A stretch of 64,000 nucleotides of DNA. Source: Acidobacteriota bacterium (lineage in GTDB: Bacteria; Acidobacteriota; Blastocatellia; UBA7656). The number at the start of each line of letters is the position of its first letter. Positions within the stretch are counted from its first letter, which is position 1. The notes below the pieces were generated by a model. That model did no database searches and was not told the origin of the DNA. It saw only the letters and a list, made by a program, of their open reading frames with translations. The translations under genes were made by a program, and so were the position numbers. Of this stretch, positions 1-64,000 are shown one piece after another. The stretch is taken from assembly GCA_040754075.1 (NCBI GenBank), contig JBFMDH010000003.1, positions 326,307 to 390,306 on the forward strand. Direction: 5' to 3'.

Positions 1-106
1 CATCGAGCAGAAACCTCGACGGTCGCAAGACCTTGTGAGTTCAAATCTCACCAAAAGCCCAGGCTTTTGTGGCGAAAATAAGCAAATGCCTTTCAAACTT
101 GCGCGG
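1..106 (+). ncRNA. YrlA-like Y RNA, unit 1 (left end cut by window)
   Basis: A structured RNA whose 5' part lies outside the window. Visible are a hairpin with a 7-nt loop (3-19), a short arm closed by GCAA (21-32) like the long variable arm of class II tRNAs, and a T-arm (stem 35-39/47-51, loop TTCAAAT). Next comes a 3' acceptor-like strand (52-59) whose complement (62-69) lies only two bases downstream, followed by a Leu-type TGGCGAAA D-arm start. The tRNA 3' half therefore precedes the 5' half. The unit ends in GCCTTTCAAACTTGCGCGG (88-106), also found in unit 2. Bacterial Y RNAs of the YrlA type carry tRNA-like modules and are encoded near Ro60 genes; a Ro60-like gene starts at 1345. The YrlA name is inferred from structure and context. 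Confidence 0.6.
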
Positions 107-122
107 GAATTTCGATATCTGG

Positions 123-198
123 AAAGTAAAAAGTCAAAAGGCAAAAGTAAAAACCTATTGCGGTAACTTTTTATTTTTACCTTTTAACTTTTTCTTTC
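123..198. repeat. Heptamer (STRR-like) inverted repeat, GGCAAAA/AAGTAAA type
   Basis: The left arm is built of AAGTAAAA, AGTCAAAA and GGCAAAAG steps and the right arm of the complementary TTTTTATT, TTTTACCT and TTTTAACT steps, so the element can fold into a long imperfect hairpin. It fills the spacer between RNA units 1 and 2. The same architecture recurs across the window with other heptamers. Confidence 0.75.
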
Positions 199-202
199 GC
201 AT

Positions 203-346
203 CGCGTCTGCGCCCTGACCCGCAAGGCTTACATACTGGTAAAAACCAATCTCCAAAATTGGTCATGTAGGTTCGATTCCTATCCTGCCCCGCCAAATTT
301 ATGGGGCAGCTTAAAAAGCACAGCCTTTCAAACTTGCGCGGACGCG
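203..346 (+). ncRNA. YrlA-like Y RNA, unit 2 (complete, Trp-tRNA-like insert)
   Basis: The ends pair: 203-208 with 341-346, 221-226 with 333-338, and 224-229 with 322-327 as an alternative inner helix. Inside are a perfect 5-bp anticodon-like arm (246-250/258-262) with loop CTCCAAA, which would read as a Trp CCA anticodon with T33, a T-arm (267-283) with loop TTCGATT, and an acceptor 3' strand CTGCCCC (285-291) followed by G and CCA. The matching 5' strand GGGGCAG (303-309) lies downstream, so the tRNA-like domain is circularly permuted and its acceptor stem is closed by an 11-nt loop. The outer helix would be the Ro60-binding stem by analogy with Y RNAs. Covariance searching with the YrlA model would settle the class. 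Confidence 0.7.
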
Positions 347-358
347 ATTCGGCTTTGA

Positions 359-440
359 AGAGGTGAAAAGGTGTAGAGGTGAAGAGGTGAAGTCATGGGG
401 TCGTGATTCACCCGTTCACCCCCTCACCCTTTCACCTTTT
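359..440. repeat. Heptamer (STRR-like) inverted repeat, AGGTGAA type
   Basis: Four AGGTGAA/AGGTGTA-like steps on the left are matched by TTCACC and CTCACCC steps on the right, giving a long imperfect hairpin around a central GGGGTCGTGATTC. It lies in the spacer between RNA units 2 and 3, in the same relative place as the element between units 1 and 2 but with another heptamer. Confidence 0.75.
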
Positions 441-450
441 CGTCATTTTT

Positions 451-576
451 GCCGCGCCCCAACCGGTAGGGCATACATACCCCACCAAAACAACCAACGA
501 GGTGCGTGTAAAGGGAAACATGCTGCAAGCCTGAGACCTGATAGCAGGCAACAAACTGCCCTTTCAACTTGCGCGG
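451..576 (+). ncRNA. Y RNA-like unit 3 (same scaffold, no tRNA-like domain)
   Basis: It shares the array's outer sequences: a start related to unit 2 (GCGCCC, then GGC-WTACATAC) and the end CTTTCAACTTGCGCGG. The ends pair as CCGCGC (452-457) with GCGCGG (571-576), then GGGCA (469-473) with TGCCC (557-561). The interior differs from the other units: it has no T-loop or acceptor repeat and instead contains a hairpin GCCTG/CAGGC (529-533/545-549). It may be a Y RNA without the tRNA module or a diverged copy. Whether it is transcribed cannot be judged from sequence. Confidence 0.5.
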
Positions 577-582
577 TAAGTA

Positions 583-727
583 TTAAGGACTGAGTGCTGA
601 GGACTGAGGCGCTGAAGTCGGAACGATGAACGATGAGCAGAAGAGTTGAATCTTTATTTTATCGTTTATCATTTCGCCTTCAGATTTCATACTTTCTTTG
701 GCTCAGTCCTCAGCACTCAGCACTCAT
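583..727. repeat. Heptamer (STRR-like) inverted repeat, GGACTGA and AACGATG types nested
   Basis: The outer arms use GGACTGA/GTGCTGA steps on the left and TCAGTCC/TCAGCAC steps on the right. An inner pair uses AACGATG steps (622-637) and ATCGTTT/ATCATTT steps (660-675). This makes a composite hairpin of about 145 nt. It ends just before the ribosome binding site of the next gene. Confidence 0.75.
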
Positions 728-740
728 AAAGGAGAAACCC

Positions 741-1221
741 ATGCTGGATACTATTGCAGTCACAATCGAACCGGTGGATACGATTAACACCACAGAGCCT
801 TATCATGACACCAGCGAACTCGAACGCCTCATTGCGGCATTTGAAGCCTGTTCCTTGCCAAAACCCAAATGGACACATCAGGCGCATTTGATGGTCGCGC
901 TCTGGTACAACCTCCACTACGACCCGGAACCGGCACTCAATAAAGTGCGTGAAGCGATTTTAGCGTACAACGCAGCCACCGGCACACTACAAACACCGAC
1001 CGGCGGTTATCACGAAACGATGACGATCTTCTGGATGTGGGCAGTTCGCGCGTATCTTGCAGGCGCAAACGAAAAGACTTCGATAGTTGAATTGGCAAAC
1101 GGACTATTAAGGAGTAAATACGCCGAGAGAAAATTTCCATTTGTATATTACAGCGCCGAACGCTTGTTTTCGTGGGACGCGCGAACCGCGTGGATGGAAC
1201 CGGATATAGGACCATTGAAAT

Positions 1222-1223
<2 letters not shown>
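741..1223 (+). CDS. Conserved hypothetical protein, 160 aa
   Basis: I do not recognise this family by name. The ATG at 741 follows AAAGGAGAAACCC, a good ribosome binding site; upstream in-frame codons fall inside the repeat element and are unlikely to be used. The protein is soluble, mostly helical in appearance, and has no signal peptide. A conserved-looking block W-T-H-x-A-H-L near residue 50, followed by a Gly-Gly-Tyr-His-Glu-Thr block near residue 95, suggests a metal- or substrate-binding site, but that is only inference. It sits between the Y RNA-like array and the Ro60-like gene, so it may act with them or may be a chance neighbour. Repeat elements separate it from both sides. Confidence 0.8.
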
Positions 1224-4281
<3,058 letters not shown>

Positions 4282-4285
4282 GAAT

Positions 4286-4337
4286 AATCAATAAACCTGC
4301 ATAGAAAATTTCAAACTTTCATGCAGGTTTTATTGAT
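4286..4337 (+). terminator. Hairpin, likely terminator of the Ro60-like gene
   Basis: A 16-17-bp stem (AATAAACCTGCAT left, ATGCAGGTTTTATT right) encloses about 18 nt, starting 5 nt after the stop codon. There is no long T-run after the stem except the TTTTATT inside its 3' arm, so it may act as a terminator in either direction or as an mRNA-protecting stem. Confidence 0.6.
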
Positions 4338-4597
4338 CAAAATGCGCTGGAGGCGCTTTGGAAATCGGCATTGAACAGTGCGCGTTCGGCATTCTTCCGC
4401 GATCAGAATGCGCCGGAGGCGCTTTGGAAATTAGCCTGTGGTGAAGCCACAGGAAATTTGTTCTAACATCACGCCCTGAAGGGGCGCAGGATTTTACCGC
4501 AATCCTTTGCCCTTTCAGGGCGAGAAATTTTTTGTAATATTGCCAACCTGTGGCTTCACCACAGGCTAATTTCCTTTGCCACTTCGTGGCATTTTTA
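4335..4597. repeat. Composite palindromic intergenic repeat (REP-like)
   Basis: Two direct copies of a 31-bp unit (4335-4365 and 4401-4431, GATCARAATGCGCYGGAGGC core) precede a long inverted repeat: AATTAGCCTGTGGTGAAGCC at about 4429 and its complement ending at about 4572. Within it lie smaller palindromes CCTGTGGTGAAGCCACAGG, CGCCCTGAAGGGGCG and GCCCTTTCAGGGC. A last small hairpin, GCCACTTCGTGGC, follows at 4579. No coding capacity is seen. The structure fits a REP/REPIN-type non-autonomous repeat. Together with 4598-4797, where I see nothing, it fills the gap before the next gene. Confidence 0.65.
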
Positions 4598-4797
4598 GTT
4601 CAAGACGATTCAGGCAACCACAAGGGTTTTGCCTCTACAATTATTTCTTTCAACTAAAACCAAATCACCAACTCGCCTCACTGATGCCTCATACAAAAAT
4701 CCAATTAACCCGATTGCTCATTTTGTTTGCGAGCTTGAATCGCTTATGATGTGCCCTCACGATAACGGTTTGCAAAATGATTACTAAGGTTGAACAA

Positions 4798-4812
4798 GCG
4801 GTCAAAGACCGC
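4798..4812. repeat. Short perfect hairpin GCGGTC-AAA-GACCGC
   Basis: A perfect 6-bp palindrome with a 3-nt loop lies about 100 bp upstream of the carrier gene. Related GGTCAAAGACCGC pieces occur at about 7568 and, inverted, at about 18815-18865. It could be an operator or a small dispersed repeat; the recurrence favours a repeat. Confidence 0.35.
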
Positions 4813-4909
4813 TCTCTCAACAGAGGATGGGTAACCTCAATTGCAAACCGCTATAGATTAAAAATTATTTCAGCAACTTGCAGTCGAAAACGGTTCAAGG
4901 AGACGGGAT

Positions 4910-6172
4910 TTGAATCTTGCGTTGATTTCTCTGCTGGCGTTGTTTGTTGCCATTCTTGTAAGCATTATTTCGCGCCGCAATGTGGGACTGTTGTCCATCG
5001 CAATGGCGTTTATCGTCGGCGTCTTTTTCGGCAAATTGAAACTCGCGGAAGTCATCGCCGGTTTTCCCGTCAGCATGTTCTTAACCCTCGTCGGCATCAC
5101 TTTGCTGTTTTCGCAAGCCAATGTCAACGGCACGCTCGATAAACTCTCGCATCTGGCTGTAACCCTTGCGCGCGGCAATGCCGGAGCCATTCCGGTCATC
5201 TTCTTTTTCTTCGCTCTCCTGGTCGCGTCGATTGGTCCCGGCAATGTCGCCGCCACGGCTTTGCTTGCGCCGATTGCGATGGCGGTTGCCGGTCGCGCTC
5301 GTGTCCCGGCGTTTTTAATGGCAATCATGCTTTGTAACGGGGCAAGCGCCGGAGCCTTTTCACCATTTGCGCCGACCGGCATCATCGCCAAAGAGTTAAT
5401 GTCAAAAGCCGGACTGCAGGGCTTCGAGTGGCAGAATTATCTCAACACCCTGGTCGCGCAATCCTTCGTCGCCTTCGTCGGTTATTTCACCCTCGGCGGG
5501 TTAAAACTTTTCACCCGTCACAAAACCGCAGACCGTGAAGTCACGGACACCGCGCAACACAAGGTTGAATCATTCGACGGCAAACAAAAACTGACGCTGG
5601 CGATTATCGCAATGCTTGTGCTCACGGTAATCGTTTTAAAAATTGATGTGACGGTTGGCGCATTTATTGGCGTAGCGATTTTATCGCTCGCGCAGGTCGC
5701 TGATGAAAAACGCGCCATCAAAGAGATGCCGTGGAATGCCATCCTGATGGTGTGCGGCGTCACTTTGCTGGTTGCGATACTCGAAAAATCGGGCGGCATG
5801 GATTTATTCACGGGATTGCTGGCGCGCATCTCTACGCAAAAGACCATCACCGGAAGCATCGCATTTGTAACCGGCGTGATTTCGGTTTACAGCAGTTCAT
5901 CGGGCGTCGTCCTGCCGGCATTCCTTCCCACGATTCCCGGACTTGTGGAAAAACTCGGCGGCGGCGACCCGCTGCATATCGCTTATTCAATCAATGTCGG
6001 CGCGCACCTCGTAGATGTTTCGCCGCTTTCGACGCTCGGCGCATTGTGCATATCGAATGCGGCAGAGAGCGAAAATCGCGGCGCGCTGTTTAACTGGATG
6101 CTCGCGTGGGGACTTTCGATGAGCATTGTCGGCGCGATTGTTTGCTTTGTCTTTTTCGGCTTATTACAGTGA
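4910..6172 (+). CDS. Dicarboxylate carrier, MatC-like (SLC13/ion transporter fold)
   Basis: 420 aa from a TTG start at 4910, chosen because CAAGGAGACGGG lies at proper spacing and no in-frame ATG follows nearby. The protein is almost entirely membrane-embedded, with about 11-12 hydrophobic segments. The first 150 residues match the N-terminal region of malonate/dicarboxylate carrier MatC-type proteins, including a G-P-G-N motif near residue 108 and a P-F-A-P-T-G loop near residue 155. The C-terminal half has Y-S-S-S-S-G-V-V-L-P-A-F (about 325-336), the second re-entrant loop expected in this fold. It likely moves a small dicarboxylate across the inner membrane; the substrate cannot be read from sequence. 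It is followed after 27 nt by a VOC gene on the same strand. Confidence 0.75.
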   Translation: MNLALISLLALFVAILVSIISRRNVGLLSIAMAFIVGVFFGKLKLAEVIAGFPVSMFLTLVGITLLFSQANVNGTLDKLSHLAVTLARGNAGAIPVIFFFFALLVASIGPGNVAATALLAPIAMAVAGRARVPAFLMAIMLCNGASAGAFSPFAPTGIIAKELMSKAGLQGFEWQNYLNTLVAQSFVAFVGYFTLGGLKLFTRHKTADREVTDTAQHKVESFDGKQKLTLAIIAMLVLTVIVLKIDVTVGAFIGVAILSLAQVADEKRAIKEMPWNAILMVCGVTLLVAILEKSGGMDLFTGLLARISTQKTITGSIAFVTGVISVYSSSSGVVLPAFLPTIPGLVEKLGGGDPLHIAYSINVGAHLVDVSPLSTLGALCISNAAESENRGALFNWMLAWGLSMSIVGAIVCFVFFGLLQ

Positions 6173-6199
6173 AAGTGAGAAAAATTTTTGGAGGTTGTG

Positions 6200-6580
6200 A
6201 TGCGGCTCAATCAAGTTACAGTTCACGTTACGGATGTGTATCGGTCGTTTGAATTTTATAAAGGTCTGGGACTCATTCCCATTGTTGGCGGACTCGATCA
6301 TTACGCGCGGTTTCTTTGTCCCGATGGCGATTCGACTTTTTCGATTGAACGAATCAACGAAGGCAAACCGCATTCAACCACGGCGGTCTATTTCGAGTGC
6401 GATAACCTTGATGAGAAGGTTAGGGAACTTAAAAACCAGGGTTACAGTTTTCAAGAAGACCCGACGGATAAAAGCTGGCTCTGGCGCGAAGCCTATTTGA
6501 AAGACCCCGACGAAAACTTAATCTGCCTGTTTTATGCCGGTGAAAACCGCACCAATCCACCTTGGCGAATAAAAGAGTAG
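6200..6580 (+). CDS. VOC superfamily (glyoxalase/bleomycin-resistance fold) protein
   Basis: 126 aa; ATG 6200 follows TTGGAGGTTGTG. The N-terminal MRLNQVTVHVTDVYRSFEFY and the C-terminal block with A-Y-L-K-D-P-D-E-N-L-I-C-L are classic halves of a vicinal-oxygen-chelate domain. Expected metal ligands are partly visible (H9 in the first strand and Glu near residue 116 in D-E-N), so it could be a metal-dependent lyase or dioxygenase or a binding protein. The reaction is unknown. It lies directly downstream of the carrier gene and upstream of a nuclease-fold membrane protein on the same strand, possibly one transcript. Confidence 0.8.
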   Translation: MRLNQVTVHVTDVYRSFEFYKGLGLIPIVGGLDHYARFLCPDGDSTFSIERINEGKPHSTTAVYFECDNLDEKVRELKNQGYSFQEDPTDKSWLWREAYLKDPDENLICLFYAGENRTNPPWRIKE

Positions 6581-6628
6581 CCTGGCAACAGGGATTACCT
6601 TAGACTGGGCGCAGGTAATCAGAAGTAA

Positions 6629-7585
6629 ATGAAGAAGTATTTTTCCGTCGCCCGAATTTTAAGTTTGGTTTTTGTTGCAAGCGTTCTTGTTCGCCTCACC
6701 ATCAAAGACCGCTTCATTGGTTTTTCAACCTGGTATTACATTACGCCCTGGTCATTGCTTGCTGGGTTGAGTCTTATCATCAGCGCGCTCTACGCGCAAA
6801 AACGGAGGTTCAGGTTTGCGCTCTTGTTTTGGTTGCTAGCCATTGCGACCTGCGTGTGCTGGCTTGCAAACGGCTATCGTCGGCAGGCGCCGACCGCCGT
6901 ACCCGAAGCCATTAAACTCATGTTCTGGAACGCCGACCACGCGCGTTACGGCATCGGCAAAGCCATCGTTCAGGTGCAGGACGTAGATGCAGACATCGTT
7001 TGCCTTGTTGAAGCCGGAAGAGAAAAAGAGATTAAAGAGGAATGGAAAAAAGCTTTCGCCTATCAAACAGTCAAATTATTGTTTGGCGAAATGCTGCTCA
7101 CCACCAAAGGCAAAATCATTGAAAAAAATTCCAACGATCTGGCAGCAGGCGGCAGATACAACTGGATAAAACTGGCAATTAAAAATACGGAGGTATCGAT
7201 TATTCTCGTTGATATTCCGCCCGACCCGCTGCAATCGCGCGCCCCTGCATTCGCCGAACTCGAAAAAGTCATCGCCCTGCACAGCGCAGAAAATCTCATC
7301 ATCGTGGGCGATTTCAACACGCCCGGCGATTCCGTTCATTTTGCGCCGCTCAGAGAAAATTTCAATAATGCATTCGAGGTGAGTGGCGAAGGCTTTTCCG
7401 CAACCTGGCCCCTGCCTGTGCCGCTGCTTGCGATTGATCACATCTGGACGAAAAAGAATTTCGCGGTTTATGAAACTACCCTATTGCCTTCGTGGTCTGA
7501 CCATCGCGCCTTGGTCACCTATGTTGCGCTTATGAATGATGCCAACCTTTCAGCAACAGAGTCACAGTCAAAGACCGCTCCCTAA
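6629..7585 (+). CDS. Membrane-anchored endonuclease/exonuclease/phosphatase (EEP) family protein
   Basis: 318 aa. Three hydrophobic segments fill the first 90 residues, and the EEP domain follows from about residue 97. Visible catalytic-type motifs are F-W-N-A-D (start of domain), I-V-C-L-V-E-A-G (metal-binding Glu), V-G-D-F-N-T (Asp/Asn pair), I-D-H-I-W and S-D-H-R-A (catalytic His near the end). This order fits YafD-like proteins, whose substrate is not known. The domain would face the periplasm if the N-terminal topology is Nin with three helices. The ribosome binding site is weak. It is the last gene of a short same-strand run. Confidence 0.82.
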   Translation: MKKYFSVARILSLVFVASVLVRLTIKDRFIGFSTWYYITPWSLLAGLSLIISALYAQKRRFRFALLFWLLAIATCVCWLANGYRRQAPTAVPEAIKLMFWNADHARYGIGKAIVQVQDVDADIVCLVEAGREKEIKEEWKKAFAYQTVKLLFGEMLLTTKGKIIEKNSNDLAAGGRYNWIKLAIKNTEVSIILVDIPPDPLQSRAPAFAELEKVIALHSAENLIIVGDFNTPGDSVHFAPLRENFNNAFEVSGEGFSATWPLPVPLLAIDHIWTKKNFAVYETTLLPSWSDHRALVTYVALMNDANLSATESQSKTAP

Positions 7586-7727
7586 ACCCGCGCGACAGAG
7601 TGTCCGGTAGCGTACATTCGCTGTACATTGGTGTACACAAACCCCCGCAAAACAATTAATCCGCCCCAGAAAAATCAACACTTTAACGACCTGCTTGGAT
7701 GGCGCGACGATTGCCACACCCTGGCGT

Positions 7728-8972
7728 ATGGATAGAGAGATTGATCGCGGTTTTCGCAACCGGCAACTCATCAAACGGCTGTTGATTTTGCTGTTCGTCA
7801 TTTCGTTTGTTGTCGCGGGATTCGTTTACGCGCCACGGTTGATGAAAGCGTCCATCAACCGTTCGCGCATTCGTACTGCTCGCGTCGAGGCGGGTGCAAT
7901 CGAAGCAACCATCAGCGCGTCCGGAACCGTGGTGCCGGAATTCGAGCAGGTCATCTCCAGTCCGATCAATGCGCAGGTGAAAAAGATTTTGAAACGCGCC
8001 GGTGACGGTGTCCGCAAAGGCGAGCCGATTCTTGAACTCGATGTCAACGAATCGGTGCTGGCGGTTGAAAAAATCAATCAGCAAATGGCTTTGAAACAGA
8101 ATCAACAGGCGAAAATCAAACTCGATTTACAGACCGCGCTTGCCGATTTGCAAAGTCGCTGGGAAATCAAAAATCTCGAATACAAATCCGCCCGCGCTGC
8201 AACCGCGCGCAATCGCAATCTCGCAAAACAAGGATTGCTTTCCGAAGAGAAATTGCGCGAAGCTGAACTTCAAGAAGAAAAAGCCGCATTTGAACTCAAA
8301 CAACTCGAACAATCAAAACTGAATGCCGAACAATCAACCCGCACGCAAATCGAAGGTTTGGTTCTGGAAATGCAGACCCTTGAAAAAGAGCGTAACGAAG
8401 CGGCGCGACAACTCGAACTTGCGACCACCAAAGCCGACCGCGACGGGGTCTTGACCTGGGTCGTTACCGAAGAAGGCGCGATAATTCAGAAAGGCGCAGT
8501 CATTGCGCGCATTGCTGACCTCAATTCGTTTCAGGTCAACGCGACTTACTCGGATATTCACGCCGGAAACATTACGGCGGGAATGCCTGCGAGCATCAAA
8601 ATAAACGACGATTATTTGCAGGGCACCGTCGCAAGCATTCTGCCGACCGTAAAAGACGGCACCATCACCGCCGCTATCACTTTGAAAGACAAATCCAGCG
8701 CCCTATTAAAAGCCAATCTGCGCGTCGATGTGTTGATTGTGACAGATAAAAAAGACCGCGTGTTGCGGATTAAAAAAGGTCCCGCGATTACCGCAGATGG
8801 GGTGCGCGAGTTGTTCATAGTTCGCGGCGATGTGGCAGTGAAAACCCCGGTTAAATTCGGCATCGCCAGTTTCGATAATTGTGAAATCGTCGAAGGACTC
8901 TATGAAGGCGATGAGGTCATCATTTCCGACATGGGCGAGTACCAGCATTTGCAAGAGATCAAGCTGAAATAG
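7728..8972 (+). CDS. HlyD/RND-type periplasmic adaptor of an ABC exporter
   Basis: 414 aa from ATG 7728; an upstream TTG at 7695 would add 11 residues, and neither has a strong ribosome binding site. One N-terminal membrane anchor (about 16-36) is followed by a barrel-sandwich half, a long alpha hairpin rich in Gln, Lys and Glu (about residues 100-230, coiled coil), the second lipoyl half with V-L-T-W-V-V-T-E-E-G-A, and beta-barrel and membrane-proximal domains. Adaptors of this kind join an inner-membrane MacB-like transporter to an outer-membrane TolC-like channel. The ATPase and two permease genes follow on the same strand. No TolC gene is present in the window. Confidence 0.87.
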   Translation: MDREIDRGFRNRQLIKRLLILLFVISFVVAGFVYAPRLMKASINRSRIRTARVEAGAIEATISASGTVVPEFEQVISSPINAQVKKILKRAGDGVRKGEPILELDVNESVLAVEKINQQMALKQNQQAKIKLDLQTALADLQSRWEIKNLEYKSARAATARNRNLAKQGLLSEEKLREAELQEEKAAFELKQLEQSKLNAEQSTRTQIEGLVLEMQTLEKERNEAARQLELATTKADRDGVLTWVVTEEGAIIQKGAVIARIADLNSFQVNATYSDIHAGNITAGMPASIKINDDYLQGTVASILPTVKDGTITAAITLKDKSSALLKANLRVDVLIVTDKKDRVLRIKKGPAITADGVRELFIVRGDVAVKTPVKFGIASFDNCEIVEGLYEGDEVIISDMGEYQHLQEIKLK

Positions 8973-9052
8973 ATTTTAAAGTTTGATGGCAAAGACTTGA
9001 AATTGGCTACAGGAGTCGGTTTCAGGGAAACCAATAACTTACAGGAGAGAAG

Positions 9053-9778
9053 ATGGAAAGCGCATCCGTACAAGTTAAAGAAGAATTTTCAGCCAATCAA
9101 CAAACCCGGAATATGATTCAACTCGAAAATATTGAAAAGGTTTATCGCACCTCGAAGATTGAAACCGTGGCGCTCAGCAACGTCAACCTCGCGGTCAAAG
9201 AAGGCGAGTTCATTTCGATTATGGGACCATCCGGTTCCGGTAAAAGCACCCTACTGAATGTCATAGGCTTACTGGACGCGCCAAGCGGCGGCAAAGTGGT
9301 TATCAACAATAACCGCATCACGTCTTATGCGGATCGCGCACTGGCGCGGGTTCGCAACGAGGAAATCGGTTTTGTCTTTCAAACTTTTCACCTGATCAGC
9401 GACCTGTCAGTGGTTGACAACGTCGAACTGCCTTTGCTCTACCGTCGTCTGTCGAATGGCGAACGGCGCAAACACGCGCTCAAGGCGCTGGAACGTGTGG
9501 GGCTGGCGTCGCGAGTTCACCATTTTCCTTCGCAACTTTCGGGCGGGCAACAACAGCGCGTAGCGATTGCCCGCGCCATCGTCGGTAATCCGCGCATCCT
9601 GCTTGCCGATGAACCGACGGGCAATCTCGATTCACAGATGGGCGATGAGATTATGGACATTTTGCATGACCTCAACCGCAATGAAAAAACCACGGTGGTG
9701 ATGGTCACACACGACCCGCGCCAAGCCGATAAAACCGAACGCATCGTCAGACTGTTCGATGGGCGGCAGGTGAATTAG
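9053..9778 (+). CDS. ABC transporter ATPase, MacB/LolD type
   Basis: 241 aa; ATG 9053 follows ACAGGAGAGAAG. All nucleotide-binding motifs are present: Walker A G-P-S-G-S-G-K-S (about 59-66), Q-loop in F-V-F-Q-T-F, signature L-S-G-G-Q-Q-Q-R, Walker B I-L-L-A-D-E-P-T-G-N, and the H-loop V-T-H-D. The L-A-D-E-P-T-G-N-L-D run is typical of the LolD/MacB group, which drives extracytoplasmic work by mechanotransmission rather than classic transport. It carries an N-terminal extension of about 20 residues before the domain. It pairs with the two permeases downstream and the HlyD-type adaptor upstream. Confidence 0.95.
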   Translation: MESASVQVKEEFSANQQTRNMIQLENIEKVYRTSKIETVALSNVNLAVKEGEFISIMGPSGSGKSTLLNVIGLLDAPSGGKVVINNNRITSYADRALARVRNEEIGFVFQTFHLISDLSVVDNVELPLLYRRLSNGERRKHALKALERVGLASRVHHFPSQLSGGQQQRVAIARAIVGNPRILLADEPTGNLDSQMGDEIMDILHDLNRNEKTTVVMVTHDPRQADKTERIVRLFDGRQVN

Positions 9779-9897
9779 CCCGTAGTCCGTAGTCCGTAGT
9801 CCGTAGTATTAGTTTGCAGTTGTCACAGTGGTAAAACTAATAAACAAACTACGAGCTACTAACTACGGGCTACGGACTACGGACTACGGACTACGGA
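9779..9897. repeat. Heptamer (STRR-like) inverted repeat, GTCCGTA type
   Basis: Four near-perfect GTCCGTA steps on the left face TACGGAC-type steps on the right, with an inner arm pair TATTAGTTT/AAACTAATA. The element starts right after the ATPase stop codon and ends 4 nt before the permease ATG, so it occupies the whole gap inside an operon. Confidence 0.85.
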
Positions 9898-9901
9898 CAC
9901 T

Positions 9902-11140
9902 ATGTTAAAAAACTACTTCAAAACCGCATTCAAAGTTTTTCTGCGACGCAAGTTTTTTACTTTCATCAGTCTGTTCGCCATCAGCTTTACATTGGTCGTG
10001 CTGATGGTGGCAACCGCGATAATTGACCATGTTTTCGGTGAAATGCCGCCGGAAAAAAATCTCGATAGACGGCTCGGAGTCTATGAAATGCAAATTCGCG
10101 GCGAACATGGAAGCATGAACGGACTGGCGGGTTATAGATTTCTTGACCGTTATTGTCGCGACCTTCCGTTCGTAGAAAAACAGACGTTCTTTACGGGACC
10201 GGGTCAGGTTGTCACTTACAAAGGTGACGAAAAAATTAAATTGTTTTTGAGACGAACAGACGGCGAGTTCTGGCAGATGATGGATTTCCAATTTCTCGAA
10301 GGCGCGGCGTTCACCGAAGTAGACGAGAAGAATCGAAATTTCGTCGCCGTGATTAATGAGGCGACGCGCAAAAAATTTTTCGGCAACGACTCGGCAGTGG
10401 GCAAAACTATCGACATTGACGGGCAAAACTTTCGCGTCGTCGGGGTAGTTTCCAATGTGCCGACCCTGCGCATTATTCCTTTCTCGGACATCTGGGTGCC
10501 CATCAGCACTGCCAAGACGGACGCCTATAAAAAAGAGTTCGTCGGCAATTTTATGGGCTTGTTTCTGGCGCGAAACGTTGCTGATATTCCAGCCATCAAA
10601 GAAGAGTTCAATTCACGGCTGACGCAAGTAGAGATACCGGATAAACAATTCAATCAGGCGGTAAGCGCCATTTGCACTTTCCCCGAAGGGGTTGCGCGTT
10701 TCTTCAGTCCGGGACCAAGCGAGGATGCCACACCGGCGCGCTTAATTATAGGCATTACCATCGCGGCGCTTTTATTTATGTTGCTGCCGACCATCAACCT
10801 CATCAACATCAATATCAGCCGGATTATGGAACGCGCATCTGAGATTGGTGTTCGCAAAGCCTTCGGCGCTTCTTCCCTGACCCTCGTCGGACAGTTCATC
10901 ATCGAAAATATTCTTCTGACTCTGATTGGTGGCGTAATTGGTTTTGTGGGTTCTTACTTTGTCCTGCACCTGATTTCGCAAAGCAATTTGATTCCTTATG
11001 CCGAGTTCCAGATGAATTTCAGAATCTTTTTGTATGGCTTGGCGCTGGCGGTTTGCTTCGGTTTGCTGTCGGGGGTGTACCCGGCTTGGAAGATGTCGCG
11101 GCTGCACCCCGTGCAAGCTTTAACCGGAGGTGTGCGATGA
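9902..11140 (+). CDS. ABC transporter permease, MacB/FtsX type (first)
   Basis: 412 aa with the MacB topology: one membrane helix near the N-terminus (about 20-42), a large periplasmic MacB_PCD domain (about 45-280), then three helices in the last 130 residues (about 285-305, 335-360, 375-395). The F-R-V-V-G-V-V-S-N-V block and the E-R-A-S-E-I-G-V-R-K-A-F-G-A coupling motif are typical. The start codon lies right behind the GTCCGTA repeat, so the usual ribosome binding site is absent (GGACACT only), which may lower translation. It overlaps the next permease gene by 4 nt (ATGA). Confidence 0.92.
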   Translation: MLKNYFKTAFKVFLRRKFFTFISLFAISFTLVVLMVATAIIDHVFGEMPPEKNLDRRLGVYEMQIRGEHGSMNGLAGYRFLDRYCRDLPFVEKQTFFTGPGQVVTYKGDEKIKLFLRRTDGEFWQMMDFQFLEGAAFTEVDEKNRNFVAVINEATRKKFFGNDSAVGKTIDIDGQNFRVVGVVSNVPTLRIIPFSDIWVPISTAKTDAYKKEFVGNFMGLFLARNVADIPAIKEEFNSRLTQVEIPDKQFNQAVSAICTFPEGVARFFSPGPSEDATPARLIIGITIAALLFMLLPTINLININISRIMERASEIGVRKAFGASSLTLVGQFIIENILLTLIGGVIGFVGSYFVLHLISQSNLIPYAEFQMNFRIFLYGLALAVCFGLLSGVYPAWKMSRLHPVQALTGGVR

Positions 11141-12333
11141 TTAAGCACTTGATTAAACTGGTCTGGAATCGCAAGCGCATCAATTTCCTCATCACGGTTG
11201 AAATCTTCGTCTCTTTTCTGGTGCTGTTTGCAGTGATGATGTTTGTCGTCTATTACGCCGACAACTATCGTCATCCGCTCGGTTTTACCTACGACAATGT
11301 TTGGAACGTCAGCATCGACGTCAAGCAACAATCTGACGATTACTTCACACCCGAACAACTGGAGACCACGCGGCAACTCTACCTTGCAGTGAAAGATATG
11401 CCCGAAATCGAACAGGCGGCAAGCGCGCTCTCTGTGCCCTATGAATTCGGCGGCAGTTTTGGCGCTGAAGAGTTCAATGGAAAAACTGTTGAATACGAAC
11501 GTGACGAAGTCACAGATGGATTCAGTGAGGTGCTCGGCTTAAATATCGTCGCCGGTCGTTGGTTCAGCAAAGAAGATGATGGGGCGAACTTTCAACCGGT
11601 AGTTATCAATCGACGAATGGCTGAGGAAATTTTTGGCGCGGAAGAGGCGGTCGGCAAGACGCTCGGCGCACAGGGGCGAAACGGCAGAGAATCGAGAGTG
11701 GTCGGCGTGGTATCGGATTTTCGCAAATCGGGCGAACTGAGCGCACCCGGCAATTTTTTATTTGTCAGAAAAAATTTAAATGATCCGAAAGACCGCCCGC
11801 CGCGAAATCTGGTGCTCAAACTGCGCCCCGGAACCACGGCTGAGTTTCAAGTGAAGTTGACAGACAAACTGCAAGCCATTGCCAAGGATTGGTCTTTTGA
11901 AGCGCAACCGCTCGTCGAGATGCGCGAATCGGCGTTTCGCCTTCAATTGACGCCGCTCATTCTGCTCGGACTGATTGCCGGATTTTTGATGATTATGGTG
12001 GGGTTGGGACTCACCGGCGTGCTCTGGCAAAACGTCACCCAGCGCACCAAAGAAATCGGTCTTCGCCGCGCTAAAGGCGCAACCGCATCGCGTATCAAAA
12101 AACAGATTCTCGGCGAACTCCTGATCATTGCGTCATTCGGCGTACTCGTAGGAATTGCGGTTGTCGTGCAGTTTCCCCTGCTCGACATCATCGGCTTTAT
12201 CACCGGCAAAATCTATTTTTACAGCATTATCGTTTCCGCGTTAATTGTTTACCTGTTGACGATTCTCTGCGGGTTGTACCCCAGTTGGCTGGCAACCAAA
12301 GTACAGCCGGCAGAAGCGCTCCATTACGAATAA
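11137..12333 (+). CDS. ABC transporter permease, MacB/FtsX type (second)
   Basis: 398 aa. ATG 11137 overlaps the stop of the first permease as ATGA and has CCGGAGGTGTGCG ahead of it, so the two are translationally coupled. Same four-helix MacB layout: helix about 19-42, periplasmic domain about 45-265, three C-terminal helices. The coupling motif is T-K-E-I-G-L-R-R-A-K-G-A. Two different permease subunits with one ATPase suggest a heterodimeric membrane unit, as in many bacteroidete and acidobacterial exporters of this class. The substrate is unknown. Confidence 0.92.
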   Translation: MIKHLIKLVWNRKRINFLITVEIFVSFLVLFAVMMFVVYYADNYRHPLGFTYDNVWNVSIDVKQQSDDYFTPEQLETTRQLYLAVKDMPEIEQAASALSVPYEFGGSFGAEEFNGKTVEYERDEVTDGFSEVLGLNIVAGRWFSKEDDGANFQPVVINRRMAEEIFGAEEAVGKTLGAQGRNGRESRVVGVVSDFRKSGELSAPGNFLFVRKNLNDPKDRPPRNLVLKLRPGTTAEFQVKLTDKLQAIAKDWSFEAQPLVEMRESAFRLQLTPLILLGLIAGFLMIMVGLGLTGVLWQNVTQRTKEIGLRRAKGATASRIKKQILGELLIIASFGVLVGIAVVVQFPLLDIIGFITGKIYFYSIIVSALIVYLLTILCGLYPSWLATKVQPAEALHYE

Positions 12334-12406
12334 CTGCCAGCATACCTTTGCAAGGGTTGGCGCAAACCATAAATTCAAAAACCCAGCGAACCGAAAAGGA
12401 GAATCT

Positions 12407-15400
12407 ATGTCCGTGCGAATTCTGCTATTTTTCGTTTGTCTGTTAAGTCTTCACGGCATCAATGCGACAGCCTCGCCGATGCCGTTTCAAATGCCCGCCG
12501 TCAGCGATAAATTCATCGCTTTCTGTTACGCCAATGAGATATGGGTGGTTGACCGCAACGGCGGCGAAGCGCGGCGGCTTACCAGCGTTCAAGCCGCGGA
12601 AAAACTTGCGCCGGTATTTTCTCCTGATGGTTCGCAAATCGCTTTTTCAATGAATGTCGGCGGCAATCTCGATGTTTATGTGATGCCGGTTGCGGGCGGC
12701 GAGCCGCGCCGCCTCACCTATCATCCGAAAGAAGATGTAGCCGTAGGCTGGACACCGGATGGCAAAGCGATTCTTTTTCGCTCGCGACGCCTCAGTGATG
12801 ATACGCATCAACTGTACACCATTTCAGCGGCGGGCGGATTTGAAAAAGCCTTGCCGTTGCCGATTGCCTGGACAGGTTCATATGCCAGCGATGGCGCGCA
12901 TCTGGCATACAATCCGTTAAGTGACCCGACACGCACCTGGCGCAATTATCGCGGCGGGCAAACCTCTGCCATCTGGATTGCCGAACTTGCCACCAGTCGG
13001 ATTGAAAAATTGCCGCGTGAAAATTCCAATGACCGCAATCCCCTGTGGATTGACAATAAAATCTATTTTTTGTCCGACCGCACCTTTACGACTAACCTTT
13101 TCGTTTATGACCCGCAAACCAGGAAGACCAGTCAAGTAACCAATTTTGAAAAGTACGACATCAAAGCGGCGGCAGCAGGAGCAGGCGCAATCGTCTTTGT
13201 TCAAGATGGCGCCATTCAGGTTTACGATTTAAACAGCAAACAAACCCGCACCGTAAGCATTAAAATTCCCGCAAACGATTGGGCGGAAATTAAACCGCGA
13301 ACTATTAAAGCTGCCCGTTGGATTCGCGCTTTCAATTTATCGAATGATGGCAGGCAGGCGCTGTTTGGCGGGCGCGGTGATATTTTAACCGTGAGCGCCG
13401 ATGGCAAAGCGTTTCGCAATCTCACGCAAACCAGTAATGCAGCAGAGCGCGCGCCTGTCGGTTCGCCGGATGGAAAATGGATTGCTTATTACTCGGACGA
13501 ATCCGGCGAATATCAATTGCACATTCGCTCTACGGCGACCGATGAAATTAAAAAGATTGCCATTGAACCGCAGCCTTCGTTTTATCTGGAACCCGTTTGG
13601 TCTCCCGATTCCAGAAAGCTGGCGTTTTACGATAAACGCTTGAACATCTGGTACGTTGATATTGAAAAGCGCCAGGCTACTCGTGTTGATACGGCGTATC
13701 GTTTCGATAATAGTCCTGCGCCCGCCTGGTCGCCCGACAGCCGTTGGCTCGCTTATACCAAAACGCAGCCCAATTATTTGCGCGGGCTGTTCATTTATTC
13801 ACTCGACAAGGCGAAAAGTTATCAGGTGAGCAATGAACGATTCGATGCCGATTCGCCTGCTTTTGATAAAAATGGCAAGTATCTTTATTTCACATCGAGC
13901 GCCAACGCCGGACCGCGAAAAGTTTTCGGTATGTCATCCTTTCAATTCAGAAATACGGTCTTGCGCAGCATCTATGCTGTGGTGCTCGATAAAGATGAAC
14001 CCTCGCCGCTGATGCCTGTTGCAAACCCATCGGAGAACCCAGAGAACACGCCCGGCATTGATGTCGAAGGCATCACAGAGCGAGTCGTTCGACTACCAAT
14101 TCCGGCGCGGGATTATGCGGGAATCCTGGCGGGCAAAGCCGGAACCTTGTTTATATTTGAGTCGGGTATTCAAGCGCCGAATGTAATTCACAAATTCGAT
14201 GTCACGACGCGCAAGTTCGAGAAGTTCATTGAAAATGCCGGTGGGTTGGTTATCTCAGACGATGGCAGCCGGTTGATGTTTCCGAGAGGCGGCGCTTATT
14301 ACATCGTTTCGACTGAAGCTCAGCCAAAAAGCGATGAAGGAAGACTTGATTTAATGAACGCCGAATGGCAAATCACGCCGCGCGATGAATGGCAACAGAT
14401 GTACAACGAATCGTGGCGACTCATGCGCGATTATTTTTATGACGCTAATCTGCACGGGCAAAACCTTGCGGCTTTGAAAGAGCACTATGCCGCATACCTG
14501 CCAAATGTGGTTACACGAAGCGACCTGCTGGTGGTCTTTCGTGAAATGTTTTCGCACATGACCGTAAGTCATATGCAGGTCGGTGGTGGCGATGCGCCAC
14601 CCGCAGGGCAGGCAAATGTCGGAATGCTCGGCGCGGATTTTGAAATCAATCAAGGTCGCTATCAAATCACCCGCATCTATCGCGGTGATAATTCGGAACC
14701 GATACTCACATCGCCGCTCACACAGCCGGGCGTGAAGGTTACGGTCGGCGATTACCTCATCGCCATTGACGGACAGGAAATCAAAGCCGATGAAAATGTC
14801 TTTAAATATTTTCAAGGCAAAGCCGGACGCCCCGCGCAACTCAAAGTCGCCGCGAAGCCTGATGGCAGCAATGCGCGAACCTATATGGTGATTTTGAGTC
14901 CCGGCGAAAATATCTTGCGGCTTTACGATTGGATTCAGGAGAATCGCCGCAAAGTCGCCGAAGCCTCAGGCGGCAAACTCGGCTACATCTATCTGCCGGA
15001 TACGGGCGCGGCGGGTTACGAAGAGTTCACGCGGGATTTCTATGCTTACCTGGATAAACAGGGCGTGATTATTGATGAACGCTATAATAGCGGTGGCGCG
15101 CCCGCCGATTATTTCATTGATATGCTGGGGCGCATGCCGCTTTCGACGTACACCTTTCGCGAAGGCGCGGATATGAATTTTCCGGTGGCGACCATCCCTG
15201 GCCCGCGCGTCATGATTATCAATGAATATGCGGGTTCGGGCGGCGACACCTTGCCCTGGATGTTTCGCGCCGCAAGTGTTGGTACACTAGTTGGCAAACG
15301 CACCTGGGGCGGCGGCATTGGCGGATTTGTGGCGATGCCCGAATTGATTGATGGCGGCAGGATGCTTGCGCCGAATCGCGCATTCTATAATCCTAAGACC

Positions 15401-15580
15401 GGCAACTGGGATATTGAAAACAACGGCGTCGCGCCCGATGTCGAAGTCGAACTTGACCCCCAGGCATTTCGCAAGGGGCGTGATTTGCAGTTGGAAAAAG
15501 CCATTCAACTGGCGTTGGAGAATTTGAAAAAGCAGCCCGCGCCGCAAATCAAAAAACCGAAGAGACCGCTCTACCCGTAA
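12407..15580 (+). CDS. Tricorn-like S41 family peptidase with beta-propeller and PDZ domain
   Basis: 1057 aa; ATG 12407 follows AAAAGGAGAATCT. A signal peptide covers about residues 1-22. Next come WD40-like/TolB-type beta-propeller blades with repeated S-P-D-G and S-P-D-S turns (about 30-640), a tricorn C1-like region (about 665-740), a PDZ domain (about 745-830) and the S41 protease domain (about 840-1030). The likely catalytic Ser is in N-E-Y-A-G-S-G-G-D, with Glu and Asn blocks around D-E-R-Y-N-S-G-G. Unlike archaeal cytoplasmic tricorn it appears exported and would degrade peptides in the periplasm. It follows the exporter genes by 73 nt on the same strand. Confidence 0.88.
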   Translation: MSVRILLFFVCLLSLHGINATASPMPFQMPAVSDKFIAFCYANEIWVVDRNGGEARRLTSVQAAEKLAPVFSPDGSQIAFSMNVGGNLDVYVMPVAGGEPRRLTYHPKEDVAVGWTPDGKAILFRSRRLSDDTHQLYTISAAGGFEKALPLPIAWTGSYASDGAHLAYNPLSDPTRTWRNYRGGQTSAIWIAELATSRIEKLPRENSNDRNPLWIDNKIYFLSDRTFTTNLFVYDPQTRKTSQVTNFEKYDIKAAAAGAGAIVFVQDGAIQVYDLNSKQTRTVSIKIPANDWAEIKPRTIKAARWIRAFNLSNDGRQALFGGRGDILTVSADGKAFRNLTQTSNAAERAPVGSPDGKWIAYYSDESGEYQLHIRSTATDEIKKIAIEPQPSFYLEPVWSPDSRKLAFYDKRLNIWYVDIEKRQATRVDTAYRFDNSPAPAWSPDSRWLAYTKTQPNYLRGLFIYSLDKAKSYQVSNERFDADSPAFDKNGKYLYFTSSANAGPRKVFGMSSFQFRNTVLRSIYAVVLDKDEPSPLMPVANPSENPENTPGIDVEGITERVVRLPIPARDYAGILAGKAGTLFIFESGIQAPNVIHKFDVTTRKFEKFIENAGGLVISDDGSRLMFPRGGAYYIVSTEAQPKSDEGRLDLMNAEWQITPRDEWQQMYNESWRLMRDYFYDANLHGQNLAALKEHYAAYLPNVVTRSDLLVVFREMFSHMTVSHMQVGGGDAPPAGQANVGMLGADFEINQGRYQITRIYRGDNSEPILTSPLTQPGVKVTVGDYLIAIDGQEIKADENVFKYFQGKAGRPAQLKVAAKPDGSNARTYMVILSPGENILRLYDWIQENRRKVAEASGGKLGYIYLPDTGAAGYEEFTRDFYAYLDKQGVIIDERYNSGGAPADYFIDMLGRMPLSTYTFREGADMNFPVATIPGPRVMIINEYAGSGGDTLPWMFRAASVGTLVGKRTWGGGIGGFVAMPELIDGGRMLAPNRAFYNPKTGNWDIENNGVAPDVEVELDPQAFRKGRDLQLEKAIQLALENLKKQPAPQIKKPKRPLYP

Positions 15581-15624
15581 TCTCCAATGCAAGCATTTAT
15601 ACAAAGGTCAGGAGATAAAAATCA

Positions 15625-16455
15625 TTGAATAGCGAAATTTTGAACAGCGAATTTGCCAAACGAATTGAACACGCGGAAATCAAGGCGTGGATGGATATGT
15701 ACGAAGCCGCCCCCAAAGACTACGCGGAAAACTTTCAGCTTGGGGTGCAACACCTTGACAGCCTTGTGGTCTTTACGGCGGGCGGCATTCCCTTCGGTCA
15801 TTTCAATTGTGTTTTAAATCTAGGATTGGATGAACCGGCAACCGAAACGCAGCTTGAAGAAGTGCTGAAAACCTTAAATGCCGCACAGCGCCAACATTGG
15901 TACATTCATTACAACCCGCACTGCGAACCGGCGAATTTACGCGAATGGTTTGAGCGAAGAAATCTTAAGGCGCGAAGCGCCTGGGACAGGATTTATCGAA
16001 ACGCTGAACCACTTTCACCTACTCTTTTAACCACAGATGACGTGCAGGTCGAGAAAGTGACGAACGCCACAGCCCGTGAATGGGCTGAATTTGTTTCGGG
16101 GGTTTATCATTTGCCAACCGTAGATTGGCTTGCGGCGTTTGCCGAACGAATGGGGTGGCACCATTACACGCTTCGCAAAAATTCAATTATCGTTGCGGCG
16201 CGCAGTATGTTCATCAACCGCGAGGGCTGGGCGTGGCTTGGCATTGATGCACCAGTGCCGGGACTCATGACAAATGATTTCACTTTGGATTGGCAGATTT
16301 GCCAGAGACTTGTGAAAGACGGATTACAACTTGGCGCAAAACATTTCGTCGCCGATATTGAAGCGCCAACGCTTGATATGGATTCACCCGCGTATCAACA
16401 TTTTGCAAGGCTCGGGTTTAAGAAAGTTTATTCGCGGGCTAATTACATGCCTTAA
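15625..16455 (+). CDS. GNAT-like acetyltransferase family protein
   Basis: 276 aa from a TTG start at 15625 with AGGAG 11 nt upstream; the next in-frame Met is residue 23. The C-terminal end, with H-F-A-R-L-G-F-K-K-V-Y-S-R, resembles the last strand-helix of GNAT proteins, and a weaker first GNAT half is suggested by an alpha/beta pattern in residues 35-130. The acetyl-CoA P-loop (R/Q-x-x-G-x-G/A) is not clear, so an acetyltransferase function is uncertain. No signal peptide. It lies 44 nt after the tricorn-like gene and 25 nt before the response regulator. Confidence 0.6.
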   Translation: MNSEILNSEFAKRIEHAEIKAWMDMYEAAPKDYAENFQLGVQHLDSLVVFTAGGIPFGHFNCVLNLGLDEPATETQLEEVLKTLNAAQRQHWYIHYNPHCEPANLREWFERRNLKARSAWDRIYRNAEPLSPTLLTTDDVQVEKVTNATAREWAEFVSGVYHLPTVDWLAAFAERMGWHHYTLRKNSIIVAARSMFINREGWAWLGIDAPVPGLMTNDFTLDWQICQRLVKDGLQLGAKHFVADIEAPTLDMDSPAYQHFARLGFKKVYSRANYMP

Positions 16456-16480
16456 CCATCCATCTTTATTGGAACTACTG

Positions 16481-17878
16481 ATGAGCACGACAAGTAATAA
16501 AAATGAAATGGTACTTGTTGTTGATGATGACCCATCGGTAACCACATCGCTGGCGCTCCTGTTAAAACAGGCGGGCTACCGGTCGCTTTGTGCCGCAACG
16601 CCGCGCGAGGCGCTCGATAAAATCGCGCAGGATGATTTTCATCTGGTCATTCAGGATTTGAATTTTTCGCGCAAAACCACCGGTGAAGAAGGGTTGGAAC
16701 TGCTCAGAAAAATCAAAGCCGTCAAACCACAGGTGCCGGTGATTTTGCTGACTGCCTGGGGTTCGATTCAACTCGCAGTTGAAGGCATGCGCTCAGGCGC
16801 TTCGGATTTCGTCACCAAACCCTGGACGCATAATCAACTGCTGCAATCGGTCAAAACCGCCATCGGCGTGGCGGCAGCCGCCTCGAATCAAAAAGACAAA
16901 CTGCCGACCCGCGAAGAACTCGACGCCGCGTATGATTTTCGCGACATCATCGGGCGCGATGCGAAAATGCTCAGAATTTTGGATGTCATCGGGCGCATCA
17001 GCGCAACCGATGCCTCTGTGCTCGTCACCGGCGAATCGGGAACCGGCAAAGAGTTGATAGCCGCCGCCATTCATCGCAACAGTCGCCGCCGCCATGCGCC
17101 ATTTGTGAAAGTCAATCTCGGCGGCATCTCTGCGACGCTTTTTGAAAGCGAAATGTTCGGGCATGTGCGCGGCGCATTTACGGATGCCAAACAAGACCGC
17201 AAGGGTCGCTTTGAACTGGCAAATAACGGTTCGATTTTTCTCGATGAAATCGGCGATTTGGATTTGAACTCGCAGGTAAAAATGCTGCGCGTCCTGCAAG
17301 ACCGCTCTTATGAAGTGCTCGGTTCGAGCCTGACGCGCACCGTCGATATTCGGGTGATTTCAGCGACCAATCGCAATTTGCAGGAGATGGTTGCCGCCGG
17401 GCAATTTCGCGAAGATTTGCTTTATCGTTTGAATTTGATTGCCGTGCATCTGCCGGCGCTGCGCGAACGCCCGACAGACATTCCCTTACTTGCCAGACAT
17501 TTTGCCGCAGGCATCGCAAAGATTTATTCGCGAGATGAGATTCAAGTGAGCGATGCGGCATTGCACTGGCTGCAAGGACTGAACTGGCCGGGCAACATCC
17601 GCCAGTTAAAACAACTGATTGAACGCGCCATCCTGGTAAGCAATAAAGCGGTTCTTGAAATTGAAGATTTTCGTCTGCCACTCGATATGGCAGTGAACGA
17701 AAAATCGAAAGACGAACTGCCGGATGTCGGCAGGATGACGATTGATGAAATGGAAAAAGCCATGATTTTGAAATCCTTAGCGCATTACGACGGCAACATC
17801 AGTCGTGTGGCGGAAGCCCTGGGATTGAGTCGTCCGGCGCTTTATAGACGTTTTGAAAAGTACGGTATAAAAGTCTAG
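16481..17878 (+). CDS. Sigma54-dependent response regulator, NtrC family
   Basis: 465 aa from ATG 16481; an earlier in-frame start overlaps the previous gene and would add residues that are not receiver-like. Receiver domain at 10-130, with acidic pocket D-D-D at 15-17 and likely phospho-acceptor Asp59. An AAA+ domain follows at about 155-385, with Walker A G-E-S-G-T-G-K-E and the sigma54-contacting loop G-A-F-T-D-A. The C-terminal Fis-type helix-turn-helix (about 420-465) has N-I-S-R-V-A-E-A-L-G-L-S-R. It would activate RpoN promoters. No partner kinase is in the window; regulators of this type often neighbour MacB-like exporters and may control 7728-12333. Confidence 0.95.
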   Translation: MSTTSNKNEMVLVVDDDPSVTTSLALLLKQAGYRSLCAATPREALDKIAQDDFHLVIQDLNFSRKTTGEEGLELLRKIKAVKPQVPVILLTAWGSIQLAVEGMRSGASDFVTKPWTHNQLLQSVKTAIGVAAAASNQKDKLPTREELDAAYDFRDIIGRDAKMLRILDVIGRISATDASVLVTGESGTGKELIAAAIHRNSRRRHAPFVKVNLGGISATLFESEMFGHVRGAFTDAKQDRKGRFELANNGSIFLDEIGDLDLNSQVKMLRVLQDRSYEVLGSSLTRTVDIRVISATNRNLQEMVAAGQFREDLLYRLNLIAVHLPALRERPTDIPLLARHFAAGIAKIYSRDEIQVSDAALHWLQGLNWPGNIRQLKQLIERAILVSNKAVLEIEDFRLPLDMAVNEKSKDELPDVGRMTIDEMEKAMILKSLAHYDGNISRVAEALGLSRPALYRRFEKYGIKV

Positions 17879-17978
17879 CCTGAACCTTTTTCCGGTTGTA
17901 TTCTAAAAACGCCTCGCCCTTATTCAATGCTTGAATAACTCAATTCCAAAAAACAAACAATTCGATAGAGGTGTATAG

Positions 17979-18707
17979 ATGGAAGCCAAACGCTTGGAAT
18001 TTATCATTCACGAAGCCGGTTGCATGATTATGATTGCGCCGATGAGCCTCGGCGGTCACGCCTACGAAGATTTACTGGATTTATTCGACGATCAGCAGAA
18101 GCTACGCGAATTGATTTTAGCGGGCGCGATGATGCCGATGGATTTGTATCAGGATGATGGCTATCTGGTGCGCGTCGTTATCGGAGATTTGAACGAACAG
18201 GAAAGCGCCGAATGGACGGCGCGGGCGCGTTGGCATTTAAAAGTTCCCTGCGGGAAGTTGTTGATTACCGGCGCGCTGGATAATGACGACGAATTTGAGC
18301 CGATCAAAGACGGCGATAAATTCTGGCTTGGTGGTTACGTTGAAATCGAACCCGGTGAATACCTTGTTGAAGTGTTGAGCTACGCCCCGGGCGACCTTTC
18401 GACCGGATGGGGACAGATTGAAAATCATGATGGCAAAGGATTGTTTCGCCCGACCGCCGGTATCAAACCCGAAAAGCCGCTGGATTATTTCAAACGCACG
18501 CGCCCGAATGAAGAAGCGCCCGCGTGGATTCGCGATGAAGGATTCATAGGCGAAGCGGAATATGTCAACTTTGTTGTGAGACTTGCGCCGCCGGTTGATT
18601 TACCCGCGCCGCAATTTGAAGCGGGCGGATTTTTGCAATGGGAATTTCGCAAGCCGGAAATATGCCCGGTCGGTATTCGTTCTGCGACGTTTGAGAAAGC
18701 TGAATAG
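17979..18707 (+). CDS. Conserved hypothetical protein, 242 aa
   Basis: I do not recognise the family. ATG 17979 follows GATAGAGGTGTATAG. The protein looks soluble and cytoplasmic, beta-rich and acidic, with an aromatic-rich middle (G-Y-V-E-I-E-P-G-E-Y-L-V-E-V near 125-140) that may form a beta sandwich. The region P-G-D-L-S-T-G-W-G-Q is a distinct loop. No catalytic motif or membrane segment is seen. It stands alone: 100 nt after the response regulator and facing the MFS gene on the other strand. Confidence 0.75.
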   Translation: MEAKRLEFIIHEAGCMIMIAPMSLGGHAYEDLLDLFDDQQKLRELILAGAMMPMDLYQDDGYLVRVVIGDLNEQESAEWTARARWHLKVPCGKLLITGALDNDDEFEPIKDGDKFWLGGYVEIEPGEYLVEVLSYAPGDLSTGWGQIENHDGKGLFRPTAGIKPEKPLDYFKRTRPNEEAPAWIRDEGFIGEAEYVNFVVRLAPPVDLPAPQFEAGGFLQWEFRKPEICPVGIRSATFEKAE

Positions 18708-18814
18708 GATTGAGGTTGGTGAAAGCGTCGAAGTGTCAGGGTGTTTAATGCGTCAGTAAAATGACGGTGGCAAATTGAACGCCATTTGCCAATAGCTTTA
18801 CTTTGAATCTGTTG

Positions 18815-18880
18815 AGGTCTTTGACCGCGCCATTGGTTGAAGCGCGGTCTTTAAACCCTCTTTCAACCTCAGCGAATGGT
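18815..18880. terminator. Hairpin between convergent genes
   Basis: GACCGCGC and GCGCGGTC arms (about 18825-18860), flanked by further weak complementarity (GAGGTCTTT at the left, CAACCTC at the right). It lies between the convergent hypothetical and MFS genes, so a bidirectional terminator is plausible. It shares the GGTCAAAGACCGC sequence with the hairpin at 4798. Confidence 0.4.
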
Positions 18881-18897
18881 TTTGCAAGCTGGGCGAA

Positions 18898-20103
18898 TTA
18901 ACCTCTGCCGCCTGCTAATTTTTTAGCAGCCGGTAAGCGTCTGAGCGCAAGCATGGCGATAATGCCAAACACCGGCCCGATTGCCAGAAACATAAATGCC
19001 CGTTGCCAGCCAAACATTCGTTCAAACGTAGGAATCAGACGAATAGTCACCAGCGTGAGCAGAAATCCCAGACTGGTTTGCAACGTCAAAGCGGTGCCGG
19101 TGTATTCCGGTTTGCAAAGTTCCGTAACGCAGGCAGAAAACTGCGCCGAATCGGCGACCACCGCAAAGCCCCAGATTAAACAGACGCCGACGAGTAAGAC
19201 GGGACTTGCGCCAAACAAAAAACCAACCACAAAGGCGCACGCGCCGCTGATGATTAAAGACGCGATGGTCAAGGTTGTGCGTCCCATTTGATCTGCCAGT
19301 TTTCCTGCCACCACGCACCCCAGAGCGCCGATGCCGATGACCGCGAAACTGGCTACAGCAGCCCATTTCGTGTCAATGCCGTAGGTTGCAAAACTGGCAA
19401 TCAGGAAAGCCGGAATCCACGCCCACATGGCATAGAGTTCCCACATATGACCGAGGTAGCCGAGATTGGCGAGCACGATTTCGCGGGTGCGCGAAACTTC
19501 TCCGACATAACGCCAGTTAAACGGCGGCGATTTCGCTTGAAAGGGTCCTTCACTGACAAACCACCAACAGAGCAATCCGCCGGTTGCCGCTAGCATTGCC
19601 GCGAGATAAAGCACCCGCTGCCAGTTGTGAACCCCGCCAAAGGCATTCAGTAGATGCGGCGCAGCCGAACCCAGAGTGAGCGCGCCGACGAGAATGCCGA
19701 TGCCAAAGCCACGGTCGGCTTTTGTCCAGGTTGCCATGATTTTCATGCCGACGGGATAGACGCCTGCAAGAAACATCCCGGTTAAAAACCTGAGCGCCAA
19801 GGCGACAGCGAGAGCATTCGCAAGCAGAGGAATGAGTAAGGTGGTCAATGCTGCGAAGATCGCGGAAAAGGTGAATAGTTTTTTCGTCGGAATACGGTCG
19901 GCGAGGTTAAAGATTGCCGAAGCGAACGCGCCAACGACAAAACCGATTTGTACGGACATCGTCAACCACGCCTTACCGGCATCGCCGAGCGTCCATTCGG
20001 CGGTGAGCGCAGGCACCACTGCCGATGCTGAAAACCAGACAGCCATGCCGAGCAGTTCAGCTAAAGCCAGCAACATCAAGGTGCGCCATTTTTTTTTCAA
20101 CAT
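18898..20103 (-). CDS. MFS transporter
   Basis: 401 aa with 12 hydrophobic segments and no large loops. Start at 20103; the ribosome binding site is poor. The N-terminal half has W-F-S-A-S-A-V-V-P-A-L and R-F-L-T-G-M-F-L-A-G-V-Y-P-V-G-M-K, typical of nitrate/cyanate or NNP-unrelated MFS carriers such as the CynX/NarK-like and UhpC-like groups. An exact substrate cannot be given. Motif A-like G-K-L-A-D-Q-M-G-R-T occurs in the second half. It sits divergent from the small cytochrome c gene at 20327. Confidence 0.85.
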   Translation of the reverse strand: MLKKKWRTLMLLALAELLGMAVWFSASAVVPALTAEWTLGDAGKAWLTMSVQIGFVVGAFASAIFNLADRIPTKKLFTFSAIFAALTTLLIPLLANALAVALALRFLTGMFLAGVYPVGMKIMATWTKADRGFGIGILVGALTLGSAAPHLLNAFGGVHNWQRVLYLAAMLAATGGLLCWWFVSEGPFQAKSPPFNWRYVGEVSRTREIVLANLGYLGHMWELYAMWAWIPAFLIASFATYGIDTKWAAVASFAVIGIGALGCVVAGKLADQMGRTTLTIASLIISGACAFVVGFLFGASPVLLVGVCLIWGFAVVADSAQFSACVTELCKPEYTGTALTLQTSLGFLLTLVTIRLIPTFERMFGWQRAFMFLAIGPVFGIIAMLALRRLPAAKKLAGGRG

Positions 20104-20326
20104 AATGTTTGCGTTACGAAACGTTCGAGCAATTATTCACCGGCTTGAACGATTGTGAAAGCCCGAGGCTCGGAATTTTACGCAATCGGGCGAATCCTTT
20201 GCTTGAGTCAGGGGAAACTGTGGGGATTTCCCCAATAAAATTGGGCATCGGAGAGAAAATTTAACGGTATACCAATTGCCTTGCGTGATTCCCGTAAGCT
20301 CAAAACGTATCTCTAAGGAGGGTTCA

Positions 20327-20755
20327 ATGAAACGATTTCGCCTGATTATTACGACTATTTTATTCGCTGCGTCGATCACTGCCGGATGGTTATTGCTGGT
20401 CGGCAATGCGCAAGCCAGCAACAAAGATGCCTATGTCGATAAAGGCAAAAGACTATTTTCACAGTATTGCGCCAGTTGTCACGGAGTTGATGGCAAGGGT
20501 CAGGGGCCGGTGGCTGGCTCGCTTAAAACTGCTCCCGCAGACCTCACGGCAATTCAGAAAAAGGGTGAAAAATTCCCCTTCACGCATATCGCTGTGTTGA
20601 TTGACGGAGAAAAAACCGACAGAAGTATCGAAGCCCATGGAACCGGCAAGATGCCTGTCTGGGGAACCGTGTTTCGCCAGTCGCGCGGTTTGCAAAAAGA
20701 GAGCTATATCTACGCGCTCACCAAATATATCGAATCGATTCAAGCAGCTAGGTAG
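20327..20755 (+). CDS. Secreted mono-heme cytochrome c
   Basis: 142 aa; ATG 20327 follows CTAAGGAGGGTTCA, a strong ribosome binding site. A signal peptide or anchor spans residues 1-29 (cleavage likely after A-Q-A). A single C-A-S-C-H heme-binding motif lies near residue 50, with a Met ligand candidate in G-T-G-K-M-P-V-W-G (about residue 110). This is the class I cytochrome c (cbb3-CcoP-like) pattern. It would carry electrons in the periplasm. No oxidase or reductase gene is adjacent. Confidence 0.9.
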   Translation: MKRFRLIITTILFAASITAGWLLLVGNAQASNKDAYVDKGKRLFSQYCASCHGVDGKGQGPVAGSLKTAPADLTAIQKKGEKFPFTHIAVLIDGEKTDRSIEAHGTGKMPVWGTVFRQSRGLQKESYIYALTKYIESIQAAR

Positions 20756-20904
20756 GCAAAAGTTCAACTGCTTTTAGAAGGTTTGAGTATTTAAACATCA
20801 ATAACGACCCACGGCGTCGCCCCAATAAAAGTTTGCGCGAACATCGCGTTTCATCTGTCAGGTCAGTCGAAACTCGCTGCTCGCGCAAATTATTTGGTCA
20901 TTTA

Positions 20905-23076
20905 TCAATTGCGCCGCATACTGGATTCCGGTTTTGCAGTTTCCGCGTCTTCATAACGCTTGCCGGTTTCACGATCAAATACCGCGTTGCGTAAAAAGGC
21001 TTCGGTCGTCCAGGGCGCGCCGCCGCCACCTAAATATTTCTGGAACCATTCAAGATGCGCCGTGTAGTACAAAGCCATCTCGTACCAACTGGGCCAGTGC
21101 CCGGCATTCGGATAGACAATCAATCGCGAAGGCACGCCGCGTTTTTGCAAGGCGGTGAAAAATTCCAAAGATTGCGTGTAAGGCACGCGATAATCGCGCT
21201 CGCCGGTAATGATGAGCGTCGGGGTTTTGAAATTGCGAACATAATTCGATGGTGACATCGTCTCATACAAACGCGAATTCCACGGCTGACCTTTCGCGTC
21301 CCATTCGGGAAACCATAACTCTTCGGTTGCCCCGTAAAACGATTTCAAATTGTAGAGTCCCATCATCGAAGCAATCGCTTTAAAGCGCGTCGTGTGTCCG
21401 GCAAACCAGTTCATCATATATCCGCCATACGACCAGCCCATCGCGCCCATTCGCGTTTTATCGACATAAGGCAAACGTTCAAGCGCACTCGTCACCAGCA
21501 TCAAATCCTGAAACACCATCCCATTCCAGTCGCCGGAAATTTGCGCGGTAAAGGCTTGACCGTACCCGACGGAACCATGCGGATTGCAAAACGCCACGAT
21601 GTAACCCGCGCCCGGATAGACTTGCCAGTCGCCGCGAAACCCGTCCGCCCATTGCGATTGCGGGCCACCGTGAACATTTAATATCAACGGGTATTTTTTG
21701 TTCGGGTCGAAATTATGCGGCTTGACGATGAAGGTATGAATCTTGGCGCCGCCCGCGCCCGCAATCCACATCTGTTCGGCAGGACGAATATCAACATCGT
21801 TGGCAACGGCTGTATTAATGTTCGTCAGTTGTCGGTTATTTGCGGCTTTGCCGTTCGTAATATCGGCGCTATGAATTTCTGCGGGTTCGGCGATGCCGCG
21901 TCTGATGTAAAAGATTTTCTTTTCATCATCGGTAAACGTGAAAGCATCGATGGATTTGTCAGCGATAACCTGGGTGATTTTTCTTGTCGTCAAATCAAGC
22001 CGATGAATCGGCACCTGACCTTTGAATGGTCCCGTAAAATAGATAGCCTTTGAATCTTTGCTCCATTCAAAATCATCAATCCAGTCGCGGTAAGTTTCGG
22101 TTAAAACTTCCGACTTTCCCGTAGCGCGGTCATACAATGCCAGGCGGAACAAATCCGATTCATAGCCCGGCAGTCGTTGCAATCGATAGGCGATATATTT
22201 GCCATCGGGCGAATATTTCGGCGTCCCGTCATAAGCTTTATTTGCGGCGGTGATGTTTCGCGGTTTGGCGTTAGCGTCCGTGAGCGCAAGCAACCACACA
22301 TCGCCGTTGGTAGACGAAGCCTGGGCTTTATCGTGATTTGACATTAACGCGAGTTCTTTGCCATCGGGCGAAAAGGTTGCGCGAATCGAACCCGACACAT
22401 CAAACGGCGGCCAGTCCATATTGCCCGGCGTGAGGTCGCGCACTGCGCCGCTTTCAATATTCAATAAAAAGGTGTGCGCGCGTTTGCCGTCACGCCATTG
22501 TGTCCAGTGGCGATATAACAATTCATCAGCCAGGTGGGCGCGCAGCGCGCCTTTTTCCCAGCGTTCACTAATGCGTTTGTTGCAGGCGTCATTGCCGTTG
22601 CATTCGGGATAAACATCCGAAGTGAACGCCACGAGTTTACCGTCGGGTGAAATAACATAATCGCCAACGCCGGTTGAAAGTGTGGTCAGTAGTTTCCATT
22701 CGCCGCCGGTTTGTGGCATGACGAAAAGTTGCACGTTGCCATCTCTGACGGCTTGAAAGATGATGCGACCATCGGGGAGAAAATGCGGCGAGAAAGCGTT
22801 TTGCGTAGTGATTTCTTTAGAGTTTTTACCATCGATGTCCATCGTCCAGATGCGTGTGGCGCGTCGGGCGCGGGCTAAATCCGAAGTCGTTACGCCGTAA
22901 AGAACGGTTTTTCCGTCGGGCGAAATCTCAATGCCGGATACCCCTTTGATGCGGTAAAAATCTTCAATCGTGAAGGCGCGTTTCTGCGCATAAACCGAAG
23001 CGACGAGCAAAAGTAGAAGTGAAATTGATAATGCAAGCTTGCGTGTTGAAATAGATAAAAATGAATTTCGGGTCAT
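20905..23076 (-). CDS. S9 family peptidase (prolyl oligopeptidase/acylaminoacyl type), secreted
   Basis: 723 aa from the ATG at 23076, preceded on the minus strand by GAAGGAGCCTTCT; longer in-frame starts read through a hairpin and are unlikely. Signal peptide at about 1-30 (A-S-V-Y-A-Q). An N-terminal beta-propeller (about 35-430) with I-S-P-D-G-K turns shields a C-terminal alpha/beta-hydrolase domain. Catalytic residues are visible: Ser in G-W-S-Y-G-G-Y, Asp in G-E-R-D-Y-R-V-P and His in N-A-G-H-W-P. It would cleave short peptides in the periplasm, fitting a protein- or peptide-using lifestyle suggested by the other peptidases here. Confidence 0.93.
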   Translation of the reverse strand: MTRNSFLSISTRKLALSISLLLLLVASVYAQKRAFTIEDFYRIKGVSGIEISPDGKTVLYGVTTSDLARARRATRIWTMDIDGKNSKEITTQNAFSPHFLPDGRIIFQAVRDGNVQLFVMPQTGGEWKLLTTLSTGVGDYVISPDGKLVAFTSDVYPECNGNDACNKRISERWEKGALRAHLADELLYRHWTQWRDGKRAHTFLLNIESGAVRDLTPGNMDWPPFDVSGSIRATFSPDGKELALMSNHDKAQASSTNGDVWLLALTDANAKPRNITAANKAYDGTPKYSPDGKYIAYRLQRLPGYESDLFRLALYDRATGKSEVLTETYRDWIDDFEWSKDSKAIYFTGPFKGQVPIHRLDLTTRKITQVIADKSIDAFTFTDDEKKIFYIRRGIAEPAEIHSADITNGKAANNRQLTNINTAVANDVDIRPAEQMWIAGAGGAKIHTFIVKPHNFDPNKKYPLILNVHGGPQSQWADGFRGDWQVYPGAGYIVAFCNPHGSVGYGQAFTAQISGDWNGMVFQDLMLVTSALERLPYVDKTRMGAMGWSYGGYMMNWFAGHTTRFKAIASMMGLYNLKSFYGATEELWFPEWDAKGQPWNSRLYETMSPSNYVRNFKTPTLIITGERDYRVPYTQSLEFFTALQKRGVPSRLIVYPNAGHWPSWYEMALYYTAHLEWFQKYLGGGGAPWTTEAFLRNAVFDRETGKRYEDAETAKPESSMRRN

Positions 23077-23144
23077 AGAAGGCTCCTTCAGAAACGGGGT
23101 GGTAAATTCAGATACGAAGCAAAAACTATTTAACCGCCAAACCG

Positions 23145-23188
23145 CCAAATACGCCAAGCAGATTTGCATTTTTCTGTTGGCGTATTGG
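23145..23188 (-). terminator. Hairpin between SDR and S9 genes
   Basis: A 12-bp stem, CCAAATACGCCAA with TTGGCGTATTGG (one bulged base), encloses about 19 nt. On the minus strand it follows the SDR gene and precedes the S9 peptidase gene, so it is placed to end SDR transcription. A clear T-run is lacking on that side. Confidence 0.45.
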
Positions 23189-23208
23189 GTGTCTTGGCAA
23201 GTGGATGT

Positions 23209-24042
23209 TTAAGTCTGGAGTCCCGTCAGTCGTTCGCTCACTTCCCACAATTTCTTTGCGAGTTCATCGTCTTGCGCCGCGCGCGATGGGTATTTCTCTT
23301 TTTTCTTCTCAAAATATTTGCCGCTGACGCCTTCGACTTCCGAAGAGCTTGCCAGATACACAGAAGTTTGTGCGCCCTTTTCGGGACTCATGGTAAACAG
23401 TTTGATGAGCCATTCAAGCGGTTTCGGGGTGTTGCGAAAAATACTGGTCGCGACTGCGCCGGGATGCAGAGAGTTTGCCGTAACCCCGGTTCCGGCAATG
23501 CGCCGCGCCAGTTCGCGTGTGAATAAAATATTTTCGAGTTTGGAATTGCTATAGGCGGCAACGCCTTTGTATTCGCGCTCGCCTTGCAGGTTGTCGAATT
23601 CGACTTTGCCGTATTTGTGGGCTTCGCTGGCGACGCTGACGATGCGCGAAGGCGCGGACGCCCGGAGCACATCAAGCAATAAATTGGTCAGTAAAAAATA
23701 GGCGAGATGATTGACCGCAAAAGTGGTTTCATAACCATCAACTGTAAGCGCGCGCTTGGGAATATAAACGCCCGCGTTATTGATGAGCACATCGAGACGG
23801 TTATATTTGGCTTTGAATTCATCGGCGAGTCGGCGAATCGCTGATAGCGAAGACAAATCGGCAATCAGCAATTCAATATTTGAATTGCCGGATTGGGTTT
23901 TGATTTCACCGAGCGCCGCTTCGCCTTTACTGCGGTCGCGACAAACCATGACAAGCTGTGCGCCCTGTTCGGCAAGACTGCGTGCCGTCACTTTTCCGAT
24001 ACCGGCACTCGCGCCGGTGATTAAACATCGTTTTCCGTTCAT
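23209..24042 (-). CDS. Short-chain dehydrogenase/reductase (retinol dehydrogenase-like SDR)
   Basis: 277 aa. Rossmann dinucleotide motif T-G-A-S-A-G-I-G at 9-16, N-N-A-G at about 88-91, and the catalytic Tyr-Lys equivalent Y-S-N-S-K at about 163-167 with Ser upstream in S-V-A-S-E. The C-R-D-R after strand 2 suggests NADP preference. The family oxidises or reduces hydroxy/keto groups of lipophilic substrates; the exact substrate is unknown. Its first 40 bp recur at 24851-24890 beyond the toxin-antitoxin genes, so its original upstream region appears displaced. The present ribosome binding site (GGGAATGAACTATCA) is weak. Confidence 0.92.
   Translation of the reverse strand: MNGKRCLITGASAGIGKVTARSLAEQGAQLVMVCRDRSKGEAALGEIKTQSGNSNIELLIADLSSLSAIRRLADEFKAKYNRLDVLINNAGVYIPKRALTVDGYETTFAVNHLAYFLLTNLLLDVLRASAPSRIVSVASEAHKYGKVEFDNLQGEREYKGVAAYSNSKLENILFTRELARRIAGTGVTANSLHPGAVATSIFRNTPKPLEWLIKLFTMSPEKGAQTSVYLASSSEVEGVSGKYFEKKKEKYPSRAAQDDELAKKLWEVSERLTGLQT
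24003..24042. repeat. 40-bp direct repeat, copy A (SDR gene start)
   Basis: The first 40 bp of the SDR coding region. A second copy at 24851-24890 matches at 38 of 40 positions. The two copies bracket the vapBC-type module. Confidence 0.9.
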
Positions 24043-24060
24043 TGATAGTTCATTCCCGAT

Positions 24061-24504
24061 TTATAAGCTATTTGGGTCTACGACAGTAATTGAAGAAAAC
24101 CGCTTGAAGTCAGATATATTAAAGGTCAACAAGTGAGTAATGCCATGTGCAAGCATCGCTCCTACTAAGCGTGCATCGTGAACTTGTACACCGGAAACCT
24201 GGTAAGTCACGACTAATTGACGCCAGTGTTTGTAAATGTCTGGTATATCTGGCAAGAGGGGAAAGAAATTTTCCAGTTGGTGAATCTCCGCATCGGCTTG
24301 CGCTGGTGTCAGTCCAAACCCGTTATTGGTTTTGGGGCGCGTCAGAACATTCCAAAATTCAATAACATTCTGGCAGGTGATATGGAGTAAATCACCGTTA
24401 TTAACAAGTTTGGTGATAGCCATGCGCGCCGCCTGGTGTTGCGGGTCATTAAGACGTGCGCGGCGCAGCAAACCATTGGTATCAAGCAAATACAAATCCG
24501 CCAT
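24061..24504 (-). CDS. vapC: PIN-domain toxin, VapC family
   Basis: 147 aa from the ATG at 24504, whose first base overlaps the antitoxin stop (TGATG), the usual coupling of such pairs. Acidic active-site residues of PIN ribonucleases are present: Asp in L-L-D-T-N-G-L near the N-terminus, Glu in V-I-E-F-W-N, Asp in V-H-D-A-R-L-V-G-A and Asp in N-I-S-D-F-K-R-F. VapC toxins cut tRNA or rRNA and are held in check by the cognate antitoxin. The gene stops only 18 nt before the SDR start, inside a segment bracketed by the 40-bp direct repeats. Confidence 0.9.
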   Translation of the reverse strand: MADLYLLDTNGLLRRARLNDPQHQAARMAITKLVNNGDLLHITCQNVIEFWNVLTRPKTNNGFGLTPAQADAEIHQLENFFPLLPDIPDIYKHWRQLVVTYQVSGVQVHDARLVGAMLAHGITHLLTFNISDFKRFSSITVVDPNSL

Positions 24505-24770
24505 CAACCGCGTTCTCCATAGAAACTTTCACGACTCAAATCATTTTCTGAGAAGGGCGGCAGGCTCGCGTCGTATCCATCCATCCAATTATCAAAAGCC
24601 TTGAGCCACTGTTCTTGGGTTGCTCGCTTCCAGAATGGCTCCTGAATTTCAGATGTCAGTTTATCTTCCAGTAATCGCAACAAATATTCATCGGTTTTAA
24701 GCCCTTGTCGCGCCGCTTCGCTTTGCAACTTGGCTTCAAGTTCCGATGGAATGGTTATCGTCAAAGTCAT
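24504..24770 (-). CDS. Antitoxin of the VapC pair (ribbon-helix-helix type)
   Basis: 88 aa; start at 24770 after GCCGGAGGGAAGCGC. The first 30 residues (TLTITIPSELEAKLQSEAAR) look like a ribbon-helix-helix DNA-binding strand and helix. The C-terminal part (about 45-88), with W-L-K-A-F-D-N-W and an acidic and aromatic tail, is the likely toxin-neutralising segment. It overlaps vapC by one base and is probably autoregulated, but I could not define an operator. Confidence 0.85.
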   Translation of the reverse strand: MTLTITIPSELEAKLQSEAARQGLKTDEYLLRLLEDKLTSEIQEPFWKRATQEQWLKAFDNWMDGYDASLPPFSENDLSRESFYGERG

Positions 24771-24850
24771 GCGCTTCCCTCCGGCTTTATTTTGCCAAGC
24801 CCTCAGAGATATTAAAAGAGGTATCTATGATCAGCCGTAGTTTCTTAATG

Positions 24851-24890
24851 CGGCACTCGCGCCGATGATTAAACATGGTTTTCCGTTCAT
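24851..24890. repeat. 40-bp direct repeat, copy B (displaced SDR gene start)
   Basis: It matches 24003-24042 at 38 of 40 positions and ends at the same start codon. It has no open frame behind it. The 24771-25106 gap contains otherwise only a few AT-rich stretches and the leader of the next operon. Confidence 0.9.
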
Positions 24891-25106
24891 ATAATTTGTT
24901 GAGGTTTATCACAACTGTCCTGACATAACGGCAATGTTACAACAAATACCGAAACGTTGACTAATCAACGCCCGCTTGCAAGTTGAAAAATCGAAAAGAT
25001 GGATTTTCAGACAGCTTCAATTTGCGCCGCTATAAGGGTTCAGATTAGACTAGGCGGTCAGGTGTGTGCCTGACTTGTATGACAATCACAATCAGAGGAG
25101 AACTTG

Positions 25107-26015
25107 ATGGCTAACAAAACCGGCAACGCCGCTTCCAAAACGGCGCAAGTTGCTGTTGAAGAATTGACCACTGCGCTTGGCGAAGCCCGCAAACAACTGA
25201 CTGCCGAAGTCAAAGTGCGTCGCGATGTCATCAAACCGATGGAAGTGGCATTGCGCGCTCTGAAAGACCCGCATCGCAACGCCCTGGCGCTTTACGAAGC
25301 CGCTGTCGCGCTGGAAAATCCAAACGGCGATTTCATCCTGCCGAAAAGCTACGCGACGACCGCCGCCGAGTTACGCGCTTTTGCCGATGAACAGCTCTCC
25401 GAACTCGAATTTACCTTTGCCCGCGATTTGCGCGAAGCCTTCAAAGAAAAGGGCGTTGACCTGACAGGACCGCCGACCAAACTGGTTGCAGACCTTTTTG
25501 TCATCGAACCTGACTTGCGCAAAAAACAGGTCTACATAACATTCTCGCGGCAAAGCGTGACGGCGAAAAAAATCAAACTGGATGTCGTTCAAGTCCTCTC
25601 GACTTATGAACGCGCGCGGCGTGAAATCTGCGAGCGCAAAATTGACCTTGACGCTTTGCTCGCCGAGTTGTTTGAAGCCTATCAACGCCTGCTGACGCTT
25701 TCGGGAAAAAAGCCGGGCGCGCGCCTGAGCATCGTTGACTGTTACCGCGAACTGGTCTTGATTCGCCAACCCCTGGCGTTTCGCAAAAATCCGTCAAAAA
25801 ACAGTTTCACCGATTACCCGAAAACCCACTTTGCTTACGATATGCTGGAATTGCGTCGCCAACGTAAACTCAATCACCAAGGGCAACAACTCAATTTCAG
25901 CGTCGCCACCATTGATGTCGGCAGCGATTCGACACGCGCCATGTTTTTAGCCACCAGCGCCACCGAAGGACAATTCATCAAAGAGTTGTACTTCGCGCAG
26001 GAGAAATCATCGTGA
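25107..26015 (+). CDS. Unknown protein, first gene of a BREX-like ATPase/helicase operon
   Basis: 302 aa; ATG 25107 follows ATCAGAGGAGAACTTG. I do not recognise the family. The first 60 residues look like a charged coiled coil (L-G-E-A-R-K-Q-L-T-A-E-V-K), then mixed alpha/beta with many Lys and Arg, and a possible winged-helix-like end (about 225-300, H-F-A-Y-D-M-L-E-L). It overlaps the next ATPase gene by 4 nt (GTGA), so the two are translationally coupled and the products probably interact. It may be a scaffold or nucleic-acid sensor. No nuclease, methylase or phosphatase motif is seen. Confidence 0.8.
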   Translation: MANKTGNAASKTAQVAVEELTTALGEARKQLTAEVKVRRDVIKPMEVALRALKDPHRNALALYEAAVALENPNGDFILPKSYATTAAELRAFADEQLSELEFTFARDLREAFKEKGVDLTGPPTKLVADLFVIEPDLRKKQVYITFSRQSVTAKKIKLDVVQVLSTYERARREICERKIDLDALLAELFEAYQRLLTLSGKKPGARLSIVDCYRELVLIRQPLAFRKNPSKNSFTDYPKTHFAYDMLELRRQRKLNHQGQQLNFSVATIDVGSDSTRAMFLATSATEGQFIKELYFAQEKSS

Positions 26016-27295
26016 ATCTCAGCAAACAAGAAGCCCAACATATTGTTCGCAAACTTGGCGAATCAGGGATTCCGCCGACGCGCGGACTGGCAGCTTACAC
26101 GGTGGGCATTGACTCGCTGCTCAAAACTCTCGAAGACGAATATCTGCGCGGCTATCTGCGCGATGGCGGCTCAAGTTTCAAGTTGGTGGTCGGCGAATAT
26201 GGCAGCGGCAAATCGCACTTTCTCTATTGCCTGCGCGATAAGGCATGGGAAAACGGCTACGTCGTCAGTCGCGCCGAACTCAGTCCCAAAGAATGCCCGT
26301 ATGACAATCAATTGAAAGTCTATCAAGCGGTCATCGCCAATCTCATCTTCCACAATACAGACCCCAACGTCGCCGATACGCAAGGGTTGGAAGCCTTTCT
26401 CGAAAATCATTTCTACACGACTTTGAAAACTCTCGGTGTTGATGCGCCATTGACCAGCATTGGCTTAGACCTGCGCGTCAAACTCTGGCTCGATACCATC
26501 CTGCGGTTCAAAGTTGAAAGTCCGTCCTATCGCCACGCGGTCTATTTTTATTTGCAAGCGGTCGCCGAAGAGAATGAAACCCGAAAACAGTTAATCAGCG
26601 CCTGGCTGCGCGGCGAAGCCGTCGCCCTCAAAGATTTGCGCCAATTCAGCATCACCGAAAGAATAGACCGTTCGGTGGCGTTCAAAATGTTGCGCTCGCT
26701 CTCGCAGTTAATTCACGAACTCGGTTATGCGGGACTCGTGCTGCTGTTTGATGAAGGCGACCGCATGGTGAGCATCGGTTCGTCGCGCACCGAAAAAGTC
26801 GCCTGCGACAATCTGCGGGAAGTGATTGATCGTTGCGCGGGCGAAAGTCTGCCTTCGACACTCTTTGTTTACGCGGTGCCGCCATACTTTGTCACCAACA
26901 TCGCGCCGAATTACGAAGCCCTCAGTCAGCGCATCAGTTCAAAGGTGAAATTTTCGCGCAAGAATCCCTTCAGCGTGCAAATCAGCCTCGATCAACTTGA
27001 TTATCCGGGCGATGAAATGCTCAAGATGATTGGCGAGCGGTTGCTTGACATCTTCGAGATGGCTTACGACATGAAATTCGACCGTGAGTTGCAATTGCAC
27101 AACATCGCGCAACTCGCCGAAGCTTGCGGCTCACTGCTGTCAACCAGCCATCGCCGCCATTTCGTCAAATCGTTGATGGACATCCTCACCGAACAGCGTG
27201 TCGAAGGCGAACAGACCTATGAAGCCGAAGGCATTCAAATCGTGGTGCGCAATGTGACCGAACAACTGGGTCGCTCGCAGGGAGGCGAGTATTAG
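26012..27295 (+). CDS. P-loop ATPase, BrxC/BrxD-like (DUF2791 type), first copy
   Basis: 427 aa from GTG 26012 (GTGA overlap with the previous stop; AGGAG upstream). Walker A G-E-Y-G-S-G-K-S at 61-68 and Walker B L-V-L-L-F-D-E near residue 245 fit the BrxC/BrxD ATPase group used in BREX defence systems, an ATPase with ORC/STAND-like fold. The N-terminal R-K-L-G-E-S-G-I-P-P-T-R-G stretch is also typical of this group. The product would act with the second ATPase and the helicase encoded next. It ends in TAG overlapping the next GTG by one base. Confidence 0.85.
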   Translation: MNLSKQEAQHIVRKLGESGIPPTRGLAAYTVGIDSLLKTLEDEYLRGYLRDGGSSFKLVVGEYGSGKSHFLYCLRDKAWENGYVVSRAELSPKECPYDNQLKVYQAVIANLIFHNTDPNVADTQGLEAFLENHFYTTLKTLGVDAPLTSIGLDLRVKLWLDTILRFKVESPSYRHAVYFYLQAVAEENETRKQLISAWLRGEAVALKDLRQFSITERIDRSVAFKMLRSLSQLIHELGYAGLVLLFDEGDRMVSIGSSRTEKVACDNLREVIDRCAGESLPSTLFVYAVPPYFVTNIAPNYEALSQRISSKVKFSRKNPFSVQISLDQLDYPGDEMLKMIGERLLDIFEMAYDMKFDRELQLHNIAQLAEACGSLLSTSHRRHFVKSLMDILTEQRVEGEQTYEAEGIQIVVRNVTEQLGRSQGGEY

Positions 27296-28722
27296 TGGTC
27301 GGCTCCATCGTTACTCACCCGCTGTTCGGGCGCGGACAGGTTGTCGAACTCAGAAACGCGGCGCGTGAAGCGGTCGTGCGCTTCGATAACGGCATTCGCG
27401 CCGTCGTGCAAACCACCATGCTTTCGGTGTTGCAACCCTCGGCTTTGCCGCAACCGGTCGCGCCGCAACCCGTCGCGCCGACCAAACCGGAAGTTGCCGC
27501 AACCCCTGAACAAACGCAACAACTCGAAGCCCGCCGCGCCATCGAAGCTTTACGCTATGGCATCGTGCCCAACAAACGCCTGCGCGAATTGAGTGTCGGG
27601 CTGGAAGCTGAACGCGAAAGTTTGCAGCAGGCTTTTGCAACCACCGAACAACGCGGCGGCGATGTCCGCGTCGTTCTCGGCGAATATGGCAGCGGCAAAT
27701 CGCACTTTTTTGAACTGGCGGCGCAAGAGGCGTTGGCGCGCAATTTCCTGGTCGCGTCGACATCGCTGGATTTGCGCGAAGTGCCGCCCAATCGTCCGCA
27801 ACGCATTTACAACGCCTTGATTCGTTCACTGCGTTATCCTGATGCAACCGATGCGGGAACCCTGGTTCCGTTGCTTGACCGCATCCTCTCTCAGCAGACC
27901 GCATTTGCGGCGATGGGCGAAAAATTGCGCGGCACGACTTTCGGAACCGTGCTGCACAATTACGCCATGCTGCGCGCTGAGGGCGGCGAAGGTTTGGAAT
28001 CCCTGCTGGATTGGATTTCCGGCGAAAAGGTGTTTATTCAAACGGTGCGCGCCGCGCTGCCGCTTAAGAGCAAAGAATTTCCGGCGCGCGCGCTTTCGAT
28101 GATGACCACTGCCGCTGATCAGTATTGTTACCTGCTAAACGGTTGGGGCTGGCTTGCGGCGCAAGTCGGTTATGCGGGACTGGCGGTGTTGCTTGATGAA
28201 TCGGAGCATTACAGTTTGCTCACCCAACGCGGCAAGGAGCGGGCGGACAATTTTTTCAAAGCTCTCATCTACACGGCGATGCACGGGCGCGAAGATTGTC
28301 GCCTGAGCGAAAGCCAGCTTGAACATCAGCAACGTGAACACCCTTTTCGCTTTGCCGACCGCAGCCAGCTGTTGGTGATGTTCGCGGTCACGCCATCGGC
28401 AAACACCTTCGATTATCAGCGTTGGCTTGGCGAAGAGCAGATTATCAAACTCACCGGCGATTTATCGGCGCAGACGCTCGAACAATTGATGGGACAACTG
28501 TTCGCGCTGCATCGCCAGGCTTATGGTTATGAACGCGACGGCAATCAATTGGATTTGTCGCAAGGCGCGCATGAAGGGCTGGAGCGCCGCTTGCTCAATT
28601 TGCGGCAAACCATACGCCTCGCCATAGAAGTTTATGACACCTGCTACGCGCACGTGGATTACCCAGCGAGCGAAGCCGTCGCAGAGATGCGACAATCGTT
28701 ATTTGGACGCTACGGATTTTAG
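27295..28722 (+). CDS. P-loop ATPase, BrxC/BrxD-like, second copy with N-terminal Tudor-like domain
   Basis: 475 aa from GTG 27295 (TAGTG overlap; GGAGGCGAG upstream). Residues 1-45 (H-P-L-F-G-R-G-Q-V-V, then V-R-F-D-N-G) resemble the Tudor-like C-terminal domain of UvrD/PcrA helicases, followed by a Pro/Ala/Gln-rich linker (48-75) and the ATPase domain. Walker A G-E-Y-G-S-G-K-S at 129-136 is identical to that of the first copy, and Walker B is L-A-V-L-L-D-E-S. The two ATPases are paralogues that may form a mixed ring. The N-terminal domain may dock the complex on RNA polymerase or DNA, which is inference. Confidence 0.85.
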   Translation: MVGSIVTHPLFGRGQVVELRNAAREAVVRFDNGIRAVVQTTMLSVLQPSALPQPVAPQPVAPTKPEVAATPEQTQQLEARRAIEALRYGIVPNKRLRELSVGLEAERESLQQAFATTEQRGGDVRVVLGEYGSGKSHFFELAAQEALARNFLVASTSLDLREVPPNRPQRIYNALIRSLRYPDATDAGTLVPLLDRILSQQTAFAAMGEKLRGTTFGTVLHNYAMLRAEGGEGLESLLDWISGEKVFIQTVRAALPLKSKEFPARALSMMTTAADQYCYLLNGWGWLAAQVGYAGLAVLLDESEHYSLLTQRGKERADNFFKALIYTAMHGREDCRLSESQLEHQQREHPFRFADRSQLLVMFAVTPSANTFDYQRWLGEEQIIKLTGDLSAQTLEQLMGQLFALHRQAYGYERDGNQLDLSQGAHEGLERRLLNLRQTIRLAIEVYDTCYAHVDYPASEAVAEMRQSLFGRYGF

Positions 28723-28734
28723 TTTTTTGTGCCG

Positions 28735-28758
28735 CACACATTCCGGTGTGTGACCGAT
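28735..28758 (+). promoter_or_regulatory. Intercistronic hairpin CACACA/TGTGTG
   Basis: A 6-bp perfect stem with a 6-nt loop in the 46-nt gap between the second ATPase and the helicase genes. It is the only junction of this operon that is not overlapping. It may tune helicase expression or be a weak attenuator. Confidence 0.3.
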
Positions 28759-28768
28759 TGTCAAGGCG

Positions 28769-30832
28769 ATGTCCTCTTCATTTCTTCATTCGCTAAAAGC
28801 GAAACTGCCGCACACTTGGGGCGCATTTTTAGGGCGTTTCGGGCGCTTCACGGAAATTCAAAAGCTCGCTATCGAACCCATCCTCGCGGGGAAAAATTGT
28901 CTGTTGATAGCTTCGACGGCAAGCGGCAAAACCGAAGCCGCGTTGATGCCTCTGATTGAAAGGCTCAAACAACAGACTGCCGCGTTGCACGCCTTCGACG
29001 TGCTGTATGTCACGCCGACGCGCGCCCTCACCCGCGACCTGGCAAAAAGACTGCAAGCGCCACTCGAACAACTCGCCATTACTATGGCAATCAAAACCGG
29101 CGATGAACCGGCGCTTGATGCGCGCCGCCCGCCGAACCTGCTGCTGACCACCCCTGAATCGCTTGATTCGTTGCTTGCCAACCGTCCGCGACTGTTGAAA
29201 GACACGCGCGCGGTTATCCTTGATGAAATTCATCTATACGACAACACCGCGCGTGGCGACGGATTGCGCGTGTTATTGAATCGCTTGCGCAGGTTGCGAC
29301 GTTACGCGCACGGGCGCGGCGATAGCCCGACCGACAACCTGCAATTTTGCGCATTGTCAGCGACCGTCGGTAATCCGCAAGCCGTAGCGGCGCGCTATTT
29401 CGCCGACCCGCTGGTCATTCAAGCCGCCGGGCAAAGACCGCTGGATGTCGAGTTGCTGGAGATGCAGGGAGAGGAATCGTTGCGCGATTTATTTGCCGGT
29501 TTGCGCAAGCGCGGCGTGAAAAAGGCGCTGGCGTTTTGCAATGCGCGAAGCGAATGCGAAGCGTTGGCGCAAGTTTTCAAACACCGCGCGCCGTTTGGCG
29601 ATAATGTCTTCGTGCATCACGCCAGCCTCGATGCGCGTTTGCGCCATCAAACCGAACGCCATTTTGCCGAAGCCTCAGCCGCTTTGTGTTTCGCCACTTC
29701 GACGCTGGAACTCGGCATAGACATCGGCGATGTGGATTTGGTCATTCTCATCGGCGCGCCGGATGACGCCAGCGCCTTTCTGCAACGCATCGGGCGCGGC
29801 AATCGCCGTTCGTCGCGTTCAGCGGTTGTCGGTTTTTATCGTTCGCCCATCGAAGCGGCGATGTTTCGCGTCTTCATTCGCGCCGCTTCGATGGGCGAAC
29901 TTCACGCCAAAGATTATTTTTTTCGTCCATCGGTCATCGTCCAACAGCTTTGCTCTTATATCAAACAGGTGCGCCACGGCGAGCTTGTGCCTCGCGAAGT
30001 TTATGAACTGTTCGCCACCCCGACGGGCGAGCCGCTCATCTCTAAAGCGGCGTTTGACGACATCCTTTCCGCGCTGATTGATAAAAATTATTTCGTCCGT
30101 TTGCCCGATGGCAATCTGCGACCGGGAGCCGTTTGGCAACGCCTTTACGAACAGCGCGAAATCTACGCGAATTTGTCAGACGCGACGCGCCAGTCTATGG
30201 AGGTGGTTGACGAAATCACCGGACGCAAACTTGGCGAGATGGAATGGGGAACCGGCATTAATCAAAGCTTTTTATTCGGCGGCGTGGCGCGGCGCGCTGT
30301 GCGGCGGCAAGGGCGCAAATTGATTGTCCGGGCAAGCGAAGATGACGCGCCGCCGCCACGCTTTTTCACGCCGCGTCGCGCCCTGTCGCCCAGGTTGGCA
30401 AGCGCCGTTGCCGCCGAACTCGGTTTGCCACAAAGCCCTGCGCCTGCTGAAATCGCCGTCGTCAAAGACCCGGAGTTAAGCGAAGCGCAAGCTTGGGTCT
30501 TTCACTGCGCCGGTGAAGCTTACGCTTATCTACTGGGCGATTTATTGGAGAATTGGTGCAATGCGCAGGTGAGCGAGGTCAATGGCTTCTGCTTTCTGCT
30601 CACCGGCGAATTGCCCGACGCCGCTTTGCCAATCAACGCCGAACAAGTTCAACGGCGGTTGCGGCGGCGCTGGCAGCAGTTTGAGAGCTATTACGATATG
30701 GGTCGCTTTCAAAAAGAGCTGCCGTTAGAGGTGCGGCGCGCAAGCGTCGAAGCGGCTTTCGATATTGAAAATTTTCTGCGCGCCTTTGCGGGAAAAAAAT
30801 TAACCCAGTCTGCCACTTGCGACAAACAGTGA
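28769..30832 (+). CDS. DEAD/DEAH superfamily II helicase, Lhr/BrxHI-like
   Basis: 687 aa; ATG 28769. Helicase motifs in order: Q-like F-T-E-I-Q near 28-32, motif I A-S-T-A-S-G-K-T at 48-55, motif Ia T-P-T-R-A-L, motif II D-E-I-H at 152-155, motif III L-S-A-T, motif V T-S-T-L-E-L-G-I-D-I-G, motif VI Q-R-I-G-R-G-N-R-R. A winged-helix and a C-terminal region of about 250 residues follow, as in Lhr-type and BREX-associated BrxHI helicases, which translocate on single-stranded DNA. It is the last gene of the operon and is convergent with the PLP enzyme gene. Confidence 0.9.
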   Translation: MSSSFLHSLKAKLPHTWGAFLGRFGRFTEIQKLAIEPILAGKNCLLIASTASGKTEAALMPLIERLKQQTAALHAFDVLYVTPTRALTRDLAKRLQAPLEQLAITMAIKTGDEPALDARRPPNLLLTTPESLDSLLANRPRLLKDTRAVILDEIHLYDNTARGDGLRVLLNRLRRLRRYAHGRGDSPTDNLQFCALSATVGNPQAVAARYFADPLVIQAAGQRPLDVELLEMQGEESLRDLFAGLRKRGVKKALAFCNARSECEALAQVFKHRAPFGDNVFVHHASLDARLRHQTERHFAEASAALCFATSTLELGIDIGDVDLVILIGAPDDASAFLQRIGRGNRRSSRSAVVGFYRSPIEAAMFRVFIRAASMGELHAKDYFFRPSVIVQQLCSYIKQVRHGELVPREVYELFATPTGEPLISKAAFDDILSALIDKNYFVRLPDGNLRPGAVWQRLYEQREIYANLSDATRQSMEVVDEITGRKLGEMEWGTGINQSFLFGGVARRAVRRQGRKLIVRASEDDAPPPRFFTPRRALSPRLASAVAAELGLPQSPAPAEIAVVKDPELSEAQAWVFHCAGEAYAYLLGDLLENWCNAQVSEVNGFCFLLTGELPDAALPINAEQVQRRLRRRWQQFESYYDMGRFQKELPLEVRRASVEAAFDIENFLRAFAGKKLTQSATCDKQ

Positions 30833-30856
30833 TTTACTGATGATTCCCCCTCTGCG

Positions 30857-32014
30857 CTAATCCGCTAACGCCTGCGAGAAATCGGCGATTAAATCTTCGG
30901 TCGCTTCGATGCCGACCGAGACGCGAATCAAGGTATCATTGATACCCGCTTTTTTTCGGTCTTCTGCGGACATTCCCGAATGTGAGGTGGTTACGGGTCG
31001 CGTCATCAGGGTTTCAATGCCGCCGAGGCTTGGTGCGATAATCGCCAGTTGCACCCGTTGCATAAAGGCTTCGGCGCGCGCCACATCACCTTTCAGTTCA
31101 AAACTGAGGACGCCGCCGAATCCGTCGAATAATTCACGGGCGCGCGCGTAAGGCTCGTTACTCTCCAAGCCCGCATAATTGACTTTCTGCACCGCCGCGT
31201 GCGATTCCAGAAATTCCGCCAGTCGCAAAGCGTTCTCATTATTTCTTGCGACGCGCAAAGCGAGCGTCTTCACCCCGCGAGAGAGCAAGAATGCAGCGTG
31301 CGGGTCAAGGCTGCCGCCCAGATGATTCAACCGATGGGTGATGCGTTCGACTAAATCGGCGCGCCCGATGACCGCGCCCGCGACAATATCCGAATGCCCG
31401 TTCAAATATTTTGTCGCGCTATGCAATGACAAATCAAATCCCCACTCGGCAGGGCGAAAATTCACCGGGCTTGCAAAGGTGTTATCAATCATCGAAATCA
31501 AACCGTAAGCTTTGGCAAACTCGACGACGGCTTTGAGGTCTGCGACTTGCAGTAGCGGGTTGGTCATGGCTTCGACATAAATCGCTTTGGTGTTCGGGCG
31601 CAGATGCTCCTGCCAACTCGATGGATTATCGCCGTTGATAAAGGTGTAAGTGAGTCCGAAATCTTTAAAATCTTTGGTGACTAAATCATGGGTGCCGCCA
31701 TAAAGACAATCCTGCATCAGGATATGGTCGCCCGCCGAAAGCATGGTGAGCAGCGCCGTTGAAATCGCCGCCATGCCGCTTGCGGTGACCACTGCGGCTT
31801 CGGCGTTTTCCAACGCGGCTAATTTTTTATGCAATGCCAAATGGTTTGGCGTGTTATTGAGGCGAATGTATTTGACGGCGTGGTAATCCGATTCGCCCGC
31901 GTATTCAAACATGGCGGATTGAAAAATCGGCGTCACCACTGCGCCGCTGATGCGCGGCACGGGTTCGCCCGCGTGAATCAATTTGGTTTCGAGGCTTTTA
32001 TATTTATCGGTCAT
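30857..32014 (-). CDS. Cys/Met metabolism PLP-dependent enzyme (cystathionine gamma-synthase/lyase family)
   Basis: 385 aa from the ATG at 32014 (GCCGAGAGAAATTTT upstream); a longer frame upstream adds non-family residues. The PLP lysine is in S-A-T-K-Y-L-N-G-H-S-D, with the binding Asp in M-I-D-N-T-F-A-S-P and the substrate-binding block near R-L-N-N-T-P-N. The C-terminal S-V-G-I-E motif is characteristic. Members catalyse gamma-synthase, gamma-lyase, beta-lyase or O-acetylhomoserine sulfhydrylase reactions, and sequence inspection alone cannot choose between them. No riboswitch was found in its 210-nt leader. Confidence 0.92.
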   Translation of the reverse strand: MTDKYKSLETKLIHAGEPVPRISGAVVTPIFQSAMFEYAGESDYHAVKYIRLNNTPNHLALHKKLAALENAEAAVVTASGMAAISTALLTMLSAGDHILMQDCLYGGTHDLVTKDFKDFGLTYTFINGDNPSSWQEHLRPNTKAIYVEAMTNPLLQVADLKAVVEFAKAYGLISMIDNTFASPVNFRPAEWGFDLSLHSATKYLNGHSDIVAGAVIGRADLVERITHRLNHLGGSLDPHAAFLLSRGVKTLALRVARNNENALRLAEFLESHAAVQKVNYAGLESNEPYARARELFDGFGGVLSFELKGDVARAEAFMQRVQLAIIAPSLGGIETLMTRPVTTSHSGMSAEDRKKAGINDTLIRVSVGIEATEDLIADFSQALAD

Positions 32015-32226
32015 AAAATTTCTCTCGGCTAATAAAATTCCTTCGGCTGGTTTGCGAGAACGATTGATAATAACGCAAGCATTTATGGCAGCGGTAGAGC
32101 CAGCAGAGAAAATAGAAAAGCTTGGGAAGACTTTTTCAATTGAGAGGCGAGCGCCAATCTTCAAATGGCGCGAGTCAAGAAAGCTGTAAGCCATTGACGT
32201 GTGCTGGCTTTAATACCCCAAGCGGA

Positions 32227-34983
32227 CTACACATCTTTTAATAACCGGTCGCCCAACAATGATTGATTTGCCAAAGAGATTTTGCAACCGTAAGCAAGTA
32301 GCGCGATGATTAAACCCATCGTCAACAACATCCCGCTTGCATACCACGCCGAAAAATTAGTTGTGAGAAGAGTTGATTCAAGCCACATAAAAACGGTTTG
32401 GGCGACAACCATCGTCATTAATCCGAGTCGGGCAATTGCCAGACACAAAATTGTGGCGATGGTTAGCGTAAAAGGCAGATAAACCCACGATTGAGTGAAC
32501 AGCAAAATCTGAACGGTCACCATCAAGGTAAAAATCACCAAACCTGCAAAGAGTCGGCGGCGAAACAGTAAAAATAAAACGGCGAGAATACAAATGAACA
32601 TCAACCCGTAGGCAAAGCCGCCTCCCGCAATACTCAAAACCCCTGCCGTCCAACTCCGCAAACTCACTAACGCACCCGTAAAGAAATAGAACCGAAAATC
32701 ACCGTGAACCAATCGCTCCGTGTAAAATCCGGCGTAAATCAGCGTAATATGACCTGTGCCGACAAGCGTTCCGAGCAAAACATCACGTCCAACCAAAGGG
32801 TCTGCAAATTCGCCCGCCAACAGACGATTCCACGAAACAATCAAATCCGGCAAATTGCGGCGAACAATCGGCTCAAGGGCGAGATACATGATGCAGGTCA
32901 GCACGGAAAGGTATAACGCACTGCGAAATCCGAGCGTAATACGGTCAAGTTCGGGGAAAAATGACGGAACGTGATTCAGGCTGAAAACCCAACCGAGAAA
33001 TGTCAAAACAAAAACGGCAAGCGAAACTTTGAATGCGCCTTTGCGGTCTCCGCTGCCGGATTTGAGGTTTTTCCAAGCCAGAAAAATTGCAGTAACGATG
33101 ATTCCCCACAAGATTCCGAAAAAGACAAAAACGCCAACCCAATCGCGTGTCGTGTAGGTTAGCGAACCGTCAGAATCCGGTTTCGTCCACGGATAGATTA
33201 GTTTGAAAAAGACGATTTTGCCCTGAAAACTCGCGGTTTCGACACGCAGAGGAATTTCTTCGTTGTCGGGCATCGAGCCTTCCCAAGCTTTGCGTTCATC
33301 AAAGGCATTTGGCGGAGTCCAATTCGGCGATACGTCTTTGAATTTTGCTAAATTGAGTTCAGCGGCTTGAAATGCCGTAGAAAAATCCGCCTTCGTGTCC
33401 GATTGTTCGGCAAATTGCGGCGGCACGGCAGAAAATTCGACTAACCGTCCGCGCGTGTCTAGCGAAATCGTCCGCTGCCCGCTTTCCGCCTGTGAGTCAA
33501 ACGCCCAAAGTCCGTTGCCCGTCATTCGCACTTCAAAAGTGTTTGGGCTTTGACGCTCGATAAAAACACAAAACAATGGCTGACCGCTCTCGATATTGGC
33601 AAATTTTTTCGGCGAGGAATCTTCCCGAACATAATAATCGAAATAAGAATAATCGGCGTAAAACCGATAATGCCTTTCGGCTGGCGCGTCCGTGTAGCCG
33701 AATTTGTTGATGATTTCGTTGGCTTTTTCAGAGAGAACTTCCGCAGATTTATTGAACGGAATACGATTTTGCGGCGAAACTCTCATCGAAGCGAACATCA
33801 TAAAAACGAGCATGGCAATTCCGCCGACTAAACAAGACAAAGCGATTGCGGGTTTCAACGCGCCTTTCTTGGGAGCCGCCGCTACCATTTCCGGTGAAGG
33901 CGTTTCGCCCGCCGCGATTGCCGCTGCCAGCGGGTCGCCACCGGGCAACGCCGCCGCCACTTGCGAAACCGAAACCGGGCGATTTTGCGGGTCGCGTTCC
34001 AGACACCGCAAAATCACTCGTTCAACCAATGGGTCAACCCCTTTGGCGTGCTCGGAAATGCTCGGCGGCTGGCTTGATTCATGCAAACGCATCAACTCAT
34101 CAAATGATGATGCCGTAAAAACCTTCTTGCCGGTGAAGACTTCATACAACACCAACCCCAGCGCGTAAATATCGCTACGCGCCGTCACCTCTTTGCCTGC
34201 CAGTTGTTCGGGAGCCATGTAAGCGGGAGTGCCTGCGCGTACTTCCGCGCCTTCAAAATCCTCTGCCAGTCCCGCCAAGCCGAAATCGGTAATCTTCGCT
34301 CGCCCGCGCCCGTCAATCATGACATTTGCAGGTTTCAAATCACGATGCAAAACGCCTTCGCTGTGCGCCGCCGCCAAGCCGCTGCACAGTTGCGCGGCAA
34401 TCTCTACCGCTTTGCTTTCGGGAAGTCTGCCGATGCGACGAAGCAAGGTCGCGAGGTCTTCGCCGTCAATATATTCCATCGAAAGAAAGGTCTGCCCCTG
34501 GGCTTCGCCGATGTCAAAAACGCGACAGACGTTGGGATGCGAAATCTGTCGGGCGATGCGAACTTCGCGGTGAAAGCGTTCACGCATCGTTTTATCTTGC
34601 GCCAGTTTTTCCGGTAAGAATTTCAACGCGACGGCTTGCGCGAGTTTCAAATCGTCGGCGCGATAGACTTCGCCCATGCCGCCTTTGCCTAACAAACCAA
34701 TGACGCGATAACGTCCGGCAATGACCGTGCCGGGAATGAAGCGTGCATCGCGGCGGCGGCTGAGCGCGGAAGATTCAAACGGCAAAAGTTCAGCCGCTTC
34801 CTGAATCATGGTCGGGATGAAACGACCCGTCGGTTGTTGATGCGCCAGCAAGGATTCGACCTCTTGCCTGAGCGTCACATCATCGCCGCATTCGCCCTTG
34901 AGAAACTCCGCGCGCGCTTCACCTTGACGCGCCAACGCTGCTTCAAACAATTCATCTATCTTTTTCCAACGTTCTTGATTCAT
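32227..34983 (-). CDS. Membrane-bound Ser/Thr protein kinase
   Basis: 918 aa. A leader helix of the kind found in acidobacterial and planctomycetal kinases (residues 1-50, G-D-D-V-T-L-R-Q-E-V-E-S-L-L) precedes the kinase domain (about 90-350): G-K-G-G-M-G-E-V-Y-R glycine loop, catalytic H-R-D-L-K-P-A-N-V, D-F-G-L-A-G and A-P-E-Q-L. A membrane helix at about 388-410 leads to a roughly 200-residue extracytoplasmic region and then about 8 hydrophobic segments. The start lies right at the edge of a GGATTCA repeat, leaving no normal ribosome binding site. The ECF sigma gene is just upstream on the same strand, a frequent pairing. Confidence 0.93.
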   Translation of the reverse strand: MNQERWKKIDELFEAALARQGEARAEFLKGECGDDVTLRQEVESLLAHQQPTGRFIPTMIQEAAELLPFESSALSRRRDARFIPGTVIAGRYRVIGLLGKGGMGEVYRADDLKLAQAVALKFLPEKLAQDKTMRERFHREVRIARQISHPNVCRVFDIGEAQGQTFLSMEYIDGEDLATLLRRIGRLPESKAVEIAAQLCSGLAAAHSEGVLHRDLKPANVMIDGRGRAKITDFGLAGLAEDFEGAEVRAGTPAYMAPEQLAGKEVTARSDIYALGLVLYEVFTGKKVFTASSFDELMRLHESSQPPSISEHAKGVDPLVERVILRCLERDPQNRPVSVSQVAAALPGGDPLAAAIAAGETPSPEMVAAAPKKGALKPAIALSCLVGGIAMLVFMMFASMRVSPQNRIPFNKSAEVLSEKANEIINKFGYTDAPAERHYRFYADYSYFDYYVREDSSPKKFANIESGQPLFCVFIERQSPNTFEVRMTGNGLWAFDSQAESGQRTISLDTRGRLVEFSAVPPQFAEQSDTKADFSTAFQAAELNLAKFKDVSPNWTPPNAFDERKAWEGSMPDNEEIPLRVETASFQGKIVFFKLIYPWTKPDSDGSLTYTTRDWVGVFVFFGILWGIIVTAIFLAWKNLKSGSGDRKGAFKVSLAVFVLTFLGWVFSLNHVPSFFPELDRITLGFRSALYLSVLTCIMYLALEPIVRRNLPDLIVSWNRLLAGEFADPLVGRDVLLGTLVGTGHITLIYAGFYTERLVHGDFRFYFFTGALVSLRSWTAGVLSIAGGGFAYGLMFICILAVLFLLFRRRLFAGLVIFTLMVTVQILLFTQSWVYLPFTLTIATILCLAIARLGLMTMVVAQTVFMWLESTLLTTNFSAWYASGMLLTMGLIIALLAYGCKISLANQSLLGDRLLKDV

Positions 34984-35159
34984 AGGTCAGGATTCAGGAT
35001 TCAGGATTCAGGGTTTGGGCAAAGGAAAATATGAAATTGGAACGAGGCAGGGTGAACAAACAGCATCGTGAAATTGTTCGTTTAAACAATATTTTGCCGT
35101 TGTTCATCGTTCATCATTCCGCCTTCATCGTTTCTTCTGCCCTGAATCCTACATCCTGT
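34984..35159. repeat. Heptamer (STRR-like) inverted repeat, GGATTCA type with ATCGTTC inner arm
   Basis: GGATTCA repeated three times at 34989-35010 faces a CCTGAATCCTACATCCTG arm at 35140-35159. Between them lie an ATCGTTC/ATCATTC-type stretch (35105-35120) and weaker steps. The right arm contains the stop codon of the sigma factor gene, so the repeat has entered the coding end. It separates the sigma and kinase genes. Confidence 0.75.
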
Positions 35160-35721
35160 GATTCAATTCCCTGTGTAACCAGGCTTCTGCCATTCGCAAA
35201 TGACGGCGCACGGTGGCGACCGATATGGATTCGACATCAGCGATCTCTTCGATTTGCAGACCGGCGAAATAGCGAAGTTCAATCAAACGACTCTTGAGCG
35301 CATCAACATGTTCAAGGCCGATGAGCGCATCATCAAGGGCGATTAATTCCGTAGCGCGTTCAATTGAAAAGACGGCGGCTTCTTCAAGCGGAATACGAGG
35401 TTTGCCGCCACCACGTTTGTCGGTTTGATGTTTGCGCGCGTGGTCTATAAGAATCTGTCGCATGATATGCGCCGCGACGCCGAAAAAATGTGAACGGTTT
35501 GACCAGTTGATGTCCGTGTAGCCGCACATTTTCATGTAGGCTTCGTGAACCAGCGCCGTGCCTTGCAAGGTGTGGTCTTTGCGTTCACCGCGCAAATAAT
35601 GGTTTGCCAATCGGCGCAATTCGTCATACACCAGCGGCGTCAGTTTTTCCAAAGCGGCGCGGTCGCCCCTGCGCCATTCTTGCAACAAGCGCGTGACCTC
35701 TTGTGGCGATGATTTCACCAT
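35149..35721 (-). CDS. ECF sigma factor, acidobacterial type (TIGR02999-like)
   Basis: 190 aa from the ATG at 35721, where the family similarity begins (S-S-P-Q-E-V-T-R-L-L-Q-E-W-R-R-G-D); earlier in-frame codons would add 55 unrelated residues. Region 2 contains L-R-R-L-A-N-H-Y and H-E-A-Y-M-K; region 4 (about 130-185) contains I-E-E-I-A-D and V-R-R-H-L-R-M-A-E-A-W-L for -35 recognition. No anti-sigma gene is adjacent. In acidobacteria and planctomycetes such sigma factors sit beside Ser/Thr kinases, as here, suggesting control by phosphorylation. The final codons run into the GGATTCA repeat. Confidence 0.93.
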   Translation of the reverse strand: MVKSSPQEVTRLLQEWRRGDRAALEKLTPLVYDELRRLANHYLRGERKDHTLQGTALVHEAYMKMCGYTDINWSNRSHFFGVAAHIMRQILIDHARKHQTDKRGGGKPRIPLEEAAVFSIERATELIALDDALIGLEHVDALKSRLIELRYFAGLQIEEIADVESISVATVRRHLRMAEAWLHRELNHRM

Positions 35722-35937
35722 AGACCGACTCTGCGGATTCGCTGAAATTATGTGTGATTCGCGCAGAGCATAGCGATTTGTCGCTTTGCCGTCAACGACT
35801 TCAAGTTGAACCTGACGGCGTCCGGCGTACAGCCAGCCAATGACCGAGCGTTTCAATTGATTGAGCTTGCCCATCTCTGAAATCATCGTCGCTTTTCGTG
35901 GTTTCGCAATTCGTCACCAATGATTTGTTGCTCACAA

Positions 35938-37836
35938 TTATTTCAGGCGAGCGGCTTCGATATTCGCTTTTTTCAGAGGTCGCCAAATCGCCAAACCGTC
36001 TTCCCATTTGTTATGCGTCAAACGCAAGACTTTGCCGTCGGCTAGTCGCATCACATAAATTTCGCCAAACGGTTGCGGATTGAAAATCACTTCGTTGACC
36101 AGCGGCATTTCATCGGTGAAACCATTGCGTTCCGAAGCAAAGACCAACCATTTCCCGTCTGGCGAATAGCGCGGGTGGGTATCGCGGCGCGGCGAATCGG
36201 TCAAGCGACGCAATGCGCCGGGCGTGCCGTCTTCACTGATATCCAGAGTGTAAAGTTCATAATCGTCATCGCGTGTGCTTGCGAAAGCGATCTGTTTGCC
36301 GTCAGGTGAGAAGTTCGGCATGGTATCGGTCGCCGGATGATTGGTGAGGCGGCGAAGATTTTTACCATCGGCATCCATCAAATAAATTTCCTGATTGCCA
36401 TCGCGGTTGCTGCGAAAGACGATGTGCCGACTGTCGGGCGAAACATCCGGCAACGCATTGTTGGCTTTTGAATCGGCAGTCAAATTTACCAGTTCGCTGC
36501 CATCGGTTCGCATTTTCCGAATATCGCAAATCGCCAGCGACCCGCCGAAAGGCTGACCGGTGGTGAAGGCAATCCATTCGCCATCTTTTGACCAAGTGGT
36601 AGCCCAACCGGGTTCTTTCAGGGATTGATAAAGCGGCTGCACGCGATTGCGGTCAAATTCGACTTTAAAGATTTGCCCGAATCCGGCAACCATCTGTTCG
36701 CCTTGCGGGTCGAATGAGGCGAAGGTTGCGCCGCGCAAGGGAATGAGTTTAATCAAACGGTCTGACAATGATTTGCTTTCATTCTTTCCGGCAACGCGCA
36801 TGGGGAATTCGCCAATCGGCGTGGGAATCATCGCGGTTTTTTCAACAATGCCTGAACCGTGACAGACGAGCTTGCCGGCTTTCAAGTTGAAATCCGGCGC
36901 CCAATATTCATTCGCTGTGTCGCTTTCGAGACGCGGATTGCCGCCGTTTATATCCGAAGAAACAAGCTGCCAACGGTCATTCAATTTCGCTGCATAAGCG
37001 ACGCGACCTTGGGCGAGTTCAACCGGCGACAAAGCTTTTACCCCTTTGGGCGAAATCGGCGCGGCATTTGTGCCATCGGCATTCATATGCCAGATGCGCA
37101 AATCGTTTTCGCGTTCACAATAAAAATAGAGGGTCTCGCCGTCACGCGACCAAACGGGCGAACCATCCCAACCTTTCGCATTCGTTAGTCGCGTCTGATT
37201 ATTACCATCGAGATTCATCACATAGATTTCGCTGCCCGGTGAACGCCCGACAAAAGAGGCTTTGGTGTATTCGTCGCGGTCGCTCGCAAAGGCTATGCGT
37301 TTCCCGTCAGGCGAAAAGCTCGGATTGAAATTGCCCGCCCGATTGCGCGTCAAGTTGATGGCTTGCGCTGTCGGAGCAGAAGATTCCGGGCGAAACGGCA
37401 AGAGGTAAATATTGGCGTTGCCGTCGCGTGTCGAAACATAAGCCAGCCATTTGCCATCGGGCGAAATCGTCGGCGCATCTTCCAACGCCTCGGTGCCGAC
37501 AAGCAAACGCGGCGCGCCGCCCGTTTGCAAATCCAAAACGAAGAGGTCGGGATTGCCGCGCCGTTCCGAACAAAAAACCACCCAGCGACCATCCGGCGAA
37601 AAGACCGCGTTGTAATCGAGCGCCGGGTCATCGGTCAAGCGTTTGGGCGCGGCTCCGGCTTTGTCGAAAAGATAGATGTCCCAGTTGGTCGGGCGATTCG
37701 ACGCAAAGACCAACGTTTCCGTCGGCGTGGCGGCGCGCGCGTTTGCGACTGCCGATAAAAAAGCGAGACTTAACAAACCGCACAGTAAGGTTTTTATAAA
37801 AGAAACGTTGAATCGTTGTCGGCATCTTCTCAACAT
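35938..37836 (-). CDS. TolB-like beta-propeller (PD40) exported protein
   Basis: 632 aa from the ATG at 37836 (AAGAGGAGAAAAATT upstream). A signal peptide spans about residues 1-37 (cleavage near A-N-A-R-A). The rest is a run of about ten blades with F-S-P-D-G-K-x-I-A-F turns and N-x-E-I-Y-V/L-M repeats, as in TolB and other PD40 proteins. There is no enzyme domain after the propeller, so a binding or scaffold role in the periplasm is likely. A small membrane protein gene precedes it by 13 nt in the same orientation. Confidence 0.9.
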   Translation of the reverse strand: MLRRCRQRFNVSFIKTLLCGLLSLAFLSAVANARAATPTETLVFASNRPTNWDIYLFDKAGAAPKRLTDDPALDYNAVFSPDGRWVVFCSERRGNPDLFVLDLQTGGAPRLLVGTEALEDAPTISPDGKWLAYVSTRDGNANIYLLPFRPESSAPTAQAINLTRNRAGNFNPSFSPDGKRIAFASDRDEYTKASFVGRSPGSEIYVMNLDGNNQTRLTNAKGWDGSPVWSRDGETLYFYCERENDLRIWHMNADGTNAAPISPKGVKALSPVELAQGRVAYAAKLNDRWQLVSSDINGGNPRLESDTANEYWAPDFNLKAGKLVCHGSGIVEKTAMIPTPIGEFPMRVAGKNESKSLSDRLIKLIPLRGATFASFDPQGEQMVAGFGQIFKVEFDRNRVQPLYQSLKEPGWATTWSKDGEWIAFTTGQPFGGSLAICDIRKMRTDGSELVNLTADSKANNALPDVSPDSRHIVFRSNRDGNQEIYLMDADGKNLRRLTNHPATDTMPNFSPDGKQIAFASTRDDDYELYTLDISEDGTPGALRRLTDSPRRDTHPRYSPDGKWLVFASERNGFTDEMPLVNEVIFNPQPFGEIYVMRLADGKVLRLTHNKWEDGLAIWRPLKKANIEAARLK

Positions 37837-37849
37837 AATTTTTCTCCTC

Positions 37850-38119
37850 TTAAAATATCGAATCCTGTTTGATAACCAATGCGGCGTGACTGTCTGTGCG
37901 CGCGTTGAAAGGGTTTGGCGTTCTCTTAACCATTGTCTGTTTGCTTTGTTGTCGTTTTCGCCAATCAAGGAATGCCAGCCAAATGACGCAAAGCAAGAGG
38001 AGCAACAAAAATCCCAAAACGATTTGCGTACAGGCGTTCACCGCAGGCAGCAATATATCTTCAAATTGTCGGTGGGCGATTTCCGGGAAAGGTCTTTGAA
38101 ATAAGAGAAATTCACGCAT
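37850..38119 (-). CDS. Small single-span membrane protein
   Basis: 89 aa from the ATG at 38119, which has AAGGAGATGCC directly upstream, a strong ribosome binding site that argues for a real gene. One hydrophobic helix (about 30-52, I-V-L-G-F-L-L-L-L-L-L) lies between a short N-terminal part and a basic C-terminal tail (D-W-R-K-R-Q-Q-S-K). No family is recognised. It is 13 nt from the TolB-like gene and may be co-translated with it. Confidence 0.65.
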   Translation of the reverse strand: MREFLLFQRPFPEIAHRQFEDILLPAVNACTQIVLGFLLLLLLCVIWLAFLDWRKRQQSKQTMVKRTPNPFNARTDSHAALVIKQDSIF

Positions 38120-38307
38120 GGCATCTCCTTTCTTGGCACAGAATTCAAATGTCGAAGGCGGCTGTTTTCGAGCCTTCACATCGTAAGGCGCGATTCGGAA
38201 AGGAAATCGCTCACCAAGAAAATTTTTTACAAATTTTTTTTAATGGAAAAAAGAAAGCGTGAAGATAAAGTTCACTTGGAAAAATTGTGGAAAACAGGGT
38301 GACCGAT

Positions 38308-39138
38308 TTACTTCTGCCAGAGAATCGGGTTGAGCGGACTGGCGGCGATTTCGCCGGGTTTAATGCCGGGCATCCAGGTGGCTAAATCGGCTTCACGATT
38401 GGGATGGTCGGGCGCGACGACGCGCGCATCCGCTGCCATATAAATGATGGTCATTACTTCGCGCATGCGGTTTGTCGGATTGGCGGGCGCGCTGTGCAAA
38501 GTCCAACCGGCGTGAAAAGTCGCATCGCCCGCGCGCATCGCTCCATAAGTGTGGGTCGAAAGCCCACGCCCTGAAATCAATTTTTGAAATTCGGACTGCG
38601 ATTCATCGGAAATCGGCAACTTGTCGAGATACCCTAAACGGTGCGAACCCGAAACAAAAGTCATGCTGCCAATCTCTGAAGTAATATCGACCAGCGGCAT
38701 CCACATGGTGATGGTGTGCGGGGTGTCGAGGGGCCAATAAAACTGGTCTTGATGATAAGGCGTTGCGCCGCCGCCCGGTTCTTTGTAAAGCGCCTGGTCG
38801 TGATACATCCGTACGCCACTAACATTCATCAACTCGGCGGCAATTTTTGCGAAGCGTTTGGCGAAAGCAAACCGCTTGACGCCTTCATCTTTCGTCCAAA
38901 GATTCATGATTTGCAAAAAGGCTTTGCCATAAGTATCGCGGTCTTCGAGCTGGCGGGTCTCGGTGTTGTAGCGTTGTGCTGCGGCAGTGATGACCGGACG
39001 ATAGGCGTTGATTTCTTCTGTTGTGGCAATCCCGGGTAAATAAATATGCCCGTCGCGTGCAAAACTCTCGCGCATCGCGCCGGTTATCGAATAGTCGCTG
39101 CTCAAATCGGGTAAATGGTCTACCGGACGATCAATCAT
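38308..39138 (-). CDS. Phytanoyl-CoA dioxygenase (PhyH) family oxygenase
   Basis: 276 aa; the start at 39138 has CGGAGAATTGT upstream. The double-stranded beta-helix Fe(II)/2-oxoglutarate core is shown by H-Q-D (Y-H-Q-D-Q-F-Y-W, about 123-130) and a distal His in W-T-L-H-S-A-P with a following Arg (N-R-M-R-E-V) for 2-oxoglutarate binding. Family members hydroxylate a wide range of small molecules; the substrate here is unknown. It stands alone, with 150-270 nt gaps on both sides. Confidence 0.9.
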   Translation of the reverse strand: MIDRPVDHLPDLSSDYSITGAMRESFARDGHIYLPGIATTEEINAYRPVITAAAQRYNTETRQLEDRDTYGKAFLQIMNLWTKDEGVKRFAFAKRFAKIAAELMNVSGVRMYHDQALYKEPGGGATPYHQDQFYWPLDTPHTITMWMPLVDITSEIGSMTFVSGSHRLGYLDKLPISDESQSEFQKLISGRGLSTHTYGAMRAGDATFHAGWTLHSAPANPTNRMREVMTIIYMAADARVVAPDHPNREADLATWMPGIKPGEIAASPLNPILWQK

Positions 39139-39412
39139 ACAATTCTCCGAAATTTAAAAAGTTGAGGGCAAACTATAAACCTTATGGCGCGATGCCGGTA
39201 GCTCTTTTTGACAAAGGCGCGATCCCGGCAAACTTCGCTTATGCCTTGCGGTCGGCTACCCATCTCATCATAAGCATCATAAAAATGATGAATTCACATT
39301 ATTGTTGAATCCCTGTCAAAGCGCAAAAATACAAAAAGGGACAAACAAGTCCGCTAGTCTTCAGTGGTCATGAAATTAGTATGTGGCTGAATGAACAGCC
39401 CGGAAGGAAGTA

Positions 39413-39808
39413 ATGATGAAACGTCTTATATTTGCTTTTTTGATGATAGCGATGTTTTCTGCTGGAGCCTTGTTGCAAACCGGACAAGCCGAAAATCTGC
39501 GCCGTGACCAGGCGGTCGTTGACTTTCCTGATACCGTCAAACTTTTGGATGTTCTGTTAAAGGGGCGCTATGTTGTGGTTCACGATGATGAGAAAAAAGC
39601 TCAAGGCTTACCCTGTCTCTATGTTTACAACTTCAAGAATGGCAAAGCCGGTGATCTGGTGGTGTCGTTTCATTGTCAGCGCGTCGCGCGACCAATGGCT
39701 GACAAATTTTTTGTGCGCGTCACCAGCCGCCGGACACCCTTTGATGTGCCTGAAATTCAGGAGATTCAATTTGCCGGAAGCGCCGACGGTCATGGAGTTC
39801 ACCAATAA
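39413..39808 (+). CDS. Small secreted hypothetical protein, 131 aa
   Basis: ATG 39413 follows CGGAAGGAAGTA. Residues 1-26 form a signal peptide (F-A-F-L-M-I-A-M-F-S-A-G-A-L-L, cleavage near G-Q-A). The mature part of about 105 residues has two Cys (L-P-C-L-Y-V and F-H-C-Q-R) that could form a disulfide in the periplasm. No family is recognised and no neighbour suggests a role. Confidence 0.7.
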   Translation: MMKRLIFAFLMIAMFSAGALLQTGQAENLRRDQAVVDFPDTVKLLDVLLKGRYVVVHDDEKKAQGLPCLYVYNFKNGKAGDLVVSFHCQRVARPMADKFFVRVTSRRTPFDVPEIQEIQFAGSADGHGVHQ

Positions 39809-40348
39809 CCGGTTTGCGCCTGACCTCTTTTTGCAATGGGATAGCGGATCAGGCGGGTAAATTAAATCTAAATCCAAACTAATGAGATTGGTAGAGGCGC
39901 GAAGTTGAGAGTCCACGCTTTAGGGTGACTTGCTAGCCTTCAGGCTGGACTCTGAACTTTACCTGTGCCCCAATCTCCGGCAGTCTGATTTAGCGCAGGA
40001 TGACTGGCAAACTACCAAACATCCTACCGATGATTATTAAGTGAAAGCGTAAACTGAACGAGTGGAGGTGAAAGTATAGCCGTTCATTCCGAAAACACAC
40101 GGAGCTTAGGCAATGCTTTACGCGCCTTCGTTGATTACCAACAGCTTCGCAGGTCGTTTGGAACCGCTCGTCACACTGGCGTTCGTGCGGTTTCTGGGTT
40201 TAGGATAAATCCCTTCGCAGACATACCCGCAAGAGTAAAGAATAATCGTTGTCATTGCCAACGTTGTGCCGGAAGGTTTGCGGCAAAGCACTGGCATCTC
40301 GCGGATTGTTTGCAACCCCTTTAAAGCGATCAGCAGGGCGCATTAAGA
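39809..40348. other. Intergenic region, 540 bp, no supported gene
   Basis: It contains a hairpin with AGAGTCCA/TGGACTCT arms at about 39907-39955 enclosing a smaller AGCCT/AGGCT stem. A minus-strand frame (about 40118-40252) reads as low-complexity-free peptide but has no ribosome binding site and no recognisable family. It might be the remains of a gene. Confidence 0.5.
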
Positions 40349-41800
40349 ATGAAGGTGTCAGGCATGAATTTGCCAATGATTATTCAAGGCGGAATGGGCG
40401 TAGCAATTTCGGATTGGCGATTGGCGAAAGCCGTTTCACAGACCGGACAGTTGGGCGTGGTATCAGGAACCGGACTCAGTCGCGTGTTAATCAGTCGCTT
40501 GATGGATGGCGACCTTGCAGGACACATCCGCCGCGCCTTGAGCCATTTTCCTATACCGGAAGCGGTGCAAAATATTTTGCATCGTTATTATATTCCCAAG
40601 GGAAAAACCCCACCGCATCCTTACAAAACATTGCCTGCTTATACGGTTCGTCCATCGAGGTTTCTTGATCAACTCACGGTCATCGCCAATTTCGTTGAAG
40701 TCTTTCTTGCCAAAGAAAATCATACCGGTTTGGTCGGCATCAACCTACTTGAAAAAGTGCAATTGCCTAACCTCGCGTCGCTCTATGGCGCGATGCTCGC
40801 CGGTGTGGATTTTGTGTTGATGGGCGCGGGCATTCCCACACAGATTGCCGGAGTCTTGAATAAACTGGCAATGCACTTATCAACGAAGTATCGCCTCAAT
40901 GTCGTGGGCGCAGACCATGACGACGCCTACCATATGCATTTCGATCCGCAGCAAGTTTTCTCTGGCATCACCAACATCATCGGACAACTCAAACGCCCGC
41001 GTTTCCTGCCGATTATCGCTTCGACAGGGTTGGCGCAAGCTCTGCTCAAACGCAGCGAAGGCAAGGTGGACGGTTTCGTAATCGAAGGTCACACGGCTGG
41101 CGGACACAATGCGCCACCGCGTGGCGCGCTGCAACTGAATGAAGCGGGCGAGCCAATTTATAGCGACAAAGATGCTGTAGAGTTGGCAAAGGTACGGCAG
41201 TTGGGATTGCCTTTCTGGTTGGCAGGGGGGTATGGACATCCGGCGCAATTGCAGAAAGCCTTGGATGCAGGGGCAGCGGGGATTCAGGTGGGAACGGCGT
41301 TTGCCCTTTGCAATGAATCAGGCATGGAGCCGGAATTGAAAAAGCGATTGCTGGGCAAGGTACTCCATCAAAAGGTAAAAGTTTGCACGAGTTCTATAGC
41401 TTCGCCGACAGGTTTTCCTTTCAAAATAGTCATACTTGAAGACACCTTGTCAGAGAAAGAAATTTATCAAGCGCGTTCTCGGATTTGCGATCTGGGTTTT
41501 CTACGTACACTGTTCAAACGCGCTGATGGCGCACTCGGCTATCGTTGTCCGGCGGAGCCTGTCGAGGCTTACCTGAAAAAAGACAGGCAACTCGAAGATA
41601 CCATCGGCAAAGTGTGTTTATGTAATACCCTGGTGGCAACAGCGGGTTTCCCGCAACGCCGCAAAAACGGCTATATTGAGCCGCCGCTGGTGACGAGTGG
41701 CGATGATTTGATAAAGGTCAGGCAATTTCTGAGTTCCGGTAAAACCGACTACTCCGCTAAAGAGGTTATAGATTATTTGCTTGGCGAAATCTTGCAGTGA
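40349..41800 (+). CDS. Nitronate monooxygenase-like flavoprotein
   Basis: 483 aa; start 40349, with ATG 40364 (residue 6) an equally good choice. TIM-barrel pattern of the 2-nitropropane dioxygenase/nitronate monooxygenase family: N-terminal I-Q-G-G-M-G-V-A-I-S, FMN-binding stretches around L-M-G-A-G-I-P and G-H-T-A-G-G-H-N-A-P, and G-A-A-G-I-Q-V-G-T-A-F. It is longer than typical class I or II enzymes (about 330-360 aa) because of a C-terminal extension of about 110 residues containing Cys pairs (C-L-C-N). That extended form is found in PfaD-like and related proteins. Substrate is unknown. Confidence 0.82.
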   Translation: MKVSGMNLPMIIQGGMGVAISDWRLAKAVSQTGQLGVVSGTGLSRVLISRLMDGDLAGHIRRALSHFPIPEAVQNILHRYYIPKGKTPPHPYKTLPAYTVRPSRFLDQLTVIANFVEVFLAKENHTGLVGINLLEKVQLPNLASLYGAMLAGVDFVLMGAGIPTQIAGVLNKLAMHLSTKYRLNVVGADHDDAYHMHFDPQQVFSGITNIIGQLKRPRFLPIIASTGLAQALLKRSEGKVDGFVIEGHTAGGHNAPPRGALQLNEAGEPIYSDKDAVELAKVRQLGLPFWLAGGYGHPAQLQKALDAGAAGIQVGTAFALCNESGMEPELKKRLLGKVLHQKVKVCTSSIASPTGFPFKIVILEDTLSEKEIYQARSRICDLGFLRTLFKRADGALGYRCPAEPVEAYLKKDRQLEDTIGKVCLCNTLVATAGFPQRRKNGYIEPPLVTSGDDLIKVRQFLSSGKTDYSAKEVIDYLLGEILQ

Positions 41801-42139
41801 GGCACTCGCCGGATAATTACCCGCCGGAGCGGTGTGCAACGGGCGAAAGGTCTTGCGTGGCGGTCAACAGATAAGTCATCAACCGGCAACTACAGATAGT
41901 CAAAGAAAACTGAATTTTCAAACCGCTTGACGCCATATCAACTTCTTGTTTGACCAAAATATCCCGTTTAGCGCGTTCGTTAAGCAAACGTCGCGCACCC
42001 TGTCTGGCAACTCTCACAACTCATTGGCGGTCAATTCGAGGGATGTCGTCAGAGTCAGATCAAGGCGCGCCCACTCGTAGATTTCAAGGTGATGCCTAAT
42101 TGCCACTCTGATATGTGTGAATGCCCATCTTCATCCTCA
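41801..42139. other. Intergenic region, 339 bp, nothing recognised
   Basis: No gene, strong hairpin or repeat was seen. A short minus-strand frame (about 41817-42017) lacks a ribosome binding site and family similarity. Confidence 0.5.
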
Positions 42140-44506
42140 TCATGCTGTTGCCGCTTCATAGGGTTCGCCTCTGTGGCGCAGGAAGATAAAATAATTCATG
42201 GCTAAACAGAGAAGCGCAAAAACCGAAAGGAAAATAAACCCCAGCGTATAGGAACCGGTTTGTCCGCGAATCACGCCTAACACCAGCGGCGGGAAAAAGC
42301 CGCCCAGTCCGCCTGCCGCGCCGACAAGTCCAGTGATGGTTCCGGTTTCGCGCGGGAAATATTCCGGCACCAGTTTGAAGACCGCCCCGTTGCCTGCGCC
42401 CAACATCGCCGCGCAACCTAACACTCCGATGGTGAAAACCAGCATGTTTGATGAGAGCAACCCAAGCGATAAAAGCGTGATGCCTGCGAGCACGAAAAAC
42501 AACACCCGCGCGCCGCCGTATTTGTCCGCTAGTCCGCCGCCAAAGGGTCGCATCGCGGTTGCCACAATCACAAAACCGGCAACCCGCGCCCCCGCATCGG
42601 TCATCGTCAACCCGAAAATATCTTTGAGCAGGGTCGGCAAATAGAGGCTCAGCGCAACGAAGCCGCCGAAGGTCAGGAAATAGAATAACGACAACACCCA
42701 GGCAATCGGCTCGCGTTTTAAGATGGCGAAATATTCGCCAAACTTTTTCGGTTGGGAAGGCACAGCGGCGTTACGCGCTAATGCCAGAAAGACCAACCCG
42801 AATAGACCTGCCAACGCGCCGAATATCCAGAATGGCACACGCCAGTTGCCGGTGGCGGCAACCAAAGCAGGCGCGCCAAACACAGCGATGGATTGCCCGA
42901 TGTTGCCCATCCCATAAACTCCCAGCGCGATGCCCTGTTGATGCGCCGGAAACCATTTCGAGGTGAACGATACGCCTACCGAAAAACTCGTTCCCGCAAA
43001 ACCCAACAACAAACCCCAACCAATCAAGCTTGCATAAGAGTTGCTGAAGCTCGCGCCAATTGCCGGAAACAGACAAAAACATAAGAGCAAGCCGAATACT
43101 TTGCGCCCGCCGTATTTGTCCGCAAGAATGCCCAGCGGCAAACGACCGATGGAACCCAGCAACACCGGGACGGCAATCAATATCGCAGTTTGCACAGGCG
43201 TGAGGTTGTAGAGTTCACGAAAACGCGGAGCCAGCGCCCCCATCAATCCCCACGCCGCAAAGCTAACCGCGAACCCGATGGTCGAAAGCGCCAGGGCGCG
43301 GTAGGCGCTGGCGTCCCACGCAACAGGTTCTTCCTCCGTTTCATCCGAATGCAGCGCCAGACTCTCCGCCAAATAGGGGTCGTGTTTGGGCAACAACGCG
43401 GCTTTCTTCAAGCCTTCAACAAACGCCCACACAAAGAGCGCCGCAAAACCGATTAACAGCGTGAGGTCAACATAACCGGGCAAGGATGAGAGTCCCAACG
43501 CCGGATAAATCATCACATACAAATCCAGCCAGTGACCGACGAGAATAATCGCGCACACCCACAGCAATAACGTTTCGCTGCGTTTGGCGCGGCGCGAAAT
43601 CAACAAGGCGAAAGGCAACACCCAGTTCAAAAAGAGGTTCAAGAGGAAGAAAAATTTCCAGCCGCCGGTTTGCGTGCGGCGTATGTAATAAATGGTCTCT
43701 TCGGGAATGTTGGCGTAATAAATCAACAGGTATTGCGACAGCCAGATGTATGCCCAGAAGGTTGAAAATCCAAAGACCAGTTTGCCGAGATTGTGCAGAT
43801 GGTCGGCGTTGAGTTGCGGCAATACGCCGCGCCGATGCAAGACAATGGCAAGAACCGTGATTGCCGCAATCCCGCTTAGAAACAATCCCGAAAAACAATA
43901 AAAGGCATAAATCGTGCTGTAGAATTCGGCTTCAAGCGACATGAGCCAATCGAAACTCGCCAGCGAAAAAGTGATGGCAAAGACTGCCAGAAAAATTGCC
44001 GACAGTTTTTTGCTCCGCGTCGTGTGTGCGGGCAACCGGTCTTCATCCTGCCGATGTGATTCTCTGACCATGAGCCAGGCAAACACTGTCCATAACGCCA
44101 GCGCCACCAACATGCGCGCAAAGAAAAACGGCGTGTTCAAAAACGTCAGTTTCAGGTGCAATCCGGCGCTCGCTTCCGCTGATGAAAAATGGGTCCATTC
44201 GTAGAGCGTGTGTCTGCCGAAAAAGACCGTGAGCATAGCCATCGCGCCAAGCGGCAGATAATTCATCATCGCTTCGGGAATGCGGCGAATGACCGCGCTC
44301 CAGCCGGCGTTCGAGACATGATAAATGCTCAAAAAAACCATTGCGCCAAGCGCCAGCGTCAGGAAATAAAAAGCGTTGAGCAACACTCCTGCCCACGCTC
44401 TCGGGCTTGCGAACATCAATCCGGCGAGCAAACCAACTCCGCCAACGATGAAGGAAGCGGTCAGGATTTTCTGCTCGCGCGCTGTTATGAATGCCTGATT
44501 TGCCAT
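42140..44506 (-). CDS. Fusion of ActF (alternative complex III) with NarK nitrate/nitrite transporter
   Basis: 788 aa from the ATG at 44506. The first about 385 residues have ten hydrophobic segments and motifs of ActF, the NrfD-like quinol-binding subunit of alternative complex III (E-W-T-H-F, S-F-D-W-L-M-S-L-E, S-T-F-W-A-Y-I-W-L-S-Q-Y). After a charged linker (D-E-T-E-E-E-P) a complete 12-helix MFS domain follows, with NarK signatures: G-R-L-P-L-G-I-L-A-D-K-Y-G-G-R, Y-G-M-G-N-I-G-Q-S and G-A-G-N-G-A-V-F-K. Both halves look intact and there is no stop or frameshift at the join. The fusion would tether nitrate or nitrite transport to the quinol-oxidising complex. It ends the nar-act operon. 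Confidence 0.9.
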   Translation of the reverse strand: MANQAFITAREQKILTASFIVGGVGLLAGLMFASPRAWAGVLLNAFYFLTLALGAMVFLSIYHVSNAGWSAVIRRIPEAMMNYLPLGAMAMLTVFFGRHTLYEWTHFSSAEASAGLHLKLTFLNTPFFFARMLVALALWTVFAWLMVRESHRQDEDRLPAHTTRSKKLSAIFLAVFAITFSLASFDWLMSLEAEFYSTIYAFYCFSGLFLSGIAAITVLAIVLHRRGVLPQLNADHLHNLGKLVFGFSTFWAYIWLSQYLLIYYANIPEETIYYIRRTQTGGWKFFFLLNLFLNWVLPFALLISRRAKRSETLLLWVCAIILVGHWLDLYVMIYPALGLSSLPGYVDLTLLIGFAALFVWAFVEGLKKAALLPKHDPYLAESLALHSDETEEEPVAWDASAYRALALSTIGFAVSFAAWGLMGALAPRFRELYNLTPVQTAILIAVPVLLGSIGRLPLGILADKYGGRKVFGLLLCFCLFPAIGASFSNSYASLIGWGLLLGFAGTSFSVGVSFTSKWFPAHQQGIALGVYGMGNIGQSIAVFGAPALVAATGNWRVPFWIFGALAGLFGLVFLALARNAAVPSQPKKFGEYFAILKREPIAWVLSLFYFLTFGGFVALSLYLPTLLKDIFGLTMTDAGARVAGFVIVATAMRPFGGGLADKYGGARVLFFVLAGITLLSLGLLSSNMLVFTIGVLGCAAMLGAGNGAVFKLVPEYFPRETGTITGLVGAAGGLGGFFPPLVLGVIRGQTGSYTLGFIFLSVFALLCLAMNYFIFLRHRGEPYEAATA

Positions 44507-44904
44507 AATTACTCTCACATAGTTCTGATACTCTTCTGCCGAGAAAGCGACATCTGACCACCTGGTTTTGATGGTCAATATCGTCCTGCGTTGATTCGTT
44601 ATAAAAGCATTGCGGCTGTGCCGCTTTGATGTGCGGTGAGTCTCGGACTCACCGTTGAGTCGCTATTTTTCTTTCGGGGCTACGCCCCAATTGGCGGCGT
44701 AGCCGCAAGTTTCAGACGATAAGCTTTGCGGAAAGGCTTAGCCTTTCCGCACATCAAAGCGGCATAGCCGCCCGAAACCGAGATGTAGAGACGACGGGCT
44801 GCGCCACTGGCTAAGCTCCTCTGCGCCTCCAGCGCAAAATTTCAATTATCAACAAGGCTGAGGAATTACTTTTGCCTTTTGCCTTTTGCCTTTTGCCTTT
44901 CTGT
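44507..44904. repeat. Multi-hairpin palindromic cluster plus heptamer tract between actE and actF-narK
   Basis: The outer inverted repeat is GCGGCTGTGCCGCTTTGATG (44612 onward) and its near-complement ending at 44771. Inside are GGTGAGTC/GACTCACC (44635-44653), GGGGC/GCCCC, a GGCGGC/GCCGC pair and the perfect GCGGAAAGGC/GCCTTTCCGC (44728-44750). A GCCTTTT heptamer run in one orientation follows at 44870-44900. This is the largest gap inside the operon and may set a drop in downstream expression. Confidence 0.75.
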
Positions 44905-45465
44905 TTACTGTCTCTGCAATTGGCGTATGTAGAGAATCACTTTCCAACGGTCATCAACTCCGACCTGCGCGGCGTGCGCCGGCATATCCTTGCGTCCCAG
45001 CGTGATGACATGAAACATCTGACCGTCCGGTAGATTTTTTGAAGTTTCGGTTTTATACGAAGGCGGATTGGGATATTTCGGAATAATCGCGCCATCACCG
45101 CCGCCCGTCGCGCCGTGACACACCGCGCAATAATTGGAGTAGATGTATTGCCCGCGCGCCAGATTTTCCGGCGTCGGCGCAAATGGGTTTTTCAATTCGC
45201 GTCCGGCTCTTGCGGCTTCCGCTTCGCCCGCGCCAAAGTGGAACGGTTTATAACCTCTGGGAATGGTGCCTTCGACCGGCATCTGCGCGGTCATGCGATT
45301 GGGCAACACCGGGTTTGAAGTCTGCGAAAGATAAGCGGGCGAATATTGCATCTGCGTTGTCCACTCGCGATTGCGTACCGTCACATCCCGACCAAGCAGA
45401 TACAAGCCGCCGCATACCACCACAGGCAACAGCAGGACGGTCAACCATTCGAGCCTTTTTTTCAT
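44905..45465 (-). CDS. actE: ActE, mono-heme cytochrome c subunit of alternative complex III
   Basis: 186 aa; the start overlaps the end of actD by 4 nt. One N-terminal membrane anchor (about 8-26) with a Cys near residue 18 that could be a lipidation site, and one C-A-V-C-H heme motif near residue 114 with a Met ligand candidate in K-D-M-P-A-H. It would take electrons from the pentaheme ActA and pass them to a soluble or membrane-bound cytochrome c. It sits in the standard actABCDEF order. Confidence 0.92.
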   Translation of the reverse strand: MKKRLEWLTVLLLPVVVCGGLYLLGRDVTVRNREWTTQMQYSPAYLSQTSNPVLPNRMTAQMPVEGTIPRGYKPFHFGAGEAEAARAGRELKNPFAPTPENLARGQYIYSNYCAVCHGATGGGDGAIIPKYPNPPSYKTETSKNLPDGQMFHVITLGRKDMPAHAAQVGVDDRWKVILYIRQLQRQ

Positions 45466-46004
45466 ACGAATTGATCTCCTTCGATGACGCGAATCGCCCC
45501 GTGTTTATTGACGATTTTAAATGCTCGTCGGGCATCGAAGGCGGCATCGGCTTGTTTTAACACCAGCACGAAACGGTCATCGGTGACGCGGTCAAAGGTC
45601 TGTTTTTTGCTGAACAACCACAAACGATTGTTGATGAGCAGGACGCCAATGGCAATCAATCCCGAAAACAACACCATCAACTCGAAGGTCACGGGGATAA
45701 ACAGCGGAAACGAATTGAACGGTTTGCCGCCGACATTCAAGGGCCAGTCATACGCCGAAGTCCACACCTGCAAACCGAGTCCGAAAGTCAAACCGACGGC
45801 TCCCGCGATAAACGCAATCCAGGTCAGTTTCGAGCGTTTCAAGCCGACCGCTTTATCCAACCCGTGAACCGCAAACGGGGTAAACGCATCGTGAATTTCA
45901 AAACCCGACTCGCGGGCTTCAATCGCCGCCGCTTTCAAATCATCTTCACGTTTGAAATAGATGGCGAGATAGCGAACATTGGCTGAAGCTTTAACGGCGA
46001 GCAT
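45462..46004 (-). CDS. actD: ActD, membrane subunit of alternative complex III (DUF3341)
   Basis: 180 aa with two hydrophobic helices at about 58-80 and 105-125, framed by a soluble N-terminal domain of about 50 residues (Y-F-K-R-E-D-D-L-K-A-A-A) that is typical of DUF3341. ActD has no cofactor and holds the membrane arm together. It overlaps actC by 14 nt and actE by 4 nt. Confidence 0.9.
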   Translation of the reverse strand: MLAVKASANVRYLAIYFKREDDLKAAAIEARESGFEIHDAFTPFAVHGLDKAVGLKRSKLTWIAFIAGAVGLTFGLGLQVWTSAYDWPLNVGGKPFNSFPLFIPVTFELMVLFSGLIAIGVLLINNRLWLFSKKQTFDRVTDDRFVLVLKQADAAFDARRAFKIVNKHGAIRVIEGDQFV

Positions 46005-47397
46005 AATGCAATACCCCCTTGATTTCGTTCATCGAGATGACCGGAAAGAGCCTTAAAAAGAGCAGAAAGAAAGTGAAAAACATGCCGAAGCTGCCAAACA
46101 TAATCGTTACTTCCGTGAGCGTCGGCATATAGCTTGCCCAACTTGACGGCAGAAAATCGCGGTGCAACGAGGTGACAATAATGACGAAGCGTTCAAACCA
46201 CATACCGACATTGACCAGAATTGACAGCACGAAAATTGCCGGAATCGAAGTGCGAATGCGTTTCGACCAGAAGAGTTGCGGCACGATGGCATTGCAGGTC
46301 ACCATCGTCCAGAATGCCCAGGCATAAGGTCCCATCACCCGATTGATGATGACGAAGGATTCATTGGGATTGCCGCTGTAAAAGCCGATGAAGATTTCCG
46401 TAAGATAGGCGATGGAGACAATCGAGCCGGTCAACAACGTCACTTTGCACATATTTTCCAGATGCTGCACGGTGATGTAGTTTTCGAGGCGCATCAATTT
46501 TCTGACGGCAATCATCAAGGTCATCACCATCGCAAAACCTGAGAAGACCGCTCCCGCGACGAAGTACGGCGGAAAGATGGTCGAATGCCAGCCCGGGATC
46601 ACCGAGGTCGCAAAATCGAAACTGACGATGCTGTGAACCGAAAGCACCAGAGGCGTCGCCAGTGCCGCCAACACCATATAGACCGTTTCATAACGCGACC
46701 AGGTATGATTCGAGCCGTTCCAACCGAGACTCATCACTTTGTAAACGGCGCGACGAAATTTTGACACCGTGCGGTCGCGCGCCGTCGCCAAATCAGGTAT
46801 CAAGCCGAGATACCAGAAGACCGCAGAGATGGTGAAGTAAGTTGAAATCGCAAAGAAATCCCACACCAGGGGCGAGCGAAAATTGACCCACAACGAGCCG
46901 CGTTGATTGGGATACGGCAATATCCAGTAAAACAGCCACGGTCGCCCCATGTGAATGACCGGAAAAATTCCCGCGCACATCACCGCAAACAACGTCATGG
47001 CTTCCGCCGAGCGATTCACCGAGGTGCGCCATTTCTGATTGAACAGAAAAAGAATCGCCGAGATGAAAGTTCCGGCATGACCGATGCCAATCCAGAAAAC
47101 GAAATTGGTGATGTCAAAAGCCCAGCCCACGGTTTTATTCAATCCCCATGTGCCGATGCCGGTGTTGACGGTGTGCGCGGTGGCAATGATTCCGGCGCAC
47201 ATCACCACAAAAGCCGAGAGAAATGCCGTCCACCAACCGACGCCGGGTTTTCTGTCAAGCAGGCTACAGATGTCTTCCGTAACTTCGCCGTAACTTTTGT
47301 CGCCTTCGATGAGCGGTTTGCGAAGCGGCGAGAGCGCTTCAGGCGAAGTGTCTGACTTACTCTCTTCGTGAACGATTTTTTCAAACGCCACAGCCAT
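45991..47397 (-). CDS. actC: ActC, NrfD-like quinol-binding subunit of alternative complex III
   Basis: 468 aa with about ten membrane helices and the NrfD/PsrC pattern: D-R-K-P-G near residue 50, G-I-G-H-A-G-T-F-I-S-A-I-L, H-M-G-R-P-W, and W-H-S-T-I-F-P-P-Y-F-V-A-G-A. ActC binds and oxidises menaquinol and may couple this to proton movement. Its stop lies 14 nt into actD and its start lies 2 nt behind actB, so it is tightly coupled to both. Confidence 0.94.
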   Translation of the reverse strand: MAVAFEKIVHEESKSDTSPEALSPLRKPLIEGDKSYGEVTEDICSLLDRKPGVGWWTAFLSAFVVMCAGIIATAHTVNTGIGTWGLNKTVGWAFDITNFVFWIGIGHAGTFISAILFLFNQKWRTSVNRSAEAMTLFAVMCAGIFPVIHMGRPWLFYWILPYPNQRGSLWVNFRSPLVWDFFAISTYFTISAVFWYLGLIPDLATARDRTVSKFRRAVYKVMSLGWNGSNHTWSRYETVYMVLAALATPLVLSVHSIVSFDFATSVIPGWHSTIFPPYFVAGAVFSGFAMVMTLMIAVRKLMRLENYITVQHLENMCKVTLLTGSIVSIAYLTEIFIGFYSGNPNESFVIINRVMGPYAWAFWTMVTCNAIVPQLFWSKRIRTSIPAIFVLSILVNVGMWFERFVIIVTSLHRDFLPSSWASYMPTLTEVTIMFGSFGMFFTFFLLFLRLFPVISMNEIKGVLHYARR

Positions 47398-47399
47398 AG

Positions 47400-50333
47400 T
47401 TATGCCTTCTCCTCCTGAATATTTCGCACCTTTGCCAGATAGCTGATTGCCGGGCGCAGATTCAATTCTTCAAGCAATATGAAATCGCGCTTGTCGTGTT
47501 TGAAGCGATTGACGCGGCTTTCGAGATTGACCAAATCGCCAAAGGTGATTGCTTGTGCAGGGCAACTCTGCTGGCAGGCGGTTTGAATTTCACCGTCGAT
47601 GATTTCGCGTTCTTCATTGCGCGCGCGGATTTTCACTTCTTCAATGCGTTGCACACAGAAGGTGCATTTTTCCATCACCCCGCGTGTGCGCACCGTGACA
47701 TCCGGGTTGAGCGCGAGGTTGGCAATCGGGTCTGGATGTTGATACTCGAACCAGTTGAAGCGGCGCACCTTGTAGGCGCAGTTGTTGGCGCAATAGCGCG
47801 TGCCGACGCAGCGATTGTAAACCTGCATATTCAGCCCTTCGCTGCTATGCACAGTCGCCAGCACCGGGCAGACACTTTCGCACGCCGCGTTCTCGCATTG
47901 CGCGCACATCACCGGTTGATAAATCACCCGCTCCTGCTCTTTCTCCTCTTCGTAATATCGGTCAACTCGCAGCCAGTGCATTTCGCGTTGCCGCCGCACT
48001 TCGTCTTTGCCGACCACCGGCACATTGTTTTCCGCCTGACAACTCAACAAACAAGCCGAACAACCCGTACAGGCATTGAGGTCAACCACCATACCCCATT
48101 TGTGTTCAGGATAGGCGTGGTCTTGCCAGATGCTTTTCGGATGTTCGATTTTGCCCTGGTTTTCCGTGTGACCTTCGAGGAATTCCGCAAGCGACACTTC
48201 TTTAATCAGCGGTCTGCCATCAAGCGTGTTGTGGCGTTGCGTCAATGCCAGTTCAACTTTGGCAGGCGTTTTTTCAATCGTGATGTCTGACGTTTGATAC
48301 TGAAACGCGCCGTTATCGAAAGCCACCAACGGATAAGCGTTCACGCCAACCCCATTGCCGACTTTGCCGGCGCGGGTTCTGCCATATCCAACCGCAATCG
48401 CCACGCAATCGTCGTGTTGGTGGGTTTGAATGTAAACCGGAAGTTCGACAACCGTATCGCCTTTGCTGATGCGAATGACCCGACCATCTTCGAGTTGCAA
48501 CTTTGCGGCAAGCGCCGGCGAGATGCAGGCATAATTATCCCAGGTCACTTTGGTAATCGGGTCGGGCAATTCCTGTAACCAGGGGTTGTTTGCCTGCGAG
48601 CCATCGCGCAAAGCAATCTTTTCATAAAGCGTCAGGTACAATTTGCCCGCCGTTTCATCAGCGCGTTGTGTTAAACGTTTGACCGCCGCGCTCAAATCAT
48701 CAGCGGAAAAAGTGGCGGGCGTTACCGGGGGCGTCGCTTCAATAACGAATGCGCCATCGTGCAGGGCGTTGTCCCAGAATTCATCGAAACTCGCATGTTT
48801 GGTTTGTTGCGGGAAAAGCTGCGCTTGCCAACGCGCTCGCAATACCTCGTAAAATTTGCGCTCGTCATTGCTCCAACGCAACAGGCTCTCTTGCCAGCTT
48901 CGCGTTTGAAACAGTGGCGCAATCGTCGGTTGACTCAAACTGAAAACGTCGGTCACGGGCTGGGCATCATCCCAGGATTCAAGCTGATGATTTCGCGGGC
49001 AGACATAATCAACCAGTGCAGAGGTTTCATCAAGGTATGCGTTGAGCGAAACCTTCAAGCCAACTTTTGCCAGCCCGTTTTTGAATTCATGGCTGTTGTA
49101 AAAATCATAAGCCGGATTGGCATCCACGATAATCAACGCGGCGACTTCACCGGCGTTCATCTCGCGCACCAGTTCAACCATGTCGCTATCGTTTTCAATG
49201 CGTGGTTGCGCCGCGTTGCTGATGAAAAGCGTTTTGCCATAATTGCCCAGCGTCTGATTGATGAAATTGACAACCTGCTGCGCGTCCGTGTTGTTTGCGC
49301 CGCTGATGACCAGCGATGCGCCGCGATGGCGAATTAATTGTTCAGCGGCTTGTTCGACAACTTGTCGAACTTTCGCAGGCAAGCGTTCGGCAGGGATAGC
49401 GGCAAAATCACTTTGATTGGCAACTCTGGCTTTCACGGCAATCAACTTCGCAAGCATTAACAACGCCCCTATCTCTTCGGCGGGCGAAACCTTCACACGC
49501 TTATCGGCGTTGCTGCCGGTCAAGGACAAACGCGATTCAAATTGAATGTGATGCGATAACTCGTGCTGCTCAGGTTGGAGATTGCGCGCCGCCGTATAAG
49601 CGCGGGTGAATTGCACCGGCGAAATCCACGCGCCGAGAAAATCCGCGCCGAAACTCACAATCGTTTTCGCTTTGTCGAAATGAAACCTGGGCAAAGCCGC
49701 GAGGTGATGCGTTTGCTGATGCGCTTCACGAATCGCTGAATTTGAAACGGCGCTATAGACGATGTGTTTGCCATCGGTGAATTGCTTGAGGAAATTATCG
49801 ATGGTTTCGCGTGAAGTCGGACTGGTAGTCGGCGAACTGAGCAGGCGCACTTTGCCGCCCGATTGTTTAATGGTCGTGAGTTGCCAGTTGATTTGCTGGT
49901 CAGCGTCTTCCCAGGTTGCCGCTTGCGATTTGATTAACGGTTGGCGCAAGCGTTCGCTGTCATAAAGCCCGAATACCAAACCGTGAGCAAGGGCGCAAAG
50001 TCCGCCTTGGCTTACCGGATGTTCGGCATTGCCTTCGAGTTTAATCGGGCGACCGTCGCGCACTTTGACGAGTGTGCCGCAAGCCGCCGGGCAACCGCCG
50101 CACACCGAGGCATACCAGTTGGCAACGCCGGGCGTGAATTCAACCGGCTGGTTCACGTAAGGAATAATTTTCTGTTCCGGGGCGCGGCAACCGCTGAGTG
50201 CCGCAGCCGCAATCGAAAAACCTACCAATTCGATAAACGCGCGACGCGGCATCGTTGAGCGCGGCGCATCGCCCGATTCGCGTTCGTCGGCATCTTGCCG
50301 TTTGATGATTTGCCAAAGTTTCTCTTCGGTCAT
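47400..50333 (-). CDS. actB: ActB, molybdopterin-like/Fe-S protein of alternative complex III
   Basis: 977 aa from the ATG at 50333 (an upstream in-frame start lies in the GTGATGA repeat). Near residue 29, P-R-R-A-F-I-E-L-V-G-F is Tat-like and ends in L-S-G-C, suggesting a lipoprotein. The large N-terminal domain (about 60-680) is like the catalytic subunit of DMSO-reductase enzymes but in ActB is thought not to hold molybdopterin. The C-terminal ferredoxin domain (about 730-960) has four Cys clusters: C-T-G-C-S-A-C-L-L-S-C, C-A-Q-C-x4-C-x3-C-P, C-V-G-T-R-Y-C-x3-C, and C-T-F-C. It passes electrons from ActC to ActA. Confidence 0.94.
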   Translation of the reverse strand: MTEEKLWQIIKRQDADERESGDAPRSTMPRRAFIELVGFSIAAAALSGCRAPEQKIIPYVNQPVEFTPGVANWYASVCGGCPAACGTLVKVRDGRPIKLEGNAEHPVSQGGLCALAHGLVFGLYDSERLRQPLIKSQAATWEDADQQINWQLTTIKQSGGKVRLLSSPTTSPTSRETIDNFLKQFTDGKHIVYSAVSNSAIREAHQQTHHLAALPRFHFDKAKTIVSFGADFLGAWISPVQFTRAYTAARNLQPEQHELSHHIQFESRLSLTGSNADKRVKVSPAEEIGALLMLAKLIAVKARVANQSDFAAIPAERLPAKVRQVVEQAAEQLIRHRGASLVISGANNTDAQQVVNFINQTLGNYGKTLFISNAAQPRIENDSDMVELVREMNAGEVAALIIVDANPAYDFYNSHEFKNGLAKVGLKVSLNAYLDETSALVDYVCPRNHQLESWDDAQPVTDVFSLSQPTIAPLFQTRSWQESLLRWSNDERKFYEVLRARWQAQLFPQQTKHASFDEFWDNALHDGAFVIEATPPVTPATFSADDLSAAVKRLTQRADETAGKLYLTLYEKIALRDGSQANNPWLQELPDPITKVTWDNYACISPALAAKLQLEDGRVIRISKGDTVVELPVYIQTHQHDDCVAIAVGYGRTRAGKVGNGVGVNAYPLVAFDNGAFQYQTSDITIEKTPAKVELALTQRHNTLDGRPLIKEVSLAEFLEGHTENQGKIEHPKSIWQDHAYPEHKWGMVVDLNACTGCSACLLSCQAENNVPVVGKDEVRRQREMHWLRVDRYYEEEKEQERVIYQPVMCAQCENAACESVCPVLATVHSSEGLNMQVYNRCVGTRYCANNCAYKVRRFNWFEYQHPDPIANLALNPDVTVRTRGVMEKCTFCVQRIEEVKIRARNEEREIIDGEIQTACQQSCPAQAITFGDLVNLESRVNRFKHDKRDFILLEELNLRPAISYLAKVRNIQEEKA

Positions 50334-50347
50334 AAGACTCTCTTCCG

Positions 50348-50410
50348 AGTGATGAGTGATGAGTGATGAGTGTGGTGAAAGGTGTGTTCTAACCTCATCA
50401 CTCATCACTT
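50348..50410. repeat. Heptamer (STRR-like) inverted repeat, GTGATGA type, between actA and actB
   Basis: Three GTGATGA steps (50349-50370) face CTCATCA/CTCATCAC at 50394-50410, forming a stem with a loop of about 25 nt. It starts near the actA stop codon and ends 15 nt before the actB start. Confidence 0.85.
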
Positions 50411-50412
50411 TT

Positions 50413-51000
50413 TTAATGATGACAAACCGAACAATCCGTCGAAGCCATCAATTTTTTCGCGGTCGCTTCTTCAGTCACCACCGGTCTGCCCGCTGCATCC
50501 AGCGTCACTTCGCGATGCGAGCGGTGACAGGTCACACAAGTCCCCATTGACAGCGGGTCGGCTTGCGAGATTCTATCCATCGTTTCCACCGCGCCGTGAC
50601 ATTGCTGGCACTTGAGACCAGCGACGACGTGACGACTGTGATTGAACACCGCGTGATCCGGCAAATCGTTGACCTTCACCCATTCGATGGGCTGGTTTTC
50701 GTCAACTGCTTGAGCAATCTTTTGAATTTCCGGCGAATCTTTCAAAATTCGCTTGTGACAATTCATACAGGTCGAAGCGGCGGGGATGCCCGCAACCTTC
50801 GATTTATCCGCGCCCGTGTGACAATAGAGGCAGGCAATCTGATTATCTCCGGCGTGCAACTTGTGCGAAAAGTTGATGGGTTGCACAGGCTCGTAGCCTT
50901 GTTGATTGCCGAGCGAACTGAAACTAGCGCCTTGCCACAAAACGATTGCCCCGGTGATGGTCACCAGCAGAGAGACGATTTTTGCTGTCCTCAAACTCAT
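50413..51000 (-). CDS. actA: ActA, pentaheme cytochrome c of alternative complex III
   Basis: 195 aa with an N-terminal membrane anchor (about 7-27) and five heme motifs: C-L-Y-C-H, C-M-N-C-H, C-Q-Q-C-H, C-V-T-C-H and C-S-V-C-H. The last is at the extreme C-terminus. This matches the pentaheme ActA of alternative complex III. It starts 4 nt after the narI stop codon, physically joining the nar and act gene sets. Confidence 0.95.
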   Translation of the reverse strand: MSLRTAKIVSLLVTITGAIVLWQGASFSSLGNQQGYEPVQPINFSHKLHAGDNQIACLYCHTGADKSKVAGIPAASTCMNCHKRILKDSPEIQKIAQAVDENQPIEWVKVNDLPDHAVFNHSRHVVAGLKCQQCHGAVETMDRISQADPLSMGTCVTCHRSHREVTLDAAGRPVVTEEATAKKLMASTDCSVCHH

Positions 51001-51004
51001 CTTC

Positions 51005-51778
51005 TCACCTCGTAATTGCCGGACGATTCGTTGCTGTCGGTTCGACGCTTAATGGCGCAGCCACTTCTGCCGGGTGCGGTTTCGGATGCCATGCCTGACC
51101 GCGAATCTTTTTGCGATTCCAATTCCACATCACCAGTTGATAAGGTCGCCACAAATAGGGAATCGGCACGACCAACATATGCACAAGGCGCGAAAACGGA
51201 AACACCGCAAGCAACAACCAGGCATTTAACACATGAAGTTTTACACCGAGCGGCAACGGCGCCATCATCGCTAAATCGGGTTGCAGGGTAAATAACGAAC
51301 GCAGGTAAGGCACCAGTGAAGTCGCATACCACGACGACCCCCAGCGATAAAAAATGGCGATGTAAATGCCCAGCCCGACTTGGGTGAGCAACAACAACAG
51401 CACCACGATGTCCATCTTTGAGGTGACGGCGCGAATGCGCGCAGAGGTGTGACGACGGATAATTAAATTCACCAGCCCCGCAAGCGCCATCAAACCGAAT
51501 AACAGCCCAATGCTTTCAAGCAGGTACAACCGCAAAGGCACGCCGTTAAACCACAAGACCTGTCGCGGAAACAGCAAGCCGATCAAATGCCCGAAAAACA
51601 GCGCCAGAATGCCAATGTGCCAGGAGACTGAGCCGTAAAAAAGTTCGCCGCTTTCCAGAAATTGCGAGGACAGGCTCGAATAAGTGAAAGGCTTTTTGAT
51701 ATAGCGTTGCACACTCACGACGACAGCCAGGATGACTACGGCATAAGGAATGATGATGAAAAAAAGATTATCGTACAT
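51005..51778 (-). CDS. narI: NarI, cytochrome b subunit of respiratory nitrate reductase
   Basis: 257 aa with five hydrophobic helices and the expected heme-b histidines: W-H-I-G and H-L-I-G in the second helix (about 54, 64), and H-V-L-N-A and R-L-V-H-M in the last ones (about 184, 201). NarI oxidises quinol at the outer side of the membrane and passes electrons to NarH. A C-terminal tail of about 40 residues is rich in Pro, Ala and Thr. It lies between narJ and actA. Confidence 0.94.
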   Translation of the reverse strand: MYDNLFFIIIPYAVVILAVVVSVQRYIKKPFTYSSLSSQFLESGELFYGSVSWHIGILALFFGHLIGLLFPRQVLWFNGVPLRLYLLESIGLLFGLMALAGLVNLIIRRHTSARIRAVTSKMDIVVLLLLLTQVGLGIYIAIFYRWGSSWYATSLVPYLRSLFTLQPDLAMMAPLPLGVKLHVLNAWLLLAVFPFSRLVHMLVVPIPYLWRPYQLVMWNWNRKKIRGQAWHPKPHPAEVAAPLSVEPTATNRPAITR

Positions 51779-51802
51779 AAACCTGACCTCTCATTTAGCC
51801 AA

Positions 51803-52387
51803 TCAAAATGGATGCGATTGCAACACCGGCAATCCGACGCTCTTGCGCCACGCCGACGCTTCGACATTGGCGTTTGCTTGCGGCGCTTCGTCTTTCAAGG
51901 TCGCAGCGATTGCCGCTATCAAACTGCCGTAAAAGTTTTCAGCTTTTTGCAAAGCCGCGGTCATCAAATCAAGCGCCGGAATCAGGCATTCGGTTATCAA
52001 CGCGCCGCGCAGTTCCGCGTCTTCAAGTTTCACAAGCAAGCGCAATAACACTGGCAAGTAATCGGGCAACTGTCGCGCTTGTCCCAAGGCAAACGGGGTT
52101 TCGGTTTCGCGCAGCTTCGCCAGAAAAACGCCACGCTTATAATTTTCGCCAAACAGGTGATAACCGATTTCCAGATTGCACACCGGATTCAAATCGAAGG
52201 TCTGCGTATAGCGTTCCTGAAGTGTTGCCAGCGACAAGTCTTCCACCGCTTGCAGAAATTCCAGCAACCGTGCGGCGCTCGCCAAGGGTTTCTGATTCAT
52301 CAAGCATTTGCCTTCGGCTATGCGCGACAGCCAATCAGCGGTCGGATAATCGAGCAAATCGGCATAAATTTCATAAGGTTGTTTCAT
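51803..52387 (-). CDS. narJ: NarJ, nitrate reductase assembly chaperone
   Basis: 194 aa from the ATG at 52387. Helical TorD-like fold with Y-A-D-L-L-D-Y-P-T near the start and R-Y-T-Q-T-F-D-L at about 58-65, both typical of NarJ. It binds the NarG N-terminus during molybdenum-cofactor loading and is not part of the final complex. The position between narH and narI is the usual G-H-J-I order. Confidence 0.92.
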   Translation of the reverse strand: MKQPYEIYADLLDYPTADWLSRIAEGKCLMNQKPLASAARLLEFLQAVEDLSLATLQERYTQTFDLNPVCNLEIGYHLFGENYKRGVFLAKLRETETPFALGQARQLPDYLPVLLRLLVKLEDAELRGALITECLIPALDLMTAALQKAENFYGSLIAAIAATLKDEAPQANANVEASAWRKSVGLPVLQSHPF

Positions 52388-52461
52388 TGCAGTCTCGCAG
52401 TTCCTGCGGCACAGCCGCAATCAAGTGCTATCCAAATCATCATCAAGCCCTCATTCTGAAG

Positions 52462-53955
<1,494 letters not shown>

Positions 53956-53970
53956 ATCTTCTCCGTAAAA

Positions 53971-54064
53971 GTCTGGAGTCGAGAGGCAAGAGTCTGGAGT
54001 GAATGGAGCGATAGGCGGCTGCGGTTGTCTCCGACTCTCAACTCCAGACTCTTGCCTCTCGACT
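53971..54064. repeat. Heptamer (STRR-like) inverted repeat, GTCTGGA/GAGGCAA type, between narG and narH
   Basis: GTCTGGAGTCGAGAGGCAAG plus GTCTGGAG on the left is answered by CTCCAGACTCTTGCCTCTCG on the right: near-perfect arms of about 25 bp. It fills nearly the whole gap between narG and narH, inside one complex's gene set. Confidence 0.85.
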
Positions 54065-54070
54065 GTTTTA

Positions 54071-57705
<3,635 letters not shown>

Positions 57706-57709
<4 letters not shown>

Positions 57710-58578
57710 TGTTTATTCCTCCGCACCAGTTCTTCGCGCACGCCGCGAAGCCGATTTCTCCAAATGCGATTGAGCGCCACAAGTGACAACACCAGGGCGA
57801 CGAAACCGATTACTGGAAACCACAAGTTGAGCGGCGCGACCGGTGACTGGGTTTGCGCCGCCGGATAAGTGAATTTGGCGTTTTGAAAATAAGCGAAGAG
57901 GCGGACAATCTCTTCATCGGTCAAAGGCTTTGCGCCAAAAACGCTTTTCATCGTCGGGAAATTCGGGTTCTGTAAAATTGAAATCAATTCGGGGTCTTTG
58001 TACTTGGCATTGACGGCAGTCAAATCGGGTCCAAGCGTGCCACCGCCGAAACTGCCTATGCCGTTGACATTGTGACAGGCGATGCAGGAAGTGCCGCCGT
58101 TATTGAGACCGACTTTGCCCGCGAAAGTGTCGCGCCCCGCGTCGATGTCGCCTGCTTCGATTGGACGATAGAGTTTTGCGCCTGCCGGAATAAAGGTCTC
58201 GCCTTTTTTGGTGAGAGACTCAATAAGCGTTAAGATACCATAAATCTGCTCCGCTGTGAGCGCCTGGTCGGGCATGACTTCGGGAGCGAATTTCTTAAAC
58301 AGCGCGTTGGCATCCGCATCGCCTTTGCGATTCAGGGCGGCGGGCGCTTGAATGAATTCGCGCAACCATTCTTTCGAGCGCCGTTCGGTTACACCTTTTA
58401 AATCGGGACCTTTTTTATCGCCGCCATTGATGTTGTGACAACTGTAACAACGCTTCTCGAAATCCATTGCGCCGGCGGGCGGCGTTTGCGCTGTTGCCTG
58501 TTGCGTGAAACCGGCAAAGAGGATGAAAATCCCAATAAACACACACAATATTTTGACTATAATCACTCTACCTGACAT
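57706..58578 (-). CDS. Di-heme membrane-anchored cytochrome c of the nar operon
   Basis: 290 aa; the start at 58578 follows CGGAGTCGGTTTT. N-terminal signal or anchor (about 8-30), two heme motifs (C-Y-S-C-H near 44 and C-I-A-C-H near 165) each with a class I cytochrome c domain, and a C-terminal membrane helix (about 250-270) with a basic tail. It resembles the NarC-type cytochrome encoded first in the Thermus nar operon, which links the nitrate reductase to other donors, but the assignment is by position and heme count. It overlaps narG by 4 nt. Confidence 0.88.
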
Positions 58579-58635
58579 AAAACCGACTCCGAATTTTGCT
58601 GAATTTTATCCGGCATCTCAGCCGTAAAGGCGCAA

Positions 58636-59073
58636 TTAAATTTCGGCGATTTCCACGGTCTGGTAACTGCGTTTTGAAGATGCCAGCTCGGCAATCGTCT
58701 TTTTCTGCAACAGTGCGAGTAAACTCTGCCGCCATTGTTGCCAGTCTTCATGCAGGGCGCAAGAGTTTGGCGATTGACACACCCCGCAAGCCAGTATGCA
58801 ACTGTCCAGATAAGGGTCTGGTTCGAGCACACGAAAGACTTCCCAGAGCGTGATGCTTTGCGGGGCGCGCAAAAGTTCATAGCCGCCATGAATGCCTTTG
58901 ACGGAACGCAGCAAGCGGTGGCGGCGCAATTCGCCCAGCAATTTACGCAAATACACCGGCGGAATCTGTTCGGATTCGGCAATCTCTTGCAAACTGCATA
59001 GCGTAGAATCCGAGTGATTCGCCAGATAAACCAGCGCTCGAATTCCGTAAGCTGTTGCTTTTGATAAAATCAT
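58636..59073 (-). CDS. Rrf2-family Fe-S transcriptional regulator
   Basis: 145 aa. N-terminal winged helix (S-K-A-T-A-Y-G-I-R-A-L-V-Y-L-A and I-P-P-V-Y-L-R-K-L-L) followed by the dimer helix and a Cys cluster: C92, C96, C99 and C105. Rrf2 proteins such as NsrR, IscR and RirA use three Cys in this place to bind an Fe-S cluster that senses nitric oxide, cluster supply or iron; the gene's place at the head of the nitrate operon favours nitric oxide or redox. Two TCACATCAC sites lie upstream (59076-59156). Confidence 0.93.
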   Translation of the reverse strand: MILSKATAYGIRALVYLANHSDSTLCSLQEIAESEQIPPVYLRKLLGELRRHRLLRSVKGIHGGYELLRAPQSITLWEVFRVLEPDPYLDSCILACGVCQSPNSCALHEDWQQWRQSLLALLQKKTIAELASSKRSYQTVEIAEI

Positions 59074-59075
59074 GT

Positions 59076-59156
59076 TGATTCACATCACAAACATACATCT
59101 TTGTCCTCTATCATCACTTTTCCTTGCCGCAGGGACAATAATCACATCACATCATT
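59076..59156. promoter_or_regulatory. Candidate regulator-binding direct repeats between rrf2 and the PAS-LuxR gene
   Basis: Two similar sites, GATTCACATCACAAAC at about 59077 and TAATCACATCACATCATT at 59139, share the core TCACATCAC about 62 bp apart (about six helical turns). A further AAGATGTATG on the minus strand (59093-59102) resembles an NsrR half-site. They lie in the intergenic region where both divergent promoters must be. Binding by the Rrf2 or the LuxR protein is inference. Confidence 0.4.
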
Positions 59157-59350
59157 TTTTTGATTGGCGTGTTGAATTGGGCGAAACGACGAGTTCGGGC
59201 GGTTGGCAGAAGTGGCGCGCGGGTGAATCGGTTACTTTCGCCTGATTACTGTGGGTTCGGACTTCGGTCAGGCGGCAATGAAGCGATTGCGTTTTCAGCC
59301 TGACTCGTACCATAATCAGACCATGCCATTTTAATTAAGCAGGTATCAAC

Positions 59351-60013
59351 ATGCGGCTTCGAGAGATTAAATCACTGGTGGATAGCACTTCGGATTCCGC
59401 GTTTGCCGTTGATGGTAACGGGCTGATTGTCGCCTGGAATCAGGCTGCGGAAAGGCTGTTTGGGCTGCCGATGCGCGACGTGTTAGGCAAATCCTGTGGT
59501 TCGATTCTTCAAGGCACGGATGAGTGCGGAGCGGTTTGTTCGCGGGACTGCATGATTCAGCAATCGGTCAGACAACATCATCCAATCAGCAATTTCGATT
59601 TACAGGTGCAAACCGTCGAAGGCAGAAAATGGTGCAACATTTCCATCCTGATCGCCAATGAGTCAAACCTGACATCACCCTATTCAATTCATGTTATCCG
59701 GCAAATCGATGTGCGGAAAAAGCTGGAAGTTTTAGTGCGCGATTTCGTCGTTCACGAAACCCAGTTACCCACCGAGCAGGTAACGACCTTGATGGCTTCG
59801 ACGCGCGCCGCCGCCCACGACATCGGATTGACCAATCGTGAACTGGAGATTTTGCGTCTGCTCGCCAAAGGCATCACCACAGCAACCATTGCCCAGCAAC
59901 TGCACGTCAGCCGCACCACGGTTCACAACCACGTGCAACACATTCTGCGCAAACTGAATGCTCACTCGCGACTTGAAGCCATCCGTCGAGCCGAGTACGC
60001 GGGATTACTCTGA
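59351..60013 (+). CDS. PAS-LuxR transcriptional regulator with a cysteine cluster
   Basis: 220 aa; ATG 59351. A PAS domain (about 8-120) carries four Cys in a short span, C49, C59, C63 and C67 (D-E-C-G-A-V-C-S-R-D-C). It is joined by a short helix to a LuxR/NarL helix-turn-helix (about 155-218, T-N-R-E-L-E-I-L-R-L-L-A-K-G). There is no receiver domain. The gene faces the nar operon from across a shared promoter region, so it likely controls nitrate respiration. A Cys-bound Fe-S cluster could make it an oxygen or nitric oxide sensor, analogous to NreB in staphylococci, but no homology to NreB is claimed. Confidence 0.88.
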   Translation: MRLREIKSLVDSTSDSAFAVDGNGLIVAWNQAAERLFGLPMRDVLGKSCGSILQGTDECGAVCSRDCMIQQSVRQHHPISNFDLQVQTVEGRKWCNISILIANESNLTSPYSIHVIRQIDVRKKLEVLVRDFVVHETQLPTEQVTTLMASTRAAAHDIGLTNRELEILRLLAKGITTATIAQQLHVSRTTVHNHVQHILRKLNAHSRLEAIRRAEYAGLL

Positions 60014-60093
60014 ACATCTGCCATCTTGAAAGAATGACTAACCGGGGTTTTCCGCAATCATTTCAAGTTGAAGGAGCAGTCGAAGGCTGCATT

Positions 60094-62040
60094 CTATGAC
60101 GGCGGAAAATTATGGAAACCTTTCAACAAGTCGTCGTCCAATTGCACATCAACCGCAAACCCGAAAACCCGTGAATAAAAATAGAGTTCGGCGTTCAACG
60201 TGCGCTTGATGTTTTCAGCTTTGCGAAAACCGTGACCTTCGCCTTCCAGAGTGATGTAGGCAACAGGAATCTGTTTTTGTTGCAACGCCACAAACATCAT
60301 TTCTGCTTGATTGGGCGGGACGATTTTGTCATCGAGTCCTTGAAACAAAATAATCGGGCACGAAAGCCGCTCGGTGTGATGAATCGGCGAACGCGCTTTG
60401 TATAGCTCTTTAGCCTGCGGGTGTGGGCCAATCAAACTCGCGTTATAGCGTGCCTCAAATTTATGGCAATCCTGTTCCAGGGCTTCCAGGTCGCTGATGC
60501 CAAAATAACTCGCCCCGGCTTTGAAGAAATCTTTGAAGGTGAGCGCCGCAAGTGTGGTGTAGCCGCCGGCGCTGCCGCCGCGAATGATTAAGCGGTCGCC
60601 ATCGGCTTTGCCCTGTTCAACCAGAAAACGCGCGGCATTGACGCAATCATTGACATCGACAATGCCCCAGTTGCCATTCAAGCGTTCGCGATACTTACGC
60701 CCATAGCCGGTGCTGCCGCCGTAATTCACATCAACCACACCAAACCCGCGCGATGTCCAGAACTGTGTCGTCAGTCTCAGGGTGCTTGAGGTTGCCGCCG
60801 TCGGCCCGCCATGACTGATGCAGATGAGCGGCGGACGTTCATCTGCGGGCGCTTCGTAGTCTTTATTTTTCGGCGGGTAATAAAACGCATAGGCGGTTTG
60901 CTTATTCTCGGTTGGAAATTCGATGGCTTGAGCAATCGATAAATAAGCTTCATCAATTGCAAGCTCACTTGAACGGCGCAACACCTGGGTATCACCTGTT
61001 GCAAGGTTGAGGCTCACCACCGCGTCCATTTGAGTCGGCGAACCGCCGATGAAAAGGGCTTGAGATTTGCCAACCCGCAAACTGCGAATGTCTGTGTAAG
61101 CAGTCTCAATCGGCGAAAGCGTCCGTGTAGTGGTATTCAAACGTCCGAGTTGCCAGTTGCCCTGCACGTTGTAGGTGCAGATGATTTCATTTGCCGAAAC
61201 GAAATCATAAAGCGACAGACGGAACACCCAGTGTGGGTAGCCGAATTCGGCTTCCATTTCATAAAGCGGTTCGGTTTTGCCATTAACTATACGATAGAGA
61301 TTCCACCAGCCGGTTTGGTCAGAGACGAAATGCAGGACACCCGCAGGCGACCATTCGGGTTGAAAGATGGAGTCGCTTTTGCCGCCCGCCACGCATCCCC
61401 ATTTGGCAAAAGTGCCATCCGGGTTGAGGTCTGCCGTCCATAACTCGGTGCCGTCCCAAGGCAGGTTCGGATGATTCCACTCCATCCAGCAGAGCTGTTT
61501 GCCATCGGGCGAAAGGCGCGGCGATGAATAGAAATCGCAGCCTTCAACCAGCACAGTGTTTTCGCCTGTCGCGAGGTCAATGCTCACGATGGTATTCGTG
61601 CAATCGGTGTCGCTCAGCGTATGGTCTTCGCGAACCGCGATTAACCGGTGGCGGGCGCTATCAAGCACAAAATCCGTGTAGCGCATTTGGCTGTCACGGG
61701 TAAGCGGCTGCGACAAACTGTCTCCGGTCTGTTTGTACAAAAGATTATCGGCAAAGTTGGAAAAATAGATTGCCTCGTCGGTGACCAGATACGCGCCGCC
61801 GCCATATTCATTGACTCGCGTGCGGGTGTTCAGTGACGCAGGAGTAATATCTGTAATTTGTCCATCGCCTGTGCGACGAACCAGAACATTGCGCCCGGCT
61901 TCCGCAGGGCGCGCTTCAATCCAGTAAAGGTCATCGCCGTTGACAGAGATTTCGCCAAGCCCGATGGTGCCTGACACGATCAAATCTGCGGTGATGGGTG
62001 TTTTCCAAGAACCAAAAGGAGCAATTTGCTTTTCAGCCAT
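60094..62040 (-). CDS. S9 family peptidase (prolyl oligopeptidase type), cytoplasmic
   Basis: 648 aa from the ATG at 62040 (TTGAGGAATTGAAA upstream). No signal peptide. An N-terminal seven-bladed propeller (about 30-370) with L-S-P-D-G-K-Q-L turns precedes an alpha/beta hydrolase domain. Catalytic Ser is in R-G-G-S-A-G-G-Y, Asp in G-L-D-D-K-I-V-P, His in E-G-H-G-F-R. It would trim peptides inside the cell, unlike the exported S9 peptidase at 20905-23076. Confidence 0.92.
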   Translation of the reverse strand: MAEKQIAPFGSWKTPITADLIVSGTIGLGEISVNGDDLYWIEARPAEAGRNVLVRRTGDGQITDITPASLNTRTRVNEYGGGAYLVTDEAIYFSNFADNLLYKQTGDSLSQPLTRDSQMRYTDFVLDSARHRLIAVREDHTLSDTDCTNTIVSIDLATGENTVLVEGCDFYSSPRLSPDGKQLCWMEWNHPNLPWDGTELWTADLNPDGTFAKWGCVAGGKSDSIFQPEWSPAGVLHFVSDQTGWWNLYRIVNGKTEPLYEMEAEFGYPHWVFRLSLYDFVSANEIICTYNVQGNWQLGRLNTTTRTLSPIETAYTDIRSLRVGKSQALFIGGSPTQMDAVVSLNLATGDTQVLRRSSELAIDEAYLSIAQAIEFPTENKQTAYAFYYPPKNKDYEAPADERPPLICISHGGPTAATSSTLRLTTQFWTSRGFGVVDVNYGGSTGYGRKYRERLNGNWGIVDVNDCVNAARFLVEQGKADGDRLIIRGGSAGGYTTLAALTFKDFFKAGASYFGISDLEALEQDCHKFEARYNASLIGPHPQAKELYKARSPIHHTERLSCPIILFQGLDDKIVPPNQAEMMFVALQQKQIPVAYITLEGEGHGFRKAENIKRTLNAELYFYSRVFGFAVDVQLDDDLLKGFHNFPPS

Positions 62041-62176
62041 TTTCAATTCCTCAATCAAAGCTTACGGTCTTTTGTTGTTGCCACCAAGTATAAAGCGAAT
62101 GTAGGTTATGTCTGCAAGTTTAGCAATTTGATTCACCGCACTTTCAATTAACTTTCATCAGGAGGACAGCAAGCTA

Positions 62177-62567
62177 TCAAAACCCTAAAACTATTTGCTA
62201 ATCAGTTGAACGCCATACCTCTTGCCACATCCTGGTATCTTGCGGACTTGGGCGAAGCGCGCGGCTAGCAGGAACTCTTCACCAAACAGTCACCCCAAAA
62301 TTTGAAAGCCTTGCGCGAACACGCTGTGATTGAAAGCGCCATTTCATCAAATCGCATCGAAGGCGTTGTCATCGCGCCATCTCGCGTCGAAGCGGTGTTA
62401 TTCGGCAAAGCTTTCGCATTGCCGATATTCAAAAACAGTGTCCGGGCGTGAGCATAGATTTAATTCGCTACACCTTGAAACAAATGCAACCGCAGGTTGA
62501 ATGTTTAAAACGTGGTCGAGATGCACAATGGCGCAAAACTGAAAAGTGGGAATTAGGTAATACCTGA
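62177..62567 (+). pseudogene. Fic-family protein remnant
   Basis: Translated from 62177, the + strand reads LKLFANQLNAIPLATSWYLA, then a stop at about 62266, then L-R-E-H-A-V-I-E-S-A-I-S-S-N-R-I-E-G-V, the conserved N-terminal part of Fic proteins. After about 62420 the frame shifts, and R-I-A-D-I-Q-K-Q-C-P-G-V-S-I-D-L-I-R gives the C-terminal winged helix, ending near 62567. The central Fic core (H-P-F-x-D/E-G-N-G-R) is absent. AGGAGG is still present at about 62161. The gene is inactivated by a stop, a deletion and a frameshift. Confidence 0.82.
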
Positions 62568-62604
62568 TTAATTAGGTCATAAATTGGGTAATGGCTGTCC
62601 TAAT

Positions 62605-63201
62605 TCACCCTCTCCTGAAAAACAATCGCAAACCGAGCAGGCTTAAAATGACCACAAGCGCGATGCCAACGGCGCCAAGCGTTTTATCAAGCAGGGCGAT
62701 GCCTGTCCATTGCAAGTAATGAATTTTATAAAACCAGTCAATGCGGTCGGTATCCGCGCCGCGTTGTGTGAGCGTCAACCGCTCCCAATTCAAGGTCACG
62801 CGCACGCCGGTGTCGGTCGTGATTTGCTTGCCTTCGATTTTATTGATGTGCCCGTAACGCGACGGGTTGATTTGCAACGCATCGCTCAGAAGTTTTTGAA
62901 TTTCATCTTCCGTAGGTTCGTTTCGCGGCGCTAACGTTTGCGGGTCGAGATGCCTTGCGCCTTGCGCTGTGCGCACCAACAGATGTTCACCGAGAATGGT
63001 TTTCACCAGCCGCGCTTCGAGCCAATCATTTTGCGGTTTAATCACCGTTTGCGATTCGAGCGGGTAAGTTTTAACTTGCAAGAGTTCATAAGCGCCCGCA
63101 TAACCGGGCTTCAAAAAAAATATCGCGCCGGTGATTGCCCAACCGATAAACGGCAAGAGCATAATCAAGCCAATGAAGCGATGCAAGGTGCGAGTTTTCA
63201 T
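62605..63201 (-). CDS. PepSY-domain membrane protein
   Basis: 198 aa with a membrane helix at each end (about 8-30 and 170-193) and a periplasmic PepSY-like domain between (about 40-160), containing the D-E-I-Q-K-L-L pattern and a short form of the H-Y-L/H-L-Q-W-T-G motif (K-I-H-Y-L-Q-W-T-G) found in iron-uptake-related PepSY proteins. It is shorter than the full four-helix PepSY/PiuB proteins. The start at 63201 directly abuts the repeat element upstream. Confidence 0.8.
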   Translation of the reverse strand: MKTRTLHRFIGLIMLLPFIGWAITGAIFFLKPGYAGAYELLQVKTYPLESQTVIKPQNDWLEARLVKTILGEHLLVRTAQGARHLDPQTLAPRNEPTEDEIQKLLSDALQINPSRYGHINKIEGKQITTDTGVRVTLNWERLTLTQRGADTDRIDWFYKIHYLQWTGIALLDKTLGAVGIALVVILSLLGLRLFFRRG

Positions 63202-63205
63202 AGGA

Positions 63206-63354
63206 AAGAGAAGACAGAATTCAGGAGTCAGAAGACAGAATCAAGGAAACGATGAACGCGGAAGTAGGAACGATGAACATTTTGAATCTCTGCTGTTCAT
63301 CGTTCATCGTTCCTACTTCATACTTTCTTCCATTCTGACTTCTGACTCCTGAAT
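63206..63354. repeat. Heptamer (STRR-like) inverted repeat, AGTCAGAA and AACGATG types
   Basis: Outer arms are TCAGGAGTCAGAAGACAGAA (63221-63240) and CTGACTTCTGACTCCTGA (63335-63352). Inner arms are AGTAGGAACGATGAAC (63263-63278) and TTCATCGTTCCTACTTC (63303-63319). It lies between the hydrolase and PepSY genes and touches the hydrolase stop codon. Confidence 0.85.
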
Positions 63355-63356
63355 AC

Positions 63357-64000
63357 CTAATCTTGCCCACGCATCACATTCAACATCACACGCGATGTAC
63401 AGAAGACGCGCTGCGTGGCTTTTTGGAAATCGCTGTCTTTGGCGGCGTAGATGTTGATGAATTTCTGCGGGTTTCTATCAACCAATGGGAACCAACTGCT
63501 TTGCACCTGAATCATCAAACGATGACCTTTGAGCCAGGTGTGAAAAACATCCGGCATGGTGAATTCCACTTTGGTCTTTTTGTTCGGCACCATCGCTTCG
63601 GGTTTTGACCAACTGTTGCGATATTTGGCGCGCATCGGTTCGCCTCGCACCAACATTTGATAGCCACCCATGCGAATGCCTCTGGGATTGGGCGAATTGT
63701 CGGGCGCATTATCCGGGTAAACGTCAATCACCTTGATCACGAAATCCGAATCGGTTCCCGATGTCGAAACCTCAAGGCTCACTTTGATGGGTCCTGCGAC
63801 GGTCATATCTTCGCTGAGCGGTTCGGTTTGATAGACCACTACATCGGGTCGCGTTGCGGCATGGCGTTGATCATCGGTCATATACTCACGAGTCATACCG
63901 ATTGCCGTGTAGTCGATAAACGGTACGGGCTTTGCCGGGTCGCTCACATATTCGGCAAAACAACTCGAATTGCCTGGCGCAGTGAATGTGAGTTTGCCGC
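63357..64000 (-). CDS. CocE/NonD-type hydrolase, C-terminal part (cut by window end)
   Basis: 214 residues are visible; the frame stays open to the window edge, so the gene starts outside. The part seen is the C-terminal jelly-roll (X-Pro dipeptidyl-peptidase C-terminal) domain: P-D-V-V-V-Y-Q-T-E-P-L-S-E-D-M, then G-P-I-K-V-S-L-E-V-S-T-S-G-T-D-S-D-F, and H-R-L-M-I-Q-V-Q-S-S-W-F-P. The alpha/beta-hydrolase catalytic domain lies off the edge. Such proteins are secreted acyl hydrolases or peptidases (X-Pro dipeptidyl-peptidase S15 family). Confidence 0.88.
   Translation of the reverse strand, partial: GKLTFTAPGNSSCFAEYVSDPAKPVPFIDYTAIGMTREYMTDDQRHAATRPDVVVYQTEPLSEDMTVAGPIKVSLEVSTSGTDSDFVIKVIDVYPDNAPDNSPNPRGIRMGGYQMLVRGEPMRAKYRNSWSKPEAMVPNKKTKVEFTMPDVFHTWLKGHRLMIQVQSSWFPLVDRNPQKFINIYAAKDSDFQKATQRVFCTSRVMLNVMRGQD

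What the first reader, a model, noticed from the sequence alone, without database searches (positions are those of the whole stretch)
1..576. Tandem array of Y RNA-like genes with permuted tRNA modules upstream of a Ro60-like gene
Three units spaced about 230 bp share an outer scaffold (a GGC-WTACATAC start, a CTTTCAAACTTGCGCGG end and pairing ends). In units 1 and 2 the 3' half of a tRNA-like fold (T-arm, acceptor 3' strand) comes before its acceptor 5' strand, so the acceptor stem is closed by a short loop. YrlA-type bacterial Y RNAs carry tRNA-like domains and occur near Ro60 genes. Three different units in tandem, each mimicking another tRNA or none, would be an unusual expansion and might give one Ro60 several RNA-bound activities.
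Basis: partly seen in the sequence, partly recalled or inferred. Interest (0 to 1): 0.9.

Follow-up and report, generated by a model that had tools for sequence, protein, structure and literature searches.

The report
Ro60-linked array of translation-RNA mimics
Next to a bacterial gene for a Ro60-like RNA-binding protein lies a row of small RNA genes on one shared stem-like handle, and across related loci that handle carries copies of tRNAs and of the key working sites of ribosomal RNA, which suggests a ready-made set of decoys or baits for agents that attack or bind the translation machinery.

Summary
The three units are the last of seven, lying between a 28-gene accessory tRNA array and a Ro60-fold gene (split by an intein). 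Related loci were found in Blastocatellia-type Acidobacteria and in many cyanobacteria. From 80 loci I extracted 351 units sharing one covarying two-helix scaffold (CCYNAC / nTACAYAC / ACTT). Within Blastocatellia relatives an exact scaffold pattern occurs only in genomes that have the Ro60-like gene. The scaffold carries different modules: tRNAs in normal order with the scaffold replacing the acceptor end (110), tRNAs permuted as in YrlA (73) or opened at the D-loop (9), a pseudoknot-like domain (7, including the window's third unit), bare scaffolds (41), and pieces of 23S rRNA. The rRNA pieces are H69 (29) and sarcin-ricin loop plus GTPase-associated centre (24). rRNA similarity is far beyond shuffled controls. 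The anticodon triplet of linear modules varies about five times faster than the body. This is a new variant of the Ro60/Y RNA (YrlA) kind. My preferred mechanism, decoys or baits for agents that recognise tRNA and ribosomal sites, is inferred and untested; a tether role is the main rival.

The parts
1..112 (+). Unit U5 (its first 47 bases lie left of the window). Scaffold plus permuted class-II-like tRNA module: D-loop remnant, anticodon-like hairpin, variable arm, T arm, closed acceptor hairpin
203..347 (+). Unit U6. Scaffold plus tRNA module permuted at the D-loop; 7-nt anticodon-like loop CTCCAAA, T arm, acceptor stem closed by a short loop
447..582 (+). Unit U7. Scaffold plus non-tRNA module of hairpins with loop pairings seen by eye; conserved in a family of 7 units including cyanobacterial ones
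741..1223 (+). Conserved 160-aa protein of unknown function, found in 37 of 86 related loci, mostly just upstream of the Ro60-like gene
1345..2403 (+). Ro60-like protein, N-extein (helical-repeat part and start of the vWA domain)
2404..3753 (+). LAGLIDADG intein inserted between DK and SGSM of the vWA metal-binding motif of the Ro60-like protein
3754..4281 (+). Ro60-like protein, C-extein (rest of the vWA domain)

Best explanation
The locus is a Ro60/Y RNA system with an expanded RNA repertoire. Each unit most likely encodes a small RNA (not shown to be transcribed) whose two-helix scaffold is probably the Ro60-binding site. The domain it carries imitates a functional site of the translation apparatus. 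In the window these are two permuted tRNAs and a pseudoknot-like domain. Upstream are three more permuted tRNA units and a bare scaffold. In sister loci they include linear tRNAs, 23S H69, and the 23S sarcin-ricin loop joined to the GTPase-associated centre. I propose that the Ro60-bound RNAs act as decoys or baits in translational stress. They would draw off RNases, other toxins or factors that recognise tRNAs and these ribosomal sites, alongside the accessory tRNA set next door. Shown by sequence: the array, scaffold covariation, module identities, co-occurrence with Ro60, conservation. Inferred: Ro60 binding, expression, and the decoy role. Identity of the system about 0.93; decoy or bait role about 0.45.
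For: Scaffold stems covary over 296 sequences. An exact scaffold pattern occurs only in Ro60-bearing relatives. The Ro60 fold is supported. 351 units in 80 loci were classified. rRNA matches: 43 of 351 modules at E<=1e-4 against 0 in five dinucleotide shuffles; all but one of the matches at E<=1e-3 fall in 23S 1000s or 1900s. The SRL core AGTACGAGAGG is kept in all aligned units, and a consensus fold recovers GAC helices H42-H44 with compensatory pairs. An independent Rfam LSU rRNA hit at model 1093-1148, E 2e-12, lies in a Microcoleus genome about 13 kb from its Ro60 locus. Permuted modules have 45 distinct 7-bp closed acceptor stems. Linear modules keep U33 (95%) and a 7-nt loop while the triplet varies 4.9 times faster than the rest. 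Association with accessory tRNAs: 28 here, 42 tRNAs elsewhere in the genome. Precedents: a decoy role for YrlA against an anticodon nuclease has been suggested (PMC7790460), and a cyanobacterial tRNA array is induced by translation stress (PMC10272220).
Against: No expression or binding data. Many anticodon triplets (A34 types, CTA, TTA) are not those of usual bacterial tRNAs. Fast triplet change may be neutral rather than diversifying: flanking spacers of the same pairs also differ. Only about 16 of 86 fetched loci contain a tRNA array, and flanks are limited. Known bacterial Y RNAs are described as tethers to PNPase, not as decoys. 56 units are unassigned.
Confidence: 0.55

Rival explanations
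1. Tether model: each RNA links Ro60 to a different effector (PNPase, a modification enzyme, a translation factor, ribosomal protein L11) through its tRNA- or rRNA-like domain, giving one Ro60 several activities, for example decay of damaged tRNA or rRNA.
For: This is how Y RNA works in Deinococcus as summarised (PMC7790460; PMC8394870). A modular scaffold with exchangeable domains fits.
Against: Does not by itself explain the variable anticodon triplets or the choice of ribosomal sites bound by translational GTPases.
Confidence: 0.35
2. The rRNA-like and tRNA-like modules bind ribosomal proteins or tRNA-binding proteins to regulate them or the Ro60 operon (autoregulation), as r-protein leader RNAs do.
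For: Bare-scaffold units often sit just upstream of the Ro60 start codon in cyanobacteria. rRNA mimicry by r-protein leaders is known (general knowledge; papers listed).
Against: Units are multiple, full-scaffold genes, most of them far from the Ro60 start codon.
Confidence: 0.1
3. Permuted tRNA genes in the strict sense: the RNAs are cut and joined into working tRNAs.
For: Complete T arm, 7-bp acceptor and D arm in permuted order. One unit encodes ACCA after its acceptor 3' strand (L009:9424-9562).
Against: Linear modules lack a free acceptor end. D arms are degenerate in U2 and U6. rRNA and bare units use the same scaffold. Anticodons include types not used by bacteria.
Confidence: 0.04
4. 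Degenerate tRNA and rRNA debris of a mobile tRNA array, without function.
For: Arrays are patchy (7 of 58 relatives) and sit by tRNA arrays that spread by transfer.
Against: Covariation, conservation across two phyla and strict association with Ro60.
Confidence: 0.02

Closest known systems
YrlA / bacterial Y RNAs (Rfam RF02553)
   Same: 5' and 3' ends form the basal stem; tRNA-like domain permuted so that the acceptor is closed by a loop and has no free CCA end; gene near a Ro60 ortholog. Sub-threshold model hits in sister units.
   Different: Seven tandem units; three different entry points of the scaffold into the tRNA (acceptor end, junction/anticodon, D-loop) across the clade; units without tRNA; sister units carry 23S rRNA sites. 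All scores are below the family cut-off.
Deinococcus Ro60 (Rsr) with Y RNA and PNPase
   Same: Ro60 fold with adjacent Y-type RNA.
   Different: Here many RNAs per protein, and an intein in the vWA motif of this copy.
Long tRNA arrays (mycobacteria, archaea, Anabaena trn operon)
   Same: 28-38 extra tRNA genes with an HNH gene. A TROVE gene was reported in 20 of 29 archaeal tRNA clusters (PMC6333295).
   Different: The neighbouring Y RNA-like units, and the tRNA/rRNA mimic content, are not mentioned in the passages I could read.
Ribosomal-protein leader RNAs that mimic rRNA
   Same: A small RNA copies an rRNA protein-binding site.
   Different: Here the copy sits on a Ro60-type scaffold, and two separate 23S sites (SRL and GAC) are joined in one RNA.

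Membership tests
YrlA (RF02553) | Score above the Rfam gathering threshold | tested here: not met
   Best 36.2 bits in U3 and 40.6 bits in L051:2442-2566 against 69; no hit in the window units
YrlA (RF02553) | 5' and 3' ends pair into a conserved basal helix with an internal loop | tested here: met
   Covariation over 296 scaffolds
YrlA (RF02553) | Permuted tRNA-like domain with closed acceptor | tested here: met
   U1, U2, U3, U5, U6 of this genome and 73+9 units in the whole set; not U4 or U7
YrlA (RF02553) | Gene next to a Ro60 ortholog | tested here: met
YrlA (RF02553) | RNA is made and binds Ro60 | not testable with these tools
   needs RNA-seq and pull-down
Ro60/TROVE protein | Helical-repeat ring plus vWA domain fold | tested here: met
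   Foldseek top 12 hits all Ro60/Rsr, E 5.8e-11 to 3.4e-8; model pLDDT 72.7, made from an ortholog (L021), not from the intein-split copy
Ro60/TROVE protein | Pfam signature above cut-off | tested here: not met
   vWA_Ro60 23.4 bits against 27.7; no TROVE model hit
Functional tRNA gene | Free acceptor stem with 5' and 3' ends and usual anticodon | tested here: not met
   Acceptor replaced by the scaffold or closed by a loop; unusual triplets
23S rRNA mimic (sister units) | Sequence and helices of SRL/GAC or H69 | tested here: met
   in the window genome's own array: absent
Long tRNA array | Many tRNA genes in tandem beyond the housekeeping set | tested here: met
   28 in the array, 42 elsewhere

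The most novel reading that the evidence does not exclude
A Ro60-centred stress system that stocks a library of RNA replicas of the ribosome's and tRNA's vulnerable sites (anticodon arms with freely varied triplets, H69, and a chimera of sarcin-ricin loop and GTPase-associated centre) to absorb or sense translation-targeting toxins, phage weapons or antibiotics.
Probability: 0.4. Interest if true: 0.95.

Novelty: new variant of a known kind. Interest (0 to 1): 0.86.

Why it matters
What bacterial Ro60 and its Y RNAs do, beyond one nuclease tether, is an open question. A single Ro60 with a switchable set of RNAs that copy tRNA and ribosomal hot spots would give a direct handle on it. Each module names the partner to look for (EF-G/EF-Tu/L11 or ribotoxins for SRL+GAC, H69 binders, tRNA-binding proteins or anticodon nucleases). 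It would also link Ro60 to the accessory tRNA arrays that one cyanobacterium switches on in translational stress. The scaffold is compact and modular, so it is also a natural display frame for RNA domains.

Tried and rejected
ARAGORN on doubled (rotated) modules detected only some permuted tRNAs and gave wrong anticodons, so I parsed arms directly. Rfam at permissive E-values in the window gave microRNA hits on intergenic inverted repeats, which are chance. hmmsearch of the Ro60 alignment against PDB sequences found nothing; only the fold comparison did. My first register for the outer stem (i+j=59) was wrong and was corrected to i+j=57. The 66-aa neighbour looked ubiquitin-like (beta-beta-alpha-beta-beta, C-terminal Gly, ThiF-type neighbour), but Foldseek gave no significant match, so the claim stays open. 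The U7-type module matched no Rfam family in a relative. The papers that define YrlA and describe the Anabaena array (RNA 2014, Annu Rev 2020, NAR 2021) could not be read here (the third was not found by search), so prior art could be missed.

Full report
1. What the window shows. The finding covers the first 576 bases. The window is G000:C3:326307-390306; I fetched the left flank as L009, where L009 position = window position + 10000. The left flank holds 28 tandem tRNA genes of many isotypes (L009:4185-8084). Next come an HNH gene, a 66-aa gene, and seven units with one scaffold: U1 about 9182-9337, U2 9424-9562, U3 9643-9798, U4 9863-9937, U5 9953-10112, U6 10203-10347, U7 10447-10582. Then follow a 160-aa ORF and the Ro60-like gene. 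The genome has 70 tRNA genes, 42 of them outside this array, so the array is a spare set.

2. The Ro60-like gene. Pfam shows only a sub-threshold vWA_Ro60 match and an intein with a LAGLIDADG domain. Intein-free orthologs of about 480-530 aa exist. A model of one ortholog, built from five sequences, matches Ro60/Rsr structures over the full length, best D. radiodurans Rsr 2nvo, E 5.8e-11, TM 0.66. Fold membership is therefore good although sequence signatures fail. In this genome the intein lies exactly between DK and SGSM of the metal-binding motif.

3. Relatives. Among 58 relatives, 7 carry the Ro60-like gene. An exact scaffold pattern occurs in 4 of the 58 genomes, 14 times. All four are Ro60-positive, the matches lie at the Ro60 locus, and the reversed control pattern gives none. 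The pattern is strict, so the other three Ro60-positive genomes are missed by it, but they have units by eye. Three relatives repeat the order tRNA array (26-38 genes), HNH, unit array, Ro60. A scan of named genomes gave 209 relatives; nearly all of the 80 best are cyanobacteria, plus Acidobacteria MAGs. One uncultured 595-kb phage record encodes a 46% identical Ro60-like protein.

4. Scaffold. A search for the anchors plus pairing gave 377 candidates, 351 after removing duplicates, in 80 loci. Two of them are coding artefacts. Over 296 distinct scaffolds the outer stem is paired in 76-99% of sequences at ten positions, with up to six pair types per position, above shuffled columns. The inner stem is 9 bp, of which all but the outermost pair are supported. 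CCYNAC, TACAYAC and ACTT are nearly invariant. Part of this conservation is by construction, because the search required the anchors and pairing. The variety of pair types is not.

5. tRNA modules, three entry points. (a) Linear: 110 modules with D arm, anticodon arm, variable region and T arm in normal order. The scaffold's ATAC takes the place of the acceptor 5' strand and pairs with a GTAT after the T arm. ARAGORN and Rfam call several of these tRNA. (b) Permuted at the junction/anticodon side: 73 units, with T arm, a 7-bp acceptor stem closed by mostly 4-12 nt, then D arm. There are 45 distinct acceptor stems among 71 checked; the parse required 6 of 7 pairs, so the pairing percentage itself is not evidence. 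Rfam YrlA hits this class below its cut-off: U3 here, and L051:2442-2566 over model 1-114 at 40.6 bits. (c) Entry at the D-loop: 9 units including U2 and U6 here.

6. Anticodon loops. In linear modules position 33 is T in 104 of 110 and loops are 7 nt, but 31 triplets occur. In 21 independent close pairs the triplet changes at 0.222 per site against 0.045 elsewhere in the module. Example: L074 and L097 show no difference outside the triplet, while their loops read CTGAAGA and CTTGAGA. The spacers of these pairs also differ, so this may be neutrality of the triplet rather than positive selection. It does show that the body, not the triplet, is what is kept.

7. Ribosomal RNA modules. Against E. 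coli and Microcoleus rRNA, 43 of 351 modules match at E<=1e-4; five dinucleotide shuffles give none. At E<=1e-3 all but one of the matches fall in 23S 1000s and 1900s. One family starts with AGTACGAGAGG (sarcin-ricin loop, H95) and contains the GTPase-associated centre (24 units, one in an acidobacterium, L020:7987-8201 minus strand). Its consensus fold rebuilds the H42, H43 and H44 pairings with compensatory changes; 16 of 46 pairs show double changes. The other family carries H69 and the following TAAGGTAGCGA, and ends in a stretch like the 23S sequence before H69, which suggests a permuted domain IV fragment (29 units; this last point is by eye). Rfam's LSU model independently finds model 1093-1148 in the Microcoleus genome at E 2e-12. 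No rRNA module lies in the window's own array.

8. Other modules. U7 belongs to a family of seven with conserved hairpins. I see possible pairing of the 5' strand with the second loop (CTCCA/TGGAG, CCC/GGG, CCTA/TAGG), by eye only, and no Rfam match in a relative. 41 units are bare scaffolds, often just upstream of Ro60 in cyanobacteria. 56 are unassigned.

9. Neighbours. The 66-aa protein is found in 69 of 86 loci, a 288-aa protein in 37, a ThiF/E1-like protein in 34, the 160-aa ORF in 37, HNH in 12 and a vWA protein in 11. The phage locus has the first three plus Ro60. A link to a ubiquitin-like pathway is possible but unproven: predicted fold beta-beta-alpha-beta-beta, no significant structural match.

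10. How it most likely works. Established knowledge: bacterial Y RNAs bind Ro60 through the basal helix and use the other domain for an effector. Here the shared basal helix would fix all units to Ro60. The free domains copy sites that tRNA-binding proteins, translational GTPases and ribosome- or tRNA-attacking RNases recognise. The common denominator of tRNA, H69, GAC and SRL is the ribosomal A site and factor-binding site (my inference). I therefore favour decoys or baits used in translational stress. The idea that YrlA's tRNA-like domain may inhibit an anticodon nuclease was raised in PMC7790460. The Anabaena tRNA array is induced by translation inhibitors (PMC10272220), although that array was not shown here to have a Ro60 unit array. 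The tether model remains a close rival, and the two can coexist.

11. Novelty. TROVE genes and HNH genes in tRNA arrays are reported (PMC6333295, PMC5966550), and permuted tRNA-like Y RNAs are known (YrlA). I found no report of Ro60-linked RNAs with linear tRNA modules or with 23S rRNA sites, but key papers are not held, so this is not proof of priority.

Noticed in passing
window 2404-3753: A 450-aa LAGLIDADG intein splits the Ro60-like protein inside its vWA metal-binding motif (DK / SGSM); the orthologs read lack it.
   Followed up: partly
window 120-200, 355-445, 585-730, 1250-1325: Intergenic inverted repeats (REP-like, for example AAAGTAAAAAGTCAAAAGGC and GAACGATGAACGATG types) lie between the units; part of families with dozens of copies in the genome.
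   Followed up: no
L109 (LR756511.1, 595-kb uncultured phage): Ro60-like, 66-aa, 288-aa and ThiF-like genes occur together in a huge phage with several tRNA genes; the scaffold used here was not seen there.
   Followed up: partly
window 447-582 and L026, L038, L054, L066, L073, L094: A conserved module of three hairpins with apparent loop pairings, on the same scaffold, of no known family.
   Followed up: partly
L021:9204-14794: A 66-aa beta-beta-alpha-beta-beta protein with invariant C-terminal EAVYG, together with ThiF/E1-like, vWA and 288-aa genes around Ro60: a possible ubiquitin-like pathway.
   Followed up: partly
L020 about 4410-4140 (minus) and L026:3688-3936: Permuted units with about 100 nt or more inserted in the acceptor loop, in L020 made of GGACTGA-type repeats.
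   Followed up: no

Follow-up and report, generated by a model that had tools for sequence, protein, structure and literature searches.

The tRNA-like Y RNA YrlA, described here from reviews and from its Rfam model (RF02553), has a terminal stem, carries its tRNA-like elements in the permuted order T arm, acceptor, D arm, and is encoded beside a Ro60 orthologue. In Deinococcus and Salmonella, Y RNAs bind Ro60 by their stems, other proteins being contacted by the outer domain (PMC8394870, PMC7790460). The Deinococcus Y RNA tethers the Ro60 protein Rsr to PNPase (PMC7790460), and in Salmonella, according to a review, YrlA is a substrate of the modifying enzymes DusA and TruB (PMC8394870). Hughes et al. 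have suggested YrlA as a possible competitive inhibitor of an anticodon nuclease, and Salmonella YrlA is not cut by a nuclease that cuts tRNA-Trp (PMC7790460). Both the Deinococcus assembly of Ro60/Rsr, Y RNA and PNPase and the Salmonella rsr-yrlBA-rtcBA operon (PMC7790460) associate a Ro60-like protein with adjoining Y RNAs in a context of RNA repair or stress. In Anabaena PCC 7120, antibiotics that target translation switch on a reserve trn array, which promotes survival; TrcR represses this array and, in addition, the genes of RtcB and of an HNH protein (PMC10272220). Finally, the permuted tRNA genes of algae and archaea encode the 3' half before the 5' half (PMC3978253, PMC3218864), and permuted tmRNA (RF04321) possesses a T arm, an acceptor and CCA with the 5' strand downstream.

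We analyzed a stretch of 64,000 nucleotides, hereafter the window, from an acidobacterial genome of 7.6 Mb termed G000 (G000:C3:326307-390306); L-numbers designate fetched loci. Seven Y RNA units, A to G, lie between a 28-tRNA array and a Ro60-like gene, rsr. Most of them are outside the window, which begins inside the fifth (E) and continues with the sixth (F), the subject of this analysis, and the seventh (G). Each of the seven units has a 5' box (GCGCCC..GCTTACATAC, slightly varied from one unit to another) and a 3' box (AACTTGCGCG). The latter pattern has three further matches in the genome outside the array, and the two examined both lack the 5' box. The features are as follows.

L031:8492-12391, upstream of the window: array of 28 tRNA genes including tRNA-Trp(CCA)
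Upstream of the window: HNH gene
L031:13169-13369, upstream of the window: conserved protein of 66 aa
Unit A: permuted tRNA
Unit B: permuted, with a Phe-type loop CTGAAAA, A73 and CCA
Unit C: permuted tRNA, loop CTTATAA
Unit D: short unit
1-110, + strand: unit E, a Leu-like mimic of a class II tRNA with the opening in the D loop; its 5' end precedes the window
203-346, + strand: unit F Y RNA (fold z -4.5; boxes common to the seven units; full-length match to covariance model R1, 66 bits)
203-213/336-346, + strand: lower stem of unit F, Ro60-type, 11 bp (RNA folding)
224-229/322-327, + strand: upper stem of unit F (RNA folding)
227-236, + strand: 5' box GCTTACATAC of unit F, conserved in all units
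245-263, + strand: anticodon arm ACCAAT-CTCCAAA-ATTGGT of unit F (direct reading and fold; enrichment and covariation among relatives)
251-257, + strand: anticodon loop CTCCAAA, anticodon CCA
267-283, + strand: T arm GTAGG-TTCGATT-CCTAT, loop TTCGATT (direct reading and fold)
285-309, + strand: acceptor hairpin, 7 bp (direct reading and fold)
285-291, + strand: acceptor 3' strand CTGCCCC
292, + strand: G73
293-295, + strand: CCA
Up to 302, + strand: loop capping the acceptor, starting with G-CCA
303-309, + strand: acceptor 5' strand GGGGCAG
309-319, + strand: mini hairpin GCTTAAAAAGC, where the D arm would stand (direct reading and fold)
331-340, + strand: 3' box AACTTGCGCG of unit F, common to the seven units
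449-580, + strand: unit G, same scaffold without a T arm
741-1223, + strand: conserved neighbour protein (HQAHL...GGYHET), encoded at 40 of the 89 rsr loci, without a Pfam family
1345-4281, + strand: Ro60-like gene rsr, about 1 kb downstream of unit F, interrupted by an intein
2404-3753: intein with a LAGLIDADG domain, inside rsr, exactly in the vWA metal-site motif, between DK and SGSM

Folding of positions 201-346 gave a minimum free energy of -49.3 kcal/mol (z = -4.5; 0 of 200 shuffles as good) and returned the anticodon arm, the T arm, the acceptor, the Y stem and the mini hairpin. A first-pass annotation had described this unit as a mimic of tRNA-Trp, and its reading of the individual parts agrees with ours: the CTCCAAA loop stands on a perfect stem, which comprises 6 bp and not only 5, the T loop is TTCGATT, the acceptor 3' strand is followed by G-CCA, and the acceptor 5' strand lies downstream of it. 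A complete cloverleaf is not found, as there is no proper D arm but only GCTTAAAAAGC and a D-loop-like TGGTA upstream, and neither ARAGORN nor Rfam at gathering thresholds gave a match in the window. As regards structural identity, unit F is in all likelihood a bacterial Y RNA, in which a Ro60-type stem closes a permuted tRNA-like domain.

Unit F nevertheless differs from YrlA by its full anticodon arm and CCA, by a different scaffold sequence and by the lack of a proper D arm. Among the permuted elements, it displays the T arm and the acceptor, whereas unit C and many relatives display all three. Against RF02553, unit C matches over positions 24-84 with 36.2 of 69 bits, which is below gathering, and unit F does not match. 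The first-pass annotation considered a full anticodon arm to go beyond what is expected of a Y RNA, and such an arm is indeed absent from the YrlA model and apparently also from six YrlA units of the class. Compared with the algal and archaeal permuted tRNAs, unit F shows no sign of joining and has a Ro60-type end stem, and ordinary tRNA-Trp genes are present. Unit B reaches 28.7 bits against permuted tmRNA, under the cut-off of 47; no tag reading frame was identified and an anticodon arm is present, and the likeness is limited to the tRNA-like part. With respect to Deinococcus and Salmonella, the locus stands apart by its seven Y RNAs with different modules and by the reserve tRNA array next door; unlike in the Salmonella operon, no rtcBA was seen in the stretch read. 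The array resembles that of Anabaena in having about 26-28 tRNAs with an HNH gene nearby, but it is contiguous with the Y RNAs and rsr. What appears to be new is a tRNA-mimicking Y RNA with a full anticodon arm, tRNA mimicry of the YrlA type being already known. Among the reports listed by full-text literature searches, none describes anticodon-bearing or rRNA-bearing Y RNAs, although primary Y RNA papers may mention them.

The TROVE Pfam model PF05731 has no match in G000, and PF25045 remains below its cut-off. A PDB profile search with alignment A1 gave nothing useful. The relative from G001 has an rsr without intein. The AlphaFold model of an intein-less relative, L094, is of moderate confidence (pLDDT 64, shallow alignment), and its five best PDB matches are all Ro60, with E-values from 2.9e-8 (1yvp) to 1.2e-6 and including 9nfa, 9nf8 and 9l5y. 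For this relative, vWA_Ro60 scores 25 of 27.7 bits, which is sub-threshold, and the motif DKSGSM is present. Judged on this modelled relative, the rsr product appears to adopt a Ro60 fold with a vWA domain. Unit F probably binds this Ro60-like ring protein.

The Rsr extein was found in 11 of the 162 genomes of the class, G000 included, as well as in many filamentous cyanobacteria (about 68-75% identity), a few other bacteria and five viral contigs. The high identity across phyla and the patchy presence suggest horizontal spread. These viral contigs (L174-L178) carry rsr, and in L174 it is preceded upstream by tRNAs and Y-like units with the anticodon arms CTGAATA, CTATTAA and CTTCCAA. Besides G000, the scaffold is found in ten genomes of the class, in phage contigs and in about 80 loci, most of them cyanobacterial. 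From the Y arrays of the class loci and of about 80 further loci, 285 inserts were gathered by pattern and sorted automatically into four bins: permuted or probably permuted (80), unpermuted (88), other inserts with a T arm (11) and inserts lacking one (106). Since a few H69-71 units accidentally fell into the permuted bin, the statistics were computed on 62 cleaner permuted units (acceptor 7/7, insert <135 nt).

A covariance model of the permuted units (R1) was searched against the 162 class genomes. Low-scoring matches occur in nearly every genome and are largely tandem tRNA pairs (model positions 35-117), so that only full-length matches of at least 70 bits were counted; among the full-length matches listed, these occur only with this rsr. 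Weaker full-length matches occur in several other places, at a distance of about 1 kb from canonical TROVE genes (among them G016:C9, G008:C21, G015:C78, G047:C19 and G033:C105). These TROVE-adjacent units match the YrlA model RF02553 over its full length, one of them above the gathering score, and the six canonical ones inspected by eye appear to lack the anticodon arm. The class therefore holds both the known YrlA type and the anticodon-arm variant.

A perfect 5-bp stem with a YUNNNR loop is present in 14 of the 62 permuted units, against 0.3 expected (maximum 3 in 1000 shuffles), and in 7 of the 12 permuted units from Acidobacteria alone, where about 0 would be expected (maximum 1). The 62 units contain 40 distinct fully paired acceptor stems. 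In an alignment of 20 rows, 98.4% of the cells pair and 17 of 31 pairs change on both sides, including 4 of the 5 pairs of the anticodon stem. The rows were picked for having the hairpin, which biases the pairing percentage of that helix, but row selection by itself does not fully explain the compensatory changes in the anticodon stem. The lower stem is 100% paired with compensatory changes in the relatives' alignment (A5). Moreover, the 28-nt head of unit B, Phe loop included, is identical to that of a relative from another genus, while T stem and acceptor differ. In about 17 of the 62 units, the hairpin preceding the T arm ends in a GNRA tetraloop. Not every unit thus requires an anticodon loop: the arm is common, not universal. 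T loops in which TGC replaces TTC were observed in several cyanobacterial mimics (L095:8317, L098:7248, L101:4536).

The identification with tRNA-Trp, on the other hand, holds only in part. The loop, G73 and CCA are Trp-like, and ARAGORN calls tRNA-Trp(cca) when unit F is re-joined in tRNA order, a permissive test that 27 of the 62 units still pass when their D part is shuffled. A relationship of the body to tRNA-Trp was ruled out, its best alignments being to tRNA-Lys, -Met and -Arg. Two standard tRNA-Trp genes were found, one in the array and one elsewhere in the genome. Nor is the CTCCAAA triplet kept in homologues: the F-type relatives of cyanobacteria have loops such as CTTAAAA, CTAAAAA or a tetraloop, and the triplets across units include A34 forms and stop-reading anticodons, both unlike working bacterial tRNAs. 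As the triplet varies and the loop shape is constant, it is the fold of the loop that is kept across paralogues and not codon identity.

The same scaffold carries other modules, which also separate the sister units from YrlA. In unpermuted tRNA units, the acceptor stem continues into the Y stem (L084, L088:13805, L091:3093, L107:8179 and most cyanobacterial loci). ARAGORN and Rfam annotate some of them as tRNA genes, probably wrongly, which calls for caution. A further group, one unit in each of 12 loci, displays the exact 23S sarcin-ricin core AGTACGAGAGG directly after the 5' box. All 12 also hold a GTPase-centre segment matching 23S 1059-1088 by blastn, with local scores between 36 and 64, where 200 shuffles of each reached maxima of 23-28. 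One comes from an Acidobacterium (L086) and the rest from other, mostly cyanobacterial, loci; in G000, whose rRNA is incompletely assembled, the single copy of the core is in the 23S gene. Finally, 15 units contain the 23S H69-H71 sequence (around 1909-1941), and several of them have the matching GCGGCCGTAA strand at the opposite end, so that the opening falls within the H69 loop. In 23S, GCGA is followed by the H70 segment, which these units do not keep, so not every known cut site is retained. Sarcin-ricin and GTPase-centre elements as well as H69-H71 are sites contacted by known ribotoxins or translation factors. Examples are:

L086 (- strand, 9811), L096:2429, L159:12801, L169:13815: units with sarcin-ricin core and GTPase-centre segment
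L098:7462, L099:6065, L107:7913, L159:8216: units with H69-H71

We propose, with a probability of roughly 0.45, that unit F belongs to a set of Y RNAs that display mimics of translation RNAs on Ro60 as decoys or lures, beside a reserve tRNA array. The end stem of unit F would bind the Ro60-like protein encoded 1 kb downstream, and the outer domain is a tRNA opened on the side of its D arm and sealed at the acceptor, an arrangement that presents anticodon arm, T arm and acceptor but does not allow charging. Under translation stress, the Ro60 RNP could act as a decoy or lure for enzymes cutting or processing tRNA anticodon arms and, in relatives, ribosomal active sites. Real tRNAs and ribosomes would be spared in this way, and the array would supply replacement tRNAs. 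Ro60 binding, expression and decoy action are predictions from sequence, and the decoy mechanism itself is put forward tentatively.

Direct observations of sequence, structure, covariation and synteny speak for this proposal: the fold and scaffold of unit F, the association of the high-scoring listed R1 matches with this rsr, anticodon arms far above shuffles with compensatory changes in their stem, a loop shape kept while the triplet varies to A34 and stop-reading forms, and the presence of sarcin-ricin plus GTPase-centre or H69-H71 modules on the same scaffold. To these can be added the predicted Ro60 fold of the neighbour's relative, the adjoining array, comparable to one induced by antibiotics in Anabaena (PMC10272220), and the earlier suggestion that YrlA inhibits an anticodon nuclease (PMC7790460). 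However, the resistance of Salmonella YrlA to cleavage fits an inhibitor and not a cleaved substrate (PMC7790460), and the GNRA hairpins and the missing H70 segment also sit uneasily with a decoy.

Another hypothesis, for which we see a reasonable but lesser than even chance, is that the tRNA-like domain brings a tRNA-handling enzyme to Ro60, be it PNPase, a modification enzyme or a repair enzyme such as RtcB, and that Ro60 then steers the decay or repair of damaged tRNA and rRNA. The Deinococcus Y RNA offers a precedent with PNPase (PMC7790460) and Salmonella YrlA another as a substrate of DusA and TruB (PMC8394870), and KptA is found near rsr in 8 loci. Unit F may recruit tRNA-modifying enzymes, as was also raised in the first-pass annotation. 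Yet a single partner binding the elbow needs neither varied anticodon arms nor sarcin-ricin/GTPase-centre or H69-71 modules.

One would also wonder whether the mimics could titrate EF-Tu, EF-G, synthetases or RelA and slow protein synthesis under stress. The joining of sarcin-ricin loop and GTPase centre in one unit and the L7/L12-like gene in 18 rsr loci would suit such a function. We regard it as unlikely, as mimics with a closed acceptor cannot be aminoacylated and should bind EF-Tu poorly. Still less probable is that the units have no function and are decaying remnants of array tRNAs trapped in Y RNA genes: the array does adjoin them and parts of units A and E resemble its tRNAs by alignment, but the strong covariation, the fully paired acceptors, the loop shape conserved across phyla and the identical head of unit B and its relative from another genus argue against decay. 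As for a working permuted tRNA-Trp, raised in the first-pass annotation, whose transcript would be cut and joined into a functional tRNA, the Trp-like loop, G73 and CCA and the ARAGORN call are set against the closed acceptor, the ends held in a Ro60-type stem, two ordinary tRNA-Trp genes, a body that is not Trp-like, an unconserved triplet and the missing D arm, and it is very unlikely.

If the decoy proposal is considered on a broader scale, a single Y RNA scaffold might display an exchangeable panel of decoys against RNA-targeting toxins: tRNAs of two topologies bearing anticodon arms, the sarcin-ricin loop with the GTPase centre, and H69-H71. Along with reserve tRNA arrays, this system would have spread between Acidobacteria, cyanobacteria and phages. 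We consider this generalization less likely than not; if confirmed, the wider panel would be more novel than the single unit. Mimicry extends past the known elbow of T arm, D arm and acceptor to anticodon arms and, in the sister units, to the factor-binding site of the ribosome and to H69-H71. That Ro60 RNPs present a panel of decoys or lures for the translation apparatus' attackers and handlers is a concrete, testable proposal for the role of bacterial Ro60 and of the tRNA mimicry of Y RNAs. The reserve arrays adjoining the mimics are of the kind that responds to translation stress in Anabaena.

Several minor observations concern the surroundings of the units. By eye, unit G was a plausible 16S mimic (GCAAGCCTGA); blastn against E. 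coli rRNA gave no match. The motif TGCAAGCCTGAG...AGCAGGC is conserved in this type of unit (window 449-580, second unit of L089, L099:7051, L100:4845). The spacers between units (about 110-200, 355-450 and 585-735) are imperfect inverted repeats, for example AGGTGAA...TTCACCT, and could form long hairpins. The small protein MVHVRFEGRS...RPEAVYG (L031:13169-13369; L174:9415-9622), without Pfam match, is encoded in a phage contig and at 61 of the 89 rsr loci; as ThiF/E1-like genes occur in 32 rsr loci, it might be ubiquitin-like. Lastly, the ribosomal L7/L12-like gene near rsr (for example L115:8933-9334 and L107, about 8356-8745) deserves attention given the GTPase-centre RNA mimics nearby.
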